The position numbers were made by a program, and so were the translations under genes. The notes below the pieces were generated by a model that saw only the letters and a program-made list of their open reading frames with translations, had not been told where the DNA came from and did no database searches. This document shows, piece by piece, positions 1 through 64,000 of a stretch of DNA of 64,000 nt (its first letter is position 1; every line of letters starts with the position of its first letter). This stretch comes from SAR202 cluster bacterium (GTDB taxonomy: Bacteria; Chloroflexota; Dehalococcoidia; Lucifugimonadales; Lucifugimonadaceae), in NCBI GenBank assembly GCA_016872495.1, contig VGZT01000001.1, positions 1-64,000 on the forward strand, given 5' to 3'.

Positions 1-1782
1 CCGGCCGCCCAGTGAGCGAACCGCGCCGAAGACCGAATCGCCGCCGTCAACGAGTACCTGGCGGCCCCCGGGTGTCGTGATGAGAATGACATCGCCGCCG
101 GTCGTCTCAAAGAAGGTGACATGCAGCTGCCCATCGCGCGCCGAGAACGCCGCGATCCACACCAGGAACGCAGCGCCAAGCGCGAGCACCAGGCAGACAC
201 CCGCAACCGGCCGTTGCGGCGGCCAGGAGGACGCCAGGCCGGTAACGGCCCGGCGCGCGGTGTGCTGGGCGGTCACGAAGAGTTCCAACCAGCGCGGCCG
301 AATGACCAGTGCGGCCACCAGGAGGTAATAAAGCGCGGCGCCGGCAAACAGGGGCCAGGATGGCGGCACCGCGCCCCCGGGCAGCGAGCCGAAGAAGTGT
401 GCGACTGCGATCACGTACTTCGCCGCCAGCCACGCGGGCCCACCGGCAAGGATTGCGACGCCCGGCGCCAGGGCGCCGAGCAGCGCCTCTCCCACGCCGG
501 CAACGATCAGGAAAGGAAGCGCGGGTACCTGGAGGAGAGTAGCGGGCAGGCCCCAGACCGAGATCGCGTCGAATCGCAGGACGATCACGGGGCCGGTGAG
601 GCTGATCGCGCCAACCGACATGGCGACGCCGCTGCTGGTCCATTCGAGAAGTCGGATCAGAGGCGACGGCCACGACCCCTCGACTCGCCGGAGCTGTGCC
701 GCGCCCGCCGCCTGAACCCCTGGCGCTACCAGGGCTATGCCCAGGACCGCGAGGAACGAAAGCTGGAACGAGACATCGCCAACCAGCGCAGGCTCGTGCA
801 CTGCCATCAGGGCGCCCGCCGCTCCGAGGGCCGGAGGGATGCTGTTCTGACGCCCGAGAGACCGTCCGGCCAGGAACACGCTGGCCATCAGTGCAGCACG
901 TACGACGGGTGGAGAAAGCCCGGCCATGAACGCGTAGCCCCAGACGGCGCAGCCCGGCACCAGTAAGTACCAGTGGTTCTTCCTGCCCAGCGCAAGGACC
1001 GATACGGCAAGCGCCATGGATGCAAAGATCCCGACGTGCAGTCCCGAGATCGCCAGGACGTGCGAAGTGCCGGACCGCCGAAAGGCTTCCCTGGTCCGCT
1101 GGTCGATGCCCGTGCGGCTACCTGTAACCATCGCCTTGACCAGGCCCGCGACCGGTTCGGGGCTGGTGCGGTCGATCGCCTGGTTCGCCCCGGCACGTAG
1201 ACGAGCCAGCAGGTTCCCGTCCAGTTCGCCTGACGCCAGGCGTACCGAACTGGCGTTGACCGTGACGCCCGCGTAGCCCGATACGGCGCCATAGGAGAGC
1301 CGGCCAGCAATCGAAAGGCGATCGCCGGCCCGGTAACCGTCGGGCGGGCGGCCAGCAATGGCCGCTCCCGTGAGCTGGCGTGCGATCACATCGAGTTCGA
1401 TCTCCGTCGTGAGCCATGGCGGCGACTCCGGCGCCACGAGGGGCGCCACGCGAATCCGAACCGCGTCGCCAAACGGGACCGGGTCCTCCAGCACGACCGC
1501 CTCAAGGCTGAGCTCGGGCGTAGTTAAGGCGGTGTCGGGCGTCCAGGCGTTGGCCGGGGCGGCCTGTATGCCACGGGTCAGGCCGACGACGACCGCTGCG
1601 CCCGCGATGGCCAACGCCAGCGGTGCAAAGCGCCCCGATCGGCCGCGTGCGATCGCCAGCGCGGTGCCGCCCGCGAGCAGCGTCGCGAGGCCGAAACGAG
1701 CGGTCTGTGAAGCGGTTTCGGGCCAGTAGTACCCGAGCGCGATCCCGGCGACCAATGACGCCGCCAACCAGCCCAGAATCAC
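1..1782 (-). CDS. comEC: ComEC/Rec2 DNA-uptake channel (3' end outside window)
   Basis: Inner-membrane channel that carries single-stranded DNA into the cell during natural transformation. The frame is open for 594 codons from a GTG that overlaps the comEA stop (GTGA) to the window edge, so the C-terminus is missing. Visible in order: N-terminal membrane segments and a DUF4131-like soluble region, the Competence-domain hallmark ISGLHVG near residue 245, many further hydrophobic segments, and from about residue 553 the start of a metallo-beta-lactamase-like domain (VTFFETTGGD, then LVDGGDS). There is no ATG near the N-terminus; the GTG coupled to comEA is the natural start. Family assignment is secure. 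Competence itself is not shown by this locus alone. Confidence 0.93.
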   Translation of the reverse strand, partial: MILGWLAASLVAGIALGYYWPETASQTARFGLATLLAGGTALAIARGRSGRFAPLALAIAGAAVVVGLTRGIQAAPANAWTPDTALTTPELSLEAVVLEDPVPFGDAVRIRVAPLVAPESPPWLTTEIELDVIARQLTGAAIAGRPPDGYRAGDRLSIAGRLSYGAVSGYAGVTVNASSVRLASGELDGNLLARLRAGANQAIDRTSPEPVAGLVKAMVTGSRTGIDQRTREAFRRSGTSHVLAISGLHVGIFASMALAVSVLALGRKNHWYLLVPGCAVWGYAFMAGLSPPVVRAALMASVFLAGRSLGRQNSIPPALGAAGALMAVHEPALVGDVSFQLSFLAVLGIALVAPGVQAAGAAQLRRVEGSWPSPLIRLLEWTSSGVAMSVGAISLTGPVIVLRFDAISVWGLPATLLQVPALPFLIVAGVGEALLGALAPGVAILAGGPAWLAAKYVIAVAHFFGSLPGGAVPPSWPLFAGAALYYLLVAALVIRPRWLELFVTAQHTARRAVTGLASSWPPQRPVAGVCLVLALGAAFLVWIAAFSARDGQLHVTFFETTGGDVILITTPGGRQVLVDGGDSVFGAVRSLGGR

Positions 1783-2405
1783 GGGGCGGTCAAGTACGGG
1801 CGCAGGGCGTCCAGCGTTGCCTGGCCGATGCCGCGCACTTTCAGCAGCTCATCAACGCTATCGAAGCCGCCATTTTCCTCGCGCCACTTGACGATTGCTG
1901 CGGCCGTCACCGGGCCGATGCGTGGCAGCGCCGCCAGGTCCTGCTCGCTCGCCGCGTTCAGGTTGACCGGTCCGGGGGCGGCCGGCCGGTCCGTCGTCGA
2001 GGCGGCACCCGGCGCCGCGGCGCGAGGTGGAACCGCCCGGACCACGATTCTCTGGCCGTCCGTTACCTTGCCGGCCATGTTTATGGAAAGTGCATCCGCA
2101 GCAGGCGAGAGCCCGCCGGCAGCCGTTACGAACTCGTGGACCCGGGCGCCCGCAGGCAGGGTGTAAACGCCAGGAGTGGCCACCTCGCCGGCCACGTACG
2201 CGGACACGGGCGCTGCAGCTGCGGGCGGCGGAGTCGTTACCAGTACAGGGCCGGCTCGCACCGCCATGCCCGCAAAGAATCCGAAGCCTGCGGCGATTGA
2301 TAGTGCGGCGACTGCCAGCACTACGTAGCTGGCCAGCGCCCACCAGCGGGGTGCGCTCTCGAGACCGGGCGTTCGGAGGTTGATGGGGGCCTCATCGCGT
2401 GCCAA
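1779..2405 (-). CDS. comEA: ComEA-type DNA-binding competence protein
   Basis: Membrane-anchored dsDNA receptor that feeds ComEC. The 208-residue product has a membrane segment at about 22-49, a proline/alanine linker, an SLBB (ligand-binding beta-grasp) domain at about 67-125, and a C-terminal helix-hairpin-helix pair from about 147 (LPRIGPVTAAAIVKWR, then VRGIGQATLDAL). This SLBB plus HhH order is that of Gram-positive/Chloroflexi ComEA. Start is TTG, supported by GAGGT six bases upstream; no in-frame ATG fits. Its stop overlaps the comEC start, which suggests translational coupling. Confidence 0.93.
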   Translation of the reverse strand: MARDEAPINLRTPGLESAPRWWALASYVVLAVAALSIAAGFGFFAGMAVRAGPVLVTTPPPAAAAPVSAYVAGEVATPGVYTLPAGARVHEFVTAAGGLSPAADALSINMAGKVTDGQRIVVRAVPPRAAAPGAASTTDRPAAPGPVNLNAASEQDLAALPRIGPVTAAAIVKWREENGGFDSVDELLKVRGIGQATLDALRPYLTAP

Positions 2406-2502
2406 AGGTTGACCTCACGATCGAATGGCGAGCGCCAGATCGGACGCGCGGGCCGAACCTAGCAGAGCCGTCGCGGATCTCCCACGGCCTGGTGGCTGAA
2501 CC

Positions 2503-2508
2503 TATAAT
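2503..2508 (+). promoter_or_regulatory. -10 box (TATAAT) upstream of ilvE
   Basis: A perfect TATAAT lies about 80 bases before the ilvE start in the 180-base gap between divergent comEA and ilvE. No convincing -35 hexamer is seen at 16-18 bases, so only the -10 is annotated. Confidence 0.35.
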
Positions 2509-2585
2509 GAACAGGTTGCCTAGCTGCGGACAGGGTGAGGTCGCCCGGGCGGTGCTCGAGGCGCATAGCTAAGGACGGTCGTCGG

Positions 2586-3521
2586 ATGGCGGGTCAAGGG
2601 TGGGCATTCCTCGGTGGCAAGCAAGTGCGGATCGAGGACGCCAAAGTCAACATCATGACCCATGCCCTGCATTACGGGACGTCCGCATTCGAGGGCATCC
2701 GGGGGAACTGGAACCAGGAGCAGGGCAAGACCTTCATCTTCCGATTGCGGGAGCACTACGAGCGCCTTCTGCGCGGTTCGAAGATCCTGAAGATCGAACT
2801 ACCGTATTCCGCTGATGACCTCTGCAAGATCACGGTCGATCTGCTTGACCGGTGCGGCTACCGCCAGGACGTGTACATCCGCCCGCTGGCCTTCAAGAGC
2901 GCGGAACGGGTGGCCAACCTCAAGCTGCACGAACTCGACAGCGACTTCGCGCTGATGATCCTGCCGTTCGGGTCGTACATCGACAACGATCGCGCCATCA
3001 GATGCCAGAGCTCCTCCTGGCGGCGGCCCGAGGACTCCATGATGCCGACCGGCGTGAAGCTGACCGGGCTGTACACGACCAGCATCCTCGCCAAGACCGA
3101 GGCGATCATGGCCGGTTTTGACGAAGCGATCCTGCTGACCAACGACGGCCATGTGTCGGAAGGCAGTGGTGAAAACCTGTTCATCGTGCAGAACGGTCGA
3201 ATCTCTACCCCGGGTGAGACCGACAACTGTCTTCTTGGAATCACCCGCGATTCCGTGATCACGCTCTGTCGCAAGGAGCTCGGAATCGAAGTGATTGAAC
3301 GCAGGATCCATCGCAGCGAGCTATACCTCGCCGATGAAGTGTTCCTGACCGGTACCGCCGCTCACGTGACTTCGGTTGGTGAGCTCGACAACCGTAGAAT
3401 TGGCACTGGAGCAATCGGCAAGCTGACCGGACAGATCCAGGAGATCTACGCCAGAGTGGTCACCGGGCGCAATCCGAAATACCTGCACTGGTGCACCGGC
3501 GTGACGCCCGCGGGCGGCTAA
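2586..3521 (+). CDS. ilvE: Branched-chain amino acid aminotransferase
   Basis: Class IV (D-amino-acid-transaminase fold) PLP enzyme performing the last step of Ile, Val and Leu synthesis, with glutamate as amino donor. The 311-residue product shows HYGTSAFEGIRG at about 29-40, GVKLTGLY with the likely PLP lysine K158, and EGSGENLF near 190, all typical of IlvE. ATG at 2586 is chosen because family proteins begin at this point; the frame stays open to a GTG at 2535, but that adds 17 unconserved residues. It sits 12 kb from the ilv-leu operon, on its own promoter, and is followed by an unrelated membrane gene pair. Confidence 0.93.
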   Translation: MAGQGWAFLGGKQVRIEDAKVNIMTHALHYGTSAFEGIRGNWNQEQGKTFIFRLREHYERLLRGSKILKIELPYSADDLCKITVDLLDRCGYRQDVYIRPLAFKSAERVANLKLHELDSDFALMILPFGSYIDNDRAIRCQSSSWRRPEDSMMPTGVKLTGLYTTSILAKTEAIMAGFDEAILLTNDGHVSEGSGENLFIVQNGRISTPGETDNCLLGITRDSVITLCRKELGIEVIERRIHRSELYLADEVFLTGTAAHVTSVGELDNRRIGTGAIGKLTGQIQEIYARVVTGRNPKYLHWCTGVTPAGG

Positions 3522-3531
3522 TGCCCTTAGA

Positions 3532-4137
3532 TTGACACCCGACGACGTCCGCGCCCTGTTCATCAGGGACTACCTGATCATGTCGTACGTGGCCTCCCTG
3601 GGCGCGATCCAGCTCGGGGTGAGCTTCGGGGGATTGCGCGGTCTCTTTCTGTTGCCGGGGCGTGCTCGGACGCGCGCGCTCGGCGTGCTTCTTGTCTGTG
3701 CCGGCATAGCGTCGTTCTTCCTGGCCCCTCTGTGGAATCCGGGCCCCTGGGGGAGCGTCGCCGGCGGCCGCGTCGTCATCGGTGCGGGAGGGCAACCGGT
3801 CCCGTGGGGCAGGGCGGCACTGTATGACCTCCCGCAGGCACGGAATATCAATGACACCAATGGCGGGATGTCCGGCAATACGCAGGCGTTGTGGTTTGCC
3901 GTGGGCGCGATTTCCGCGATCGTCACCACCTGCACCCTTGGATCGATCGTCAACCGCGGACTGCGTTCTCCCGCGCCGCCCTCGGTCGGCATGGAGGCGC
4001 TCAAGCACACGACCTTCCTATCCGCGCTCGGCCCGTCGATCCAGTGCTGGCGCCGGACGTGGCGTGACGAATTCAGGGGTCTTTCCGCCCTCGCCTGGCT
4101 GACCTTCCTGAAGTCTCCGCGAAAGGGCGGATCGTGA
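3532..4137 (+). CDS. Membrane protein of unknown function
   Basis: I do not recognise this family. The 201-residue product starts at TTG, 10 bases after ilvE, and has hydrophobic segments at about 17-35, 45-65 and 116-137. Between the second and third is a Gly/Trp-rich loop (WNPGPWGSV), and a basic tail ends in KSPRKGGS. Its stop overlaps the start of the next gene (GTGA), so the two are probably translated together and may work together at the membrane. No signal peptide cleavage site is evident. Confidence 0.65.
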   Translation: MTPDDVRALFIRDYLIMSYVASLGAIQLGVSFGGLRGLFLLPGRARTRALGVLLVCAGIASFFLAPLWNPGPWGSVAGGRVVIGAGGQPVPWGRAALYDLPQARNINDTNGGMSGNTQALWFAVGAISAIVTTCTLGSIVNRGLRSPAPPSVGMEALKHTTFLSALGPSIQCWRRTWRDEFRGLSALAWLTFLKSPRKGGS

Positions 4138-4721
4138 ACCCGTTCGATCGCGAGACACTGCTCTTCCTGAACGGGCTGGCGGGTAGGTCTGACCTGCTGG
4201 ACGCCGTGATGCGAATCGTGGTCGGCGACTATCTGGTGGCCGTCCTGGGGGTCGTTACCCTGGTCGGCCTCTGGTTCGCCGGCAAGACGCCAGCCGAGCG
4301 GGAGCGCATGCAGGTGACCCTGCTAGCGGGCGCGGCGTCGGTCGGGCTGGCAAACCTGGCCGTTACCACGATCAACTCAATCTGGGCCAGGCCGCGCCCG
4401 TTCGTGGCGATGCCCGAGTCGGTCAAGCTCCTGTTCTATCCGTCGACGGATCCTTCGTTCCCGGCCAATCCCATCGCCGTCGCCTTCGCGATCGCGGGGG
4501 CGGTCTGGCTGATCAACCGGCGACTGGGAACTTCGCTGATCGCGCTGGCTGCCGTGCAGGCCGTCGCCCGGGTATACGCTGGCGTCGCCTATCCGACCGA
4601 CACCATTGGCGGCGCGGTTGTCGGCCTGCTGGCGCTGACAGGGGCGATCGGGCTGCGGCGGCTTATCAGGCCGATCCCGGAAATGACGATCAGACTGGCG
4701 AGGGCCTTCCTGCTCGCATGA
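4134..4721 (+). CDS. PAP2-fold membrane protein with all three catalytic motifs altered
   Basis: The 195-residue multi-pass protein has the overall pattern of a BcrC/undecaprenyl-diphosphatase-type PAP2 protein: the IWARPRPF region, SFPANPIAVAFAIA, and RVYAGVAYPTDTIGG. Each motif has lost its key residue. The motif 1 lysine (K-x6-RP) is N81, the motif 2 PSGH histidine is P113, and the motif 3 histidine (R-x5-H-x3-D) is A152; the final Asp is kept. Known PAP2 phosphatases need these residues for the phospho-histidine intermediate, so I infer this one is not a phosphatase. The hydrophobic framework is intact, which argues for a retained non-catalytic role. Coupled by a four-base overlap to the upstream membrane gene. 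Confidence 0.85.
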   Translation: MNPFDRETLLFLNGLAGRSDLLDAVMRIVVGDYLVAVLGVVTLVGLWFAGKTPAERERMQVTLLAGAASVGLANLAVTTINSIWARPRPFVAMPESVKLLFYPSTDPSFPANPIAVAFAIAGAVWLINRRLGTSLIALAAVQAVARVYAGVAYPTDTIGGAVVGLLALTGAIGLRRLIRPIPEMTIRLARAFLLA

Positions 4722-4757
4722 CCACCGCCGGCCATCCGGCATCCAGGGGCCAGGGAA

Positions 4758-5534
4758 CTAGACCCTGGCGAGCAGCTGACGGTACGTGGCTCCGTACTTG
4801 AATGCCTGCCCCACGGCCGACTCCTCGGCCCGGGTGCGGACTCTTCCTTCCGCGTCGCGCCCGCTGTCCTTGAGGCCTCCGACCTGGCTCTCGTGCTTGT
4901 AGAGGGCCTCCACCTGGAGGTCGACCGATTCCGTGATATCGAATACGACATCAGGCTCGTCGGCGCCCCAGTAAAGAAGCCGCCGCGTCTTGTGTGGCTT
5001 CAGACCTTCCTCATTGATCTGCTCGGAGAAGTGCAGGTGATCGCGGGCGTAAGGGAAGACAGCATCCGTGGTGACGATCCCGGTCATCCGGTGATCGCGG
5101 TGTTGAAACCCCTTCATGCGATAGGGGTCATGCGTGAACACCGTCTGCGGGCGGTACTTCCGGATCATCCGTACAACCGCCCCGCGAAACGCCCGGTCGT
5201 CCTCCAGCCCGCCGTCCGGGAAGCCGAGGAACTCCACCCTGGCCACGCCCAGGACGGCCGCGGCGGCCGCCTGCTCCTTTCGTCTAAGGGCGACCAGCCG
5301 CTGCGAATCCATCGAGGGGTCATTGCTGCCGCTGCCGCCGTCGGTGCAGAGCACAAACGTGACTTCGCAGCCTCGCTTCGCCCACAGTCCCGCAACGGCT
5401 CCGGCGCCGATCTCGGCGTCGTCGGGGTGCGCGAACACCACCATGGCGGTTTCCGGGACGTCGTCAATGACGGTAAGAGGTTGGGCCGGGCCCGGCTGAT
5501 GGAACGCTGAGTCCTGAGGTGTTCTTGAGGTCAT
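4758..5534 (-). CDS. PIG-L (LmbE-like) family zinc N-deacetylase
   Basis: The 258-residue protein has the metal-binding AHPDDAE motif at 35-41, the QHRDHRMTG motif that supplies the second zinc-ligand region, and HDPYRMKGF between them. Family members remove N-acetyl from GlcNAc-linked small molecules (MshB, BshB, GlcNAc-PI deacetylase). The substrate here cannot be read from sequence. It is convergent with the PAP2-like gene and divergent from glyA. An MshA-like glycosyltransferase and a tandem-GNAT protein lie 8-10 kb away, which makes a thiol-conjugate role worth testing. ATG start at 5534. Confidence 0.9.
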   Translation of the reverse strand: MTSRTPQDSAFHQPGPAQPLTVIDDVPETAMVVFAHPDDAEIGAGAVAGLWAKRGCEVTFVLCTDGGSGSNDPSMDSQRLVALRRKEQAAAAAVLGVARVEFLGFPDGGLEDDRAFRGAVVRMIRKYRPQTVFTHDPYRMKGFQHRDHRMTGIVTTDAVFPYARDHLHFSEQINEEGLKPHKTRRLLYWGADEPDVVFDITESVDLQVEALYKHESQVGGLKDSGRDAEGRVRTRAEESAVGQAFKYGATYRQLLARV

Positions 5535-5626
5535 ACACTACCTGAGGGTTTGGGTACGTGTGGCTTAGACTAATGCCGCGGCGAGCCACCGGCGGCCCGA
5601 CGAAAGATAAACGAGCCTGAAAGGGA

Positions 5627-6886
5627 ATGCCAGCGATGTTGGCACTCACCAGGCAGGACCCCGAGGTCGCTGCTGCAATCGACGCGGACATCCGCCGACA
5701 ACGCGAGGAACTGGTCCTCATAGCCTCGGAAAACTACGCGAGCGCCGCCGTCCTGGAAGCTACCGGGTCGGTGATGACCAACAAGTACGCCGAGGGCTAT
5801 CCGGGCCGTCGCTACTACGCGGGCTGCGAGAACGTCGATGTCGTCGAACGGCTGGCGCAGGACCGTGCGAAGCAGCTGTTCGGCGCCGAGCACGCCAACG
5901 TCCAGCCCCACAGCGGCTCGACCGCAAACATGGCCGCGTACTTTGCCCTCCTGAAGCCCGGTGACAGGGTGCTCGGCATGCGCCTCGACCAGGGAGGCCA
6001 TTTGACGCACGGGGCAAAGGTCAACTTCTCAGGCAAGCTCTATGAATTCGCGTCGTACGGCGTGGACCGCGAGACCGAGCTCATCGACTACGACGAGGTG
6101 GCGCGGGCAGCGCGCGAGTTCAAGCCGAAGATCATCGTCGCCGGCGCAACCGCTTACCCGAGGATCATCGATTTTCCTAAATTCCGGGAGATCGCTGAGG
6201 ACTCGGGTGCCCACCTGATGGTGGACATGGCCCACATTTCCGGCCTGATCGCCGGAGGCGTCCACCCTTCGCCGTTCCCGCACGCCTCGGTCGTTACCAC
6301 TACCACCCACAAGACGTTGCGGGGCCCACGCGGCGCTGCCATCTTCAGCCGGTTGGACCTGGCGAAAGCGATCGATTCGGCGGTGTTCCCGAATATCCAG
6401 GGCGGCCCGCTCATGCACGTTGTCGCAGCCAAAGCGGTCGCATTTGCGGAGGCGCTTCGGCCCGAGTTCAAGGCCTACGCCGCGCAGATCGTCGAAAACG
6501 CGCGTGCCCTGGCAACCGCCCTGAACGCCGGCGGGCTGCGGGTCGTTTCGGGCGGGACGGACAACCATCTGATGTTGGTCGACATGACCCCCCTCAAACT
6601 GACCGGGCAGGAGGCGGAGGACGCGCTGCGCAACGCCGGGATCATCGTCAACAAGAATGCCATCCCGTACGACCCTCGACCCCCGCGGGTTGCCAGTGGC
6701 GTTCGCATCGGCACGCCCGCCGTCACGAGCCGGGGGATGAAGACCGCCGACATGACCAGGATCGCCGAGTTGATCCTCGAGGCGCTCCGCGCGTCCGGCA
6801 AGCCGGAGGAGCTGACCAGGATCAGGGCGCGGGTAGGGGTGTTTGCGGGCCACTTTGCCGTTCCCGGCGTCTCCGACCGCACCTAG
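5627..6886 (+). CDS. glyA: Serine hydroxymethyltransferase
   Basis: PLP enzyme interconverting serine and glycine while loading tetrahydrofolate with a one-carbon unit. At 419 residues it is family length. Seen: [13 protein letters not shown] near the N-terminus, [13 protein letters not shown], the PLP-lysine motif [13 protein letters not shown] (K229), and [13 protein letters not shown] near the C-terminus. AAAGGGA precedes the ATG at 5627; a second ATG at 5636 is also possible. Monocistronic: the next gene has its own -10 box. Confidence 0.97.
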
Positions 6887-6952
6887 CGCGCAGAACGGTC
6901 GGGGACAGCAAGGTCACAACACCGGGCGGGCCATTTTCCGGGCGTCCGGTGC

Positions 6953-6958
6953 TATACT
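6953..6958 (+). promoter_or_regulatory. -10 box (TATACT) for the rpsF-ssb-rpsR operon
   Basis: TATACT lies 23 bases before the AGGAGGGG ribosome site of rpsF, implying a leader of about 25-35 bases. No clear -35 is visible. A leader this short leaves no room for an upstream S6:S18 autoregulatory hairpin. Confidence 0.45.
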
Positions 6959-6993
6959 TACCGTTCGTCTGCTTTTGATCAGGAGGGGTTCCG

Positions 6994-7359
6994 ATTCCCG
7001 CGCCACGAAAATACGAAATGATGTGGGTACTGGGCGCCGACGCCGACGAGGCTGCGGGCCAGGCATCCCTTGAGACGATATCCGGACTGGTAAGCCAGCA
7101 CGGCGGCCAGCTTGCTGCGGCCGAGGCCTGGGGTCGCCGCACGCTGTCCTACCCGATCAAGAAGAACAAGGAAGGTTCGTACTTCCTTGCCCATTTCACG
7201 ATGGAGCAGGCCAGGGTGCCTGAGTTCGAGCGCGCCCTGAACCTGAACCAGGACATCATCCGGTACCTCGTCGTGATCCCGGACACCAAGCAGCCCAAGA
7301 AGCGGGAAGGCAAGCGCGCCGGTCGTTCCGAGGCTGCGACTCCCGCCGCATCGAGCTAG
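6994..7359 (+). CDS. rpsF: Ribosomal protein bS6, apparent AUU start codon
   Basis: Small-subunit protein that pairs with bS18 on 16S rRNA. The conserved N-terminal RKYE, which opens beta strand 1, is encoded at 7006-7017, before the first ATG (7018). In frame upstream there is no ATG, GTG or TTG before a TGA at 6976. A strong AGGAGGGG (6981-6988) is followed after TTCCG by ATT at 6994, giving ideal spacing and a product beginning with initiator Met, then PAPRKYEMM (121 residues). Starting at 7018 would delete RKYE and put the ribosome site about 30 bases away. So I annotate AUU initiation. The C-terminal KKREGKRAGRSEAATP tail is a common lineage-specific extension. Confidence 0.9.
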   Translation: MPAPRKYEMMWVLGADADEAAGQASLETISGLVSQHGGQLAAAEAWGRRTLSYPIKKNKEGSYFLAHFTMEQARVPEFERALNLNQDIIRYLVVIPDTKQPKKREGKRAGRSEAATPAASS

Positions 7360-7369
7360 GGGGGCACGC

Positions 7370-7798
7370 TTGGCCGGCCTGAACAAGATCCTGCTGATCG
7401 GCAACGCGGGCAGTGACCCGGAAATGCGCTACACGCCCAACGGCGACGCAGTTGCTGACTTCAGGATGGCCGTCAACCGCAGCTACAACACCCGGGATGG
7501 AGAGCGACGCGAGGAAACCGAGTGGTTCACCGTCACAGCCTGGGGCCGGCTTGCCGAGCAGGTCAACCAGTATGTGGTCAAGGGACGGCGCGCCTATGTC
7601 GAGGGCCGGCTTCGGAGCCGGGCTTTCATGGGCAATGACGGGCAGCCCCGGGTCGCCAATGAGGTGGTCGCCGAACGGGTCCTCTTCCTGGACCGGGCGG
7701 GTAGTGCGGCTGCCTCGGGATCGGAAGTGAGTCCGCAGAGCGCCACGCAGGGCGCCCCGCAAGAATCGCAGAGCGAGGTCGAAGACCTGCCCTGGTAA
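7370..7798 (+). CDS. ssb: Single-stranded DNA-binding protein
   Basis: OB-fold protein that coats ssDNA in replication and repair. Residues 1-110 match the SSB fold (LNKILLIGNAGSDPEMRYTPNG, then TEWFTVTAWGRLAEQV). A Ser/Gln/Glu-rich flexible tail ends in EVEDLPW, the acidic tip that recruits partner proteins (DDDIPF in E. coli). Starts at TTG after a G-rich ribosome site, 10 bases behind rpsF, in the classic rpsF-ssb-rpsR order. Confidence 0.97.
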   Translation: MAGLNKILLIGNAGSDPEMRYTPNGDAVADFRMAVNRSYNTRDGERREETEWFTVTAWGRLAEQVNQYVVKGRRAYVEGRLRSRAFMGNDGQPRVANEVVAERVLFLDRAGSAAASGSEVSPQSATQGAPQESQSEVEDLPW

Positions 7799-7808
7799 TT
7801 GGATATCT

Positions 7809-7827
7809 GATCCGCTGATGGCGGATC
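7809..7827 (+). promoter_or_regulatory. Hairpin between ssb and rpsR
   Basis: A perfect 7-bp stem (GATCCGC / GCGGATC) with a five-base loop sits just after the ssb stop and about 20 bases before the rpsR start. There is no U-run, so it is not a standard terminator. It may stabilise or separate the mRNA segments, or be a binding site; function not shown. Confidence 0.35.
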
Positions 7828-7849
7828 GTAACGGAGGCTCGTTCCAGCT

Positions 7850-8332
7850 ATGACTTCACGATATGGCGACTCCAACCGGTCGCAGTCCGGCCCCTCCGGC
7901 TCCGGTCGTCCGGCGGCCGGCACACCGGGCGCGGCGGCTCGCTCGCGCCGACCCTGGGGGCGCCGCAAGGTATGTATCTTCTGCGCCGAGAAGATCGAGC
8001 CCGAGTACAAGTCGGTCAACCGCCTCCGCAGGTTCCTTTCGGATCGCGCGCAAATCGAGTCGGGAAAGAAGACCGGCACCTGTGCCCGTCACCAGCGGCT
8101 GGTCCGGCGTGAGATCAAGCGGGCCCGACTCCTGGGCCTGTTGCCATTCACGCAGGACCACGTCCGTATCACGGGGCCGGCGCCACTGGCGGGCGCGCGC
8201 CCGGCAGCGGAGTCGGAGGACTCTGAAGCTGTAGCTGGTACGCAAGAAGGGAGCCCTGCAGGGGCAACTGATGATGCGGCGGACGAGTCCGAGTCCGCTT
8301 CCGCCAACGTTGAAGCAGAGGAAGCCCGGTAA
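7850..8332 (+). CDS. rpsR: Ribosomal protein bS18 with long N- and C-terminal extensions
   Basis: The core (about residues 36-105: RKVCIFCAEK, YKSVNRLRRFLSDRAQI, GTCARHQRLVRREIKRAR, LGLLPF) is standard bS18 and keeps the CxxC type. The protein is 160 residues, against the usual 70-90. The first 37 residues are Ser/Gly/Pro/Arg-rich and the last 50 or so are Ala/Glu/Ser-rich and acidic (TDDAADESESASANVEAEEAR). Both tails look disordered. Good GGAGG-like site before the ATG. Third gene of the rpsF operon; rplI does not follow. Confidence 0.95.
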   Translation: MTSRYGDSNRSQSGPSGSGRPAAGTPGAAARSRRPWGRRKVCIFCAEKIEPEYKSVNRLRRFLSDRAQIESGKKTGTCARHQRLVRREIKRARLLGLLPFTQDHVRITGPAPLAGARPAAESEDSEAVAGTQEGSPAGATDDAADESESASANVEAEEAR

Positions 8333-8424
8333 TTTCCGGGCCTGCCGTCAAGTCGAACTCGTCGGCCAACCCGCGACCCGATTCAAGCGCCGCGACCGGC
8401 AGTGAATTGGGAGGATCCTGACTC

Positions 8425-9576
8425 ATGACCAACCCTCCCGAGCAGGGGCAGGCAGTTGCGCAGCAGCCGGTGGGGCCGGAAAGCCACCCCGGAGGCCTCG
8501 CGCCTGCGTCCCGGAGATCGATAATCGCCCATCAGGCTGAGATGCGGCGACGCAACCGGCCATTCCTGATCGGCGGCATCGTCGTCTTCTTCCTCATCCT
8601 GACGATCCCCACCTACGCATTCGTCCAGAAGTACGTACTCCCGCCACGTGAGCTCGCGTTGCGAGTACAAGGGGTCGAGTTCACGCGGGGCGACCTGGTC
8701 GGCTTCATTCGCTTCCATCAGCGAATCTCCGAGGAGCAGGGTAAGCAGTTCCCGATCGGCACTTCCCTGTTCGATGCTCTCCAGACGATGGCAGACAACG
8801 AGATCGCGTTCCAGGTGGCTCCCCGGATGGGTATCACGGTCGAATCGGAGCAGGTCGACCGATTCATCAGGATCTCGCTCGGATTCTTCACGCTCTCGGA
8901 TCAGGAAGCGGCACTGCCCCAGAACAAGGCGCAGATCGACGAGAAGTACCGACAGTTCCTGAACGGCGTTGGTCTGACCGAAACCCAGCACCGGGAGATC
9001 GTTCGCAAGGAGCTATTCCGAGGAAAGGTGCGCGACGAGGTCGGAAAGAGCGTGCCGCGCATCCAGGAGCAGGTACGCGTTTACGAGATCAGGCTTGCGT
9101 CCGAAGACAAGGCGCTCCTCGCGAGCCTGCGCCGGCAGCTAAAGGCCGGCGACAAGGTCGAGGACCTGGCCCTCAAGAACTCGGTTGATGTCAACGTGAG
9201 GCGAACACGCGGCGACCTCGGTTGGCTGCCCCGGAAGGTCCGTCCGGAGTACGAGAACCTGTTCTTCGGGACCCTCGCAGACGGTACGAGGCGCCTGCCC
9301 GTCGGACAGTTCAGCGAACTCAGCTATGACTCCGAGTCCCGCCAGTGGATTACCTTCATGGTCGTCGAGACGGCGTCGGCGCGGGAGATCAGCGACGCGC
9401 ACCTCGAAATTCTGGCGGACCGCGCCTTCGCCGACTTTGTCGTAGAAGAGCGCAAGCGCATGGATGTTTACCTGGTCTTGAATGACCGCATCTACAGCTG
9501 GGTCAACCAGCAGGTGCGCATCGCATCGATTTTGCCGACTCCTACGGCAGTCAACCCGTTCCCTGGCCTTCGGTAA
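8425..9576 (+). CDS. Membrane-anchored SurA/PrsA-like peptidyl-prolyl isomerase
   Basis: 383 residues: a 45-residue cytoplasmic lead, one membrane helix at about 47-70 (FLIGGIVVFFLILTIPTYAF), a SurA-N-like helical chaperone region (about 90-200), then a parvulin-like PPIC domain at about 215-325 containing TRGDLGWLPR, and a final helix. This is the layout of extracytoplasmic foldases that help secreted proteins fold. It lies 8 bases before hom, so the two are probably co-transcribed although functionally unrelated. Confidence 0.85.
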   Translation: MTNPPEQGQAVAQQPVGPESHPGGLAPASRRSIIAHQAEMRRRNRPFLIGGIVVFFLILTIPTYAFVQKYVLPPRELALRVQGVEFTRGDLVGFIRFHQRISEEQGKQFPIGTSLFDALQTMADNEIAFQVAPRMGITVESEQVDRFIRISLGFFTLSDQEAALPQNKAQIDEKYRQFLNGVGLTETQHREIVRKELFRGKVRDEVGKSVPRIQEQVRVYEIRLASEDKALLASLRRQLKAGDKVEDLALKNSVDVNVRRTRGDLGWLPRKVRPEYENLFFGTLADGTRRLPVGQFSELSYDSESRQWITFMVVETASAREISDAHLEILADRAFADFVVEERKRMDVYLVLNDRIYSWVNQQVRIASILPTPTAVNPFPGLR

Positions 9577-9584
9577 CAGGGACC

Positions 9585-10883
9585 GTGAGCACGGCACAGC
9601 CCCTCAATGTCGGACTCCTGGGTCTGGGGGTAGTCGGGTCCGCGGTCGCGGCCGGGCTGCTCGAGGGTCGCGGTAACCTCGCCGGGGACGGCGCACGCCC
9701 GCTGGTGCTGAAGCGCGCGCTGGTCCGGGACGCCAAAAAGAAAAGGCCGGTCAGGCTACCCGCGCGCACTCTGACGACCGATCCCTCGGCCGTGCTCGAT
9801 GATCCCGACATCGACATCATCGTCGAAGTGATGGGTGGCGAGCAGCCGGCCTGCGACTACATCGCGCGCGCCATCCGGTCGGGAAAGCATGTGGTAACCG
9901 CGAACAAGGAAGTCCTTTGCAAGCGCGGGGACGAGCTGTTACCGATGGCCGAAAGGCACGGCGTCCGCCTGCTCCACGAGGCCAGCGTCGGCGGGGGCAT
10001 TCCCATCATAGGGCCGCTCTCGAGCGATCTCCTGGCAAATCGCATTTCCAGTATCCGGGCGATCATCAACGGCACCACGAACTACATCCTGACCAAGATG
10101 GCCAGGGAGGGCGCATCGTTCGACGACGTCCTTCGGGAAGCACAGAAGCTCGGTTACGCGGAGGCCGACCCCAGCGCCGATGTGGAAGGGTGGGACGCCG
10201 CATACAAGATTGCGGTTCTCGCTCGTGTGGCGTTCGGCGCCAGCGTCCCGCTGGACCGGGTCTACCGTGAAGGCATCGTAAGCCTCCAGGCACAGGAGTT
10301 CCGCTACGCGGCGACCCTCGGCTACACGATCAAGCTGCTGGCGGCCGCACGGAGGGCAGGCGATGGACTGCTCGTGCGCGTGCATCCCGCCTTGATCCCT
10401 TCTGATGTGCCTATGGCCAAAGTCGACGGCGTCCTTAACGTCGTCGAAGTCGAAGGCGACCTGGTCGGCCCCCTCTGGTTCCAGGGGCGCGGCGCCGGCC
10501 CTCAAGCCACGGCAAGTGCAGTCTTCGGCGACCTCCTGCGGATCGCGCGCGGGGCTGAGATTCGGCCACACGCGCGGACCGGACGGCGTGGGGACAAGGT
10601 GAAGCTCGCGCCCATGGCCAATCACGAGTGCAAGTACTACTTCCGGCTCGTGTGCAAGGATCGCCCCGGCGTCCTGGCCAGGATCGCAGGTGTTCTGGGA
10701 AGGTCGAAGATAAGCATCGCCTCGGTGATCCAGATGGACGCCGATGCGGAAAAGGGCGAGGCCGATCTGGTGATCATGACGCATCCGTCCCTGGAACGAA
10801 GCGTCCAGCGTGCGATGAAGGAGATCTCGGAACTCCCGGTGGTAGCCAGGGTGGCGGCGGTCCTGAGGGTCGAGGGCTACTAG
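9585..10883 (+). CDS. hom: Homoserine dehydrogenase with C-terminal ACT domain
   Basis: NAD(P)-dependent reduction of aspartate semialdehyde to homoserine, the branch point to threonine and methionine. Domains: Rossmann fold (VGLLGLGVVGSAVAAGL, residues 8-24), catalytic/dimer region (NGTTNYILTKM, then ADPSADVEGWDAAYKIAVLA) and an ACT domain from about 350 (KDRPGVLARIAGVLG) that normally gives threonine feedback. 432 residues, family length. GTG start after AGGGA. thrC follows after 166 bases in the same direction; no thrB kinase is seen in this window. Confidence 0.96.
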   Translation: MSTAQPLNVGLLGLGVVGSAVAAGLLEGRGNLAGDGARPLVLKRALVRDAKKKRPVRLPARTLTTDPSAVLDDPDIDIIVEVMGGEQPACDYIARAIRSGKHVVTANKEVLCKRGDELLPMAERHGVRLLHEASVGGGIPIIGPLSSDLLANRISSIRAIINGTTNYILTKMAREGASFDDVLREAQKLGYAEADPSADVEGWDAAYKIAVLARVAFGASVPLDRVYREGIVSLQAQEFRYAATLGYTIKLLAAARRAGDGLLVRVHPALIPSDVPMAKVDGVLNVVEVEGDLVGPLWFQGRGAGPQATASAVFGDLLRIARGAEIRPHARTGRRGDKVKLAPMANHECKYYFRLVCKDRPGVLARIAGVLGRSKISIASVIQMDADAEKGEADLVIMTHPSLERSVQRAMKEISELPVVARVAAVLRVEGY

Positions 10884-11049
10884 CGGGCGGAGATCTGAAG
10901 GTCCAGCCCGTCGTTGCCCCTCTTCTACTACACTTAGGACGGTCTCTATTGACCCCGGGGACGACCGGCCGGGCTGCTCGCGGCAGGCCGTTCGACCACA
11001 CGGGATCTCATGACCGGGTCGTCCGATCTCTCCAGAAAGAGGACGCAGC

Positions 11050-12132
11050 TTGGCGCCAACGGGCGGAATCATAGAGAGATACCGGCAGTTCTTGCCGGTT
11101 TCGGACCGCACCCCGCTGGTGGCGATGGGGGAAGGGAACACGCCCCTCGTCCTGTCGAAGTCGATCGGCCCCGAACTGGGCGCCCGAGCCGTCTATTTCA
11201 AGCTGGAGGGCTGCAACCCCACCGGTTCGTTCAAGGACCGGGGGATGGCGATGGCGATCGCCAAGGCCCTCGAGAAGGGCGCCAGGCGCATCATCTGCGC
11301 ATCAACCGGAAACACAAGCGCCTCGGCCGCGGCGTATGGCGCACGCTACGACCTTCGATGCATCGTGCTTGTCCCTGCGGGGGCAGGCGACGTCGCGGTC
11401 GGCAAGCTTGCCCAGGCCATGGCCTACGGCGCCCGGGTGATCGCGGTGAAGGGCAGCTTCGACGCGGCGCTACGACTCGTTCGCGAGGCTTCCGAGCGGC
11501 TCGAAATGGAGCTGGTCAACTCGGTGAATCCAAACCGGATCGAAGGACAGAAGACCGGCGCGTTCGAGATCGTTGACGACCTCGGCGACGCGCCCGACAT
11601 GCTGTGCATCCCGGTCGGCAACGCCGGCAATATCACGGCCTACTGGAAGGGCTTCAAGGAGTACTGGGAGATCGCGAAGGCGCGCAGCCTCCCGAAGATG
11701 ATGGGGTTCCAGGCCGAGGGTTCGGCCCCGATCGTACGGGGTGAGCCGGTGGAGACGCCGACGACCATCGCCTCCGCGATCCGCATCGGCAACCCCGCGA
11801 GCTGGCAGCCAGCGCTCAAGGCCCGGGATGAATCAAGGGGCCGGATCGACGCCGTTACCGACGAGGAGATCATCGGGGCGTACCTGCGCCTGGCCCGCTC
11901 GGAAGGCGTCTTCTGCGAGCCGGCATCGGCGGCGTCGGTCGCCGGCCTGATGAAACTGCCGTCCCTGGGCGTGTCCTTGGAGGGGAAAACCATCGTCTGC
12001 ATCATCACGGGGAACGGCCTGAAGGACCCGTCGACGGCTGAACGCAGAGCGCGGGTCGACTTTGAATTCGTCGAGCCATCTCTCGATCGGGTAGAGGCTC
12101 TGCTCGGTGGGCAGGCCTCTCGCATCCGATAG
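11050..12132 (+). CDS. thrC: Threonine synthase
   Basis: PLP enzyme converting O-phosphohomoserine to threonine. 360 residues, the short form found in Gram-positives and Chloroflexi. Seen: EGNTPLV near 30, the PLP-lysine motif GCNPTGSFKDRGM (K62), CASTGNTSASAAAYG, the phosphate-binding VGNAGNITAYW and the closing region IITGNGLKDP. Start TTG at 11050; no ATG exists in the first 70 residues except after conserved sequence. The 166-base gap upstream shows no riboswitch I could identify. Confidence 0.95.
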   Translation: MAPTGGIIERYRQFLPVSDRTPLVAMGEGNTPLVLSKSIGPELGARAVYFKLEGCNPTGSFKDRGMAMAIAKALEKGARRIICASTGNTSASAAAYGARYDLRCIVLVPAGAGDVAVGKLAQAMAYGARVIAVKGSFDAALRLVREASERLEMELVNSVNPNRIEGQKTGAFEIVDDLGDAPDMLCIPVGNAGNITAYWKGFKEYWEIAKARSLPKMMGFQAEGSAPIVRGEPVETPTTIASAIRIGNPASWQPALKARDESRGRIDAVTDEEIIGAYLRLARSEGVFCEPASAASVAGLMKLPSLGVSLEGKTIVCIITGNGLKDPSTAERRARVDFEFVEPSLDRVEALLGGQASRIR

Positions 12133-12194
12133 CGACCGGGAGCCGCGTCAGCCCACAGCGCCAGGCACCCGCAGACTAAGACCTGGGCGGAGAA

Positions 12195-13190
12195 TTGAGC
12201 TTGGATTCTGATTGTCTCGAGGTCCGCGATGCCTCTTTCGGAGCCATCGCGGACCGCTGGGATCAGTTACTGCACCAGTGTGGGTCAGCGACGGTGTTCC
12301 TGTCATGCGCATGGCAACAGACCTGGTGGTCGCGTTTTGCCAACGGGGCGACGCTGGCTTTGCTCGAGGTGACGCGCGCCGGCCGGTCGGTTGCGATCGC
12401 GCCCCTGATGCGATCACAGGGCGTGGTCTCGTTCCTGGGTGACACCGACCTGGTGGACTATCACGATTTCCTGATCGCCGGCGCGGAAGTGGTGCCGGTT
12501 ACCGACGCGGTGTTCGAACACGTCGCCCAGTGGCCGGAAGTCCATACCATCGACCTGAAGTCGATCGCAGGAGACTCGCCGACGCTCGGGGCCTTCAAGC
12601 AGGCGGCCGAGGCGCGCAGGTGGCATCTGGAAGACTCCTTCGAGGACGTCGCGCCAGGCGTGACGCTGCCCGAGACGTTCGACGCCTACGTCAGCGGACT
12701 CGATAAGAAGGATCGCCACGAACTCAGGCGGAAGCTGAGAAGGCTCAACGCGGCGGGTACCGTAGCCCAGGAAGACTACCGGTCGCCGGAAGACATCGCC
12801 GGCAGGTTCGATGAGTTCATCCGGCTCGTCAGGCTCAGCAGCCCGGAGAAGGACGCGTTCCTGACCGAAGAGAGGGTCCGATTCATACGGGAAGTGACCA
12901 TGGCGCTTGCCCGGAACGGCATGGCATCGCTGGTGATGATGAACCTCGATGGCAAGCGCGTTGCCGCCTCGCTTGCCTTTCGCCTGCGTGACCGTTCCTA
13001 CGGGTATAACAGCGGCTACGATCCCGAGTACCGGCAGCTGGCCGTGGGGCTGCTGAACCACGCGCTTGCCCTGGAGCGGGCGATCGCAGAGGGCGTAAGG
13101 TACTTCGATTTCATGCGCGGCAATGAGCACTACAAGTACGACCTGGGGGCCAGGGATCGGGAGATACGGCATGTCGTTGTCCGACGCTGA
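12195..13190 (+). CDS. FemAB/BioF2-like GNAT acyltransferase (GNAT_6)
   Basis: 331-residue protein of the CelD/BioF2 type: a weak N-terminal GNAT half (TVFLSCAWQQTWWSRF) and a stronger C-terminal half (KKDRHELRRKLRRL, then VAASLAFRLRDRSYGYNSGYDPEYR, then YFDFMRGNEHYKYDLG). Relatives add acyl or aminoacyl groups during envelope polysaccharide or peptide building. The TTG at 12195 or 12201 are both possible starts. The following glycosyltransferase starts inside its 3' end, so the pair is translationally coupled and probably acts on one envelope glycan or glycoside. Confidence 0.8.
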   Translation: MSLDSDCLEVRDASFGAIADRWDQLLHQCGSATVFLSCAWQQTWWSRFANGATLALLEVTRAGRSVAIAPLMRSQGVVSFLGDTDLVDYHDFLIAGAEVVPVTDAVFEHVAQWPEVHTIDLKSIAGDSPTLGAFKQAAEARRWHLEDSFEDVAPGVTLPETFDAYVSGLDKKDRHELRRKLRRLNAAGTVAQEDYRSPEDIAGRFDEFIRLVRLSSPEKDAFLTEERVRFIREVTMALARNGMASLVMMNLDGKRVAASLAFRLRDRSYGYNSGYDPEYRQLAVGLLNHALALERAIAEGVRYFDFMRGNEHYKYDLGARDREIRHVVVRR

Positions 13191-14463
13191 CGGCGCGACG
13201 CTGGCGCGACCGCAGCTGCCTCCGTGCCTGGTTGAGCGTGCCGGTCGGTTCCGCCCGTTGAGCATTGCGATGATCAGCGTGCACGGATGTCCCTACATCC
13301 GCGCCGGTGAGAAGAATGCCGGCGGGATGAACATCTACGTATTGGAGACCGCACGCCAGCTCGCTGCGCGGGGCGCCCACGTCGACGTCTTCACCAGGCG
13401 GCACAGCCCACGCGATCCCCAGATCATGCAACTGTCGGCGCGTGCCCGCGTGGTCCACCTTAACGCAGGCCCGGTCAGCACGGAGAAAGACGCCGTTTAC
13501 GAACACCTTCCCACGTTCATCAACCAGCTTTCCAGGTTCCGGCGCGACCATGGCCTCGCCTACGACCTGGTGAGCTCGCACTACTGGTTTTCAGGTCAGG
13601 CGGGCCTGGAATTGGCCCGCCAGTGGGATGTGCCGCATGTGACCAGCTTCCACACCCTCGCGGAGATCAAGCGCCGGGCCCGGCCGGGCGAACGCGAGCA
13701 GGCCGAACGGGCCCCGGCCGAACGTTTGATCGCGCATGGGGCCTCGAAGATCGTGGTCTGGTCGGAGCACGAGAAGCGCTCGCTGGTTAACCTCTACCAG
13801 GCCGACCCCGAGCGCGTGCAGATCATCCCGCCGGGGGTAGACGCGACGCGTTTCCGGCCCATGGACCAGGCGGAATGCCGGAAGCGGCTCGGCATGGGCC
13901 CCGGCCGCGTGCTGCTGTACGTGGGCCGGCTCGAGCGGCTGAAGGGCGTGGACATCCTGTTCCGTGCCATGGCGGCGCTCGATGACCTGCCGGACGTTCG
14001 GGTGGTCGTCATCGGGGGGGTTACCAATAACCCGGAGCTGGCGCGGCTGAAGCGGATTGCTGCTCAACTCGGCATCTCTGACCGGGTTGACTTCTTGGGC
14101 TCGCTGCCCCAGGACCGTCTGCCCGACTACTACAACGCCGCCGACGTGTGCGTGCTGCCGTCGTATTCCGAGAGCTTCGGCCTGGCGGCGCTGGAAGCCG
14201 CGGCCTGCGGCAAGCCGGTGGTCGCTTCGCGCGTAGGCGGTCTGCCGACGATCGTGAAGGACGGTGAAACCGGGTACCTGGTGGCCTGGCGATGCCCGGG
14301 CCCGTTCCAGGAGCGGCTGGAAGTCCTCCTCAGGAACGCGCATCTGCGACGCGCAATGGGAGAGGCCGCGCGCCGTCATGCCGAAACGCTCAGCTGGGAG
14401 CTGGCCGCCGGGCGACTCTGTGAACTCTTCGAATCGCTGGTTGGCGCGAGCCGGCGCGGCTGA
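13171..14463 (+). CDS. GT4 glycosyltransferase, MshA-like
   Basis: 430 residues from the ATG that overlaps the preceding gene by 20 bases. N-domain: ISVHGCPYIR, then NAGGMNIYVLE (the GGMNVYV motif of MshA and sucrose-phosphate-synthase-like enzymes), and SSHYWFSGQAG. C-domain: LYVGRLERLKGVDIL, the donor-binding PSYSESFGLAALEAAACG with the EX7E glutamates, and VASRVGGLPTIVKDGETGYLV. MshA joins GlcNAc to inositol phosphate in mycothiol synthesis; the same architecture serves other sugars, so the product is unproven. The convergent neighbour is a tandem-GNAT protein resembling MshD. Confidence 0.88.
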   Translation: MSLSDADGATLARPQLPPCLVERAGRFRPLSIAMISVHGCPYIRAGEKNAGGMNIYVLETARQLAARGAHVDVFTRRHSPRDPQIMQLSARARVVHLNAGPVSTEKDAVYEHLPTFINQLSRFRRDHGLAYDLVSSHYWFSGQAGLELARQWDVPHVTSFHTLAEIKRRARPGEREQAERAPAERLIAHGASKIVVWSEHEKRSLVNLYQADPERVQIIPPGVDATRFRPMDQAECRKRLGMGPGRVLLYVGRLERLKGVDILFRAMAALDDLPDVRVVVIGGVTNNPELARLKRIAAQLGISDRVDFLGSLPQDRLPDYYNAADVCVLPSYSESFGLAALEAAACGKPVVASRVGGLPTIVKDGETGYLVAWRCPGPFQERLEVLLRNAHLRRAMGEAARRHAETLSWELAAGRLCELFESLVGASRRG

Positions 14464-14464
14464 G

Positions 14465-15412
14465 CTAGCGGATTCGCTTCTCGTACCAGAAGGTTCCGCC
14501 GCGTCGCCGGAACCCCAGGCGCTCATACATGCCCGCCGCCAGCACGTTCTTGCTGTCGACCTCCAGGTCGACCTCTGCGGCCCCGGCGTCGAAGAGCGAG
14601 CGAACGCCTTCGGCCGTGATTGATTCGCCCAGGCCCAGCCGGCGAAACGCCGGATGCACCCCGGTAGCGATCACCGTGCCGGCGAATCCCGATCGGTTCC
14701 GCAGCAGGTGAGTCCAGACGTAGGCGATCAACCGGCCGCCGTCGGATACGACCATGGCACGCTCGTGGCCCCGCCCGCTCAGGGCGAGGGCGGCGGTCAT
14801 CTCCGGCTCGCTGATGCGGGCAAAGCCCCAGGTGCCATCGAATACGGCGTTCTGGAGCTCGGCGAGCGCGCCCGCCTCACTCGGCTTCAGCGTCCGGATT
14901 TCGAAGCCAGTCTTTGCGGGCATCGTCGTCGGCCTGGTCGCGCAAGCCATGCGGATGAAGTGCCTGGCCGGCACAAAGCCATTCTGCTGTAGGAACAATC
15001 CGGAGGTCGCGTCACCACCCGGGGCGGGCACATGGGCGAGTTTCGCGCCAAGCAACCTGGAACGTCGCAACGCGGCATTGACCAGTTCGGTGCCGATGCC
15101 CCGGCGGCGATGGCCAGGTGACACTCCGAAGCGGACGACGGTACGGCCGATTGATAGCTCGGGGAGGGTCGAGGCGAAGCCGATCACCGCTCCGTCGATC
15201 TCCGCGACGAAGAGGTTCGTCAGAGGGCTGACTCCCGGCAGGCGAAGTTCGGCTTCGAAATCCGCAATGTCATGTTCCCAGGATCGGTGAACGCGATCAC
15301 CGATTTCGTGTATCAGGGCGTGCATACGAGACGAATCCGACCACTCGAATGGTCGGATGCGGTGGTTCGCAGTTGGTTTGGGCACTGTTCGTTCCGTAAT
15401 CATCTCAGGCAT
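14465..15412 (-). CDS. Tandem-GNAT acetyltransferase (MshD-like architecture)
   Basis: 315 residues from the ATG at 15412; the frame stays open further upstream but over sequence without GNAT character. Two GNAT domains: the first has acetyl-CoA loop SPGHRRRGIGTEL near 115 and ends with FLQQNGFVPARHF; the second has HPAFRRLGLGESITAEGVR near 255 and ends with MYERLGFRRRGGTFWYEKR. Mycothiol synthase MshD is a tandem GNAT of this size, but many unrelated proteins share the layout. Tail-to-tail with the GT4 gene, two bases apart, so they are separate transcripts. Confidence 0.82.
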   Translation of the reverse strand: MPEMITERTVPKPTANHRIRPFEWSDSSRMHALIHEIGDRVHRSWEHDIADFEAELRLPGVSPLTNLFVAEIDGAVIGFASTLPELSIGRTVVRFGVSPGHRRRGIGTELVNAALRRSRLLGAKLAHVPAPGGDATSGLFLQQNGFVPARHFIRMACATRPTTMPAKTGFEIRTLKPSEAGALAELQNAVFDGTWGFARISEPEMTAALALSGRGHERAMVVSDGGRLIAYVWTHLLRNRSGFAGTVIATGVHPAFRRLGLGESITAEGVRSLFDAGAAEVDLEVDSKNVLAAGMYERLGFRRRGGTFWYEKRIR

Positions 15413-15500
15413 GACCCCCAGCACAGAGGCGGAGTCTAGCAGGCTGGATTTATATCCGTGAAGTTGCCGGGCGCACTCGGGCATAAAGAAGCGGTTTGGT

Positions 15501-15529
15501 TTGACCCGCGGCTGGGGACCTGCTACGAT
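15501..15529 (+). promoter_or_regulatory. Promoter of the ilv-leu T-box leader
   Basis: TTGACC (15501-15506), a 17-base spacer and TACGAT (15524-15529). Transcription would start near 15536, just before stem I of the T-box leader. Spacing and hexamers match a sigma-70-type promoter. Confidence 0.65.
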
Positions 15530-15536
15530 TTCCGCA

Positions 15537-15842
15537 ATCGCGTCACTCAGAGCGTGGAAGCCCTGCGTGGACGCATGACGCACACAACGCTGTGAACGGG
15601 AGTAGTACCGGAAACGGCGGGCATTAGTGAGCCGGCGCCAGTGGAAAGCCGGTGCCCGATCCGCCGGGAACTCGCCCGGGAGCGGCCGGCCTGAAAGCCT
15701 CTTCGGAGAGGATCTCAGGGCCGGACGGTCGCCACGTTAGAGCGATGAGTGTTCCCGACCGATGGCTGAAGGCCGTTTGGGCGGGAGAACGAAGGTGGTA
15801 CCGCGGGGCACAAGTCTCGTCCTTTGAGGGCGAGACTTTTTT
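15537..15842 (+). promoter_or_regulatory. T-box riboswitch, leucine type (CTC specifier), controlling ilvB operon
   Basis: The canonical T-box sequence AAGGTGGTACCGCGG sits at 15792-15806. Stem I can be read: CGGG (15597-15600), the S-turn AGTAGTA, CCGG (15608-15611), and on the return strand CCGG (15664-15667), GAA, CTC (15671-15673), G, CCCG (15675-15678). This puts CTC, a leucine codon, at the specifier position, followed by a purine as usual. The antiterminator bulge TGGT predicts a tRNA with discriminator A, as in tRNA-Leu. Uncharged tRNA-Leu should favour antitermination and switch on ilvBNC-leuA and genes beyond. The T-box core is certain; the specifier is a hand fold. Confidence 0.92.
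15812..15842 (+). terminator. T-box-controlled intrinsic terminator before ilvB
   Basis: AAGTCTCG (15812-15819) pairs with CGAGACTT (15831-15838) around a loop that can add further pairs, followed by a run of T to 15842. It overlaps the 3' side of the antiterminator region, as expected for a transcriptional T-box. Confidence 0.9.
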
Positions 15843-15891
15843 GTTTGCTGAACGGCACGTGACCGTACTAATGCGCAGGAGGCAAAACCTA

Positions 15892-17583
15892 ATGGCTAAG
15901 ACCGGACGAACTTTGACCGGCGGCCAGATCGTCTGTGAGAGCCTGTTGCGCGAGGGTGTCGAGGTCGTATTCGGCCTTCCGGGCGGGGCCATCCTGCCTC
16001 TTTACGGGATCCTGCCGCAGTACCGGAAGTTGCAGCACATCCTCGTCCGTCATGAGCAGGGCGCCGCGCACGCTGCGGACGGGTACGCCCGCGCCAGTGG
16101 CAATGTCGGAGTCTGCTTCGCCACCTCGGGACCGGGGGCGACCAACCTGATCACCGGCCTGGCGACCGCTTCGATGGACTCTTCGCCGGTTGTGGCGATT
16201 ACGGGCCAGGTCGCCCGCAGCGCGATCGGGCGTGACGCGTTCCAGGAAACGGATATCACTGGCGCCACGCTACCGGTAACCAAGCACAACTTCCTCGTGA
16301 TGCACGCATCTGACATCGCCAGGACGATCAAGGAAGCCTTCTACATCGCCCGCACCGGCCGGCCCGGTCCGGTGCTGGTTGATATTCCACGTGACGTCTT
16401 CCAGGAGCCCGCAGAGTTCGTCTGGCCGGAAACGGTAGACCTCCCCGGCTACGTCCCGCCGGGCAAGGGCGACGAGGCGGCGGTCGAGAAGGCGGCCCAG
16501 CTCATCAACTCGGCCAAGCGCCCGGTGATTCTCGCCGGCCACGGCGTGACGATCTCGCACGCCTTCGAGGAGTTGAAGACGTTCGCCGAGAAGGCGCAGA
16601 TCCCGGTCATCACAACCCTGCTCGGTATCGGCTCGTTCCCGGGCCGCCACGTGTTGTCGCTCGGCATGCCCGGCATGCACGGTGTCGCGTGGGCGAGCCT
16701 GGCGCTCGACCAGGCCGACCTGATCGTCGCCGTAGGGAGCCGGTTCGACGACCGGATCACCGGTGACACCAAGAAGTTCGCAACCAGATCCCGGAAGATC
16801 CATATCGACGTCGATCCTGCCGAGATCAATAAGAACATCCATGTCGATGCCCCGGTGGTCGGCAACGCCCGCGATGTGCTCGAGCAGCTGATTCCGCTGG
16901 TGAATCGCGCGAGCCGACCGGAGTGGCTGGCCCACCTCGACGCGCTGAAGGCGGACCATCCGTCGCTGCGCATTCGCGAGACCGAGAAGCTCCTCGGCCA
17001 ACACGTGGTCAAGGCGCTCAACGACATCACCGAGGGCAAGGCGCTTGTGGTCACCGGCGTCGGCCAGCATCAGATGTGGGCTGCCCAGCATTACCTGCCT
17101 TCCGAGAGCAACGTCTGGTTCACCTCGGGCGGCCTCGGCACCATGGGGTTCGAGGTCCCCGCGGCCATGGGCGTCCAGGTCGCCCAGCTCGACAAGATCG
17201 TCTGGTCGGTAGCCGGCGACGGTGGTTTCCAGATGACCATGTCCGAGCTGGCGACGATCGCCGAGAACAACCTGCCGGTCAAGTTCGCCATCCTGAACAA
17301 CAACTCGCTGGGCATGATCACGCAGTGGCAGGACCTCTTCTACAACAAGGGGTTCTACGCCAACGCGTACACGCGCAATCCGGACTTCGTGAAGTTGGCG
17401 GAGGCTTACGGGATCAAGGGCATCCGGGTCACGAAACAGGAAGAGGTGAACGCGGCGATTCGCGCCGCCCAGAAGCACCCGGGGCCGGTCATCGTTGACT
17501 TCAGGATCGAGGCCAGCGAGCACGTGTACCCGATGATCCCGGGCGGGATGAGTATCGACGAGTTGATCGAGGAGAAGCTGTAG
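15892..17583 (+). CDS. ilvB: Acetolactate synthase large subunit
   Basis: ThDP- and FAD-dependent first common enzyme of Val, Leu and Ile synthesis. 563 residues. The ThDP-activating glutamate lies in VRHEQGAAHAADGYARASG near 50; the C-terminal ThDP/Mg motif is AGDGGFQMTMSELATIAENN, then NNNSLGMITQW. I start at the ATG at 15892 after AGGAGG (15878-15883). The reading frame also runs back to 15652, but that part is the T-box leader and terminator and is not coding. First gene of the ilvBNC-leuA block; ilvN follows three bases after the stop. Confidence 0.97.
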   Translation: MAKTGRTLTGGQIVCESLLREGVEVVFGLPGGAILPLYGILPQYRKLQHILVRHEQGAAHAADGYARASGNVGVCFATSGPGATNLITGLATASMDSSPVVAITGQVARSAIGRDAFQETDITGATLPVTKHNFLVMHASDIARTIKEAFYIARTGRPGPVLVDIPRDVFQEPAEFVWPETVDLPGYVPPGKGDEAAVEKAAQLINSAKRPVILAGHGVTISHAFEELKTFAEKAQIPVITTLLGIGSFPGRHVLSLGMPGMHGVAWASLALDQADLIVAVGSRFDDRITGDTKKFATRSRKIHIDVDPAEINKNIHVDAPVVGNARDVLEQLIPLVNRASRPEWLAHLDALKADHPSLRIRETEKLLGQHVVKALNDITEGKALVVTGVGQHQMWAAQHYLPSESNVWFTSGGLGTMGFEVPAAMGVQVAQLDKIVWSVAGDGGFQMTMSELATIAENNLPVKFAILNNNSLGMITQWQDLFYNKGFYANAYTRNPDFVKLAEAYGIKGIRVTKQEEVNAAIRAAQKHPGPVIVDFRIEASEHVYPMIPGGMSIDELIEEKL

Positions 17584-17586
17584 CCG

Positions 17587-19169
<1,583 letters not shown>

Positions 19170-19221
19170 GACGATCCCGATCGAATCAGTGCGTACTCCG
19201 GGGCACGAAAGGGCGAATCAC

Positions 19222-20787
19222 ATGGCGCAAGACAAGGTAGTCATATTCGACACGACATTGCGTGACGGAGAGCAGTCGGCTGGCGCAGGGCTGACTGTGG
19301 AAGAAAAGCTCCGCATCGCGCGCCAGCTCGATCGCCTGGGTGTGGACGTGATCGAGGCCGGCTTTGCCGCCAGCTCTCCGGGTGACTTCGACGCCGTCCG
19401 GACGATCGCGCGCGAGATCCGCAGACCGGTCATCTGCTCGCTGGCGCGGGCGGTGCCCGGTGATATCGATCGCGCATGGGAGGCGCTGAAGGACGCCGCT
19501 CGGCCCCGAATCCACACTTTCCTGTCGAGCTCCGAGGTGCACCTGTTGCACCAGATGCGCAAGGACCGCGAGACGATCATGAACATGGCGGTCGAGGCGG
19601 TGAAGCGCGCGCGCGGCTACTGCGCCGACGTCGAATTCTCCCCGATGGACGCGACCCGCACGGAGCCTGCGTACCTCTACGCCATGATCCAGGCCGTCAT
19701 CGAGGCGGGTGCGACGACCGTCAACATCCCCGACACGGTCGGGTACACGACGCCTGCCGAATTCCGCGAGCTGATCAGGGGCCTGTTCGCGAAGGTTCCC
19801 AACATCAAGAAGGCGGTCGTCAGCGTCCATTGCCACAACGACCTCGGGCTGTCGGTCGCAAACAGCCTGGCCGCAATCGAGGGCGGCGCCCGCCAGATCG
19901 AGGGCTGTATCAACGGCCTGGGCGAGCGTGCCGGGAACGCGTCTCTGGAAGAGGTCATCATGGGGATCGAGACGCGCCGCGATCACTTCAAGATCGGCAC
20001 CTCGATCAACACCCGTGAGATCGTCCCGACCAGCCGGCTGGTGAGCTCAATCTTCGGCTTCCCGATCCAGTACAACAAGGCGATCGTCGGCCAGAACGCA
20101 TTCCGGCACTCGTCGGGTATCCACCAGGATGCCTACCTGAAGGAGCGGACGACTTTCGAGATCATGGAGCCGGAGCGCGTCGGGTGGCGAGGCGATGCGA
20201 TCGTCCTGGGCAAGCTGTCGGGACGCGCCGGGTTAAGGGCCAAGCTCAAGGAGCAGGGGTACCTGCTGTCCGAGGAAGAGCTCGACCGGACCTTCGCCGC
20301 CTTCAAGCGCCTGGCCGACGAGAAGAAGGAAGTCACCGGCCTCGACCTGGTCTCCCTGATGGAGGAGCAACACAGGGCCGCGGACGTCACGTTCGCCTAC
20401 ACGGTCGACAAGGTCCACGTAGTGTGCGGCAACCAGCAGAAGCCCACGGCGACGGTGCGACTGGTCGACTCGAGGGGGACGGCAACCGAGCGGACTGCCG
20501 AGGGAACCGGCCCCGTTGACGCGGTGTGCAAGGCGATCGATGGCATCGCCAAGCTGCCGGTCACGCTCACCGAATTCGCGGTGAATTCGGTGACGGAAGG
20601 CATCGATGCCCTGGGCGAGGTGACGATTCGCATCGAGCGCGAAGGACGCGTCTACGCGGGCCGCGGCAGCTCCACGGACATCGTGGTCGCAAGCGCACGC
20701 GCGTACGTGAACGCAATCAACCGCATGCTCATGATCGTTGAGCAAGACGAGATCGCGACGCAAAGGCGCGCGGCCACGGCCCGCTAG
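19222..20787 (+). CDS. leuA: 2-isopropylmalate synthase
   Basis: Condenses acetyl-CoA with 2-ketoisovalerate, the committed step to leucine. 521 residues. DTTLRDGEQSAGAGLT near the N-terminus, VHCHNDLGLSVANSLAA with metal-binding His, EGCINGLGERAGN, and a C-terminal LeuA regulatory domain from about 390 that normally binds leucine. ATG at 19222 with GAAAGGG upstream; a GTG at 19189 is in frame but lies before this site. Downstream of ilvC by 52 bases. Confidence 0.96.
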   Translation: MAQDKVVIFDTTLRDGEQSAGAGLTVEEKLRIARQLDRLGVDVIEAGFAASSPGDFDAVRTIAREIRRPVICSLARAVPGDIDRAWEALKDAARPRIHTFLSSSEVHLLHQMRKDRETIMNMAVEAVKRARGYCADVEFSPMDATRTEPAYLYAMIQAVIEAGATTVNIPDTVGYTTPAEFRELIRGLFAKVPNIKKAVVSVHCHNDLGLSVANSLAAIEGGARQIEGCINGLGERAGNASLEEVIMGIETRRDHFKIGTSINTREIVPTSRLVSSIFGFPIQYNKAIVGQNAFRHSSGIHQDAYLKERTTFEIMEPERVGWRGDAIVLGKLSGRAGLRAKLKEQGYLLSEEELDRTFAAFKRLADEKKEVTGLDLVSLMEEQHRAADVTFAYTVDKVHVVCGNQQKPTATVRLVDSRGTATERTAEGTGPVDAVCKAIDGIAKLPVTLTEFAVNSVTEGIDALGEVTIRIEREGRVYAGRGSSTDIVVASARAYVNAINRMLMIVEQDEIATQRRAATAR

Positions 20788-20800
20788 CCGCAACCAGGCA

Positions 20801-21436
20801 ATGTCCACGCGAGGTCTCTTCGAAACTCCTGCGCGGCCGTCGCCTCCGGGCGGCGGCCCGCCGGTCACGATCACGGCAGGTGGCGGACCACGGGTGGGCA
20901 TCCGGTCGAATTCGTTGCGCCACGTCGAGATCCGCAGGCACAGCATCCGAATTGAGGGCGGGCAGCACCTGTCGAGTGCCGGCGTACAGCTGGCCCGTCG
21001 TGTCGGCGCCACAATGGGGCCCTTCAACCGGGTGGTCACCAGTACGTTGAGCAGGGCCCTGGAGACGGCGGTAGCGATGGGGTTCGCGGTGGACGATCAG
21101 ACCGAGCAGCTGAGTCGCCTTGGTGCTGAGGTCGACTCCGAGATCGATGCCGAAGCGGGGTTTGCCGAGTTTGGCCGGGTGATCTCGAAGGGCGGCGCGA
21201 CCGGCCTTTTTGCCGTCGCACTGGCGGCGCAGGTCCGGTCGTTGGCGCTACACCTGCCACCGGGCGGCTCCGGGCTGCTTGTCACCCACGGGGGGCTCGT
21301 CGAAGCGGCCGCGGTGGGGTGCCTGTTCGACGCGGACCATGCCTCGTGGGGGCCGGCCTGCGGTTACTGTGAGGGGGTGCGCCTGGCCTTCAATGGCGAC
21401 CGTTTCGTTTCTGCGGAGGTGCTGCGCGTCAGCTAG
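20801..21436 (+). CDS. Histidine phosphatase superfamily protein
   Basis: 211 residues. The core begins LRHVEIRRHSIRI at about 39-51, where RRHS replaces the usual RHG; STLSRALETAVAMG follows (second arginine) and LLVTHGGLVEAAAVG holds the second catalytic His. The altered first motif keeps the Arg-His pair, so activity is possible. Substrate unknown. It lies between leuA and leuC, 13 bases after leuA, so it is carried in the leucine operon. The first 35 residues are Pro/Gly-rich and a later start is possible. Confidence 0.75.
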   Translation: MSTRGLFETPARPSPPGGGPPVTITAGGGPRVGIRSNSLRHVEIRRHSIRIEGGQHLSSAGVQLARRVGATMGPFNRVVTSTLSRALETAVAMGFAVDDQTEQLSRLGAEVDSEIDAEAGFAEFGRVISKGGATGLFAVALAAQVRSLALHLPPGGSGLLVTHGGLVEAAAVGCLFDADHASWGPACGYCEGVRLAFNGDRFVSAEVLRVS

Positions 21437-21566
21437 GTGGTGAACCAGCCGCCGCTATCATTGCGAAGTCCGCACTCCGCCTGGCGCCTGCCAGGGCATG
21501 CGGACAAACCTGATGAATCGCACTTATTACGTTCCGACGGCCTGATCGGCGGGAAGGTGCCCGGGA

Positions 21567-22973
21567 GTGTCGAAGTTGCCGAAGACCATGTTCGAGAAGA
21601 TCTGGGAACAGCATGTCGTCGAGGAGCGCCCCGGCGAACCGGCGCTCATCTACATCGACCTGCACCTGGTCCACGAGGTCACGTCCCCACAGGCGTTCGA
21701 GGGCCTTCGAATGGCTGGCCGGAAGGTGCGGCGGAAGGACCTGACCATCGCCACCGTGGATCACAACGTGCCGACGGATGATCGCAGCAAGCCGATCACC
21801 GACGAAATCGCCCGCAAGCAGATCGAAGCGCTCGAGAAGAACGCCCGGGAATTCGCGATCACCCTCTACGGGATGCGCAGTCCGAACCAGGGAATCGTGC
21901 ACGTGATCGGACCCGAACTGGGCTATACGCAACCCGGGTCGACGATCGTTTGCGGCGACAGTCATACCTCAACTCACGGCGCGTTCGGGGCACTCGCTTT
22001 TGGCATCGGCACGTCCGAAGTTGAGCACGTGCTCGCGACGCAGTGCCTGGTCCAGCGGCGGCCAAAGACCATGGAGATCCGGACCAACGGCGAGCTGCCG
22101 CTCGGAGTGACTGCCAAGGACCTTATCCTGCACATCATCGGGAAGATGGGTGTTGCGGGCGCCGCCGGACACGTGGTCGAGTACACCGGCGACGCGGTGA
22201 AAGCGTTCTCGATGGAAGGCCGGATGACCGTCTGCAATATGACCATCGAAGGTGGCGGGCGCGCCGGCATGATCGCACCCGACCAGAAGACGTTCGACTA
22301 CCTCCGGGGGCGCAGGTTCGTGCCGAAGGACTTCGACGCGGCGACCCGCGAATGGGAGAAGCTGCGGACTGACGAAGGCGCCATTTACGACCGGCTGCTG
22401 GAGATCGACGGTCCCAGCATCGAACCGCACGTGACGTGGGGCACCAATCCGGGCCAGGTCGTCCCGATCAGCGGCGCCGTCCCCGAGCCGGACTCCTTCG
22501 ACGACCCGGCCGAACGAGAGAACGCTGCAAGGGCCCTGGACTACATGGACTTGAAGCCAGGGACGCCGATCCAGGCGATCCGTCTCGACCGTGTTTTCAT
22601 CGGGTCCTGCACCAACGCGCGAATCGAGGACCTGCGGGCCGCCGCCGAGATCGTCCGCGGCAAGAAGGTCGCCGCAAAGGTCCGGGCCATGGTCGTGCCG
22701 GGTTCCAACATGGTCAAGCTGCAGGCGGAGAAGGAAGGCCTCGACAAGATCTTCAGGGAAGCGCGTTTTGAATGGCGCGAAGCCGGCTGCTCGATGTGTC
22801 TCGGCATGAACCCGGACATCCTGTCCCCTGGCGAGCGGTGCGCATCGACCTCCAACAGGAACTTCGAGGGGCGGCAGGGCAAGGGTGGCCGCACCCACCT
22901 GGTCAGTCCCCAGATGGCCGCCGCCGCCGCGATAAAGGGGCACTTCGTAGATATCCGGGACTGGTCGAGCTAA
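21567..22973 (+). CDS. leuC: 3-isopropylmalate dehydratase large subunit
   Basis: Aconitase-superfamily [4Fe-4S] enzyme isomerising 2- to 3-isopropylmalate; the same enzyme can serve citramalate from CimA. 468 residues, family length. [20 protein letters not shown] near 131, then cluster ligands [13 protein letters not shown] and [13 protein letters not shown] at 21567 or ATG at 21588 are alternative starts. Preceded by a 130-base gap after the phosphatase; no leader element recognised there. Confidence 0.96.
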
Positions 22974-22976
22974 CCG

Positions 22977-23954
22977 ATGACTTCCGGACGTGGCCCGCGT
23001 CCGCGCGCTCGCGCACCGTTCGGGCGACGGGAGTCCACCACCAGGCGCGAAGACCTGATCGCCCGCGCCAGGAACGAGGCGCAGAAGCCGTGGGGCTACG
23101 AGTCGAACCGTTCGACGCTGCTGTGGTTGTCGATCGCCCTCACCGTATGGGTGTTGATGGCGTTGATCGCGGCCTGGGATAACAACCGTACCGCCAGCAT
23201 GATCGAGAGCTGGCAGGCACGAGGATTCCGGACCGTGCCGGTCGGGCAGGCGACCATCATCCAGCTGTTCGAGTTCGCCGAGGTCAACGGCATCGACTGC
23301 CACTCGACGGCGGAATTGACCTCGGCTACGAGCGGCTGCGACCAGATCGTCGAATTCGCCGGGGACGTCAACAACGCGGATTCGACGAGCGCGATCATCT
23401 TTGTCGGGCAACTGGTCGCGCTGATAGCCGTGCTGTACTTGCTGGTCAGCTTCGTTCATCGCGCCAGCCGTAACCTGCGCCCGTTGAAGTCGGAAGGCCA
23501 GAAGTTCACGCCCGGGTGGGCGGTCGGCTGGATGTTGATTCCGATCGCCAACTTCTGGCAACCCATGCAGGTGTTCGCCGAGATCTGGCGCGGGAGTGAC
23601 CCGGCCGCGCCGCTCGGCCTTCAGCTGAACGAGCATCGTGGGCGGCGCTCCCCCCTGATCTCATTCTGGTGGCTGACCGTTGTGGCGTCTTTGCTGCTGA
23701 GCCCGCCAATCCTGGTCAGGGCGCTGGCCAACGCCGACATCCAGGCGCGTATCGACGCCTACAACCTGCTGATGTGGTCGGACATTCTGATGGTCCTGCC
23801 GGCAATCATCGGGCTGATCGTGCTGCGCGGGATTCACAACCGTCAGGAAGCCAGGTTTGCGATCGTCGGGCCGAACCTCGTCAAGGCCCCGACGCCCGAG
23901 GAACGCGCGGCGGGTAAAGGCGAGGCTCGCCCTCGCCGGCCCTGGCGCCGCTGA
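22977..23954 (+). CDS. DUF4328-domain membrane protein
   Basis: 325 residues. A basic N-terminal tail precedes four hydrophobic segments (about 43-62, 140-160, 178-198 and 225-300). The hallmark GQKFTPGWAVGWMLIPIANF, followed by WQPMQVFAEIWR, identifies DUF4328. Function is not known for the family. It starts three bases after leuC and separates leuC from leuD, whose products form one enzyme. Two Cys in the extracellular-side loop (DCHSTAELTSATSGCD) could form a disulphide. Confidence 0.8.
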   Translation: MTSGRGPRPRARAPFGRRESTTRREDLIARARNEAQKPWGYESNRSTLLWLSIALTVWVLMALIAAWDNNRTASMIESWQARGFRTVPVGQATIIQLFEFAEVNGIDCHSTAELTSATSGCDQIVEFAGDVNNADSTSAIIFVGQLVALIAVLYLLVSFVHRASRNLRPLKSEGQKFTPGWAVGWMLIPIANFWQPMQVFAEIWRGSDPAAPLGLQLNEHRGRRSPLISFWWLTVVASLLLSPPILVRALANADIQARIDAYNLLMWSDILMVLPAIIGLIVLRGIHNRQEARFAIVGPNLVKAPTPEERAAGKGEARPRRPWRR

Positions 23955-23998
23955 TGAGTCTGGTCTCACAAGAAGCCGCGAACAATCTGGAGTGGTAG

Positions 23999-24595
23999 AT
24001 GGAACCGTTTAAGAAGTTGACCGGGATCGTGGCGCCGCTGGATCGTTCCAACGTGGACACGGACCAGATCATCCCCAAGCAGTTCCTCAAGCGTATCGAG
24101 CGCACGGGGTTCGGGGAGTTCGCGTTTTACGACTGGCGCTACCTCGAGTACCCGACGCCCAACCCCAAGTTCGTGCTGAATAGCCCGAAATACAGAGGGG
24201 CGAGCATCCTGGTCGCCGGTCCGAACTTCGGTTCGGGCTCGTCCAGGGAGCACGCGCCGTGGGCACTCCAGGAGTACGGGTTTCGCGCGATCATCGCCCC
24301 GAGCTTCGCCGATATCTTCCGCAGCAACTGTTTCCAGAACGGAATGCTGCCGGTCGTGCTGAGCCAGGAGGGCGTTAGCACGCTTATGGCGAAAGCGCTC
24401 CAGCGCACCGGCTACAAGGCGACGGTTGACCTGGAGCGCCAGACGGTCTCGGATGCCGACGGCTGGTCGGAGTCATTCGAGGTCGACCAGTTCCGGAAGG
24501 ACTCGTTGCTGAAGGGCCTGGACGACATCGGTCGAACCCTGGTCAAGGATCCGTCTATCGCGGCCTTTGAGGCACGGCGAAAGCCCAGGTGGTAG
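23999..24595 (+). CDS. leuD: 3-isopropylmalate dehydratase small subunit
   Basis: Swivel domain partner of LeuC. 198 residues; [18 protein letters not shown] near 18, [17 protein letters not shown] near 78 (substrate-binding Gly-Ser-Ser-Arg), and [21 protein letters not shown] at 23999. The gene is 44 bases after the DUF4328 insertion. Confidence 0.96.
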
Positions 24596-24648
24596 GGGCC
24601 GTGAGCGGCTTATTTCCACCGGTCAAGCAATCGGGAGCACAGTAACCC

Positions 24649-25755
24649 TTGTCATACAAGATCGCAGCGCTGGGTGGCGACGGTATCGGGCCCGAAGTGG
24701 TCGCCGAGGCCATGAAGGTTCTTGACGCGGTGCGCCACCGGTACGGCCATGTCTTCGAGTGGGGGACCGGGCCGGTCGGAGGGGCCGCGATCGATGAGTT
24801 CGGCACGGCCCTGCCGGAAGCGACGTTCGACGTTGTGAGGCAATCTGACGCCGTCCTGTTCGGCGCGGTGGGCGGCCCGAAGTGGGACGACCCGAGGGCG
24901 AAGGTGCGGCCAGAACAGGGGATCCTGGCGCTTCGCAAGTCGCTCGGACTGTTCGCCAACCTGCGGCCGGTTCGGATGTACCCGCAGCTTGCCCACTCCA
25001 GCCCGCTGCGTCCGGAGCGGCTCAAGGGCGTCGACCTGATCATCATTCGCGAGCTCACCGGGGGCCTGTATTTCGGCAAGCCCAAGAAGCGCTGGGAGAC
25101 GAGCCGCGGCCGGCGGGCGGTCGACACGCTCTCATACACCGAGAAGGAGATCGAGCGGGTCGTACGCGTCGGCTTCGAACTGGCGCGCAAGCGCCGGAGG
25201 AAGCTTCACTCGCTGGACAAGATGAACGTGATGGAGTCGTCACGCCTCTGGCGGGAGATCGCCACCGAAGTGGGCAAGGAGTACCCCGACGTCCAGCTGA
25301 TCCACATGCTGGCCGACAACGCCGCCATGCAGCTGGTACTGAGCCCGGCCCAGTTCGACGTGATTGTCACGGAGAACACGTTTGGCGACATCCTGTCAGA
25401 CGAGGCGTCGATCCTGGGCGGGTCGATGGGCATGTTGCCGTCGGCCAGCCTCTCTTCGCTGCCGACGGCCGACAGCAGTAAGCCCCGCAAGAGCAGTCCT
25501 GCGCTGTACGAACCGATCCATGGTTCTGCGCCCGATATCGCCGGCAAAGGCATCGCCAACCCGATTGCCGCCATCCTGAGCGCCGCCATGATGCTGCGCT
25601 GGTCCTTTGGCCTGCACACCGAGGCTGACGCGATCGAACACGCGGTGGACGGTGTCCTCGCGGAGGGTTATCGAACCCGCGATATCGCCGCTCCGGGCGA
25701 GCGCACCGTTGGTACGACGGACATGGGAGACATCATCGCCGGCCGCGTCGTGTAG
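24649..25755 (+). CDS. leuB: 3-isopropylmalate dehydrogenase
   Basis: NAD-dependent oxidative decarboxylation giving 2-ketoisocaproate. 368 residues. LGGDGIGPEVVAEA at the N-terminus, the IPMDH signature NTFGDILSDEASILGGSMGMLPSA near 245, and EPIHGSAPDIAGKGIANP. TTG start at 24649, 53 bases after leuD. It could also process the citramalate-derived intermediate on the route to isoleucine. Confidence 0.96.
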   Translation: MSYKIAALGGDGIGPEVVAEAMKVLDAVRHRYGHVFEWGTGPVGGAAIDEFGTALPEATFDVVRQSDAVLFGAVGGPKWDDPRAKVRPEQGILALRKSLGLFANLRPVRMYPQLAHSSPLRPERLKGVDLIIIRELTGGLYFGKPKKRWETSRGRRAVDTLSYTEKEIERVVRVGFELARKRRRKLHSLDKMNVMESSRLWREIATEVGKEYPDVQLIHMLADNAAMQLVLSPAQFDVIVTENTFGDILSDEASILGGSMGMLPSASLSSLPTADSSKPRKSSPALYEPIHGSAPDIAGKGIANPIAAILSAAMMLRWSFGLHTEADAIEHAVDGVLAEGYRTRDIAAPGERTVGTTDMGDIIAGRVV

Positions 25756-25770
25756 CAACCTCGAGCCGCA

Positions 25771-26904
25771 TTGATAGTCCCCGGCGAACCACTGCTTTCC
25801 CCGGGATCATTGGCCAGGGCGGTCTGCTACGCCTCGACATCCGCCGAGCACGCCAGGCGGGTCTTTGGCAGTAACGCTCTCCTCTTCGAGTTCGGTAGAC
25901 AGGCGATCGCGGTTGCCCTTCGAGAGTGTCCGGCCGGGCCAGTGCTTGTTCCGGCCTTCATCTGCGACACGCTCGTGGACGGCGTCCGGGCGGCCGGACG
26001 CACGGTGGTCTACTACCGACTGGGACCAGACCTCTCGCCTGATATCGACTGGATTGAGCAGAACGCGCCTTCCGCGGGTGGTGCGATCGTCGTGGTCCAC
26101 TACTTCGGATTTCCCTCGCCGGTGGCCGACGCCAGGTCGTTGGCAGACCGTCGCGGAGCGGTCCTGATCGAGGATCGGGCCCATGCCTTCCTGACGACCA
26201 TCGCAGGAGGGCTACCCCTGGATGCCGACTCGCCTTGCGTCTACACGTGGCGCAAGTTCCTGCCGGTGGTGCATGGCGCGGCGCTCACTGGCATTTCCGC
26301 GCAGGCCGCCACGAACCGGCGGTGCGGCGTCGTACAGGCGGGAAGATCGCTGGCTTCCTGGGCGGTCTTCTCGGCCGGCAGCAGGAGGCTGCTTCACACG
26401 CTCGGGCCGACCTTCTCCGACGAACCTGACCTGCGACGCAACGGCACAGCTGCAAGGCTCCCAGACCGGCTTTCGACAGGCGTGCTGGCCTCGGAGTCCG
26501 GGAGACTGCAACGTCATGGACAGGCCCGCCGTCACAACTTCCGCCACCTTGCGACCGGACTCTCCGACCTCCCCGGGGTGACACAGGCCCTGGCGCGTGA
26601 ACCGGACGGGTCGACCGTTCCGTGGTGCTACCCCGTCCGTGTGGCCGACCGTGCCCTGGCGGACGACCTCCTTGGCGCGCTGCTCTCCGAGGGGATCGGG
26701 GCGTGGAGGTGGCCGACTCTACCCGCAGGGCTGGATTCCGGAGCCCACCCGGAGGCGGCAGAACTTGCGGACACGACCGTGTGCCTTCCGGTACACCAGG
26801 GGCTAGGCGACGATGCGATCGCGTGGATGATTGACACCGTCAGCGGATGGGCGTTGAGCAGGGCGGCAACCTGGCCAGATCACCGGATCGAGCTTTCCGG
26901 ATAG
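25771..26904 (+). CDS. DegT/DnrJ-like PLP-fold protein, divergent
   Basis: 377 residues resembling nucleotide-sugar aminotransferases of the DegT/DnrJ/EryC1 type, but divergent. The fold markers are VVHYFGFPSP, then VLIEDRAHAF in place of the usual E-D-A-A-H/Q, and YTWRKFLPVVHGAAL with K162 at the PLP-lysine position. The normal GEGG motif after the lysine is absent. It may act on another substrate or be weakly active. TTG start, 15 bases after leuB, so last gene of the ilv-leu transcript. Confidence 0.65.
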   Translation: MIVPGEPLLSPGSLARAVCYASTSAEHARRVFGSNALLFEFGRQAIAVALRECPAGPVLVPAFICDTLVDGVRAAGRTVVYYRLGPDLSPDIDWIEQNAPSAGGAIVVVHYFGFPSPVADARSLADRRGAVLIEDRAHAFLTTIAGGLPLDADSPCVYTWRKFLPVVHGAALTGISAQAATNRRCGVVQAGRSLASWAVFSAGSRRLLHTLGPTFSDEPDLRRNGTAARLPDRLSTGVLASESGRLQRHGQARRHNFRHLATGLSDLPGVTQALAREPDGSTVPWCYPVRVADRALADDLLGALLSEGIGAWRWPTLPAGLDSGAHPEAAELADTTVCLPVHQGLGDDAIAWMIDTVSGWALSRAATWPDHRIELSG

Positions 26905-27120
26905 ACGTTGATCACCTTCCCCCACGGCTGCGCCCACAGGCTGAACGTCTCGTGGTCCCACCAGGTCCGGCAGGAGGGCCTCGCGGGCGGCGCGCGGCCG
27001 GTCGGCATACGGGGAGAGTCGTGCCAGGCGGCAGCGCGTCGCGCGCTACCTCAGCGAGGACCGCGCGCGGGGGTTCCGCGCCGGTAGGAGGCGCCGCCAG
27101 GCGCAGGCATCGAACCGTCA
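26880..27120 (-). pseudogene. Possible remnant of an unidentified gene
   Basis: In the 320-base gap before the penicillin acylase gene, the minus strand carries protein-like text in two frames: TGTLTVRCLRLAAPP with VLAEVARDALPPGTT, then after a shift WWDHETFSLWAQPWGKVINV ending at a TGA that overlaps the preceding gene's 3' end. No intact frame or ribosome site is seen and I cannot name a family. It could be chance coding in high-GC DNA. Confidence 0.25.
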
Positions 27121-27154
27121 ACGTCCCCGTACTGACCACGTCCAGGTCCGTGGC

Positions 27155-27182
27155 TTGACACCAGAGCGCGCGGGAATACAGT
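27155..27182 (+). promoter_or_regulatory. Promoter of the penicillin acylase homologue
   Basis: TTGACA (27155-27160), 16-base spacer, TACAGT (27177-27182). The predicted start lies about 35 bases before the gene's GGAGGAAG ribosome site. Confidence 0.62.
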
Positions 27183-27224
27183 GACGCTTCTTGAGTGCCG
27201 CGCCGATCGGAGTGGAGGAAGTCG

Positions 27225-29585
27225 ATGTCCTCGCCCATCACCATGAATGACCTTCGAGCAGCCCTTCCTGACCTGACCTCGAAGGTCAGGATCGCTGGTC
27301 TTGAGAAGCCCGTCGACGTCTTTCGGGACCGGTGGGGCATACCTCACATCAAGGCTCAGAACGAGCACGACGCCTTCCTTGCGCAGGGCTTCGTAACGGC
27401 GCAGGACCGACTCTGGCACATGGACTTCGACCGCCGCAGGGCGCTCGGGAGATGGGCAGAAGCGGGCGGACCATCTGGTCTCACGTCGGGCGCGGTTGGC
27501 ATCGCAGGGGACCGGACGTTGCGCCACATGCAGGTCGCCCGCGCCGCCCGCGCCGACTACGACGCCTCCAGTCACGGGGCCCGCTCGATGCTCGACGCGT
27601 ACACGGCGGGGGTCAACGCCTTCCTGAAGACAACCCGCGCCTGGCCGATCGAGTACGGGCTACTCAAGGTGCAGCCGGAGCCGTGGGAGGCCTGGCACTG
27701 CCTGGCCGTGTACAAGGTGCGCAACATGCTCATGGGCACCTTCGAATCCAAGCTCTGGCGTGCGCGGGTCGCCTCCACCCTCGGCCCCGATGCGGCCGCC
27801 AACCTGTTCCGCGGCTATCCCCGGGGACATTTGCTGACCATTCCGCCCGGCGGGGTCTTCAAGGGCCCTGAGCTCGACGGGCTTAAGGAGCTAACGCGGG
27901 CCGCGGAATCGATGAACTGGCTTGGAGAGACCGATGCAGGCAGCAACTCGTGGGTGATTTCGGGCAAGCGAAGCGCCACGGGGCTCCCGCTGGTTGCCGG
28001 TGACTCACACCGTGGTCTGGACACGCCGAGCGTGTACTACCAGGTCCATGTGGATTGCCCGGAGTGGGCGGTCAGTGGCTACTCGGTCCCCGGCGTCCCT
28101 GGCGCGCCTCATTTCAGCCACACGCGGAACGTCGGCTATGGGATGACCCATGGGAACGCCGACTACCAGGACCTGTTCATCGAGAAGTTCAGGCGCACGG
28201 ACGGGCGACTCGAATACCAGTTTAGGGACCAGTGGCTGCCCGCCGAGGTGCGCAGCGAGACGATAGGCGTGCTGGGGGCAAAATCGGAAAAGATCGACGT
28301 CGTAGTTACCCGCCACGGCCCGGTCGTGGCCGGTAACCCGGACAAAGGCTGGGGCCTTGCGTTCAGCCATACGGGGACAAACTCCGGGACGCCCTGGCCC
28401 GACGCCGTCTACGAGGTTCTGCGCGCGCCCGACGCCGACGGCCTCGAGGATGCGATGCGGGAATGGACGGAGCCGGTCAACAACTACATGTACGGTGACG
28501 TCCACGGCAATTTCGGCTACCGGCTGCGCGGTCGAATCCCCGTCAGGTCGATGTCGAACGCCTGGCGCCCCGTTCCGGGGTGGACCGGCGAGCACGAATG
28601 GAAAGGCCTGATCCCGTTCGACCAGATGCCGCATTCCAGAAACCCTGAAGAAGGCTATGCCGTCACGTGCAACCAGCGCGTGGTTGGCGACTCCTACCCG
28701 CACTACATCGGCCTGGATTTTTCGGCCGACTATCGGGCCAGGCGCATCACTGCACGCATACTGGAACTTGGTGAGGGAAAATCCACCGTCGAGGATATGT
28801 CCGCGATCCACGCCGAGCGTGTGTCGATACCAGCCAACGTCATCCGTGATGCATTGAGGAAGCTGAAGCCTGGCAACCCCCGCCAGAAGGATGCGCTGGC
28901 GCGCCTGGCGTCCTGGAATGGTGAGATGAGCCGCGACAGCGTAGAGGCGCTCATCTTCTCGGCGCTCCGGGTGCAGCTGTCGAGAGACGTGATCGGGCGC
29001 GCCCTCGGGCCGCTGGCCGACGAAGCCCTCGGAGCGACCGGCCGAGGCGCGGCGTCCCACGTTCAACAGCTGACCACTCGGATCGTCGAGTCGATAGCCA
29101 GCAACGACACACGGCTCCTGAGCGCCGGTACCAGCTGGTCGGACGTGCTGGGCAGGTCGCTGGAAGCGGGCCTGGGCGACCTGGAGAAGCGGCTTGGAAA
29201 AGACATGAATGCCTGGCAGTACGGCCAGCTCCACCGTACCCGCCCGCGCCATCCACTCTCGGCGGCGTTCCCCGACGCAGCGGGACTTCTGGACCCGCCG
29301 GGCACCGCCTGTCATGGCGATGGCGACACCCCGTTGCAGGGCGGCTACAACCTGGAGAACCCGTTTATCCTGACCGGGATGAGCGTGAACCGGTACATCC
29401 ACGACCCGGCTGACTGGACGCGCTCGAGGTGGATCGTGCCGATGGGCGTCTCCGGTCATCCTGGAAGCCCGCACTATGCCGACCAGATGCCGCTCTGGCG
29501 GGACATCAAGACCGTGCCACAGCTCTGGGACTGGAAACAAATTCGGACGGAAGCCGAAACCTACCAGGCGCTGGTGCCTGCGTAG
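27225..29585 (+). CDS. Penicillin acylase family Ntn-hydrolase
   Basis: 786-residue precursor of the cephalosporin/penicillin/acyl-homoserine-lactone acylase family, which hydrolyse amide bonds after autocatalytic cleavage. The alpha part contains FRDRWGIPHIKAQNEHDAFL and AQGFVTAQDRLWHMDF. The predicted cut is in DAGSNSWVISG, making S240 the new N-terminal nucleophile of the beta chain; PLVAGDSHR and a later VTCNQRVVGD with Asn follow. No signal peptide is seen, unlike classical periplasmic PGA, so a cytoplasmic enzyme is likely. ATG at 27225 with GGAGGAAG. Substrate unknown. Confidence 0.88.
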   Translation: MSSPITMNDLRAALPDLTSKVRIAGLEKPVDVFRDRWGIPHIKAQNEHDAFLAQGFVTAQDRLWHMDFDRRRALGRWAEAGGPSGLTSGAVGIAGDRTLRHMQVARAARADYDASSHGARSMLDAYTAGVNAFLKTTRAWPIEYGLLKVQPEPWEAWHCLAVYKVRNMLMGTFESKLWRARVASTLGPDAAANLFRGYPRGHLLTIPPGGVFKGPELDGLKELTRAAESMNWLGETDAGSNSWVISGKRSATGLPLVAGDSHRGLDTPSVYYQVHVDCPEWAVSGYSVPGVPGAPHFSHTRNVGYGMTHGNADYQDLFIEKFRRTDGRLEYQFRDQWLPAEVRSETIGVLGAKSEKIDVVVTRHGPVVAGNPDKGWGLAFSHTGTNSGTPWPDAVYEVLRAPDADGLEDAMREWTEPVNNYMYGDVHGNFGYRLRGRIPVRSMSNAWRPVPGWTGEHEWKGLIPFDQMPHSRNPEEGYAVTCNQRVVGDSYPHYIGLDFSADYRARRITARILELGEGKSTVEDMSAIHAERVSIPANVIRDALRKLKPGNPRQKDALARLASWNGEMSRDSVEALIFSALRVQLSRDVIGRALGPLADEALGATGRGAASHVQQLTTRIVESIASNDTRLLSAGTSWSDVLGRSLEAGLGDLEKRLGKDMNAWQYGQLHRTRPRHPLSAAFPDAAGLLDPPGTACHGDGDTPLQGGYNLENPFILTGMSVNRYIHDPADWTRSRWIVPMGVSGHPGSPHYADQMPLWRDIKTVPQLWDWKQIRTEAETYQALVPA

Positions 29586-30310
29586 GGCGCAGCACGGCAA
29601 GCGGGCCCGGCCAAATATTCTTGACGGGTAAGAAGCCCCAGAGCGCATTTCTGATACGAAAAACGTTGAAGAGTGGCCGTCCGATTGGCGTGAAAAATTT
29701 GTAAAGAATCGAAGCGTGGGGTTTTCACGTAATAAGTTAGCGGCAAAATCTGATTGAGGAGCAATGACCTGGTTCTTTGCGCGTGAGTCCAAAAGGAGGC
29801 ACGGATGGTCCGGGCATACGCCTGGTTCCAACAGTGGCTCGGCTCTACCAGCGCCCAGGCGGAACGGTGAATCCGATCGACCGTAAGCCTGGCTTGAGGC
29901 TCGGTACCAGCGCAACTTGAGAATCAGCCTGGTGGGTAGCAACAGGCTGGATAGGAAACACTGCGCCCCGGCGGCAACACCGGACTAACCCGAACAGCGA
30001 AGGTAACGAGTCGGACGTAGTGGCCGATCGGAAGGCGGCAAGAAGGGGGCATGCATGGTCCTGACATTCGTTCGGTTCCATGCGTGGCACTTCCTGCTAC
30101 CGGGCCCGGGCACAGTCAGGCAGGGCACAGGCACCCTGGCGAGTGATATCCGGGCACACAGATCTGACCGGGCCTTGCGCCAGTTCCAGGACAGGGCCTT
30201 TCGGTCACCCGCGACCTGAGGGCCGGGTCCGAAGCCCATCCGAGCAAAGTGCTACGGAACGGCGCCCCTGGGATCGGCGACCTGAACGGTCGTAACAACA
30301 GCAGAAGAAC
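29586..30310. other. 725-base gap without a recognised gene; possible structured RNA
   Basis: No conserved coding frame was found on either strand. The first 170 bases are AT-richer than the surroundings and hold an inverted repeat CGTGAAAA / TTTTCACG (29689-29696 and 29722-29729). Two hairpins follow: AGCCT/AGGCT (29886-29890 with 29897-29901) and CAGCCTG/CAGGCTG (29925-29931 with 29943-29949). A degenerate repeat is annotated separately. RNase P, tmRNA and SRP RNA cores are not present. Confidence 0.4.
29791..30088 (+). repeat. Degenerate direct repeat, each copy with a ribosome site and ATG
   Basis: Copy 1 (29791-29838) and copy 2 (30040-30088) each have a purine-rich site (AAAAGGAGG or AAGAAGGGGG) and then ATGGTCC; about 25 of the first 34 bases from each ATG match. 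Copy 1 opens a 21-codon frame (29805-29870, MVRAYAWFQQW at its start); copy 2 opens a 54-codon frame (30055-30219, MVLTFVRFHAW at its start). They could be leader or micropeptides, or two decayed copies of one element. Translation is not shown. Confidence 0.35.
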
Positions 30311-30341
30311 AGAGAGGTCACGCTACCAACGTGACCTCTCT
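30311..30341 (-). terminator. Intrinsic terminator of the enolase-superfamily gene
   Basis: Perfect 12-bp stem AGAGAGGTCACG / CGTGACCTCTCT with a seven-base loop, 24 bases beyond the stop of the minus-strand dehydratase gene. The downstream U-run is weak. It could also stop plus-strand transcripts from the gap. Confidence 0.6.
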
Positions 30342-30364
30342 TCGCTTATGTCCGGGTGACCCCT

Positions 30365-31522
30365 TCAGTGATACTTCCGCTCGTCCTCGACCGTGCGGAT
30401 CGAGCGCGGCGGAAACTGCTTGTGCGGGTACATTGCGAGTTTCTTTTCATCGATGTCGACCCCGAGCCCGGGCCGGTTGGGAAGCTCGATGTACCCACCT
30501 TCAGCCTTCAAGGGGTTGATCGAGATCTCCTGGCACCAGCTCTCGAGGGCGACCATGTACTCGTAGATCAGGAAGTTGGGGATGACTGCCGAGGCATGAA
30601 CGGCCGCAGCCAGCCCGATCGAGGTCGTGTTCCAGCCATGTGGTGAGACGCCCACGTAGAACGGCTCCGCCATGGCCGCGATGTGTACCAGTTCAAGAAT
30701 CCCGCCCGTATTGCAGATGTCGGGGTTCAAGATGTCGGCGGCCCGCAGTTCCAGCACCTCCCGGAACTCGGTGCGCGTGTAGAGTGCCTCGCCGGTCACG
30801 ACCGGAATCTTGATCTTGCTTCTTACCTCGGCCATGGCTTTCAGGTTCTCGGACGGAATCGGCTCCTCGAACCAGTAGGGCCGGTACTTCTCGATCATCT
30901 GCGCCACGTGTACTGCGTTCATCGGCGCGAGCCTGCGGTGTACTTCAACCAGCAGTTCGACGCGCGGTCCAACCGCCTGGCGGATCGCTCCCACCGCTGC
31001 CGCGGCCTGCTCCAGCTCCGCAGCGTCGACGTATGGCCGCCAGGGCCCGGGAAAGGGGTCGAACTTCATCGCGGTGTATCCGCGATCGACGATCTGGAGG
31101 GCAGCCTTCGCCATGGCATCAGGCGTCTTGGCGCCGTCGCCCCAGCCGTTTGCGTAGACGCGGATCCGTGGCCTGACCGGCCCACCCAGCAGGTTGTACA
31201 CCGGCTGGTCGAGCGCCTTGCCGACCACGTCCCACATCGCGATCTCGATGCCACTCACGGCGCAGTGAAAGTCCATCGAACCGCGTTTGGTCGCGAAATC
31301 TTCGTAGGCGATATGGGTGAAGTGTCTGATGTGGAACGGGTCACGCCCGATCAGGTAACGTTTCATCTCTTCGATATGCGCCACGATCGACCGGTCGCGG
31401 TCCGCCTGGGTATATGCCTCTCCCCAGCCGACGATGCCGTTGTCGGTCGTGATCTTCACGAAGATGAAGTTCTTGCCCCGGGGTGGGTGGGCGACCAGGA
31501 CATCGATATCCGAGATCTTCAT
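30365..31522 (-). CDS. Enolase-superfamily (mandelate racemase/muconate lactonizing) dehydratase
   Basis: 385 residues from the ATG at 31522; the frame extends further upstream without family sequence. N-terminal capping domain (GKNFIFVKITTDNGIVGWGEA) and C-terminal TIM barrel with YTAMKFDPF, metal-ligand strands LLVEVHRR, YWFEEPIP and VVTGEALYT, then ADILNPDICNTGG and the HGWNT histidine region. The pattern resembles sugar-acid dehydratases (galactonate dehydratase-like), but the substrate is not readable. SAR202-type Chloroflexota are known for expansions of this family. Confidence 0.9.
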   Translation of the reverse strand: MKISDIDVLVAHPPRGKNFIFVKITTDNGIVGWGEAYTQADRDRSIVAHIEEMKRYLIGRDPFHIRHFTHIAYEDFATKRGSMDFHCAVSGIEIAMWDVVGKALDQPVYNLLGGPVRPRIRVYANGWGDGAKTPDAMAKAALQIVDRGYTAMKFDPFPGPWRPYVDAAELEQAAAAVGAIRQAVGPRVELLVEVHRRLAPMNAVHVAQMIEKYRPYWFEEPIPSENLKAMAEVRSKIKIPVVTGEALYTRTEFREVLELRAADILNPDICNTGGILELVHIAAMAEPFYVGVSPHGWNTTSIGLAAAVHASAVIPNFLIYEYMVALESWCQEISINPLKAEGGYIELPNRPGLGVDIDEKKLAMYPHKQFPPRSIRTVEDERKYH

Positions 31523-31637
31523 TTGCGGGTTCCTTCCGCGGCGCACGATGCGCCGGCCTGGTGCGTCGCGGCGCATCATACGACAGGGTGAATCCGCACC
31601 TTCCATATAATCCCGTTGGGGGAGGGCCAGACCACAC

Positions 31638-32051
31638 TTGCTTCAGGTCCCAAAGCAACTCATTGGCGAGATGATCACGCACGCTCTGCTCACCGATCCT
31701 GAGGAGTGCTGCGGACTTGTGCTCGGGAAGGGCGATCGCGCCACGGCGACGCGCCGAATCACGAACTCACATGAAAACCGGGTCTCCCGGTACACGATGG
31801 ATCCCGTCGAGGTCATGAAGGTAGAACGCGAGGCCGACGCGCGCGGAGAGGGGCTCCTCGCCATCTACCACTCACACACCTACACGCAGGGCTACCCGTC
31901 GGAGACCGATATCAGGAGCGCTATCGAAACCGGATGGCTGGACCCCTATTACATCCTCGTTTCGCTGGTGGAGAAGACTCGCCCGGTGGTGCGCGCGTAC
32001 CGGATTTCCGACGACGGCCAGGTCAAGGAGACCTATATCCGGGCCGACTGA
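31638..32051 (+). CDS. JAMM/MPN (M67-type) metallopeptidase
   Basis: 137-residue single-domain Mov34/MPN protein. The full JAMM+ set is present: E23 in DPEECCG, then H78 and H80 in YHSHTYTQGYP, S88 and D91. Bacterial members cleave ubiquitin-like sulfur carriers such as CysO-Cys. No ThiS/MoaD-like gene lies nearby, so the partner is unknown. TTG start at 31638, 115 bases from the divergent dehydratase start. Confidence 0.88.
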   Translation: MLQVPKQLIGEMITHALLTDPEECCGLVLGKGDRATATRRITNSHENRVSRYTMDPVEVMKVEREADARGEGLLAIYHSHTYTQGYPSETDIRSAIETGWLDPYYILVSLVEKTRPVVRAYRISDDGQVKETYIRAD

Positions 32052-32063
32052 GGACCCAGCTTG

Positions 32064-32801
32064 CTAGACGAGTGGCCAGGGCACGTTGAAGTTAGGGTCA
32101 AGGACCGGGAAGACCGGGTCCGCCAGGATTCGCTCAAGCCGCTCGCGCGTCGCTTCGAGCTCGCCCTCCACCAGCAACTCCTCCAGCCGGCAGCCCAGGT
32201 CGGCCCTGGGGCTCAGTTCCGGTCGAATCCGGCGGAGGTCGTCGGTGAGCCGCTCCGTGATCCTTGCGCCGCAGAACTCCCACATCACCGTGCGCTGGAT
32301 GGCGTACGGGTTGAAGGTCAGGCCCTGGTCGATGGCCCATACCTTGCCGTGCTCGTCCCGCAGGCAGGCCCCACCCTTGCGATCGGCGTTGTTGGCCAGG
32401 AGGTCGAAGGCTGCCACCGGTTCAAACGTCGGCAGCGACGATTCGCGCATCGTGAAGAAGTTGGCGGCAGGGTCGGCCTCTATGAACAGCTGGACGCTGC
32501 CGATGCCGTGCGGTCCCTCGCGCACCACGGTGGGCGGGATGTCGGGCCAACCCAGGGCGACACTGAGTTCGTAGGCGGCGCACTCGCGTCGGTAGAGGGT
32601 ACCTCGTGGGAAGTCACGTAGTGGGCGCTCGCCCGCACGTGGCTTGTAGATCCCGTAGATGGGCTCGGTTCCCGCGCCGGGATCGAGCTTGACCACGAAA
32701 ACGTGGTTCGAGCCAAGCGGATGGAGTCCGAAACCCGTGATCGGCGCGGTGGCCAGCAGCCGGAGCGTCTCGGCATCGGGGTGTGCGTCACGGATTTCCA
32801 T
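32064..32801 (-). CDS. SCO1664-family protein (PI3/4-kinase-like fold)
   Basis: 245 residues from the ATG at 32801. Recognised by LGSNHVFVVKLDPG, the lysine-containing GIYKPRAGERPLRDFPRGTLYRRE region, YELSVALGWPDIPPTVVREGP, and the kinase-like FDLLANNADRKGGACLRD with WAIDQGLTFN (catalytic-loop Asp-x4-Lys-like and metal Asp). In Actinobacteria this family is next to DUF3090, often close to mshC. Here it follows DUF3090 by 31 bases on the same strand. Substrate unknown; a phosphotransferase role is inferred from motifs. Confidence 0.85.
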   Translation of the reverse strand: MEIRDAHPDAETLRLLATAPITGFGLHPLGSNHVFVVKLDPGAGTEPIYGIYKPRAGERPLRDFPRGTLYRRECAAYELSVALGWPDIPPTVVREGPHGIGSVQLFIEADPAANFFTMRESSLPTFEPVAAFDLLANNADRKGGACLRDEHGKVWAIDQGLTFNPYAIQRTVMWEFCGARITERLTDDLRRIRPELSPRADLGCRLEELLVEGELEATRERLERILADPVFPVLDPNFNVPWPLV

Positions 32802-32832
32802 CTCGGGCGCCCCTGGAGTTCGTGGGCACCGT

Positions 32833-33384
32833 TCAGGCGAACTTGATCTCGCCCTTGTGATGCCCGTTTGACTTTGGACAGACGTGACCACCTGGATCGA
32901 CCGGCCCGCCACACAACGGGCAGCGCGGTCGCCCGGCGGCGCACACCTCGAGCGCCTGCTCGGACAGCTTCACGCCGCTCGGTCGGGAAAAACTGAACTG
33001 GACTGCGATCGGCTCCTCTTCGTCGTCGGATTCGCTTTCGGCCGTGGCCTCCGACTCGACACTGGCGGCCTCGACCGTGAATACGTCAGTGGAGCGATCA
33101 TGTCGCAGGGACATCTCGACCGCCTTGAACTCCAGTTCGATCCCTGACGCAGGGGCCTGGTACTCCGGTGTATACCGATCGGGGTCGCCCGGGCGCTCGG
33201 TGGCGGCGACGAACTGGCGGATTGCCAGCGCTACCTGGAAAAGCTGTTCCTTCTCCAGCCACACGATCGCACGCCCGCGTCGTCCGGCCGCCGTGACCTT
33301 GAAGGTGCGCTCACCCGGCCGGCCCTGCGACTCCGCCACGACGGTGTCGACCAGTCCGAGGTCGATCTTTTCTACGCTAGCCAC
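32833..33384 (-). CDS. DUF3090 family protein with C-terminal zinc ribbon
   Basis: 183 residues: a DUF3090 body (VDTVVAESQGRPGERTFKV, then AIVWLEKEQLFQVALAIRQF), an acidic insert near 120 (ESEATAESESDDEEEP), FSFSRPSGVKLSEQALEVCAAGRP and the final zinc-ribbon CPLCGGPVDPGGHVCPKSNGH. Function unknown. The pairing with the SCO1664 kinase-like gene is conserved in Actinobacteria and kept here, suggesting one pathway. Confidence 0.9.
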   Translation of the reverse strand: MASVEKIDLGLVDTVVAESQGRPGERTFKVTAAGRRGRAIVWLEKEQLFQVALAIRQFVAATERPGDPDRYTPEYQAPASGIELEFKAVEMSLRHDRSTDVFTVEAASVESEATAESESDDEEEPIAVQFSFSRPSGVKLSEQALEVCAAGRPRCPLCGGPVDPGGHVCPKSNGHHKGEIKFA

Positions 33385-33448
33385 CGATTCCGGTCTCCCG
33401 GTTGACAGGTCCGTGAGTTGATTCTAGATGCCGTGGCAACCGCCCGCT

Positions 33449-34384
33449 TCAGCTGGCGGTGCGAATTGCCGGTATGACCGACTTGCCCACGACTTCGATC
33501 TGGGCCTCGATCGATTCGGATGGTGTCATCCAGCTGAGCAGGATGTCCCGGGCGCCGGCCTCGTGGAACTGTTGCAGCGCCGTGACGGCCGCGTCCGGTG
33601 GACCGAGGAGAACATAGCGTTCGGCTAACTCCGCATAGTTGCCGTCGTACTTGTAGCCCGCCTGCAGCGCGGGCGCAGCCAGCCTGATCGAGTCTTCCTT
33701 CGTCGCCCCGATCGCCGTCATCAGGTGCAACCCGAAGCCGAAATTATCGAGGGATCGCCCGCGCTTCTCTAGCAGCCCCTTGATGGCGTCCACGCTGCGA
33801 GCGTAGTGAGACGGCCGATAAAGGTAGGGGAGCCACCCGTCACCAGAGCGTGCGGCGCGCTGCATCGCAGCTTCGGTCCGGCCGCCAACCCAGATCGGCG
33901 GGCCGCCCTTCTGTAACGGACCGGGATTCAGTGTGACATCTTCAAAGGTGAACGCGCGGCCGGCATGTGAAGCGGGTCCTCCCGACCAGAGCGCCCGCAT
34001 TATCCGGATCGCCTCGTCGGTCCGCGGTCCGCGCTCGTTGAGCGGGATCCCGAGGGCCCGGAACTCGCCCGGGAACTCTCCGCCGACGCCCAGGCCCAGT
34101 GTCAGGCGGCCGCCCGAAATCTGGTCGACGACCGCCGACTGCTTTGCCAGCATCACCGGGTGGTGCAGGGGAGTGATGATGATCGAGGAGAGCAGCCGCA
34201 CTCTTTCAGTGGCGCCAGCGGCCGCCGCCAGCGCCGTGAGCGCAAGCTGGGTCGGTCCTGGCCGTTCGTCGCGGTAGAGGTGCTCGCCTGCAGCCACGAA
34301 ATCAAAGCCGGCCGCTTCCGCCAGCCTGGCGTGGCGGGAGGTCAGCGCTGGCTCAGCCAGGTTGGCTCCAAGTTTGATCGGCAT
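33449..34384 (-). CDS. LLM-class (F420/FMN-dependent) oxidoreductase
   Basis: 311 residues from the ATG at 34384. Luciferase-like TIM barrel: LAEAAGFDFVAAGEHLYRD, RVRLLSSIIITPLHHPVMLA, the cofactor-binding DQISGGRLTLGLGVGGEFPGEFRALG, and PPIWVGGRTEAAMQRAAR. The arrangement is typical of F420-dependent members, though FMN cannot be excluded. The frame extends upstream through the cimA T-box region on the opposite strand, which is not coding. Substrate unknown. Confidence 0.88.
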   Translation of the reverse strand: MPIKLGANLAEPALTSRHARLAEAAGFDFVAAGEHLYRDERPGPTQLALTALAAAAGATERVRLLSSIIITPLHHPVMLAKQSAVVDQISGGRLTLGLGVGGEFPGEFRALGIPLNERGPRTDEAIRIMRALWSGGPASHAGRAFTFEDVTLNPGPLQKGGPPIWVGGRTEAAMQRAARSGDGWLPYLYRPSHYARSVDAIKGLLEKRGRSLDNFGFGLHLMTAIGATKEDSIRLAAPALQAGYKYDGNYAELAERYVLLGPPDAAVTALQQFHEAGARDILLSWMTPSESIEAQIEVVGKSVIPAIRTAS

Positions 34385-34504
34385 CGCTAGGGTCCCCGTG
34401 AGCGGATTGGGCGGCATGGCCCGCGCAGCATCGGCGGTCCTGTCGCCGAGTATCGCACGGCGAGCAGGTCTCCGATTGAGCCAGGCGTGCGCGCGTGATA
34501 GCCT

Positions 34505-34789
34505 CGACACAGGCGTTGTCCCGATCCGGGACGACACGGAGACGAGTAACCCCGAAGCCGTCGTCAAGCGAGCTCTGCACGGTGTGAGAGGGCACGAGCG
34601 GCCCGGGGCGAAGATCACTCCGAAGCCGCCAGCCGAAACCCCGTCCAGCGGGGGAGTAGACCTGGCCGGAAGCGGCCCGTTATCGACCGCTGAGGCATGA
34701 GCACGTGCCTCGCAAAAGTGCCCCGCCAGCAGGGGGAAGCAGGGTGGTACCACGGGCCTGAACCCGTCCCTTCAGCGGACGGGTTTTTT
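34505..34789 (+). promoter_or_regulatory. T-box riboswitch, isoleucine type (ATC specifier), controlling cimA
   Basis: T-box core AGGGTGGTACCACGGG at 34741-34756. Stem I reads CGGAG (34537-34541), ACGAGTAA with the S-turn AGTA, CCCCG (34550-34554), and on the return strand CGGGG (34604-34608), CGAAG, ATC (34614-34616), A, CTCCG (34618-34622). The specifier is therefore ATC, an isoleucine codon, with the usual purine after it. The antiterminator bulge TGGT predicts discriminator A, fitting tRNA-Ile. A weak promoter (TTGAGC, 17 bases, TAGCCT) precedes it at 34476-34504. Low charged tRNA-Ile should raise citramalate synthase, the entry step to isoleucine. Confidence 0.92.
34761..34789 (+). terminator. 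T-box-controlled terminator before cimA
   Basis: AACCCGTCC (34761-34769) pairs with GGACGGGTT (34777-34785), followed by T to 34789. Competes with the antiterminator formed by the T-box sequence. Confidence 0.9.
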
Positions 34790-34821
34790 GTTGCCTGCGT
34801 TTCCTCCCGGGAGATGTTGCC

Positions 34822-36441
34822 ATGGACAGGGTTGAGCTTTACGACACGACGCTGCGCGACGGCACACAGGCCGAAGGGATTTCGGTTTCGGTCGACGACA
34901 AGCTCGCCATTACGCTCCGCCTCGACCAGCTGGGCGTCAGTTTCATCGAAGGCGGATACGCCGGCGCGAACCCGAAGGATGACGAGTTCTTCCGCCGGGC
35001 AAGGAAGCTGAAACTCAAGAACGCGACCCTGACGGCGTTCGGGAACACGCGCCGAGCGGGTGGAGACTGTGAATCGGACGCGTCGATGCGGGCGCTGCTG
35101 GAAGCCGGGACTCCGGTCGTCACCATCGTTGGCAAGGCCTCGGAATTGCACGTCCGGAAGGTCCTCGAGACATCGCTCGAGGAGAACCTGGCGATGATTA
35201 CCGACTCGATCCGTTTCCTCACCGCAAACGGGCGCCGGGTGTTCTGCGACGCCGAGCATTTCTTCGACGGCTACGCGCTGAACCCCGAATACGCGGTCCA
35301 GGCCGTAAATGCGGCGGTCGAGGCGGGCGCCGAGTGCGTGATCCTCTGCGACACCAACGGCGGAACGTTGCCCGAACAGGCTGCTGAAGCGGTGCGGGCG
35401 GTCAAGGCGGCGACAAGGGCAAGGCTCGGAATTCACGCCCACAACGACAGCGACGCCGCGGTAGCGGTATCGCTTGCGGCGCTGCAGGCGGGCGCCACCC
35501 AGGTGCAGGGCACGATCAACGGCTACGGCGAGCGCTGTGGCAATGCCAACCTGGTCAGCATCATCGCCAACCTGCAGCTCAAGATGAATGTCAAGTGCGT
35601 CTCGGACGAACAGATCCGATCGCTCACGGAGCTTTCGCGTTTTGTCGCCGAGGTCGTGAACCTGCCGCCACATGCGTACCAGCCGTACGTTGGTTCCAAC
35701 GCGTTCAGCCACAAGGGTGGCCTGCACGCGGCTGCGGTCGAAAAGCTTGCGGAGTCGTACCAGCACGTACCACCTGACGTCGTCGGCAACCGAAACGCAC
35801 TCGTCGTGTCGGAGCTGGCAGGCCGCAGCACGATCCTGCAGCAGGTGGAGGAGCTGGGACTCGGCGGCGAGATCACCCGGGACGATGCCCGCAACATCGT
35901 GAACCACGTCAAGGCGCAGGAGGCCAGGGGCTTCGCGTACGAACGGGCGGCAGCGTCGTTCGAGGTCCTGGTCAGGCGCACGCTGCCCAATTACGAGCCG
36001 CCTTTCGAACTGGTCGATTTCATGGTGATCGTGCAGTCACGGCACCCGGGCGCCGGCGGATCAAGTCCGGCCAACGGAGAAAACCTGACCTCAGAAGCGA
36101 CGATCAAGGTGCGCGTGGGCGAGCATGTGCTCCACACGGCCGCGGAGGGCAACGGCCCCGTCAACTCGCTGGACAACGCGCTCCGCAAAGCGCTCCTGCA
36201 GTTCTTCCCCCACCTCGCGGTCGTGAAGCTGACCGACTACAAGGTGAGAGTGGTAGCGGATGGCACGGGCACCAACGCGGTGGTCCGGGTCCAGATCGAG
36301 TCGTCGGATGGGCAGCACACGTGGCACACGGTAGGTGCGTCCGGCAACATCATTGAAGCCAGCTGGCTGGCGCTGGCAGATTCAATGGAGTACTGGCTCC
36401 TGCAGCATACCGCCAGCAAGGGCAAATCACCCGGAACGTAG
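34822..36441 (+). CDS. cimA: Citramalate synthase
   Basis: Condenses pyruvate and acetyl-CoA to (R)-citramalate, giving a threonine-independent route to 2-oxobutyrate and isoleucine. 539 residues, the length of CimA and longer than most LeuA. Seen: YDTTLRDGTQAEGISVS (CimA type, against RDGEQS in LeuA), GIHAHNDSDAAVAVS with metal-binding His, QGTINGYGERCGNANL, PYVGSNAFSHKGGLH, and a C-terminal LeuA dimer/regulatory domain from about 400. An isoleucine T-box upstream independently supports CimA over LeuA. LeuCD and LeuB 11 kb away could complete the route. Confidence 0.94.
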   Translation: MDRVELYDTTLRDGTQAEGISVSVDDKLAITLRLDQLGVSFIEGGYAGANPKDDEFFRRARKLKLKNATLTAFGNTRRAGGDCESDASMRALLEAGTPVVTIVGKASELHVRKVLETSLEENLAMITDSIRFLTANGRRVFCDAEHFFDGYALNPEYAVQAVNAAVEAGAECVILCDTNGGTLPEQAAEAVRAVKAATRARLGIHAHNDSDAAVAVSLAALQAGATQVQGTINGYGERCGNANLVSIIANLQLKMNVKCVSDEQIRSLTELSRFVAEVVNLPPHAYQPYVGSNAFSHKGGLHAAAVEKLAESYQHVPPDVVGNRNALVVSELAGRSTILQQVEELGLGGEITRDDARNIVNHVKAQEARGFAYERAAASFEVLVRRTLPNYEPPFELVDFMVIVQSRHPGAGGSSPANGENLTSEATIKVRVGEHVLHTAAEGNGPVNSLDNALRKALLQFFPHLAVVKLTDYKVRVVADGTGTNAVVRVQIESSDGQHTWHTVGASGNIIEASWLALADSMEYWLLQHTASKGKSPGT

Positions 36442-36542
36442 TCCTTTCTGCGCGGCACGGGACGAGATGGCGTTGCCCAGGTAATGGTGCCGTCCACCAG
36501 CGAAGATCGTAAGGTCCTCCCGGTCGCGGCGACCGGATCACC

Positions 36543-37264
36543 AGGGAACAGTTGCCTCAGCGCGTGCGGGCATCGAGCGAAGAGCGTCTCGGCGGAAGGT
36601 TGGTCAGGCACCCTCCAGACCGGGCGGATTCTCACCCGGCCTGGCCGCCGTGCTGGAGCATGGCGATGGTGACCGGGCGTTCGTAAAGAGCGTTGGGCCG
36701 TAGCCAAACGCCGACTCGCCCGATATTCACCGACGCGCGATCCACACGTCTCCTGGCTTCCTCCAGGTCTACCGGTCCCGGAGTTCATCTGGAGCATTGA
36801 CCATGGCCCGGAGGCTGGGTCACGCCGGCTTTTCGTACTATCGACGGGTGGGAGCCGCAACTCCCCTGGACCGACAAAGAGCCAGGTCGCGTGTGTCGAG
36901 CACTGAACGAGCTCGCCGAGCGGCTGAAGCTGGCGCCGTTCGCCTCGCTGCCTGGCCGCCGCCTGCCCGAGGTTCTTGAGCGAAACGTCTGTATGCCTGC
37001 ACAGGAGCCGCGTGGGTGGACTTCGTCGGTTTCGCCCCGAGCGTGGGAATGCAGGGCGGCCCCGACCCGGAATCGCTATTGAAGCTATTTCCTACCGACG
37101 GCGCTGCGGACCCCGGGGCTAGCGCGTCGGCGGTGGCGGCGGTCGCCGGCTACTTCACATGGCAGGCCGCTCAGCCTCTCTCGCCAGGTATCCCACGGGT
37201 ACGGCAGTTCCAGGCGGCGGAAGGGGAAGCAGCCATGCGCTGGCTGCGCATGCGCACAGGCTAG
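36543..37264 (+). pseudogene. Decayed APH-family phosphotransferase
   Basis: Fills most of the 860-base gap after cimA. Pieces in order: REQLPQRVRASSEERLGGRL in one frame; a shift; GGFSPGLAAVLEHGDGDRAF with FVKSVGP and a TAG stop at 36701, then PNADSPDIHRR; a shift; VPEFIWSIDHG; a shift; WEPQLPWTDKEPGR with ALNELAERLKLAPFASLPG; then DFVGFAPSVGMQGGPDPESL and a tail FQAAEGEAAMRWLRMRTG to 37264. This is the order of an aminoglycoside-phosphotransferase-fold protein, with the catalytic-loop section (Asp-x4-Asn and the following Asp) deleted. At least three shifts, one stop and the deletion make it dead. The remaining 100 bases on the 5' side and 40 bases on the 3' side show nothing. Confidence 0.82.
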
Positions 37265-37303
37265 TCGACCTGCCCTCGCCTTCTGCAGGCGGGACCGCGG
37301 GAA

Positions 37304-38302
37304 CTACTTGCCGGGCTTGTCCCGGGCCGGCCCGGCATTCTTGCGGCGGTGCCCCGTGAGCACCATGCGTCGAAGGCGCCCGACCGTAGAAGGTCGACGC
37401 GGGCGTACATTGCCGGTGACGTAGTCGACGATGTCGGGACTACCGAGCAAGACCTGCCCGTACCAGGCCCGCATGCGCTTGAGGGTGTCTCCATCGTTGC
37501 CGTAGGGGGTTGCGAAGGACTCGAGCGGCCTCCAGCGATCCGTTTTGCCCCCTTTGGTGTCATCCACCGGCGTCATGGCGACCCCACCGGCTTCCCGGAC
37601 GATCAGGACGCCTGCGGCAAAGTCCCAGATTCTCGCCGGGCCGGTGATGGAATAGCCGGCGATGCCCAGCGCGACGAGCGCCTGGTCGTAGACGGCGCTG
37701 CCGGACTGCCTGACCTCCCCGACTGCCTTCATGTACTCCTTGCTCAACCGGTAGCTTCGGCGGAGCCCGCCGGGCACCGCTGCGATCCGCCCGGAAGTCG
37801 GTGCGGCATTGGTTGCGCCGGCCTGGATCTGGAGACGCCGCTCACCGAGCCAGGCGCCCGCTCCCTTGCGGGCGTGGAGGGCGATCGAGGACGGTTCCCC
37901 CGGCCAGGGAAGGGCGCAGGCGGCGACCACCGGGCGGCCGCGTTGCAGGACCCCGATTGAAACCGCGTACACCGGCATGCCGTTTACAAAGTTAGTGGTT
38001 CCGTCGATCGGGTCGACCGCCCACACGAACTCGGCTGCGGGGCGGGCATCGTCTGGCTTGTCCTCCTCGCCGAGCACGACATGGTCGGGGAAGCGCGCGG
38101 CAACGATGTCGGCGATCAACTTCTGGCTCGCGAAGTCGGCGTCCGTCACGAGAGTGTTGCTGTCGTGCGGCTTGCGGGATACGTCCAGTTTTTTGCCGAA
38201 GCGACCCGCCACCAGTCCGGCAGCCTGGAGCGCGGCGTCGGTGGCGGTCTGTTCGATTAGCTGCAGTTGATCGGTGACTTCTCTTGCTCCTATACAATCC
38301 AA
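37304..38302 (-). CDS. Inositol monophosphatase family protein (IMPase/FBPase/CysQ-like)
   Basis: About 320-330 residues. Metal and substrate motifs: LVTDADFASQKLI, VVLGEEDKP, WAVDPIDGTTNFVNGMPVYAV (the family signature) and GPARIWDFAAGVLIVREAGG (the WDFAAG motif). Members hydrolyse inositol-1-phosphate, 3'-phosphoadenosine phosphate, histidinol phosphate or fructose bisphosphate; which one is not clear. The start is uncertain. A good AGGAG (38291-38287) is not followed by an in-frame ATG, GTG or TTG; the TTG at 38302 is in frame but upstream of that site. The C-terminus has an unusual basic tail of about 30 residues. Confidence 0.88.
   Translation of the reverse strand: MDCIGAREVTDQLQLIEQTATDAALQAAGLVAGRFGKKLDVSRKPHDSNTLVTDADFASQKLIADIVAARFPDHVVLGEEDKPDDARPAAEFVWAVDPIDGTTNFVNGMPVYAVSIGVLQRGRPVVAACALPWPGEPSSIALHARKGAGAWLGERRLQIQAGATNAAPTSGRIAAVPGGLRRSYRLSKEYMKAVGEVRQSGSAVYDQALVALGIAGYSITGPARIWDFAAGVLIVREAGGVAMTPVDDTKGGKTDRWRPLESFATPYGNDGDTLKRMRAWYGQVLLGSPDIVDYVTGNVRPRRPSTVGRLRRMVLTGHRRKNAGPARDKPGK
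38267..38296 (+). promoter_or_regulatory. Candidate promoter of htpX
   Basis: TTGATC (38267-38272), 18-base spacer, TATACA (38291-38296) within TATACAAT. It overlaps the start region of the divergent IMPase gene, so the two may interfere. Confidence 0.4.
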
Positions 38303-38420
38303 TGGTAGCGTCCGCGTGACGGCATGACGACCGCGGGCGAGCACGTTGGTCGCCGCTTGGCCTGTACTGATCGAGGCGCCCCGGGGCGCCCCATGCGGCT
38401 TCGAAGTCAGGGAGGTACCG

Positions 38421-39347
38421 ATGGCCATCACAACCGCGCGCAGCTTCCGGAGGGATCCGGGACTGGTCACGCGTATGTACTTCACGATGTTCATGCTGGG
38501 CATCCTGTACGCCATCTTCACGCTGGTGCTCTGGGCGTTTGGCGTGCCCCTCTTGTTCGTCGGCTCGGTCGTGGGCCTTATGGCCCTGTTCCAGTTCTTC
38601 CTGTCCGACAAACTCATCATCTGGTCGACGGGCGCCAAGGTCGTCACCAGGGAACAGGAGCCTGAGTTACACGCCATGATCGAGCGGCTGGCGACGCGTG
38701 CCGGCATGCCGATGCCTCAGGTGGCGGTGATGAAGAACGCCATCCCCAACGCGTTCGCGACCGGGCGCAGCCCGAAGAAGGCGCTCGTGGCCGTCACCAC
38801 GGGGATACGGGAGCGGCTGAGCGAGCGCGAGCTTGAAGCGGTAATTGGCCATGAGCTGTCCCACGTGCAGAACCGGGACATGCTGGTGCTGGCCATTGCC
38901 AGCTTCTTCGTGACTCTCGCTAGCTTCTTGATGCAGATGTTCTTCTGGAGCATGCTCTTCGGCGGCATGGGTGGGGGAGGGCGGCGCGAGGGCGGCAACG
39001 CTGGCGCGCTGATGGTCGTGTATCTCGTCACGTTTGTCGTGTACTTCGTGGGCCAGTTGCTGGTCCTGGCGCTGACTAGGTACCGGGAGTTCGACGCCGA
39101 TCACGGTGGCGCCGAACTGACCGGGGACCCCGGCTCGCTGGCCTCCGCGCTCCTGAAGATCACGGGGTCTCTGGGGCACATCCCCGAGAAGGACCTGCGA
39201 CAGGCGCAGGGGGCGGCGGCATTCATGTTCGCCCCCCTGGCGGTTCGCGGCGACAAGATCCTCCACCTCTTCTCGACCCATCCGCCGGTCGAAGAGAGGG
39301 TCAGGCGCTTGCGGGAACTTGAGCAGCAGATGAGGTTCGGGCGCTAG
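38421..39347 (+). CDS. htpX: HtpX-type membrane zinc metalloprotease
   Basis: Envelope-stress protease that degrades misfolded membrane proteins. 308 residues from the ATG at 38421 behind GGAGGT. Two N-terminal membrane helices (about 21-62), zinc motif HELSH at 144-148 (ligands H144 and H148), third ligand E in REFDADHGGAEL, two more membrane helices between (about 152-176 and 192-212). A Gly-rich loop (GGMGGGGRREGG) lies in the middle. Directly upstream of pspAB, an arrangement recalled from Actinobacteria. Confidence 0.95.
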   Translation: MAITTARSFRRDPGLVTRMYFTMFMLGILYAIFTLVLWAFGVPLLFVGSVVGLMALFQFFLSDKLIIWSTGAKVVTREQEPELHAMIERLATRAGMPMPQVAVMKNAIPNAFATGRSPKKALVAVTTGIRERLSERELEAVIGHELSHVQNRDMLVLAIASFFVTLASFLMQMFFWSMLFGGMGGGGRREGGNAGALMVVYLVTFVVYFVGQLLVLALTRYREFDADHGGAELTGDPGSLASALLKITGSLGHIPEKDLRQAQGAAAFMFAPLAVRGDKILHLFSTHPPVEERVRRLRELEQQMRFGR

Positions 39348-39351
39348 GAAA

Positions 39352-39963
39352 TTGGGATTCTTCGGTCGCAGCAAGCCCAGGGATGACTGGGACGCCATAT
39401 CGACGCTGATCAAAGCGTGCGAAAAGCTGTTTGCACGGCGCGAAATCGTGCCTTCCCGGCGGGCCGGCATCATCTTCCGGCCTGCCGATGTCCCATTCCT
39501 GAATGAGTTGAAGACCCGGCTGGGGCCGATCCTCCACGAGGGAGAAGGCGCTACGAAGACCGGATTCGACCTGGTCGACGACGCCCACGGCACCCGCTGG
39601 GTCGTTCTGGACGACGGCAACTTTCCGGACCTGGTCAGTTCGGTCTACACGGTGGGCAATGCCATACAGGCGAACGGCGCGAAGGAGCATCGACTGGCCG
39701 CGGTTTTCGAGTTCTATCCCGGTGCCAACCTTGCGGCGGTCACCGAAGCGCGCGATTGGAAGCCTGGCAGCGCGGGGTACTTCATCTACAGCTACCTGCG
39801 CCAGGCCTACTACCCGTTCATCCCGCAGGGCAAGGACAAAGAGGGCAAGGATCAGCGAGACCGCCCCGCGGAGCTCAGCATGGGCGCGTTGATGCGCCAC
39901 GCAGGGATCGCCACGGACCGACACCTGGAAAACTGGTACGCGCTCTGGGGCATCCCGTTTTAG
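39352..39963 (+). CDS. PspA-associated protein PspAB
   Basis: 203 residues. FFGRSKPRDDWDAISTLIKA at the N-terminus, DLVDDAHGTRWVVLDDGNFPDLV and FIYSYLRQAYYPFIPQGKDK in the middle, and MRHAGIATDRHLENWYALWG at the end fit the PspAB family, which is found with HtpX and PspA-type envelope-stress systems. No PspA itself is in this window. TTG start four bases after htpX, so translation is probably coupled. Confidence 0.75.
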   Translation: MGFFGRSKPRDDWDAISTLIKACEKLFARREIVPSRRAGIIFRPADVPFLNELKTRLGPILHEGEGATKTGFDLVDDAHGTRWVVLDDGNFPDLVSSVYTVGNAIQANGAKEHRLAAVFEFYPGANLAAVTEARDWKPGSAGYFIYSYLRQAYYPFIPQGKDKEGKDQRDRPAELSMGALMRHAGIATDRHLENWYALWGIPF

Positions 39964-39986
39964 GAGACCGGGCGTCGAGGCCCACG

Positions 39987-40586
39987 ATCGCCGTCGTTGC
40001 GCTGGACCCCGCCGAATCTGCGATCTGCCGGGCTGCGCTCGAGGGCGCGGCGGCAATGCCGCTGGCAGTCCAGCCGGACGAACACCTGCCGCCGCACTCC
40101 TGCGCGTTGCTGGTGGCGGGTAATGGGTCGTTCAATCCCGAGGTTTCCGTCCCGCCGGTAGCGCTGGTCGAAGCGCTTGGCGCCGACCTTCCTGTTCTCG
40201 GCATCGAGTGGGGGATGCAGGCCCTGAATGCCGCCTACGGAGGGCGGGCGCCCATCGAGTCCCCGAGCCACAATGTGCCCGAGTCGCCGTCGAGGCACCG
40301 CGTGTTCCTCACCATGGGTGGCAAGGTGTCGTCGATCGTTGGTGGCGCCGGCGTCGTGGCGGTTAAAGGCAGGCATGCCCACGGCATAACCGAGGCTCGG
40401 CGGGGCAAGGGACTGATGTCGAGTGCCTTCGCCGTCGAGGACGGCATCGTCGAAGCGATCGAGATCCCGGGCGACCATTTCATCATCGGCGTGCAGTGGC
40501 CGGTCCACCTGCCCGGCGTGCCCGCGGGGTTCGAGAACCTTATCCCCGCGCTGGCGGATCGGGCGCGGGGCGGGCCTCCGGCCTGA
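39987..40586 (+). CDS. Class I glutamine amidotransferase-like protein without catalytic Cys/His; AUC start proposed
   Basis: About 200 residues of the peptidase C26/gamma-glutamyl-hydrolase fold: TIAVVALDP (strand 1), LPVLGIEWGMQALNAAYGG, VKGRHAHGITEARRGKG and IIGVQWPVHLPGV. The nucleophile elbow normally reads GICRGMQ; here E74 replaces Cys and W replaces Arg. The final GVQWHPE is GVQWPVH, losing the catalytic His. So no hydrolase activity is expected. No ATG, GTG or TTG occurs in frame between 39759 and 40055. GAGG (39977-39980) is spaced six bases from ATC at 39987, and ACG at 39984 is an alternative. Follows pspAB closely and may be part of the same envelope-stress unit. Confidence 0.75.
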   Translation: MAVVALDPAESAICRAALEGAAAMPLAVQPDEHLPPHSCALLVAGNGSFNPEVSVPPVALVEALGADLPVLGIEWGMQALNAAYGGRAPIESPSHNVPESPSRHRVFLTMGGKVSSIVGGAGVVAVKGRHAHGITEARRGKGLMSSAFAVEDGIVEAIEIPGDHFIIGVQWPVHLPGVPAGFENLIPALADRARGGPPA

Positions 40587-40673
40587 GCTGGCCGCGGGGC
40601 ACTTTCCCTGCGGTCATCTGGGCAACCTTTTGCAGAGCTGCCGGGAACTCGGGTTACGGCGCGACGAATTTCG

Positions 40674-40702
40674 TTGATTCGCTACCTTCCAGCAGATACA
40701 AT
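40674..40702 (+). promoter_or_regulatory. Promoter of gyrA
   Basis: TTGATT (40674-40679), 17-base spacer, TACAAT (40697-40702, preceded by GA). Leader of about 100 bases to the gyrA ATG. No other feature seen in this 222-base gap. Confidence 0.65.
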
Positions 40703-40808
40703 TGCAAGGTGCGTCGCGCGCGCCCATTGCAGAGCGCGATCCGGCCCCCTGAACGGCATCCACCGCGGGGACTGACGACCCTTCACGTAGCGGCGCCTGG
40801 AGTCCAGA

Positions 40809-43436
<2,628 letters not shown>

Positions 43437-43441
43437 CCCGG

Positions 43442-43912
43442 GTGGATAACTCCGCGGCACGGTTTCGCGACGCCTGGGGCAGATTTGCCACGGGCGTCGT
43501 GGTTATTACGACCGTTGAGCCCGACGGCAGGATCCACGGGATGACGGCAAACGGCGTGACCTCGGTGTCCCTGGAGCCGCCGCTTGCCCTGGCCTGCGTG
43601 GGCCACAATCGAAACACGCACCGGCTCATCCGCACTACACGCCTGTTCGGCCTCAGCATCCTGGCCGAGTCCCAGAGGCCGATCGCCGAGTACTTCGTTC
43701 GCCCGACCGCGGCCCGCACCGGGGACGTCGAGATCCCGTTCGACACCCTTGGCGGACGCTGGCCGGTCATCACCGGGGCGATCGCCCGGATGGGATGTGC
43801 CGTCGTTTCCGAGCACGAAGCGGGCGACCACACGATCTTCATCGCCAGGGTCGAGGAGGTAGACACACTCGACGCGCGCCCCCTCGTCTACTTCCGTGGC
43901 AAATACAGCTGA
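43442..43912 (+). CDS. Flavin reductase domain protein
   Basis: 156-residue FMN-binding split-barrel protein of the flavin reductase (HpaC-like) type: RFATGVVVITTVEPDGRIHGMTANGVTSVSLEPPLAL, then HRLIRTTRLFGLSILAESQ, and HTIFIARVEEVDTLDARPLVYFRGKY. Such enzymes supply reduced flavin to monooxygenases or act alone. GTG start five bases after gyrA. Partner not apparent. Confidence 0.9.
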   Translation: MDNSAARFRDAWGRFATGVVVITTVEPDGRIHGMTANGVTSVSLEPPLALACVGHNRNTHRLIRTTRLFGLSILAESQRPIAEYFVRPTAARTGDVEIPFDTLGGRWPVITGAIARMGCAVVSEHEAGDHTIFIARVEEVDTLDARPLVYFRGKYS

Positions 43913-44019
43913 CCCGGGCCTGTCTACACCGGGACTCGCTCAGCACCCTTAGAATCTGGCCGGCGCGGTCCGCTTCCGACGGTGACACCGGACTTCCCCC
44001 TGCCTGGGAGGCGGCCGGG

Positions 44020-44475
44020 ATGAGTGCGAGTTTCCTGGACGTGATCACCTCCGAGGCCTAGCTCAGGCAGATTCTTGGCGAGCCATCCGAGAGGGCAGTC
44101 AAGAAGTAACTCGACCACCTTGATCGGCACTGCAAGGCCTCCATGGCAAAGTCGCCATTCCTGCCGATCGATTCCGCCAACGCCAGTGGGCGAGTGACTG
44201 GCACGGCGCGGGTCGTACGCGACGCGTGGCTGTTGGGATCGATGCCGGAGCGGGGCATGGCCCCCGCGCTCGCCCTGGTCGTCTCGGTGCGCGCCGCCTT
44301 CTGCCACTGCACCAGGTGCGTGATCAGGTCGGGCCAGTGGAATTCGCAGTCCCTGGGGAGACCTCTCAGGCCTCACGCCCTTCGGGCAGGCCCTGACCGA
44401 CCAGACAGGATCGAAGCTCCCGGTGGCCGAAGTTGAGGCCCAGCTCGCCGAGTCCTACCAGAAGAATTTGTACCA
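44020..44475 (+). pseudogene. Decayed FMN-dependent PPOX-type flavoprotein (MSMEG_1061-like)
   Basis: From the ATG at 44020 one frame reads MSASFLDVITSEA, TAG (44059), LRQILGEPSERAVKK, TAA (44107), LDHLDRHCKASMAKSPF with IDSANASGRVTG, then jumps to GTARVVRDAWLLGSMPERG, ALALVVSVRAAFCHC and RCVIRSGQW. A frameshift near 44360 leads to LTPFGQALTDQTGSKLPVAE, then VEAQLAESYQKNLY, ending near 44475. This is the order of the pyridoxamine-phosphate-oxidase-like family, minus roughly 80 residues between ANASGR and GTARV. Two stops, a deletion and a frameshift: clearly dead. The 107 bases before it show nothing. Confidence 0.88.
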
Positions 44476-44510
44476 GCCGCGGGATCCGGAGCGGCCCTTT
44501 CTGGGGTCGG

Positions 44511-45764
44511 TCACGAGGTTACGAAGCCTCGCAGTTTCGTGGCGCGCTCCACCCTGGCGACGGCGACCGAGTAGGCGGCCGTCCGGTGGTTCGTACTCTG
44601 CTCGCGCATCATGTCAGTGACCGCCTTATATGAGCGTGTCATGAACCCGGTCAATTCCTGATTGACGCGCTGTTCGTCCCAGCGGAACTCCTGGATGTTC
44701 TGCGCCCACTCGAAGTAGGAGACGATCACGCCGCCCGCGTTGGCGAGAATGTCGGGGATGATCACTACCCCGCGGTCGTTCAGGATCTGATCGGCCTCGA
44801 AGGTCACGGGTGCGTTCGCCGCCTCGACGATGATGCGGGCCCTGACCTTACTTGCGTTTCCGCTGTGGATGACGTCCTCGATCGCAGCCGGGATCAGGAT
44901 CTGGCAATCAAGGGCCAGCAGCTCCGCGTTCGTGATCGGCTCTGCGTTGGGTGCGCCCTTCACAGTGCCATTGACCGCATAATGGCGGTCTGTCTCCCAT
45001 ACGTCGACACCGTTGGGGTTGTAGATCGCGCCCAGGGCATCGCTTACCGCTATGACGCGCGCGCCAGCCTCGTTGATGGTTTTTGCGGCCCACGAGCCGA
45101 CCTGGCCGAAGCCCTGGATGGCGACGGTAGCGCCGGAGATATCAATCCGCAGGTCCCTTGCCGCCATCGCGGCAATCAGCGCGGCGCCACGGCCAGGCGC
45201 GGCCTCGCGGCCGGCCGATCCACCAAGCTCGACTGGCTTTCCGGTCACGATTCCAGGCGTATATCCGTGGGTTGCGCCGTAGGCGTCCATCATCCATGCC
45301 ATAGTCTGCGCGTTCGTCCCCAGGTCGGGGGCAGGGATATCCCGGTTCACGCCGATCAAGTGTCCGATCTGGCTGGTATACCGGCGGGTGAGGCGATTCA
45401 GTTCCGCCACGGACAGGGCTTGCGGATCTACCACCACGCCGCCCTTGGCGCCACCGAAGGGGATATCCGCCAGGGCGGTCTTCCAGCTCATCAGCATCGC
45501 CAGCGCACGTGTGTGATCCAGGTCGGCGCGCGGGTGATAACGCACGCCGCCCTTGTAAGGTCCGCGGGCGCCGTTGTGCTGCACACGGAATCCGGTGAAG
45601 ACCGAGAAGGAGCCGTCATCTCTACGCACCGGCACAGCCACGGTCAGCTCCCGCCAGGGGTGCAGGAGCAGCTGGCGCATGTCGTCGCCCAGGCCCAGCC
45701 GTCCGACGGCCTGTTCGAAGTAGGCGCGGGCGCCTTCGAGCATGGGTTTGTCGGCAGTGGTCAC
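44511..45764 (-). CDS. Glutamate (Glu/Leu/Phe/Val family) dehydrogenase
   Basis: Reversible NAD(P)-dependent oxidative deamination of glutamate. 417 residues. GFRVQHNGARGPYKGGVRYHP (substrate lysine region), the signature PFGGAKGGVVVDP with the catalytic lysine, APDLGTNAQTMAWMMDAYG, Rossmann loop VAIQGFGQVGSWAAKTI, and LANAGGVIVSYFEWAQN. GTG start at 45764 after GAGGGC; an internal ATG at 45743 is the alternative. Glutamate rather than a branched-chain substrate is inferred from overall resemblance. Confidence 0.93.
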   Translation of the reverse strand: MTTADKPMLEGARAYFEQAVGRLGLGDDMRQLLLHPWRELTVAVPVRRDDGSFSVFTGFRVQHNGARGPYKGGVRYHPRADLDHTRALAMLMSWKTALADIPFGGAKGGVVVDPQALSVAELNRLTRRYTSQIGHLIGVNRDIPAPDLGTNAQTMAWMMDAYGATHGYTPGIVTGKPVELGGSAGREAAPGRGAALIAAMAARDLRIDISGATVAIQGFGQVGSWAAKTINEAGARVIAVSDALGAIYNPNGVDVWETDRHYAVNGTVKGAPNAEPITNAELLALDCQILIPAAIEDVIHSGNASKVRARIIVEAANAPVTFEADQILNDRGVVIIPDILANAGGVIVSYFEWAQNIQEFRWDEQRVNQELTGFMTRSYKAVTDMMREQSTNHRTAAYSVAVARVERATKLRGFVTS

Positions 45765-45782
45765 GTTCGGGCCCTCTGAATC

Positions 45783-45812
45783 TTGACGCTGCTCAAGTCG
45801 CACACATACACT
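45783..45812 (+). promoter_or_regulatory. Promoter of rplU-rpmA-rpmE
   Basis: TTGACG (45783-45788), 18-base spacer, TACACT (45807-45812); leader of only about 25 bases. Confidence 0.55.
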
Positions 45813-45841
45813 TAACAGGTTGGGCAGGTACAGAACAAAGC

Positions 45842-46207
45842 ATGACTGACTACGCAATAATCAAGAGCGGCGGCAAACAGTATCGCGTTCGTCCGGGGGA
45901 CACCCTTGAGGTCGAAAAGATCGAAGGGGCTGCCGGCGATAGGGTGACGCTGGGTGAGGTCCTTCTGACTTCCGTCGGCGGCAAGATCGTGGTTGGCACG
46001 CCCAGGGTGGCACATGCCTCCGTGATCGCCGAGATCTCGGACCAGGTCAAGGGCGACAAGCTGACCATCTTCAAGTACAAGGCCAAGACCCGGTACCGCC
46101 AGAAGAACGGCCATCGACAAAAGCTGACCAGCATCCTGGTCAAGAGTATTGAGACCACCGCGGCGCCGGCACGCCGGACCCGCACACGCAAGAAGGCGGA
46201 GGCCTGA
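45842..46207 (+). CDS. rplU: Ribosomal protein bL21
   Basis: 121 residues. [25 protein letters not shown] at the start and the rRNA-binding [21 protein letters not shown] near the end are standard bL21. A basic tail ([12 protein letters not shown]) extends beyond the usual 103 residues. ATG at 45842. Confidence 0.97.
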
Positions 46208-46208
46208 T

Positions 46209-46484
46209 ATGGCTTCGAAGAAGGGTGGCGGCACGTCCCGTAACGGTCGCAACAGTCCTGGCCAGCGCCTCGGAGTCAAGAGGTACAGCGGCGAACTTGT
46301 CAGCGCCGGCACCATCCTGGTGCGTCAGCGCGGCACGCCCGTGAAGCCCGGCCAGAACGTCGGAATCGGCAAGGACCACACGTTGTTCGCGCTGGTCGAC
46401 GGACAGGTCGACTACGACCGGCCCAGCCAGGACCGGCGCCGCGTGAACGTGCGACCGTTCAGCGATTCGACGAGCCAGGCATAA
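46209..46484 (+). CDS. rpmA: Ribosomal protein bL27
   Basis: 91 residues from the ATG at 46209, one base after the rplU stop. The N-terminus reads [20 protein letters not shown], so no cleavable Firmicutes-type extension is present and the conserved tail that reaches the peptidyl transferase centre is exposed directly. [13 protein letters not shown] and [12 protein letters not shown] complete the family pattern. Confidence 0.97.
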
Positions 46485-46495
46485 GGGGCCGATCA

Positions 46496-46717
46496 ATGAA
46501 GGCCGGTATTCACCCCGTCTATCACCAGACGCCTGACATCGTCTGCACGTCCTGTGGGACCAGGTACGAAGCGGTCGGTTCGACCGCAGCTGAGTTCAGG
46601 TTGACGATCTGCGGCAAGTGCCACCCGTACTACACGGGCGAGCAGAAGATCGTCGACACCGAAGGACGCGTCGAACGCCTGATGCGTCGCTACAAGCTGG
46701 ACTCCGCCAAGTCCTAG
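46496..46717 (+). CDS. rpmE: Ribosomal protein bL31, zinc-binding (C+) form
   Basis: 73 residues. MKAGIHPVYHQTPDIVCTSC supplies the first Cys pair (CTSCG), and ICGKCHPYYTGEQKIVDTEGR the second, so this is the zinc-binding paralogue. Follows rpmA by 11 bases. Confidence 0.97.
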   Translation: MKAGIHPVYHQTPDIVCTSCGTRYEAVGSTAAEFRLTICGKCHPYYTGEQKIVDTEGRVERLMRRYKLDSAKS

Positions 46718-46739
46718 CCGGCCAAAGTCCATATCCCCG

Positions 46740-47645
46740 GTGCCAAGAAGGTTCAACTACGGCGGCCAGGCCGTTGTTGAAGGCGTGATGATCCGCGGCC
46801 GAACCAGCGCCGCACTTGCCGTCCGCCGTCCCGACAACTCGATCGAAACGCGCGAGCTCAAGATCCCGGGCTGGGCCGGCGGGCGATTCCGCACCGTCCC
46901 CCTGATCCGTGGCGTCCTCGTGTTCGCCGAGACCCTCGTGGTCGGCATGCAGGCGCTGACCATGTCGGCCTCGCTGGCCATGGACGAGGGCGATTCCAGT
47001 GAACCCACCTCACCGGTCACGATCGCGTTGACCTTGCTCGTGGCGATACTGGTAGGCATCGGGCTGTTCTTCATGCTGCCGCTTTTCGCTTCGAAGTGGC
47101 TCGAGGCGGGCGGCATCTCCGACTTTGGCGCGAACGTCGCAGAGGGCGCGCTACGGCTCGGGGCGTTCATCGCTTATATCTATCTGATCGCGCGTCTGAA
47201 AGACGTCCAGCGGGTCCTCGCCTACCACGGCGCCGAGCACATGGCGGTCGCCGCGCACGAAGCGGGCGCCGAGCTGGACATCGCAAGCGTGCGACGGTTC
47301 CCGCGGGCCCACCCGCGTTGCGGCACCGCCTTCTTGCTTACGGTCATGGTGGTCTCGATCGTGGTGTTCATGTTCGTGCCGCGCGACCCGCTGCCCCTGG
47401 TGGTCGCATCGAGGATCCTTCTCGTGCCGGTGATCGCAGCTATCAGCTACGAGATCATCCGGTTTGCCGGTAGCCATCCGAAGAACCGGTGGGTTCGGGT
47501 GATCACTGGGCCGAACCTTCTCCTGCAGGAGCTGACGACGCGGGAACCCGACGATGCGCAGATCGAAGTTGCGATCTGCGCCATGAACGCGGCGATCGCG
47601 CAGGACAACCTGGCGCAAGCCCAGCCGGCGGGTGGCGAGAACTAA
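46740..47645 (+). CDS. DUF1385 (YqhQ-like) membrane protein
   Basis: 301 residues. [16 protein letters not shown] is the DUF1385 signature; [13 protein letters not shown], hydrophobic segments at about 98-122, 137-158, 197-218 and 220-240, and the conserved [15 protein letters not shown], then [10 protein letters not shown]. This gene commonly lies beside rpmE and prfA in other phyla; here prfA is absent from the window. Function unproven. GTG start 22 bases after rpmE. Its stop overlaps that of convergent hisIE. Confidence 0.92.
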
Positions 47646-48277
47646 GCTCGCGCGGCCGTGCCACCGGCCTTGCGCCGGCGTGCGAGCTCCGCCCAGATAT
47701 CGTCCGGTCGCACGCCTGCGGCAGAAGCCAGCACCAGTACGTTGTACAGGAGGTCGGCGGTCTCCTCGACCATCCGGGCTGGCTCGGCGCCAAGTCCGGC
47801 GATAGCGGTCTCGCCCGCCTCTTCGATCAACTTCTGGGCGATGCGCTCACGCCCCTGGGCAAACAGCTTCGAGGTGTAGGAGGTCTCGGCGGGGTTCTGC
47901 CGGCGGTCCTCGATGACACCGAACAGCTCGGACAGGACCCCTGGCCCGGTCGCCTGCTGATCGGTCCGCTCGGGCTCCAGCGGACGGTGGAAACAGGATG
48001 TCTCTCCCGTGTGGCAGGCGGGACCGGTCGGCTCCACCGTGACAAGCAAGGTGTCGCCATCGCAATCCACTTCGATCGTCTTCACCTTCAGGAAGTTGCC
48101 CGACGTCTCGCCCTTGTGCCACAGCTCGTTCCGGCTGCGGCTGTAGAACCACACGTCGGGGCCCTTGAGGCTCCGATTGACGGCCTCAGCGTTCATATAG
48201 GCGACCGTGAGGACCTGGTGCGTCGAGGCGTCCTGGACTACGGCCGGAATCAATCCTCTGTCGTCGAAGCGCAACAC
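47642..48277 (-). CDS. hisIE: Bifunctional phosphoribosyl-AMP cyclohydrolase / phosphoribosyl-ATP pyrophosphatase
   Basis: Steps 2 and 3 of histidine synthesis. 211 residues. HisI part to about 110: [41 protein letters not shown] and [12 protein letters not shown] with the zinc cysteines. HisE part: [20 protein letters not shown] and [16 protein letters not shown] start at 48277. Last gene of the minus-strand his block. Confidence 0.95.
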
Positions 48278-48301
48278 TTTTCGACCTCCTGCAGATGGAA
48301 C

Positions 48302-49054
48302 TCAGGTCGACCTGTCCAGCAGCACAGTGAGCTGTCGCAGATCGTCAATGGTCGCATCCGGCACCGGGCCATCATGCCCGCGCGGTGCGTGCTTCCGGTT
48401 TATCCAGATCGCCACCATGCCGACGCTCCGGGCGCCCAGGACATCGTCGTGCAGTTGATCTCCGACATACCACGCGTCCCGGGTTTCCACCTTCATCAGG
48501 CCTGCCAGGTGGTGAAACGCGGCGGTCGCCGGCTTGTAGACCGCGGCGGACTCCGAGCTGGCAACGACCTCGAACTCGAGCCTGGAATCCCCAAGCAGGG
48601 GCCTCAGAAATGCATCGTCCGCATTTGAGAATACTCCGAGCCTGGCGATGGGTCGGAGCGCGGCCAGGGCCGGTTTCGTGTCTTCGAAGATCGGCCTCTT
48701 CGACATGTCAGTGACCGACCGCTGTGCCGCGCCTGAGGCATCACCTTTCAGGCCCAGCTCTTTGAAGGTCTGCGCGAAGCACTCGGTCCATGCCACCGCG
48801 TAGGATTTGAACGGGGGGCTCATGCTTGGATCAGCCAGGTTCGTACGCCTCTGTCGAAAGCCGACCTCGATCCGCTTCCAGTGGGTCCAGAGCTCTTTCG
48901 CACCGATCTGCAACGACTGCGCGCGGCAGATGCGCTCGAACGTGCCGACCCACTCCTCCACCCCGTTGATGAACAGGGTGTCGTAGACGTCAAAGAGGAT
49001 CGCCCTGGGCCGGCGCAGACGCGGCAGCCCGGGGTTCACGTCTTCCCGGTTCAA
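48302..49054 (-). CDS. HAD-superfamily phosphatase inside the his cluster
   Basis: 250 residues, HAD class IA. DVYDTL with nucleophile D22 and general acid D25, GVFSNADD (motif II), lysine in [10 protein letters not shown] (motif III), and [19 protein letters not shown] (motif IV). It lies between hisF and hisIE, and its start overlaps the hisF stop by four bases, so tight co-expression is expected. No other histidinol-phosphatase candidate lies inside the block, so that activity is the first thing to test; this is inference from position. TTG start. Confidence 0.85.
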
Positions 49055-49866
49055 CTGGCCGGCGCCGGTCGCACGGGCACGCCCCGTTCGGCCAGGTACG
49101 CCTTCGCCTCCTGGATCGTGTGGGTACGGAAGTGGAAGATGCTGGCGGCCAGTACCGCATCGGCCTTGCCGGCCGCCAGGGCCTCGTAGAGATGTTCCAA
49201 CCGGCCTGCACCCCCGCTGGCGATCACCGGCACGTCAACGCTGCTTGAGATCGCCGCCAGCAGGTCCAGGTCGTATCCGGCGCGCCTCCCGTCGGCATCC
49301 ATGCTCGTGACCAGCAGTTCGCCGGCGCCCAGCGAGGCGCCGATCCTCGACCACTTGATCGGGTCGATGGCCGTGGGGCGGCGACCGCCGTGGGTAAATA
49401 CCTGCCACGGCGCCTCGGCGACCATCCGGGGCGTTCCCGGGCGCTGGGCTGTAACGGGGTCTTGCACGCGCTTGACGTCCATGGCCAGGACGATGCACTG
49501 CGAGCCGAACTCCCGGGCCCCCTCTTCGATCAGCGACGGACGGCTGACTGCGGCGGAGTTCACTGCGATCTTATCGGCGCCGGCCTCGAGCATCTTGCGC
49601 ATGTCCTCGACGTTGCGGAGGCCGCCGCCGACGGTCAGAGGGATGAATACCTGCGACGACACGCGGCGAACCACGTCAATCATCGTGTCCCGCTCGTCGG
49701 AGCTCGCGGTGATGTCCAGGAAGACCAGCTCATCCGCGCCTTCACTGTCGTAAAGCGCCGCCAGCTGGGCAGGATCGCCCGCATCGCGCAGGTTCACGAA
49801 GCTGGTGCCTTTGACCACCCGTCCGCCGTCGATATCGAGGCACGGGATCAGGCGGCGGGTGAGCAT
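49051..49866 (-). CDS. hisF: Imidazole glycerol phosphate synthase cyclase subunit
   Basis: (beta/alpha)8 barrel using ammonia from HisH to make IGP and AICAR. 271 residues from the ATG at 49866. [16 protein letters not shown] with catalytic D11, [22 protein letters not shown] with the second catalytic Asp, [11 protein letters not shown] and [12 protein letters not shown]. An insert near 134-148 ([15 protein letters not shown]) is longer than usual. The frame extends upstream over the methyltransferase but without family sequence. Confidence 0.96.
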
Positions 49867-49871
49867 GGGAC

Positions 49872-50516
49872 CTAGGAACTGCCCTTGTTCTTCTTGAGGA
49901 GAACGAAATAGAAGTACGAGTTGAGGTCGCGTTGCGCAATGATGCGCAGGCCGGCCTCCTGTGCCAGCTTGACCGCCTGGGGGCGCGGGATCAGCTGCTC
50001 CGGGGACGGGCCATCGGCGCCAGAGCTCTTGACCCACTCGATCGCGGTGATCCACCCGTCGGCCTTGAGTACCCGTCCGACCTCCTTGAGGAGCGCGACC
50101 GGCTGCTTCGACTCGTGCAGTACGGGCGACATGACCACGCCGTCCACCGAGGCATCCTGGAGAGGGATCTTCCCATCCTTGCTCTGCAGGACCGCGACAT
50201 TGCTGAGCCGGGCCTGTGCTACCCGTTCCTTGATGACGTCGAGGCTCGACTGCTGCGCGTCGATCGCGATTACCTTGCCGTCGTAGGCGTACTTGGCCAG
50301 CGGGAGGGTCAGGTACCCCTGGCCGGCGCCGATATCGGCGATGTGCTGATAGACGCGGATCGGCAGCAGGGTAAACAGCTGGATCGGATCGAGGTGCTCG
50401 TAGCGGGCCGGCGCCGGCGGCTCAACCGGCGTCTTGGTGGCAACCCGGGCCGGCTTCTCGACGCCATTCGCTGCCTCCCTTCGCGGGGATTTGCGCGCGG
50501 AAGTTTCTCTTGGCAT
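49872..50516 (-). CDS. SAM-dependent methyltransferase inserted between hisA and hisF
   Basis: 214 residues: a basic, proline-rich N-terminal 40, then a class I methyltransferase fold with [19 protein letters not shown] (SAM loop), [18 protein letters not shown] and [12 protein letters not shown]. The ATG overlaps the hisA stop (TAATG). Methyltransferases are not part of histidine synthesis, so this is either a passenger or has an untested link. Substrate unknown. Confidence 0.82.
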
Positions 50517-51244
50517 TAGCTCTTGATCTCCGAAACCCGCCTGATCGCCTCAGCGAGCTCTATTTCGCCCGTATAAATGGCCTTGCCGCATACGGCAGCT
50601 TCAACCCCGATTCGGGCAAGTCTCTCGAGGTCGGCGATTTCCGCGATGCCGCCGGCGGCGATGATGGGCCGGTCGATCAATCCAAGTATAGCCTCGATGG
50701 ACTCGAAATTGGGGTGGGCAGATGTGCCGTCCCGAGCGATGTCCGTGTACATGAAGCGGCCGACGCCCGCATCGATCATGTTTCGCATGAGGTCGACGGC
50801 ATCGACTTCGGTGGCGTTCGTCCAGCCCCTGGTCGCAACTTTCCCCTTGCGGGCGTCTACGCTCACGATGACCCGCTCCGCGCCGAGCCGCTTGATGGCG
50901 CCCTTCACTTCATCCGGCGTTTCGATCGCAGCGGTCCCGAAAACTACTCGGCCGGCCCCGGATTCGATCGCCCCCACGGCGCCAACCGCAGTACGTATGC
51001 CACCCCCAAGCTGGATCGGCAGCGGCGTCGCCGCCGCGATTCGTGCGACCGCCTGACGGTTGCCGGGCACTCCATCGCGTGCGCCATCCAGGTCCACTAC
51101 GTGAATTCGCGTCGCTCCCGCAGCGTGCCAGCGACGAGCGACCCCGGCCGGATCGTCCGAGTAAACCGTCTCCTTGCCGTAGTCGCCCTGGAACAGGCGG
51201 ACACACCGGCCGCCCCGCAGATCGATGGCGGGAATGACCTCCAT
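50516..51244 (-). CDS. hisA: ProFAR isomerase
   Basis: 1-(5-phosphoribosyl)-5-[(5-phosphoribosylamino)methylideneamino]imidazole-4-carboxamide isomerase. 242 residues from the ATG at 51244. VIPAIDLRGGRCVRLFQGDY with catalytic D8, IQLGGGIRT, MYTDIARDGTSAHPN with the second Asp, and IIAAGGIAEIADL. PriA-type dual function cannot be excluded from sequence; no trpF is in this window. Six bases after hisH. Confidence 0.95.
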   Translation of the reverse strand: MEVIPAIDLRGGRCVRLFQGDYGKETVYSDDPAGVARRWHAAGATRIHVVDLDGARDGVPGNRQAVARIAAATPLPIQLGGGIRTAVGAVGAIESGAGRVVFGTAAIETPDEVKGAIKRLGAERVIVSVDARKGKVATRGWTNATEVDAVDLMRNMIDAGVGRFMYTDIARDGTSAHPNFESIEAILGLIDRPIIAAGGIAEIADLERLARIGVEAAVCGKAIYTGEIELAEAIRRVSEIKS

Positions 51245-51249
51245 GGCGG

Positions 51250-51930
51250 TCAACCTGCTGCGCGTGCAGCAGCGCGCGCGGTCACATAGGCCACGAAGTT
51301 CTCGTAGATCCTCAGCCCAACGACGCCGCTTTTCTCGGGGTGGAACTGCGTCGCGATGATCTCGCCATCGATCAACGCAGCACACACGCTGACCCCGTAG
51401 TCGGTCGTCGCCGCAATGCGCGCCTGGTCGGCCGGCCTGCAGTGGTAGCTGTGGACGAAGTAGAAATAGCTTTCCTGCGGCACGCCCGCAAAGACGGGGT
51501 GGGCGCGCGCGTCATCGCTCAGGTGCACCCGGTTCCACCCCATGTGCGGCACCTTCAATGCACCGTCGCCGTAGGCTGAGTGCATGCCGTCTTCAAAGCG
51601 CACGACGTTGCCGTCGACCAGCCCCAGGCCCCCCTCACGCCCTTCTTCGGAGCGCGGGAACAGGAGCTGCATGCCCAGGCATACGCACAGCAACGGCCTG
51701 CCGGCGGCCACGAAACGCTTGATCGGCTCGATCAGCTCCAGGCGGGTGAGCGCGCGCATCGCGGCGTCGATTGCGCCCACGCCCGGAAGCACCGCGCCGT
51801 CGGCCCGCGCGAGGTCTTCTGGGGCAGAGCTGACCACCGGTTCAACGCCGCACCGAACCAGGGCCTTGGCAACGCTGTGGATATTGGCCGAGCGGTGGTC
51901 GATTACGACGATCCGCGGCTTACCGGTCAA
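51250..51930 (-). CDS. hisH: Imidazole glycerol phosphate synthase glutaminase subunit
   Basis: Supplies ammonia to HisF. 226 residues. VVIDHRSANIHSVAKAL, GAVLPGVGAIDAAM, nucleophile in LLCVCLGMQLLF, FVHSYHC, and the His-Glu pair in ATQFHPEKSG. Triad complete. TTG start overlapping the stop of the upstream cobalamin adenosyltransferase by four bases. Confidence 0.96.
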   Translation of the reverse strand: MTGKPRIVVIDHRSANIHSVAKALVRCGVEPVVSSAPEDLARADGAVLPGVGAIDAAMRALTRLELIEPIKRFVAAGRPLLCVCLGMQLLFPRSEEGREGGLGLVDGNVVRFEDGMHSAYGDGALKVPHMGWNRVHLSDDARAHPVFAGVPQESYFYFVHSYHCRPADQARIAATTDYGVSVCAALIDGEIIATQFHPEKSGVVGLRIYENFVAYVTARAAARAAG

Positions 51931-52508
51931 GGTGTGTCAGCTTTCCCGCGCTCGACCCGCGTGCCAGTGACGAGTTCGGGGGAGAGTTCCCGGTCCTCAT
52001 ACCTCGCCAGCATGAACAATGCGTCCGAGCAGCGATTCAAGTACCTGACGATTTCTGGATTCATCAACTGGCTCACCTGGCCAAGGGCGATGATGTCCCG
52101 CTCGGCCCGGCGTACTACGGCGCGGGCCAAGTCGATCGCGGCCGAGCCGGCCGACGCGCCGGGGATGACGAACGAGGGAGGGAGCTTGATCCGGGCGTCG
52201 ACGTAGTCGATCAATGCCTCGAGGGCGGCGGTCCGCTCGGGCGTAATTGCCTTGAAGTGCTTCTTGAAGCGATCGTGTTCGGAGGGCGCAGAGGCCAGCT
52301 CTGACATCACCGTGAACAGGTCGCGCTGGGCCTCAAACAGCTTCCCTCGCACCCATCCGTCCCGGGCTGTCGCGCGCGCCAGCCCCATTGCGGAAATGGC
52401 CTCATCGACCGTCCCGTAGGCGATCACCCGTGGGTCGGTCTTGGAAATCCGGCCCCCGAATAGGAGGCTGGTCTCTCCCTCGTCGCCCTTCTTCGTGTAG
52501 ATCTTCAA
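51927..52508 (-). CDS. PduO-type cob(I)alamin adenosyltransferase
   Basis: Makes adenosylcobalamin from cob(I)alamin and ATP. 193 residues. YTKKGDEGETSLLFGGR (N-terminal ATP-binding), YGTVDEAISAMGLARA, FVIPGASAGSAAIDLARAVVRRAER and LNRCSDALFMLARY are PduO/MMAB signatures. It heads the minus-strand unit, with hisH starting inside its stop, so its expression is tied to histidine genes. Confidence 0.94.
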   Translation of the reverse strand: MKIYTKKGDEGETSLLFGGRISKTDPRVIAYGTVDEAISAMGLARATARDGWVRGKLFEAQRDLFTVMSELASAPSEHDRFKKHFKAITPERTAALEALIDYVDARIKLPPSFVIPGASAGSAAIDLARAVVRRAERDIIALGQVSQLMNPEIVRYLNRCSDALFMLARYEDRELSPELVTGTRVERGKADTP

Positions 52509-52596
52509 GCGTCACTTCCGCCGGCGGGCGGTTTCGGCCACGCGCTCGAAACTCTCCGCAGATACGAACGTCCATTGTAACCAAGGCGGCATGTGG

Positions 52597-52625
52597 TTGA
52601 CCCGGCAAAGGGGGGTTCCTAGAAT
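52597..52625 (+). promoter_or_regulatory. Promoter of the A-type Fe-S carrier gene
   Basis: TTGACC (52597-52602), 17-base spacer, TAGAAT (52620-52625), about 70 bases before the ATG at 52698. Confidence 0.65.
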
Positions 52626-52697
52626 AAAAACGAAGGTGATGCGAAAAAGCATGGAATATCCGGCCAGGCCCGGATCACGTGATCCGATTGGAAGTCG

Positions 52698-53057
52698 ATG
52701 ACCACCCAGACACCCCCCGCCATCCCTATCAACACGGTGAAGATCACCGAGAAGGCCGCCTCCAAGGTCAAGGAATTCGCGCTGGCGAAGGCCATGCCGC
52801 AGTTCGGCCTCAAGGTTTCGGTCAAAGGTGGCGGCTGCTCGGGGCTGACTTACGTCCTCGACATCGTTGACGGCCCGGACGAGGCCGACAAGGTCATCCA
52901 TGACGAGGGCATCGAGCTCTACGTCCCAAAGAAGGCGTTCGTCTACCTGGCCGGGATGCTGCTTGACTTCTCGGACGGACTGAACGGCAAGGGGTTCACT
53001 TTCTCGAACCCCAACGCAAAGAAGACCTGCGGCTGCGGCACCTCGTTCTCGGTATAG
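52698..53057 (+). CDS. A-type iron-sulfur carrier (HesB/IscA/ErpA family)
   Basis: 119 residues. The three cluster-binding cysteines are present: C47 in GGGCSGLTY, and C111 and C113 in TCGCGTSFSV. It delivers Fe-S clusters to apoproteins, which in this window include LeuC. ErpA, IscA or SufA cannot be told apart by sequence here. ygfZ, another Fe-S-related gene, follows in the same direction. Confidence 0.94.
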   Translation: MTTQTPPAIPINTVKITEKAASKVKEFALAKAMPQFGLKVSVKGGGCSGLTYVLDIVDGPDEADKVIHDEGIELYVPKKAFVYLAGMLLDFSDGLNGKGFTFSNPNAKKTCGCGTSFSV

Positions 53058-53118
53058 CCGCCACGCCTTTCCCAGAGCCCATGCGCCTCCAGACCGGCCG
53101 CAGACCGCGGCCGAAAGC

Positions 53119-54108
53119 GTGCGTGGGGGTCCGTTGATACCGGTCACGAAATCACACTCCCGGGCCGCTTACCAGGCAGCGCTCGGTGGTGCGGCGTTCT
53201 TCGACGGCTCCCATCTCACCCGCATCGAGCACCGCGGCGCCGATGCACTGGACCTGCTGCACCGGCTATCCACCAACGACCTGCTTTCCCTCGGGGAAGG
53301 CGGGGTCCGCAGGACGGTGATTACGACGGCCGAGGCAAGAATTGTCGACGTCGTCACGGTCGTCAGGCGCAAGGGCCGGCCCATTCTCCTGATCGGCAGT
53401 GCCGGGGCGGCGCAGCGCTTGCTCGAGTGGCTGGACAAGTTCACCTTCGCCGAGGACTCGGAGCCCCGTGACCGGTCGAGCGAACTCGCCCAGCTGACCC
53501 TCGTAGGGCCGGAGTCGCCGCGCATGATTGCCTCGCTGGCTGGCGCGGAGGACCTGGTACTGCCAGGCGGCGCCTGCGGCGAGATCGCCGGGAACCTGGT
53601 GGTCGCGCGGACTGACGCCCTGGGGATCCCGGTGATTGAGTTGGTGTCGCAGCAAGCGTCGGTTGGGGACCTGGCGCGTGAGCTGGAAAAGAGCGGTGCG
53701 GTGGCGGCAGACCGGGCGGCATGGGACGCCCTGCGCGTGGCCCGCGGCGCACCCGAGTGGGGGAGCGAGCTCGACGAGCGAGTCAATCCGCATGAAGCGA
53801 ATCTGAACGGCCTGATCGACTTCCAGAAGGGATGCTACGTAGGCCAGGAGGTCGTGGCCCGGCTTGATACTTACGACAAGGTTCAACGCCGGCTCGTAAC
53901 CGTCCGCTGCGATACACCACTGGTATCAGGCGCGGCGCTTGCGGCTGAGGGCAGGAAGGTCGGCGAGGTGCGCACGGTGGCGGCGCCTGAAATCCTCGAC
54001 GCACACGTGGCCCTTGCGTTCGTGCGTCGCGGCCACTGGGATCCCGGGACGCGCCTCGCGGTCGCTGGCGGCGGTAACGCTGCAGTGGTGTCGTTGCCAC
54101 TGGCTTAA
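53119..54108 (+). CDS. ygfZ: YgfZ/GcvT-domain folate-binding protein
   Basis: About 325-329 residues. The diagnostic KGCYVGQEVVARLDTYDKV is at about 237-255 with C239; the N-terminal GcvT-like domain contains DLLHRLSTNDLLSLGEGG. YgfZ uses tetrahydrofolate and helps repair or assemble certain Fe-S enzymes. GTG at 53119 or TTG at 53134 are possible starts. Directly after the A-type carrier gene, which fits the role. Confidence 0.93.
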   Translation: MRGGPLIPVTKSHSRAAYQAALGGAAFFDGSHLTRIEHRGADALDLLHRLSTNDLLSLGEGGVRRTVITTAEARIVDVVTVVRRKGRPILLIGSAGAAQRLLEWLDKFTFAEDSEPRDRSSELAQLTLVGPESPRMIASLAGAEDLVLPGGACGEIAGNLVVARTDALGIPVIELVSQQASVGDLARELEKSGAVAADRAAWDALRVARGAPEWGSELDERVNPHEANLNGLIDFQKGCYVGQEVVARLDTYDKVQRRLVTVRCDTPLVSGAALAAEGRKVGEVRTVAAPEILDAHVALAFVRRGHWDPGTRLAVAGGGNAAVVSLPLA

Positions 54109-54171
54109 AATCCTCTCCGAAACCGCGAGGGCCAGAATTGCCGCGCTTGCGAGGAGCCGGGGAGGGCAGAC

Positions 54172-55221
54172 GTGCAGTACCGACCGCTGGGTAAGACCGA
54201 TATCAGGGTGTCCGTGATGGCGCTCGGGTGCTGGCCATTTGCGGGCGGCGCCGTCTGGGGGCACCAGGAAGACAGCGACTCGATCGATACCGTGCACGCT
54301 GCCCTCGATGCCGGCATCAACTTCTTCGACACGGCCGAAGGCTATGAGGAAGGGAAGTCTGAGCGGATCCTTGGCCAGGGGCTGAAGGGCAGGCGCACGG
54401 AAGCCGTCATCGCGACCAAGGTCAGCCCGAACCACCTGGCGTCCGAGGACCTCATGCTGGCGTGTGAACGCAGCCTCAAGAATCTCGGGACCGACTACAT
54501 CGACCTCTACCAGATCCACTGGCCGAGCCGTTCGGCGGTGCCGCAGCCCGGCGCGAAGGCTGCCATGGGCTCCGGTGGCTCGGCGACGCGCGAAGTACCG
54601 CTTGAAGAGTCGATCGACGCTCTCGAGAGACTGAAGAAGGCGGGGAAGATCCGCACCATCGGCGTGAGCAACTTCGCAAGGCAAGACCTCACCCACGCGC
54701 TGGGGCTCGCGGACATCGTCTCGGACCAGATCCCGTACAGCCTCGTGTGGCGGGCGATCGAGTATGAGATCAAGCCGCTCTGCACGAAGAACAGGGTGGG
54801 CATCATCTGTTACAGCCCGCTTGCGCAGGGCCTGCTCACGGGCCGCTACCGGTCGGCGGACGACGTGCCCGAGGGGCTGGCCCGCACCAGGCTCTTCTCG
54901 AACAAGCGGCCGATGGCCCGCCACGACGATCCCGGCGCCGAGAAAGAGGTGTTCGAGGCCGTTCGCAAGATTCAGAAGGTCGCCGATCGAGTTGGCGCCT
55001 CGATGGCCGAGGTGTCGCTCGCCTGGATCCGCCAGCGGCGCGGCGTGATGTCGTTCCTGGTAGGCGCAAGGACGCCGGATGAGTTGAAGAGGAACCTGCC
55101 GACTCTCGACGTGAAGCTGGATGCGGCCACGAGCCGCGATCTCGCAAGGATCACCGACCCGATCAGGAAGAAGATCGGCAAGAACGCGGACCCCTGGAAT
55201 TCGAACAACCGCATGCGTTAA
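54172..55221 (+). CDS. Aldo/keto reductase
   Basis: 349-residue TIM-barrel NADPH oxidoreductase. Catalytic tetrad: D51-like Asp in NFFDTAEGYEEGKSERILG, the Tyr in GYEEG, Lys in AVIATKVSP, and His in DLYQIHWPS. IGVSNFARQDLTHAL and YSPLAQGLLTGRY follow. Substrate unknown. GTG start 63 bases after ygfZ. Confidence 0.93.
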   Translation: MQYRPLGKTDIRVSVMALGCWPFAGGAVWGHQEDSDSIDTVHAALDAGINFFDTAEGYEEGKSERILGQGLKGRRTEAVIATKVSPNHLASEDLMLACERSLKNLGTDYIDLYQIHWPSRSAVPQPGAKAAMGSGGSATREVPLEESIDALERLKKAGKIRTIGVSNFARQDLTHALGLADIVSDQIPYSLVWRAIEYEIKPLCTKNRVGIICYSPLAQGLLTGRYRSADDVPEGLARTRLFSNKRPMARHDDPGAEKEVFEAVRKIQKVADRVGASMAEVSLAWIRQRRGVMSFLVGARTPDELKRNLPTLDVKLDAATSRDLARITDPIRKKIGKNADPWNSNNRMR

Positions 55222-55309
55222 GCGTGCAGTCGTGCCCTGCGCGGGTGACAGGCGGCGGAGGTTCAGCTTGCCTTTGGCCGGGGCGCTCGCGCGGAAGAGA
55301 TCAGGCTGA

Positions 55310-55481
55310 GGCGGGTACCGTACCAGGTACCGGGTCTGGTACCACCACATGACGCTCGGCCTGCTTGCGCTGGCCTGCCTGAAGTCGTTTCAGTTCGACC
55401 GGGGGTAAGAGGGGATGGCCGCGTCCTTGCCGGAGGTGCGCCAGTTGCTTGAGGTCGTACTACCCCGCCCTCATTTGCGCT
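55310..55481 (+). pseudogene. Transposase remnant (IS701/DDE type, C-terminal scraps)
   Basis: Two short frames survive in the 550-base gap after the aldo/keto reductase: TRYRVWYHHMTLGLLALACL to a TAA at 55406, and SLPEVRQLLEVVLPRPHLR to a TGA at 55479. Their order and wording resemble the end of IS701-like DDE transposases (the WYHH-T-LLA-A-L and VR-LL motifs). The rest of the element is gone and no terminal inverted repeats are seen. The remainder of the gap (55482-55774) is somewhat AT-richer and shows nothing identifiable. Confidence 0.55.
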
Positions 55482-55774
55482 GACGGATCACCTTCCTACC
55501 GGACTGAGGCTGGCGAAATACAAGGGGCTGTGCGAGTTACAGAGGACTCTCAGGAACACCGTCCAAAACAACACTCTTTGCTGGCCTGATGACCGGTAGA
55601 TCGCGTACCCGTTGGAACCGAACGGCCTGCGACTTTGCAGTCGGGAAGAGAAGGGGAAGCGTCTTGTGGGAATTCCCCGCTGAACACCTGGTGGACACAG
55701 GCGATGGTCGAGGTCTGCATTGAGCCGAGGACCCGAGGCGTCCCGAATATCAAGCGGGTATGACGCGAAGCGCC

Positions 55775-56530
55775 TTAGCGGAAGCTGATGGTCTCGCCGC
55801 CATCGACCAGGATCGTCTGGCCGCGGATCATCCACGTGTCGTCGGCGCACAGCCACGCCACGACCCTGGCGACGTCCTCAGGGGTCACGGCACGTCCTGC
55901 AGGCGTCGGGCGGCTGGCGATCTGCTTGATTGCATTTGAATCGGGGAAGGCGTCGAGCGCGTCCGTCTGGACGAAGCTGGCGGAGACCCCGTTCACCGCG
56001 ATCATTTTTGGACCGAGCTCCACCGCGAGGTAGCGCGTCAGGGCTTCGAGAGCGGCCTTCGACACGCCGACCGCGAAGTAGTCCGGCAATACCTTGAACG
56101 AGCCGGGGCTCGAGATGTTCACGATGCGTCCGCCCTCTGGCATGACCTTGGACGCCTCGATGGCGCACAGCCACGGTGCACGGGCGTTGATGTCCAGCGT
56201 CCAGTCCCAGTGCTTGGTCTCGAGTTCCGCTGCGGGCCGCATGACGCCTGACGCCGCATTGTTGACGAGGATGCTGAGCGGGCCCAGCTCGCTCGTGACC
56301 TTCTTGAACATCTCGGCGATCGTCTCTGGCTCGCCCAGGTGGGCGCGTACCCTCAGGCAGCGAACGCCGGCGGCGCTGATCTGCGCCTCCGCCTCGCGTG
56401 CGGCCTCGTGGTTACGGAAGTAGTTGAAGGCCACGTCGCAGCCCCGCCTGGCAAGTTCGAGCGCGATCGCTCGGCCGATCCCCCGGGAACCGCCGGTCAC
56501 CAGTGCGACCTTGCCTTTAAGCGAGCTCAT
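55775..56530 (-). CDS. fabL: Enoyl-ACP reductase III
   Basis: NADPH-dependent last step of the fatty acid elongation cycle. 251 residues. GGSRGIGRAIALELARRG, LVNNAASGVMRPA, and the FabL-type active site YFAVGVSKAALEALTRYLA (Tyr-x6-Lys rather than the common Tyr-x3-Lys), then DALDAFPD, TPAGR and MIRGQTILVDGG. The close match to B. subtilis FabL wording makes this more than a generic SDR. Co-directional with fabG and plsX. Confidence 0.88.
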   Translation of the reverse strand: MSSLKGKVALVTGGSRGIGRAIALELARRGCDVAFNYFRNHEAAREAEAQISAAGVRCLRVRAHLGEPETIAEMFKKVTSELGPLSILVNNAASGVMRPAAELETKHWDWTLDINARAPWLCAIEASKVMPEGGRIVNISSPGSFKVLPDYFAVGVSKAALEALTRYLAVELGPKMIAVNGVSASFVQTDALDAFPDSNAIKQIASRPTPAGRAVTPEDVARVVAWLCADDTWMIRGQTILVDGGETISFR

Positions 56531-56594
56531 GGGACGTCACCCTTCGACTGGCTCAGGGTCCGTCACGCCAGTCCGGACCTGAACCTGGCCCGAT

Positions 56595-57338
56595 CTAGAT
56601 GGCCATTCCGCCATCGACACGCAACACAACGCCGGTAATGTAGCGAGCCTCTTCACGTGCCAGGAAGTCGGCCGCCACGGCCACCTCGTCCGGCGTCCCG
56701 AAGCGGCCCATGGGTACCCAGGTCAGGATCTTGTCCTTCAGCTGTTGCGACAGCACTTCGACCGTTGCCGTTTCGACGTAGCCTGGCGCGATCGCGTTTA
56801 CGGTGATGTGCCGTGTCGCGAGCTCCTTGGCGAGCGTCAGCGTGAGAGTGTCGATGGCGCCCTTGGACGCCGAATAGTTCGCCTGACCGATGTTCCCTCG
56901 GATTCCGACCACGGAAGTGATGTTGATGATCCGCCCCCAGCGTCCCTTCAACATCCCCGGTACGGCCAGCTTGCAGCAGTAGTACGTGCCGTTGAGATTG
57001 GTATGGATGACCCGGTCCCAGTCCTCGTCCTTCATGCGGATCAGCAGCGCGTCCTTGATGATCCCGGCGTTGTTCACCAGGATCTCGACGGGGCCGTATG
57101 CGGCCTCGGCCGTCTCGAACATGTTCTTGAGGGCGGCACGATCGGCAACATTAGCCTGCAGCGCCATCGACGTCCCGCCGGCGGCGGTGATCTCGGCGAC
57201 GACTTTCTCGGCGTCCTCCCCGTGGGTGTTGTAGTTCACGACCACGCGGTGCCCGGCGGCGGCGAGCCTTAGCGCAATCGCCCGTCCGATCCCCCTCGAT
57301 GCCCCTGTGACCAGGGCGGTCCTTGGTGTGTCAGGCAA
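56595..57338 (-). CDS. fabG: 3-oxoacyl-ACP reductase
   Basis: 247 residues. TGASRGIGRAIALRLAAAG, NNAGIIKDALLIRMKDEDWD (typical FabG), catalytic Ser-Tyr-Lys in ITSVVGIRGNIGQANYSASK, and RYITGVVLRVDGGMAI at the end. It lies between fabL and plsX, which supports the fatty-acid role over other SDR activities. Confidence 0.93.
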   Translation of the reverse strand: MPDTPRTALVTGASRGIGRAIALRLAAAGHRVVVNYNTHGEDAEKVVAEITAAGGTSMALQANVADRAALKNMFETAEAAYGPVEILVNNAGIIKDALLIRMKDEDWDRVIHTNLNGTYYCCKLAVPGMLKGRWGRIINITSVVGIRGNIGQANYSASKGAIDTLTLTLAKELATRHITVNAIAPGYVETATVEVLSQQLKDKILTWVPMGRFGTPDEVAVAADFLAREEARYITGVVLRVDGGMAI

Positions 57339-57362
57339 GATCCGTGATCCCCAGCTGTGAGT

Positions 57363-58403
57363 TCAGGCCGTCGCCGGCGGCGGTTCGCCGAGCTTGCCGC
57401 GGAGCCGGGCAACTTCTTTCGCCGCGGCCTCCACGAAACCGTTCTGGACTGACTTGCGGGCCGTGTGAATCGCGTTGGCCACGGCCTGGGCCCGGGCGCG
57501 GCCATGGCCTACGACCGCCACGCCCTTGACCCCGAGGAGCGGCCCGCCGCCGTACGCCTCGGCCCGGTTGGTTAGCTCGTACACCCGCGTCGCGATCCGC
57601 TCGACCTCATCCGCGGCCAGCTTGCCGCCCAGGTGCGAACGCAGGTCGTTGGCAAGCGCCTCGCCAAGACCCTCCGTGAGCTTCATCACGACGTTGCCGG
57701 AGAAGCCTTCGCAGACGATGATCTCGGCCTTGCCGAAGGGCAGATCGGTACCTTCGACGTTGCCGATGAAGTTCAGCCCGCTCTGTTTCAAGAGCGGTGT
57801 CGCTTCGAGGACCAGTTTGTTCCCCTTGCCCTCTTCGGCGCCGACGCTGAGGATCGCTACCCGCGGACTCTCCACACCGTAGAGGATTCGGGACATTGCG
57901 GTCCCGAGCGCGGCAAAGTCGGCCAGCTGTCGCGGCTTGCACTCCACGTTCGTGCCGACATCGATGACGATCGTCCCGGGCGCAGTCCCGATGATCGGGC
58001 CACCCAGCGCGGCGCGGTCGATCCCTTCAAAGGTGCCGAAAAGCACGGTGGCGGCGGCGATGGTCGCCCCGGTCGAGCCCATGCTCACTACGGCCCTGGC
58101 CTTGCCAGCCTTGACCACGCCTGTGGCCACGAAGATCGAGGCACGCGGCTTGCTCCGGAAGGCCATGGCCGGATGCTCGCCCTCGCGTACGACATCCTCG
58201 GAGGGCACGATCTGGGCTGGCAACCTTTCAGAGCCCGGGAACTTCGCCAGCTCCGCCTTGAGAGCGGCGGGGTCCCCGACCAGCGCCAGCGCGACGCCTC
58301 CCTGTTTCATCGCCAGGACCGCACCGGCGACGGTCTCTGCCGGCGCAAAATCGCCGCCCATAGCGTCCAGGGCGATCGTCACCATGTTCGGTGGTGTGGT
58401 CAA
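57363..58403 (-). CDS. plsX: Phosphate acyltransferase
   Basis: Makes acyl-phosphate from acyl-ACP for phospholipid synthesis. 346 residues. TIALDAMGGDFAPAETVAGA, VVSMGSTGATIAAATVLFG, VIDVGTNVECKPRQL, CEGFSGNVVMKLTEGLGEAL and GGGPLLGVKGVAVVGHG are PlsX signatures. TTG at 58403 or ATG at 58385 as start. Confidence 0.95.
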   Translation of the reverse strand: MTTPPNMVTIALDAMGGDFAPAETVAGAVLAMKQGGVALALVGDPAALKAELAKFPGSERLPAQIVPSEDVVREGEHPAMAFRSKPRASIFVATGVVKAGKARAVVSMGSTGATIAAATVLFGTFEGIDRAALGGPIIGTAPGTIVIDVGTNVECKPRQLADFAALGTAMSRILYGVESPRVAILSVGAEEGKGNKLVLEATPLLKQSGLNFIGNVEGTDLPFGKAEIIVCEGFSGNVVMKLTEGLGEALANDLRSHLGGKLAADEVERIATRVYELTNRAEAYGGGPLLGVKGVAVVGHGRARAQAVANAIHTARKSVQNGFVEAAAKEVARLRGKLGEPPPATA

Positions 58404-58418
58404 TCCGCGCTTCCTCCG

Positions 58419-58844
58419 CTAGCCCGTGACGGTAACAAATGCCTGGCCGGCAATTGCTTCGGTGCCGTCCGGCTTAAGAACTCCAACCCGATATTCGATG
58501 ACCTGCCCCGGGCCGCTGGCACCGCTGACTGAGATCGCCTCGCCGGTCGTGCGCACCGTCTCTCCCGGGAACACCGGCGCCTTGAAACGGACCTTGAGCC
58601 GACCGGTGGTCGGCCACTCCCGTGGGAACGCCGTGGCCATCATCTCCGAGACAAAGGCAAGCACAAGCATACCGTGAGCGATGCGCCGCCCGAATTGAGT
58701 CCCCGCGGCGTAGGTTTCGTCGAGGTGAATCGGGTTGAAATCACCGGCGGCTTCGGCGTAGGCGCCTACCTGCTCCTGGGTCACCTGTTTGACGATCTCG
58801 GGCAGGCGCTGCCCGGGCTCAATGCGCGCGGCGTCGCCAGTCAT
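58419..58844 (-). CDS. MaoC-type (R)-specific dehydratase, HadB-like
   Basis: 141 residues from the ATG at 58844 that overlaps the preceding gene's stop (ATGA). Hot-dog fold with the hydratase-2 catalytic motif AAGDFNPIHLDETYA (Asp and His) and RRIAHGMLVLAFVSEMM. Size and sequence resemble mycobacterial HadB, which with HadA dehydrates 3-hydroxyacyl-ACP. Adjacent to plsX-fabG-fabL; no fabZ or fabA in the window, so this pair probably fills that step. Confidence 0.82.
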   Translation of the reverse strand: MTGDAARIEPGQRLPEIVKQVTQEQVGAYAEAAGDFNPIHLDETYAAGTQFGRRIAHGMLVLAFVSEMMATAFPREWPTTGRLKVRFKAPVFPGETVRTTGEAISVSGASGPGQVIEYRVGVLKPDGTEAIAGQAFVTVTG

Positions 58845-59236
58845 GCCGGCACGATGACGGTGCTTGACGAGGCGGCTAGCTTCTGCCCGCGGGCGTCGAA
58901 GAACTGCGTTGCGACCGTCGCAAAGCGACTGCCGCGCCTGACCGAGGAAGCGACCAGTTCGGTGTCGGCGAACACCGCGACGCCCGGTCTCACGGGCAGC
59001 AGGAACTCGCACTCCTGGCCGGCGTGGACGGTGCCCGCCGACAACCCCAGCAGCTGAATCATGTGGCTCAGCCCGGCGGCGATCAGCGCCATCGGCGGGA
59101 CGATGCGGTGGTGCCCCGGGGCCGCGCTCGGAGACAAATCGCCGGTCGCCGCGACGTATGCGTCGATGTCGGAGTCGGTGAAAGAGAATTGGTAGCGCGG
59201 AAAACGGTGTCCGGCCTGTAGCTCGCCTAGATTCAC
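58841..59236 (-). CDS. MaoC/FAS1-like dehydratase partner, HadA-like
   Basis: 131 residues: SFTDSDIDAYVAATGDLSPSA, then HRIVPPMALIAAGLSHMIQL and HAGQECEFLLPVRPGVAVFADTE. A hot-dog protein without the catalytic Asp-x4-His of its partner, matching HadA/HadC-type non-catalytic subunits. Start and stop positions couple it to the HadB-like gene. Confidence 0.78.
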   Translation of the reverse strand: MNLGELQAGHRFPRYQFSFTDSDIDAYVAATGDLSPSAAPGHHRIVPPMALIAAGLSHMIQLLGLSAGTVHAGQECEFLLPVRPGVAVFADTELVASSVRRGSRFATVATQFFDARGQKLAASSSTVIVPA

Positions 59237-59254
59237 GGGTTGTGATTGTACTGC

Positions 59255-59620
59255 CTACAGGTCATCCTGCCGCTCGCCGCGCATCGCGTCGGCCTCCTCG
59301 AGGAGGTGCCGGGCCATCTCCATGGCCTCTGGCTTACGGAAGTCCAGCTGGGAGAGAGCGAGTACCCGGTACAGGAGCCCGGTAGACACGACCGCTTCCT
59401 CCGACCGGTTCAGCGCCGGGATCTTGACGCCCAGCGCGTCCGCCATCGCAAGCGACGCCCGCATCCCGCTCCGATTGATGTACACCCGTGTGAGGAGCCG
59501 GCCCTTGTGAAGCAGCGACACTCCAGTGTGATTCTGGACGAGCCTGACGCGCACATGCGCGCTTGGCCGGTCTAACAGTTGATAGGCGTAATCGAGCGCC
59601 TTGGCCCGGCTCGTTCCCAT
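59255..59620 (-). CDS. Hypothetical protein
   Basis: I do not recognise this 121-residue protein. From the ATG at 59620 it reads as a soluble, mixed alpha/beta protein with a basic centre (HVRVRLVQNHTGVSLLHKGR), YINRSGMRASLAMADALGVK, and a C-terminal helix rich in Glu/Ala. No cysteines, membrane segments or repeats. Upstream of the HadA-like gene by 18 bases on the same strand, so it is probably in the fatty-acid unit. Confidence 0.55.
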   Translation of the reverse strand: MGTSRAKALDYAYQLLDRPSAHVRVRLVQNHTGVSLLHKGRLLTRVYINRSGMRASLAMADALGVKIPALNRSEEAVVSTGLLYRVLALSQLDFRKPEAMEMARHLLEEADAMRGERQDDL

Positions 59621-59838
59621 GACAAGAAACCTCGGATTGAATTGGTGGAGCCCGCTGCGAGTCCGATCCGGATCAAGCGCGCTTCCAGCGACGGGCGTCG
59701 GCAGTATAATCACCTTCCCTTTGGCGCCCGTACGGGGCGATTTCTGGGAAAGTCGGGCAGTGTGGCCGGCGCGCCGACCTGGACCGCGATTCCACGGTGG
59801 CAGGCGCAGTTCATGCTCGTTCAGGAAGCGAAATCAGC

Positions 59839-60639
59839 TTGGAACTGAAGGACCGAGTAGCGATCGTTACCGGTGGCGCCACCGGAATAGGGCGGGGGAT
59901 CGGTGAGGTCCTCGTCAGGTACCGCGCCGCGATCGTTGTCGCAGACCTCGACGCCGACACCGCCGAGAGGACTGCGAGCGACTTCGCTGCCATGGGAGTG
60001 CCGTCCATGGCGGTGGTCGCCGACGTGACGAAGCCGGACTCGATCGAGAAGTCGGTCGCCGATGTCCTCGCCCGGTTCGGCCACATCGACATCCTCATCA
60101 ACAACGCTGGCGTGGCAGGCGCGCGTGGCTGGCACACCTCCGCAGATTCGCGTGAGGAAGACTGGATCGCTGCTTTTGAGGTCAACGTCAAAGGCATTGC
60201 AAACGCCACCAACGCGGTATCGCCGGTGATGCGCACGCAACGCGCCGGCAAGATCATCAACATCGCGTCGATAGCCGGTCGAGAAGGCCGCCCAGCCCTG
60301 CCGCACTACTCGGCGTCGAAGGCCGCGGTCATCAATTACACGCAGGCGGTTGCGGACGAGCTTGCCCCGTTCAACATCAACGTAAACGCCGTCTGCCCGG
60401 GCCTGCTCTGGACGCCCATGTGGGACCAGGTCGGCCATCGCTACGCCAGGTTCAACCCCAGGTACGAGGGGCTCCCATCCCGCCAGGTCTTCGACACGAT
60501 GATCCAGGACGTCATCCCGTTGAAGCGAGAGCAGACGCCGGAGGACATCGGCAATCTCATCGCATTCCTGGTGTCTGAGGACGCTCGGAACATCACCGGT
60601 CAGGCCATCAACGTCGATGGCGGCGCTTTCCTGAGGTAG
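59839..60639 (+). CDS. Short-chain dehydrogenase/reductase (first of a tandem pair)
   Basis: 266 residues from TTG at 59839 (LELKDRVAIVTGG). Cofactor loop TGGATGIGRGIGEVL, then DLDAD after strand 2 (Asp favours NAD), NNAGVAGARGW, catalytic IASIAGREGRPALPHYSASK, and ITGQAINVDGGAF. Substrate unknown. About half its positions match the next gene, so the pair arose by duplication. Confidence 0.9.
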   Translation: MELKDRVAIVTGGATGIGRGIGEVLVRYRAAIVVADLDADTAERTASDFAAMGVPSMAVVADVTKPDSIEKSVADVLARFGHIDILINNAGVAGARGWHTSADSREEDWIAAFEVNVKGIANATNAVSPVMRTQRAGKIINIASIAGREGRPALPHYSASKAAVINYTQAVADELAPFNINVNAVCPGLLWTPMWDQVGHRYARFNPRYEGLPSRQVFDTMIQDVIPLKREQTPEDIGNLIAFLVSEDARNITGQAINVDGGAFLR

Positions 60640-60644
60640 CCGAG

Positions 60645-61442
60645 TTGCTTTCAGACCGGATCGCGATCGTTACCGGCGGCGCGTCGGGGATCGGCAAGGG
60701 GATCGCCATGGTCCTTGCGCAGCGCGGGGCCGATGTTGTCATTGCAGACACGAGCATCGAGAACGCCACCGACACGGCGCGGGCGATCGAAAAACTCGGC
60801 CGACGGTCGATCGCGCTGGAGACTGACGTCACCCGGCGTGCCTCGACCGATGCCATGGTGTCGACGACCCTCAGCAAGTTCGGCAAGATCGACATCCTGG
60901 TCAACAACGCCGGCGTGGGCGGTGGCCGGGAGTGGTGGACCAGGTCTCACAGCAACGGCGACGACTGGGATCGCGCCTACATGGTCAACGTGATGGGGAT
61001 CGTCCACGGGATCGAGTCCGCACAGGCCCACATGAAAGAACGGCGCGCCGGCAAGATCATCAATATCGCGTCGACCGCGGGGCGGCGCTCCGTGGTTGGT
61101 TTCGTGCACTACTCGGCCAGCAAGGCGTCGGCGATCAACGTGTCCCAGGCCTTCGCGCTCAGGCTTGCCCAGTTCGGCATCAATGTGAACTGCATCTGCC
61201 CGGGACTGCTCTGGACGCCGCTCTGGGAGAGGATCAGTGAGCGCCGGCAGTCGCACCTGCCCCCTGATCAGCGCCTGAGCCCCCGCGAATACTTCCTCGC
61301 CCAGGTCAAGCAGCAGGTACCCCTGGGGCGGGAGCAGACGCCTGAGGACGTCGGCAAGCTGGCGGCGTTCCTGGCTTCCGACCTCGCCCGCAATATCACC
61401 GGCCAGTCCATCAACCTGAACGGCGGCTCAGTGAAGAGCTGA
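60645..61442 (+). CDS. Short-chain dehydrogenase/reductase (second of a tandem pair)
   Basis: 265 residues, TTG start five bases after the first SDR. TGGASGIGKGIAMVLAQRG, IADTS after strand 2, NNAGVGGGREWWTRSHSNGD (WW/TRS loop shared with its neighbour), catalytic IASTAGRRSVVGFVHYSASK, CICPGLLWTPLWERI and ITGQSINLNGGSVKS. Both have the insert PGLLWTP-W in the substrate loop, suggesting related substrates. Confidence 0.9.
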   Translation: MLSDRIAIVTGGASGIGKGIAMVLAQRGADVVIADTSIENATDTARAIEKLGRRSIALETDVTRRASTDAMVSTTLSKFGKIDILVNNAGVGGGREWWTRSHSNGDDWDRAYMVNVMGIVHGIESAQAHMKERRAGKIINIASTAGRRSVVGFVHYSASKASAINVSQAFALRLAQFGINVNCICPGLLWTPLWERISERRQSHLPPDQRLSPREYFLAQVKQQVPLGREQTPEDVGKLAAFLASDLARNITGQSINLNGGSVKS

Positions 61443-61479
61443 CGTCTACCATGGCGGCTCGGTGAAGAGCTGACGTCTA
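61422..61479 (+). repeat. 27-bp direct repeat at the end of the second SDR gene
   Basis: 61422-61448 (gene 3' end, including the stop) is repeated at 61453-61479 with one mismatch, 31 bases apart. It looks like a recent local duplication that copied the last codons into the intergenic space. The following 145 bases before the next gene show nothing else. Confidence 0.8.
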
Positions 61480-61624
61480 ACACGATATCCCTCAGAGCTT
61501 CACCGCGTCCGGCCTCTGAGGACCCGGCCAGCCACAACGCGGCGAGCTCAGGTAACGTCTTGCGCTCGCGCATCGCGCTCTCGTGCAGACGCGCGCGAAC
61601 GACCCTGGCGCGGCGCTTCCCTGG

Positions 61625-62854
61625 TCAACGCCCGGGCAGGCCAGTCGCCCTTGCGGCAAGCTCGGCTCGCCTGCTCCGGTACTCCGCCTCTGCGATTTCG
61701 CCCGCCTCGAATCTGGTATCCAGTTCCGCGATCTGCTGGATGAGGGTCGCGCGCTCGACCTGAGCGTCCGCTTCCACTACGTCGGCACCCTTGTCGACAG
61801 CACTCCCGGTCCGCCGCCGGCGGACGACGAACACATACCCGAGCAGGGCGGCGAGAAGGGCGCCGGCCGCCACCGGCACGCCGATCTTCACGGCGTCGCT
61901 GGAGTCGTCAATGGCGTTGGTGATTCGATCCAAGAGCGGCGGTTCTGGCAGCTCTCCGAACATCAGTGCCACTTGCCGCCCACGAGCGAAGTTCGCGCCG
62001 GTGACCACGGAGTAGGTGGAGAGGCCGAGTGTCACGTCCTCGCCCGGTTTAAGCCCGTCTCCTGAAACCCTGCCCGCTTCCTTGAGCATCAGCACGCGCA
62101 GCTCGCGTGCGCCAAACGGCAGGTTCTTCGCAAACTCCAGGGTGCTCCCGTCGTACGGCACGAAGTACTCGAACAGTAGCCGGTACTCACCGGGTGGGAT
62201 CGGGTTGGTCAGGGCGAACCCGGGACCGACCTCGACAAGCTGGCCGGCCGGCAGGGGCGGGTCAACGGAGATGCCCGAGAGCCCTTCGAAGCCAGGCGGC
62301 AAGCCGAAGCGGAACATGCTCAATCCGGTGACCTTGGGGTCGGTCAGGTCGGCGACAAAGGTGCGGTCGCCAGAGTTCCGAAATGTCACGTACTCCAGGA
62401 TCCCCATGGCGCTGATCGAGGCGTCTGGCCGTACGACGAGCGCGTGGCTGGTTACTTCGATCGTTTCCAGCGATCGCGTCGTCTCGAAGATCTGGACCTT
62501 CAGATTTGCAGGGGCTAGCTCGTCCTGCAAATTGATCGCGGAAATAACTCCCTGGTAGTCGGTCAAGACGCGATTGACGACGTCCTGGCCGGACCTGACA
62601 TTGGTGAAACTGAAAACGCCCCGGGAATCGACCCGCGTGGTTTGCTGGTCCACCGGCCTTCCTTCAAGGTCGGTCGTGATCAGGACGACTTCGAAACCTT
62701 CGGGTACCGAAGCGCCGGATGTTCCGTTGCTGACCACGCCACCCACCTGGCCTGCGAACTGCGCCTGCACGGAACCCGTAGATAGCCCGTCCAGGAAGAC
62801 GCACAGGGCCAAGGAAAGGGTGCAAGCGACCGTGAAAGAGCGCTTGAGGGTCAT
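61625..62854 (-). CDS. Secreted/anchored protein with SHOCT-like tail, next to ccm genes
   Basis: 409 residues: signal peptide (about 1-32), a beta-rich extracytoplasmic region with carboxypeptidase-like and duf-like strands (FEVVLITTDLEGRPVDQQTT, then VEVGPGFALTNPIPPGEYRL), a membrane helix at about 323-344 (VPVAAGALLAALLGYVFVVRRRR), and a short cytoplasmic tail with IAELDTRFEAGEIAEAEYRS, which resembles the SHOCT oligomerisation motif. Starts inside the stop of the CcmI-like gene. I infer a role linked to cytochrome c maturation or heme export, from position only. Confidence 0.7.
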   Translation of the reverse strand: MTLKRSFTVACTLSLALCVFLDGLSTGSVQAQFAGQVGGVVSNGTSGASVPEGFEVVLITTDLEGRPVDQQTTRVDSRGVFSFTNVRSGQDVVNRVLTDYQGVISAINLQDELAPANLKVQIFETTRSLETIEVTSHALVVRPDASISAMGILEYVTFRNSGDRTFVADLTDPKVTGLSMFRFGLPPGFEGLSGISVDPPLPAGQLVEVGPGFALTNPIPPGEYRLLFEYFVPYDGSTLEFAKNLPFGARELRVLMLKEAGRVSGDGLKPGEDVTLGLSTYSVVTGANFARGRQVALMFGELPEPPLLDRITNAIDDSSDAVKIGVPVAAGALLAALLGYVFVVRRRRTGSAVDKGADVVEADAQVERATLIQQIAELDTRFEAGEIAEAEYRSRRAELAARATGLPGR

Positions 62855-63228
62855 TCGTTCTTTCCCTGAATGACCTCGTGCTTGTTCTGATCGGGCCTGC
62901 CACGCTTCTGTATCGTCGCCCGCGCTTGCGCGACCTCTGCCTCCAACCGGCTGTCTCCGGGTGCCATCTCAGCTTCCTGTTTGATCACCCGAGCGGCCCG
63001 GATCCGTAGATCGGCCACCTGAGCGTCGAGGTCTGCCTGCTCTATTAGCCCGGTTGCGCGATCGTGCTCGGCCTGACGGATCTGCCTGTAGATCTCAGCC
63101 TTGGATTCCTGGAGCTCACGGGCGCGTCGCCGGGCGCCGGCTTGGCTGGTGCGCGGCGGCCGGAATAAGGGCCAGACGACGACCGCGATTATGGCGATGG
63201 CCAGTACGAGGCCCAGAGCGATCCCCAT
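62851..63228 (-). CDS. Short CcmI-like membrane protein
   Basis: 125 residues from the ATG at 63228: one membrane helix (ALGLVLAIAIIAVVVWPLF) then a charged helical region (RARELQESKAEIYRQIRQAE and DRATGLIEQADLDAQVADLR) matching the N-terminal part of CcmI. The TPR domain that binds apocytochrome c in proteobacterial CcmI is absent. Two bases after ccmF. Confidence 0.7.
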   Translation of the reverse strand: MGIALGLVLAIAIIAVVVWPLFRPPRTSQAGARRRARELQESKAEIYRQIRQAEHDRATGLIEQADLDAQVADLRIRAARVIKQEAEMAPGDSRLEAEVAQARATIQKRGRPDQNKHEVIQGKNE

Positions 63229-63230
63229 GG

Positions 63231-64000
63231 CTAGGCCGTCGAGCCCGGTTCCGCCTGTCCACCCGGTACGGGCCGCCTGGAGGACGGTCCTGCAGCGGCC
63301 GGCGGGCGGGCCGGGGAAGGCGCCCTGCGCGTTTCGGTAGCCGGATTCGGCCAGAGCGCCAGGGCGGTACCTGCGATGAAAACCGGCCCGGCGATCCACA
63401 GCCACCAGGCCAGCGGGTTGATGCTGACGCGCAGTACGAGGCGGCCGTCGCTCAGGAAATCGCTGGGCACCACGTAAAGATCTTCGATCGGCGTCGACCG
63501 GATCGCAGCTCGCACCGACGCCTGATTGAAGGCAGGATAAAAGGCATGCCAGGGCCGGAGCGTTTCGATCAATGTGGCGCCCTTGTAGACGTCGATTGAG
63601 CCGGTTCGCAGGACCCGATCGCTCCTCGGCGTCTCTTCGCTTCCGGTGTAAACGAGTCGGTAGTCGCCGATCGTGGCTGCTTCCCCCGGCCGCAGGGCAA
63701 AATCCCCGCGTTGATCGAAGAACTGCGTGCCAACGACACCGAAAGCCAGCAACAGGATCGCCAGGTGAACAACATAGCCACCGTGCCTGGGCCGGTTACC
63801 ATTCAAGAGCCGCCACCAGCCCAACGCCCAGTTGTCGCCCGCCCTCCGCCTGGCCAGCGTCCCCCGGATCCACTCCTCGGCGATCACCGACGCGACGAAT
63901 ACGAGAACTGCAAAGGCCAGGATCGCGATCGGCTCGCGGATCCCCGCGCTCGCCAAACCGAGCGCCGTCGCTGCGCTCAGCAGCAGCGGGATGGTCAACC
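63231..64000 (-). CDS. ccmF: CcmF/CcsA-type cytochrome c assembly protein, C-terminal part (5' end outside window)
   Basis: The last 256 or so residues of a CcmF-like heme lyase subunit: membrane helices (IAILAFAVLVFVASVIAEEW, GYVVHLAILLLAFGVVG), the periplasmic beta region with FALRPGEAATIGDYRLVYTG, LYVVPSDFLSDGRLVLRVSI and the conserved INPLAWWLWIAGPVFIAGTA. The visible TTG at 63998 is not a credible start because the whole N-terminal two thirds lies beyond the window. C-terminal Pro/Arg-rich tail. Confidence 0.85.
   Translation of the reverse strand, partial: LTIPLLLSAATALGLASAGIREPIAILAFAVLVFVASVIAEEWIRGTLARRRAGDNWALGWWRLLNGNRPRHGGYVVHLAILLLAFGVVGTQFFDQRGDFALRPGEAATIGDYRLVYTGSEETPRSDRVLRTGSIDVYKGATLIETLRPWHAFYPAFNQASVRAAIRSTPIEDLYVVPSDFLSDGRLVLRVSINPLAWWLWIAGPVFIAGTALALWPNPATETRRAPSPARPPAAAGPSSRRPVPGGQAEPGSTA

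Follow-up and report, generated by a model that had tools for sequence, protein, structure and literature searches.

Which codon starts the translation of rpsF in a genome where no ordinary start codon precedes the conserved N-terminus of ribosomal protein bS6? The question was raised by a first-pass annotation of the window, the stretch of 64,000 nucleotides of contig VGZT01000001.1 analysed here (SAR202 cluster bacterium, assembly GCA_016872495.1), which proposed a start at AUU. AUU is a very rare start codon. Only a few bacterial genes are known to have non-canonical starts, which are invisible to gene callers. The window genome belongs to a family of Dehalococcoidia and has a size of 2.34 Mb, in 102 contigs, with a completeness of 98%.

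Reading Frame and Start Region of rpsF

The rpsF gene (positions 6994–7359, plus strand) encodes ribosomal protein bS6 of 121 aa (Pfam PF01250, E 3e-25; solved bS6 homologues, E 3e-23). It is the first gene of an operon with the usual order rpsF-ssb-rpsR, and is followed by ssb, for a single-strand binding protein (7370–7798, plus strand, TTG start; Pfam PF00436, E 9e-34), and by rpsR, for ribosomal protein bS18 (7850–8332, plus strand, ATG start; Pfam PF01084, E 2e-16). The preceding gene, glyA, ends at 6886. The phage search gave no match.

Upstream, the rpsF frame is bounded by an in-frame TGA stop codon (6976–6978, plus strand), after which direct reading of the sequence gave the codons TCA GGA GGG GTT CCG ATT CCC GCG CCA CGA AAA TAC GAA ATG, the last of them at 7018. 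No ATG, GTG or TTG is present in this frame between the TGA and the conserved RKYE, and the claim that none occurs before the first ATG was borne out as well. A Shine-Dalgarno (SD) site, AGGAGGGG, is located at 6981–6988 (plus strand); its AGGAGG (6981–6986) stands 7 nt before the ATT codon at 6994–6996 (plus strand), and the duplex with the anti-SD was computed at -10.8 kcal/mol. This is a good SD at the normal distance from an AUH start, in agreement with the earlier description of a near-perfect ribosome site that places ATT 6994 in the start position.

The conserved RKYE of bS6 is encoded before the first ATG, as had also been stated: in the profile search of the rpsF ORF the PF01250 domain begins at RKYE, 5' of that ATG. 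Solved S6 proteins have their N-terminus one residue before RxYE, as in Bacillus subtilis (MRKYEVMY). Translation from the ATG at 7018–7020 (plus strand), which is the first canonical start and the choice that a gene caller would report, would yield an S6 protein of 113 aa lacking RKYE. However, nothing resembling an SD stands in front of it, RxYE at the N-terminus is required by position 1 of the Pfam S6 profile and by the solved S6 proteins, and residues R5, Y7 and E8 do not vary among relatives. Given the N-terminus of the solved proteins, initiation at 7018 would cost S6 the first part of its conserved domain and fold. For its lack of an SD and the loss of RxYE this start was rejected, and it is considered highly improbable.

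Conservation of the Start Codon in Related Genomes

Of 100 relatives, 89 gave an rpsF match, and the start region was read in about 70. The window genome (G000) and G002, both of one genus, and G004, G014 and G032, of a second genus, carry ATT at the homologous position together with an SD-like site. In all five the ATT is the fourth codon ahead of the R of RxYE and the SD-like site is at a normal distance, the arrangements being AGGAGGGGTTCCG-ATT, AGGAGGCTTCCC-ATT, GGGAGACATCCA-ATT (twice) and AGGAGTTGTCTG-ATT. These are all the rpsF-bearing genomes of the two genera, and among the relatives read outside these genera ATT does not occupy this position; the occurrence of ATT with a ribosome site in close relatives, which had been put forward as a check on the AUU start, was thus positive in five out of five. 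The other genomes of the two genera, G001 and G023 (69% and 82% complete, respectively), gave no rpsF match. When the pattern GGAG-N5-10-ATT-N9-(A/C)G...TAY GAR...TGG was searched in 76 genomes of the family, five of them matched, with one site each, all in rpsF, while the reversed pattern used as control gave zero matches.

The S6 proteins of the other four AUU genomes share 50–63% identity with that of the window. The five proteins have 42 residues in common, and only seven of these use the same codon in every genome. Three of the seven are Met or Trp, which have a single codon; the other four include ATT, which is placed at the edge of the protein. The codons flanking it vary (CCC, CCA or TCA; GCG, GAG or GTT), and ATT is constant, including its third base. 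This conservation of the same codon by itself constitutes moderate evidence for initiation at ATT, and together with the SD sites and the lack of alternatives it may be regarded as strong.

The window genome is a draft in 102 contigs, and an ATG, GTG or TTG might have been hidden by a sequencing or assembly error; a concern over an indel or miscall at 6970–7020 had in fact been expressed. This explanation was rejected and its probability is practically negligible, as the ATT is identical in five separate species-level genomes. Another unusual codon up- or downstream could also be the true start: a CTG directly precedes the ATT in G032, and a GTT lies two codons after it in the three genomes of the second genus (G004, G014 and G032). 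None of these codons is present in all five genomes, ATT being the only start-like codon common to them and the one with the best SD spacing, and such a start is very unlikely. In G000, G004 and G014 the frame is closed some 5 to 10 codons upstream, so that a hidden upstream start is absent in these genomes. A scan of genome contigs, which yielded only three distant relatives, revealed no further AUU case, and a sister relationship of the two AUU genera is not settled by phylogenies of IF3 or S6.

On these grounds the rpsF gene of this species of Dehalococcoidia and of its nearest relatives is almost certainly translated from AUU (6994 in the window). It is a non-canonical AUH start of a known sort, but on an unexpected gene, and rpsF is probably annotated too short, or missed, in this clade.

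Starts of rpsF in Other Relatives and SD Strength

Nearly all other relatives have a TTG, GTG or ATG close before RxYE, most commonly a TTG directly before the R. Outside the two AUU genera, 34 of the 36 canonical starts scored were UUG (family loci L007–L031 and L062–L100), a codon which accounts for about a third of the strong-SD starts in the window genome, in contrast to its near-universal use on the rpsF of relatives. The AUU lies three codons upstream of the UUG used by these relatives. Computed SD duplex energies ranged from -7.4 to -10.8 kcal/mol in the AUU group (n = 5, mean -8.7) and from -2.9 to -7.7 kcal/mol in the relatives with UUG-started rpsF (n = 34, mean -5.7), eight genomes that were not parsed automatically being left out of the comparison. 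A conserved level of output would call for just such an exchange, in which a stronger SD makes up for the weaker codon.

A different case was observed in G064, of another family of the order, where rpsF has no canonical start (L101:449–451, minus strand) and the region reads AGGAGG-CCCCAA-ACG GCT AAG ACG TAC GAG. This suggests an ACG start in that genome, a single draft.

Initiator tRNA and Genome-Wide Start Codon Usage

Only one initiator-type anticodon stem-loop was found in the genome, GGGCTCATAACCC, within a tRNA-Met and with the normal anticodon CAU. An altered initiator tRNA was thus rejected, this ordinary form being the only one found. In a scan of start codons over 1.22 Mb of the window genome (about half of it; 1104 predicted genes), with out-of-frame counts as expectation, the codons at SD spacing near gene starts were ATG (104), TTG (68) and GTG (41), against 2.5, 2 and 3.5 expected. 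Over the same 1.22 Mb no excess of AUU or AUA was detected at SD spacing (ATT, 6 versus 9.5 expected; ATA, 2 versus 2), and an altered code or a generally relaxed selection of starts was discarded. With an ordinary initiator tRNA and no enrichment of AUU at strong SDs elsewhere in the half of the genome that was scanned, the AUU start on rpsF is taken as a gene-specific exception and not the product of a changed code.

Start of infC and Other Genes without a Canonical Start

The gene for IF3, infC, also lacks a canonical start in the window genome. Its start is an AUA at C13:23628 (L143:3628–3630), and the codons AUA GCT CGA GAA TAC CGC fit the conserved N-terminus. In nearly every relative of the family and order that was examined (loci including L103–L121) the infC start was AUA or, in few cases, AUU or AUC; G005 was ambiguous. 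Since infC starts with AUA, a start discriminated by IF3 very probably operates in the cells of this organism, and autocontrol of IF3 through it very probably works there.

Other genes with unusual features were recorded during the analysis. The apparent start of ruvX (L144:7140–7142, contig C14) is AUA GCG, without ATG, GTG or TTG before the region of the catalytic Asp; in relatives the start is AUA in G002 and AUC in G013, G022 and G031 (loci L149, L151, L153 and L155). In aroK (L144:9622–9624, contig C14) a CTG AGC overlaps the aroC stop (CTGA), and in relatives this AGC is preceded by TTG or GTG, so that its start is probably CUG; an AUC start was rejected, the TTG or GTG of relatives being placed where the window genome has this CTG. 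For rsmA (KsgA; L183:15490–15492, minus strand, contig C3) no canonical start precedes the conserved N-terminus, where ATT TCA is found; it was not counted in support of AUU because the congener G001 has ATG there. Finally, two thioredoxin- or peroxiredoxin-like genes carry an in-frame TGA at the active-site position (L211 near 7659, C15:27659, and L213 near 1082, C16:21082), in the contexts TGA-GICRQQL and TGA-TKQVSAF, which suggests selenocysteine.

Promoter and Leader of rpsF

By inspection, a probable -10 element, TATACT, was recognized at 6953–6958 (plus strand), preceded by a TGC (6950–6952) that would make it an extended -10. The extended element, TGCTATACT (6950–6958), is found again in G002, 40 nt ahead of the ATT, and in G004, at a distance of 65 nt from it; the corresponding elements are TGCTATAAT in G014 and TGATATACT in G032. 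A consensus promoter scan in which a -35 box was required found no promoter at rpsF. The leader predicted from the extended -10 would measure about 30 nt, and the leader region is not unusually structured (z +1.2).

In Escherichia coli a leader RNA that binds S6:S18 represses rpsF (PMC4647458), and this rpsF_leader is a known point of translational control of the same gene in many bacteria. Unlike in those bacteria, the Rfam match is missing here and in relatives, with no rpsF_leader match to E 5 in window positions 6500–8500 nor to E 1 in 12 loci of the window genome and its relatives, and the predicted leader has only some 30 nt. Control by an S6:S18 leader was accordingly rejected for the absence of Rfam matches, although a diverged S6:S18 leader structure may be present at rpsF. 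The lack of an Rfam leader and the shortness of the predicted one leave room for another control of rpsF and demonstrate none.

Possible Control of rpsF by IF3

It had also been proposed that the output of rpsF could be tied to IF3. The AUA start of infC and the CAU initiator tRNA make this plausible, and the link itself goes beyond what sequence can provide. Given the ordinary CAU anticodon, AUU must be read with a mismatch at the third position, and this mismatch, along with the known rejection of such starts by IF3, leads us to infer that rpsF is IF3-sensitive. With infC starting at AUA here and in relatives, discrimination by IF3 would be the likeliest reason why the AUU start matters. Imperfect pairing of AUU with the initiator anticodon would produce a weak 30S complex open to rejection by IF3, partly offset by the strong AGGAGG site, and synthesis of the first product of the rpsF-ssb-rpsR operon would be slowed. 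It would speed up whenever free IF3 is scarce in relation to 30S subunits and slow down at high IF3, as for infC. It is fairly probable that IF3 discriminates noticeably against the rpsF AUU, and an AUU start with reduced, IF3-sensitive output is on balance the best explanation overall, with a likelihood somewhat above even. A selected function of the IF3 coupling, beyond a low fixed rate, is rather doubtful.

Several observations stand against IF3-sensitive output. A ribosomal protein is needed in quantity, and a start roughly ten times weaker would be surprising unless the SD and the promoter compensate for it; with UUG on rpsF in relatives outside the two genera, the operon does not need AUU to work; and the displacement of the start by three codons upstream relative to these relatives is a shift that drift could produce. 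In the main rival explanation, AUU would be a fixed weak start without IF3 regulation of physiological size, either setting the output of S6 relative to SSB and S18 or having drifted from UUG with compensation by a stronger SD. The use of another weak start, UUG, with weaker SDs in nearly all relatives (34 of the 36 canonical starts scored) agrees with it, as do the stronger SDs of the AUU group, which compensation predicts. On the other hand, IF3 discriminates against AUU wherever this has been studied (E. coli infC, reviewed in PMC5472188), which makes complete insensitivity unexpected, and two genera have retained ATT when a single base change would yield ATG. A fixed weak start is regarded as a real possibility, with a likelihood clearly below even.

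A broader proposal is that the lineage has a small IF3 regulon based on AUH starts, formed by infC (AUA), rpsF (AUU) and ruvX (AUA or AUC in several genera), which would couple the supply of S6 to the IF3:30S ratio. S6 synthesis would increase when 30S subunits sequester IF3 or IF3 is low, and decrease when free IF3 is abundant. We regard this regulon as unlikely.

If IF3-sensitive output is true, starts of this kind would extend from the gene of IF3 itself to the making of the subunit that IF3 binds. A literature search limited to open-licence papers found no report of a bacterial ribosomal-protein gene that starts with AUU, and a conserved AUU on such a gene would be the first on record as far as that search reached.

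Comparison with Known Systems

The closest counterpart is infC, in which IF3 controls its own synthesis through the start codon, AUU in E. coli and AUA in Staphylococcus aureus. The rpsF gene shares with it an AUN start other than AUG, a good SD and a role in the translation machinery, and the infC of the window genome (AUA) is of the same type. In contrast to infC, rpsF encodes a ribosomal protein and the effect of IF3 on it is a prediction; any such effect would therefore be cross-regulation and not feedback.

In Streptomyces, the output from the GTC start of sigR is controlled by the level of IF3 (PMC5472188). As in rpsF, the gene concerned is other than infC and the non-canonical start is conserved, in the case of sigR within one genus. 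The codon and the gene are different, and IF3 dependence is experimental for sigR, which is repressed by IF3, whereas for rpsF it is predicted.

Output from AUU and AUA starts that have extended SDs is about 10% of that from AUG in S. aureus (PMC13009471). The genes cvfC1 (AUU) and ccpN (AUA) of this species resemble rpsF in their conserved AUU/AUA start and strong extended SD, and cvfC1 is likewise the first gene of an operon. They are not ribosomal-protein genes, and their starts were mapped by ribosome profiling.

The case of pncA/bbe22 of Borrelia burgdorferi (AUU; PMC13398362) is similar in that the conserved N-terminus is encoded before the first ATG and the start was for this reason overlooked in annotation. 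Its product, however, is a metabolic enzyme, and its start was confirmed by genetics and a crystal structure, whereas that of rpsF is deduced from sequence.

Finally, rpsT of E. coli, as far as it is described where PMC9845219 cites it, is another gene of a 30S ribosomal protein with a weak start codon. According to the same citation the codon in rpsT is UUG, in contrast to the AUU of rpsF; it affects autoregulation, and the control is exerted by S20 itself.
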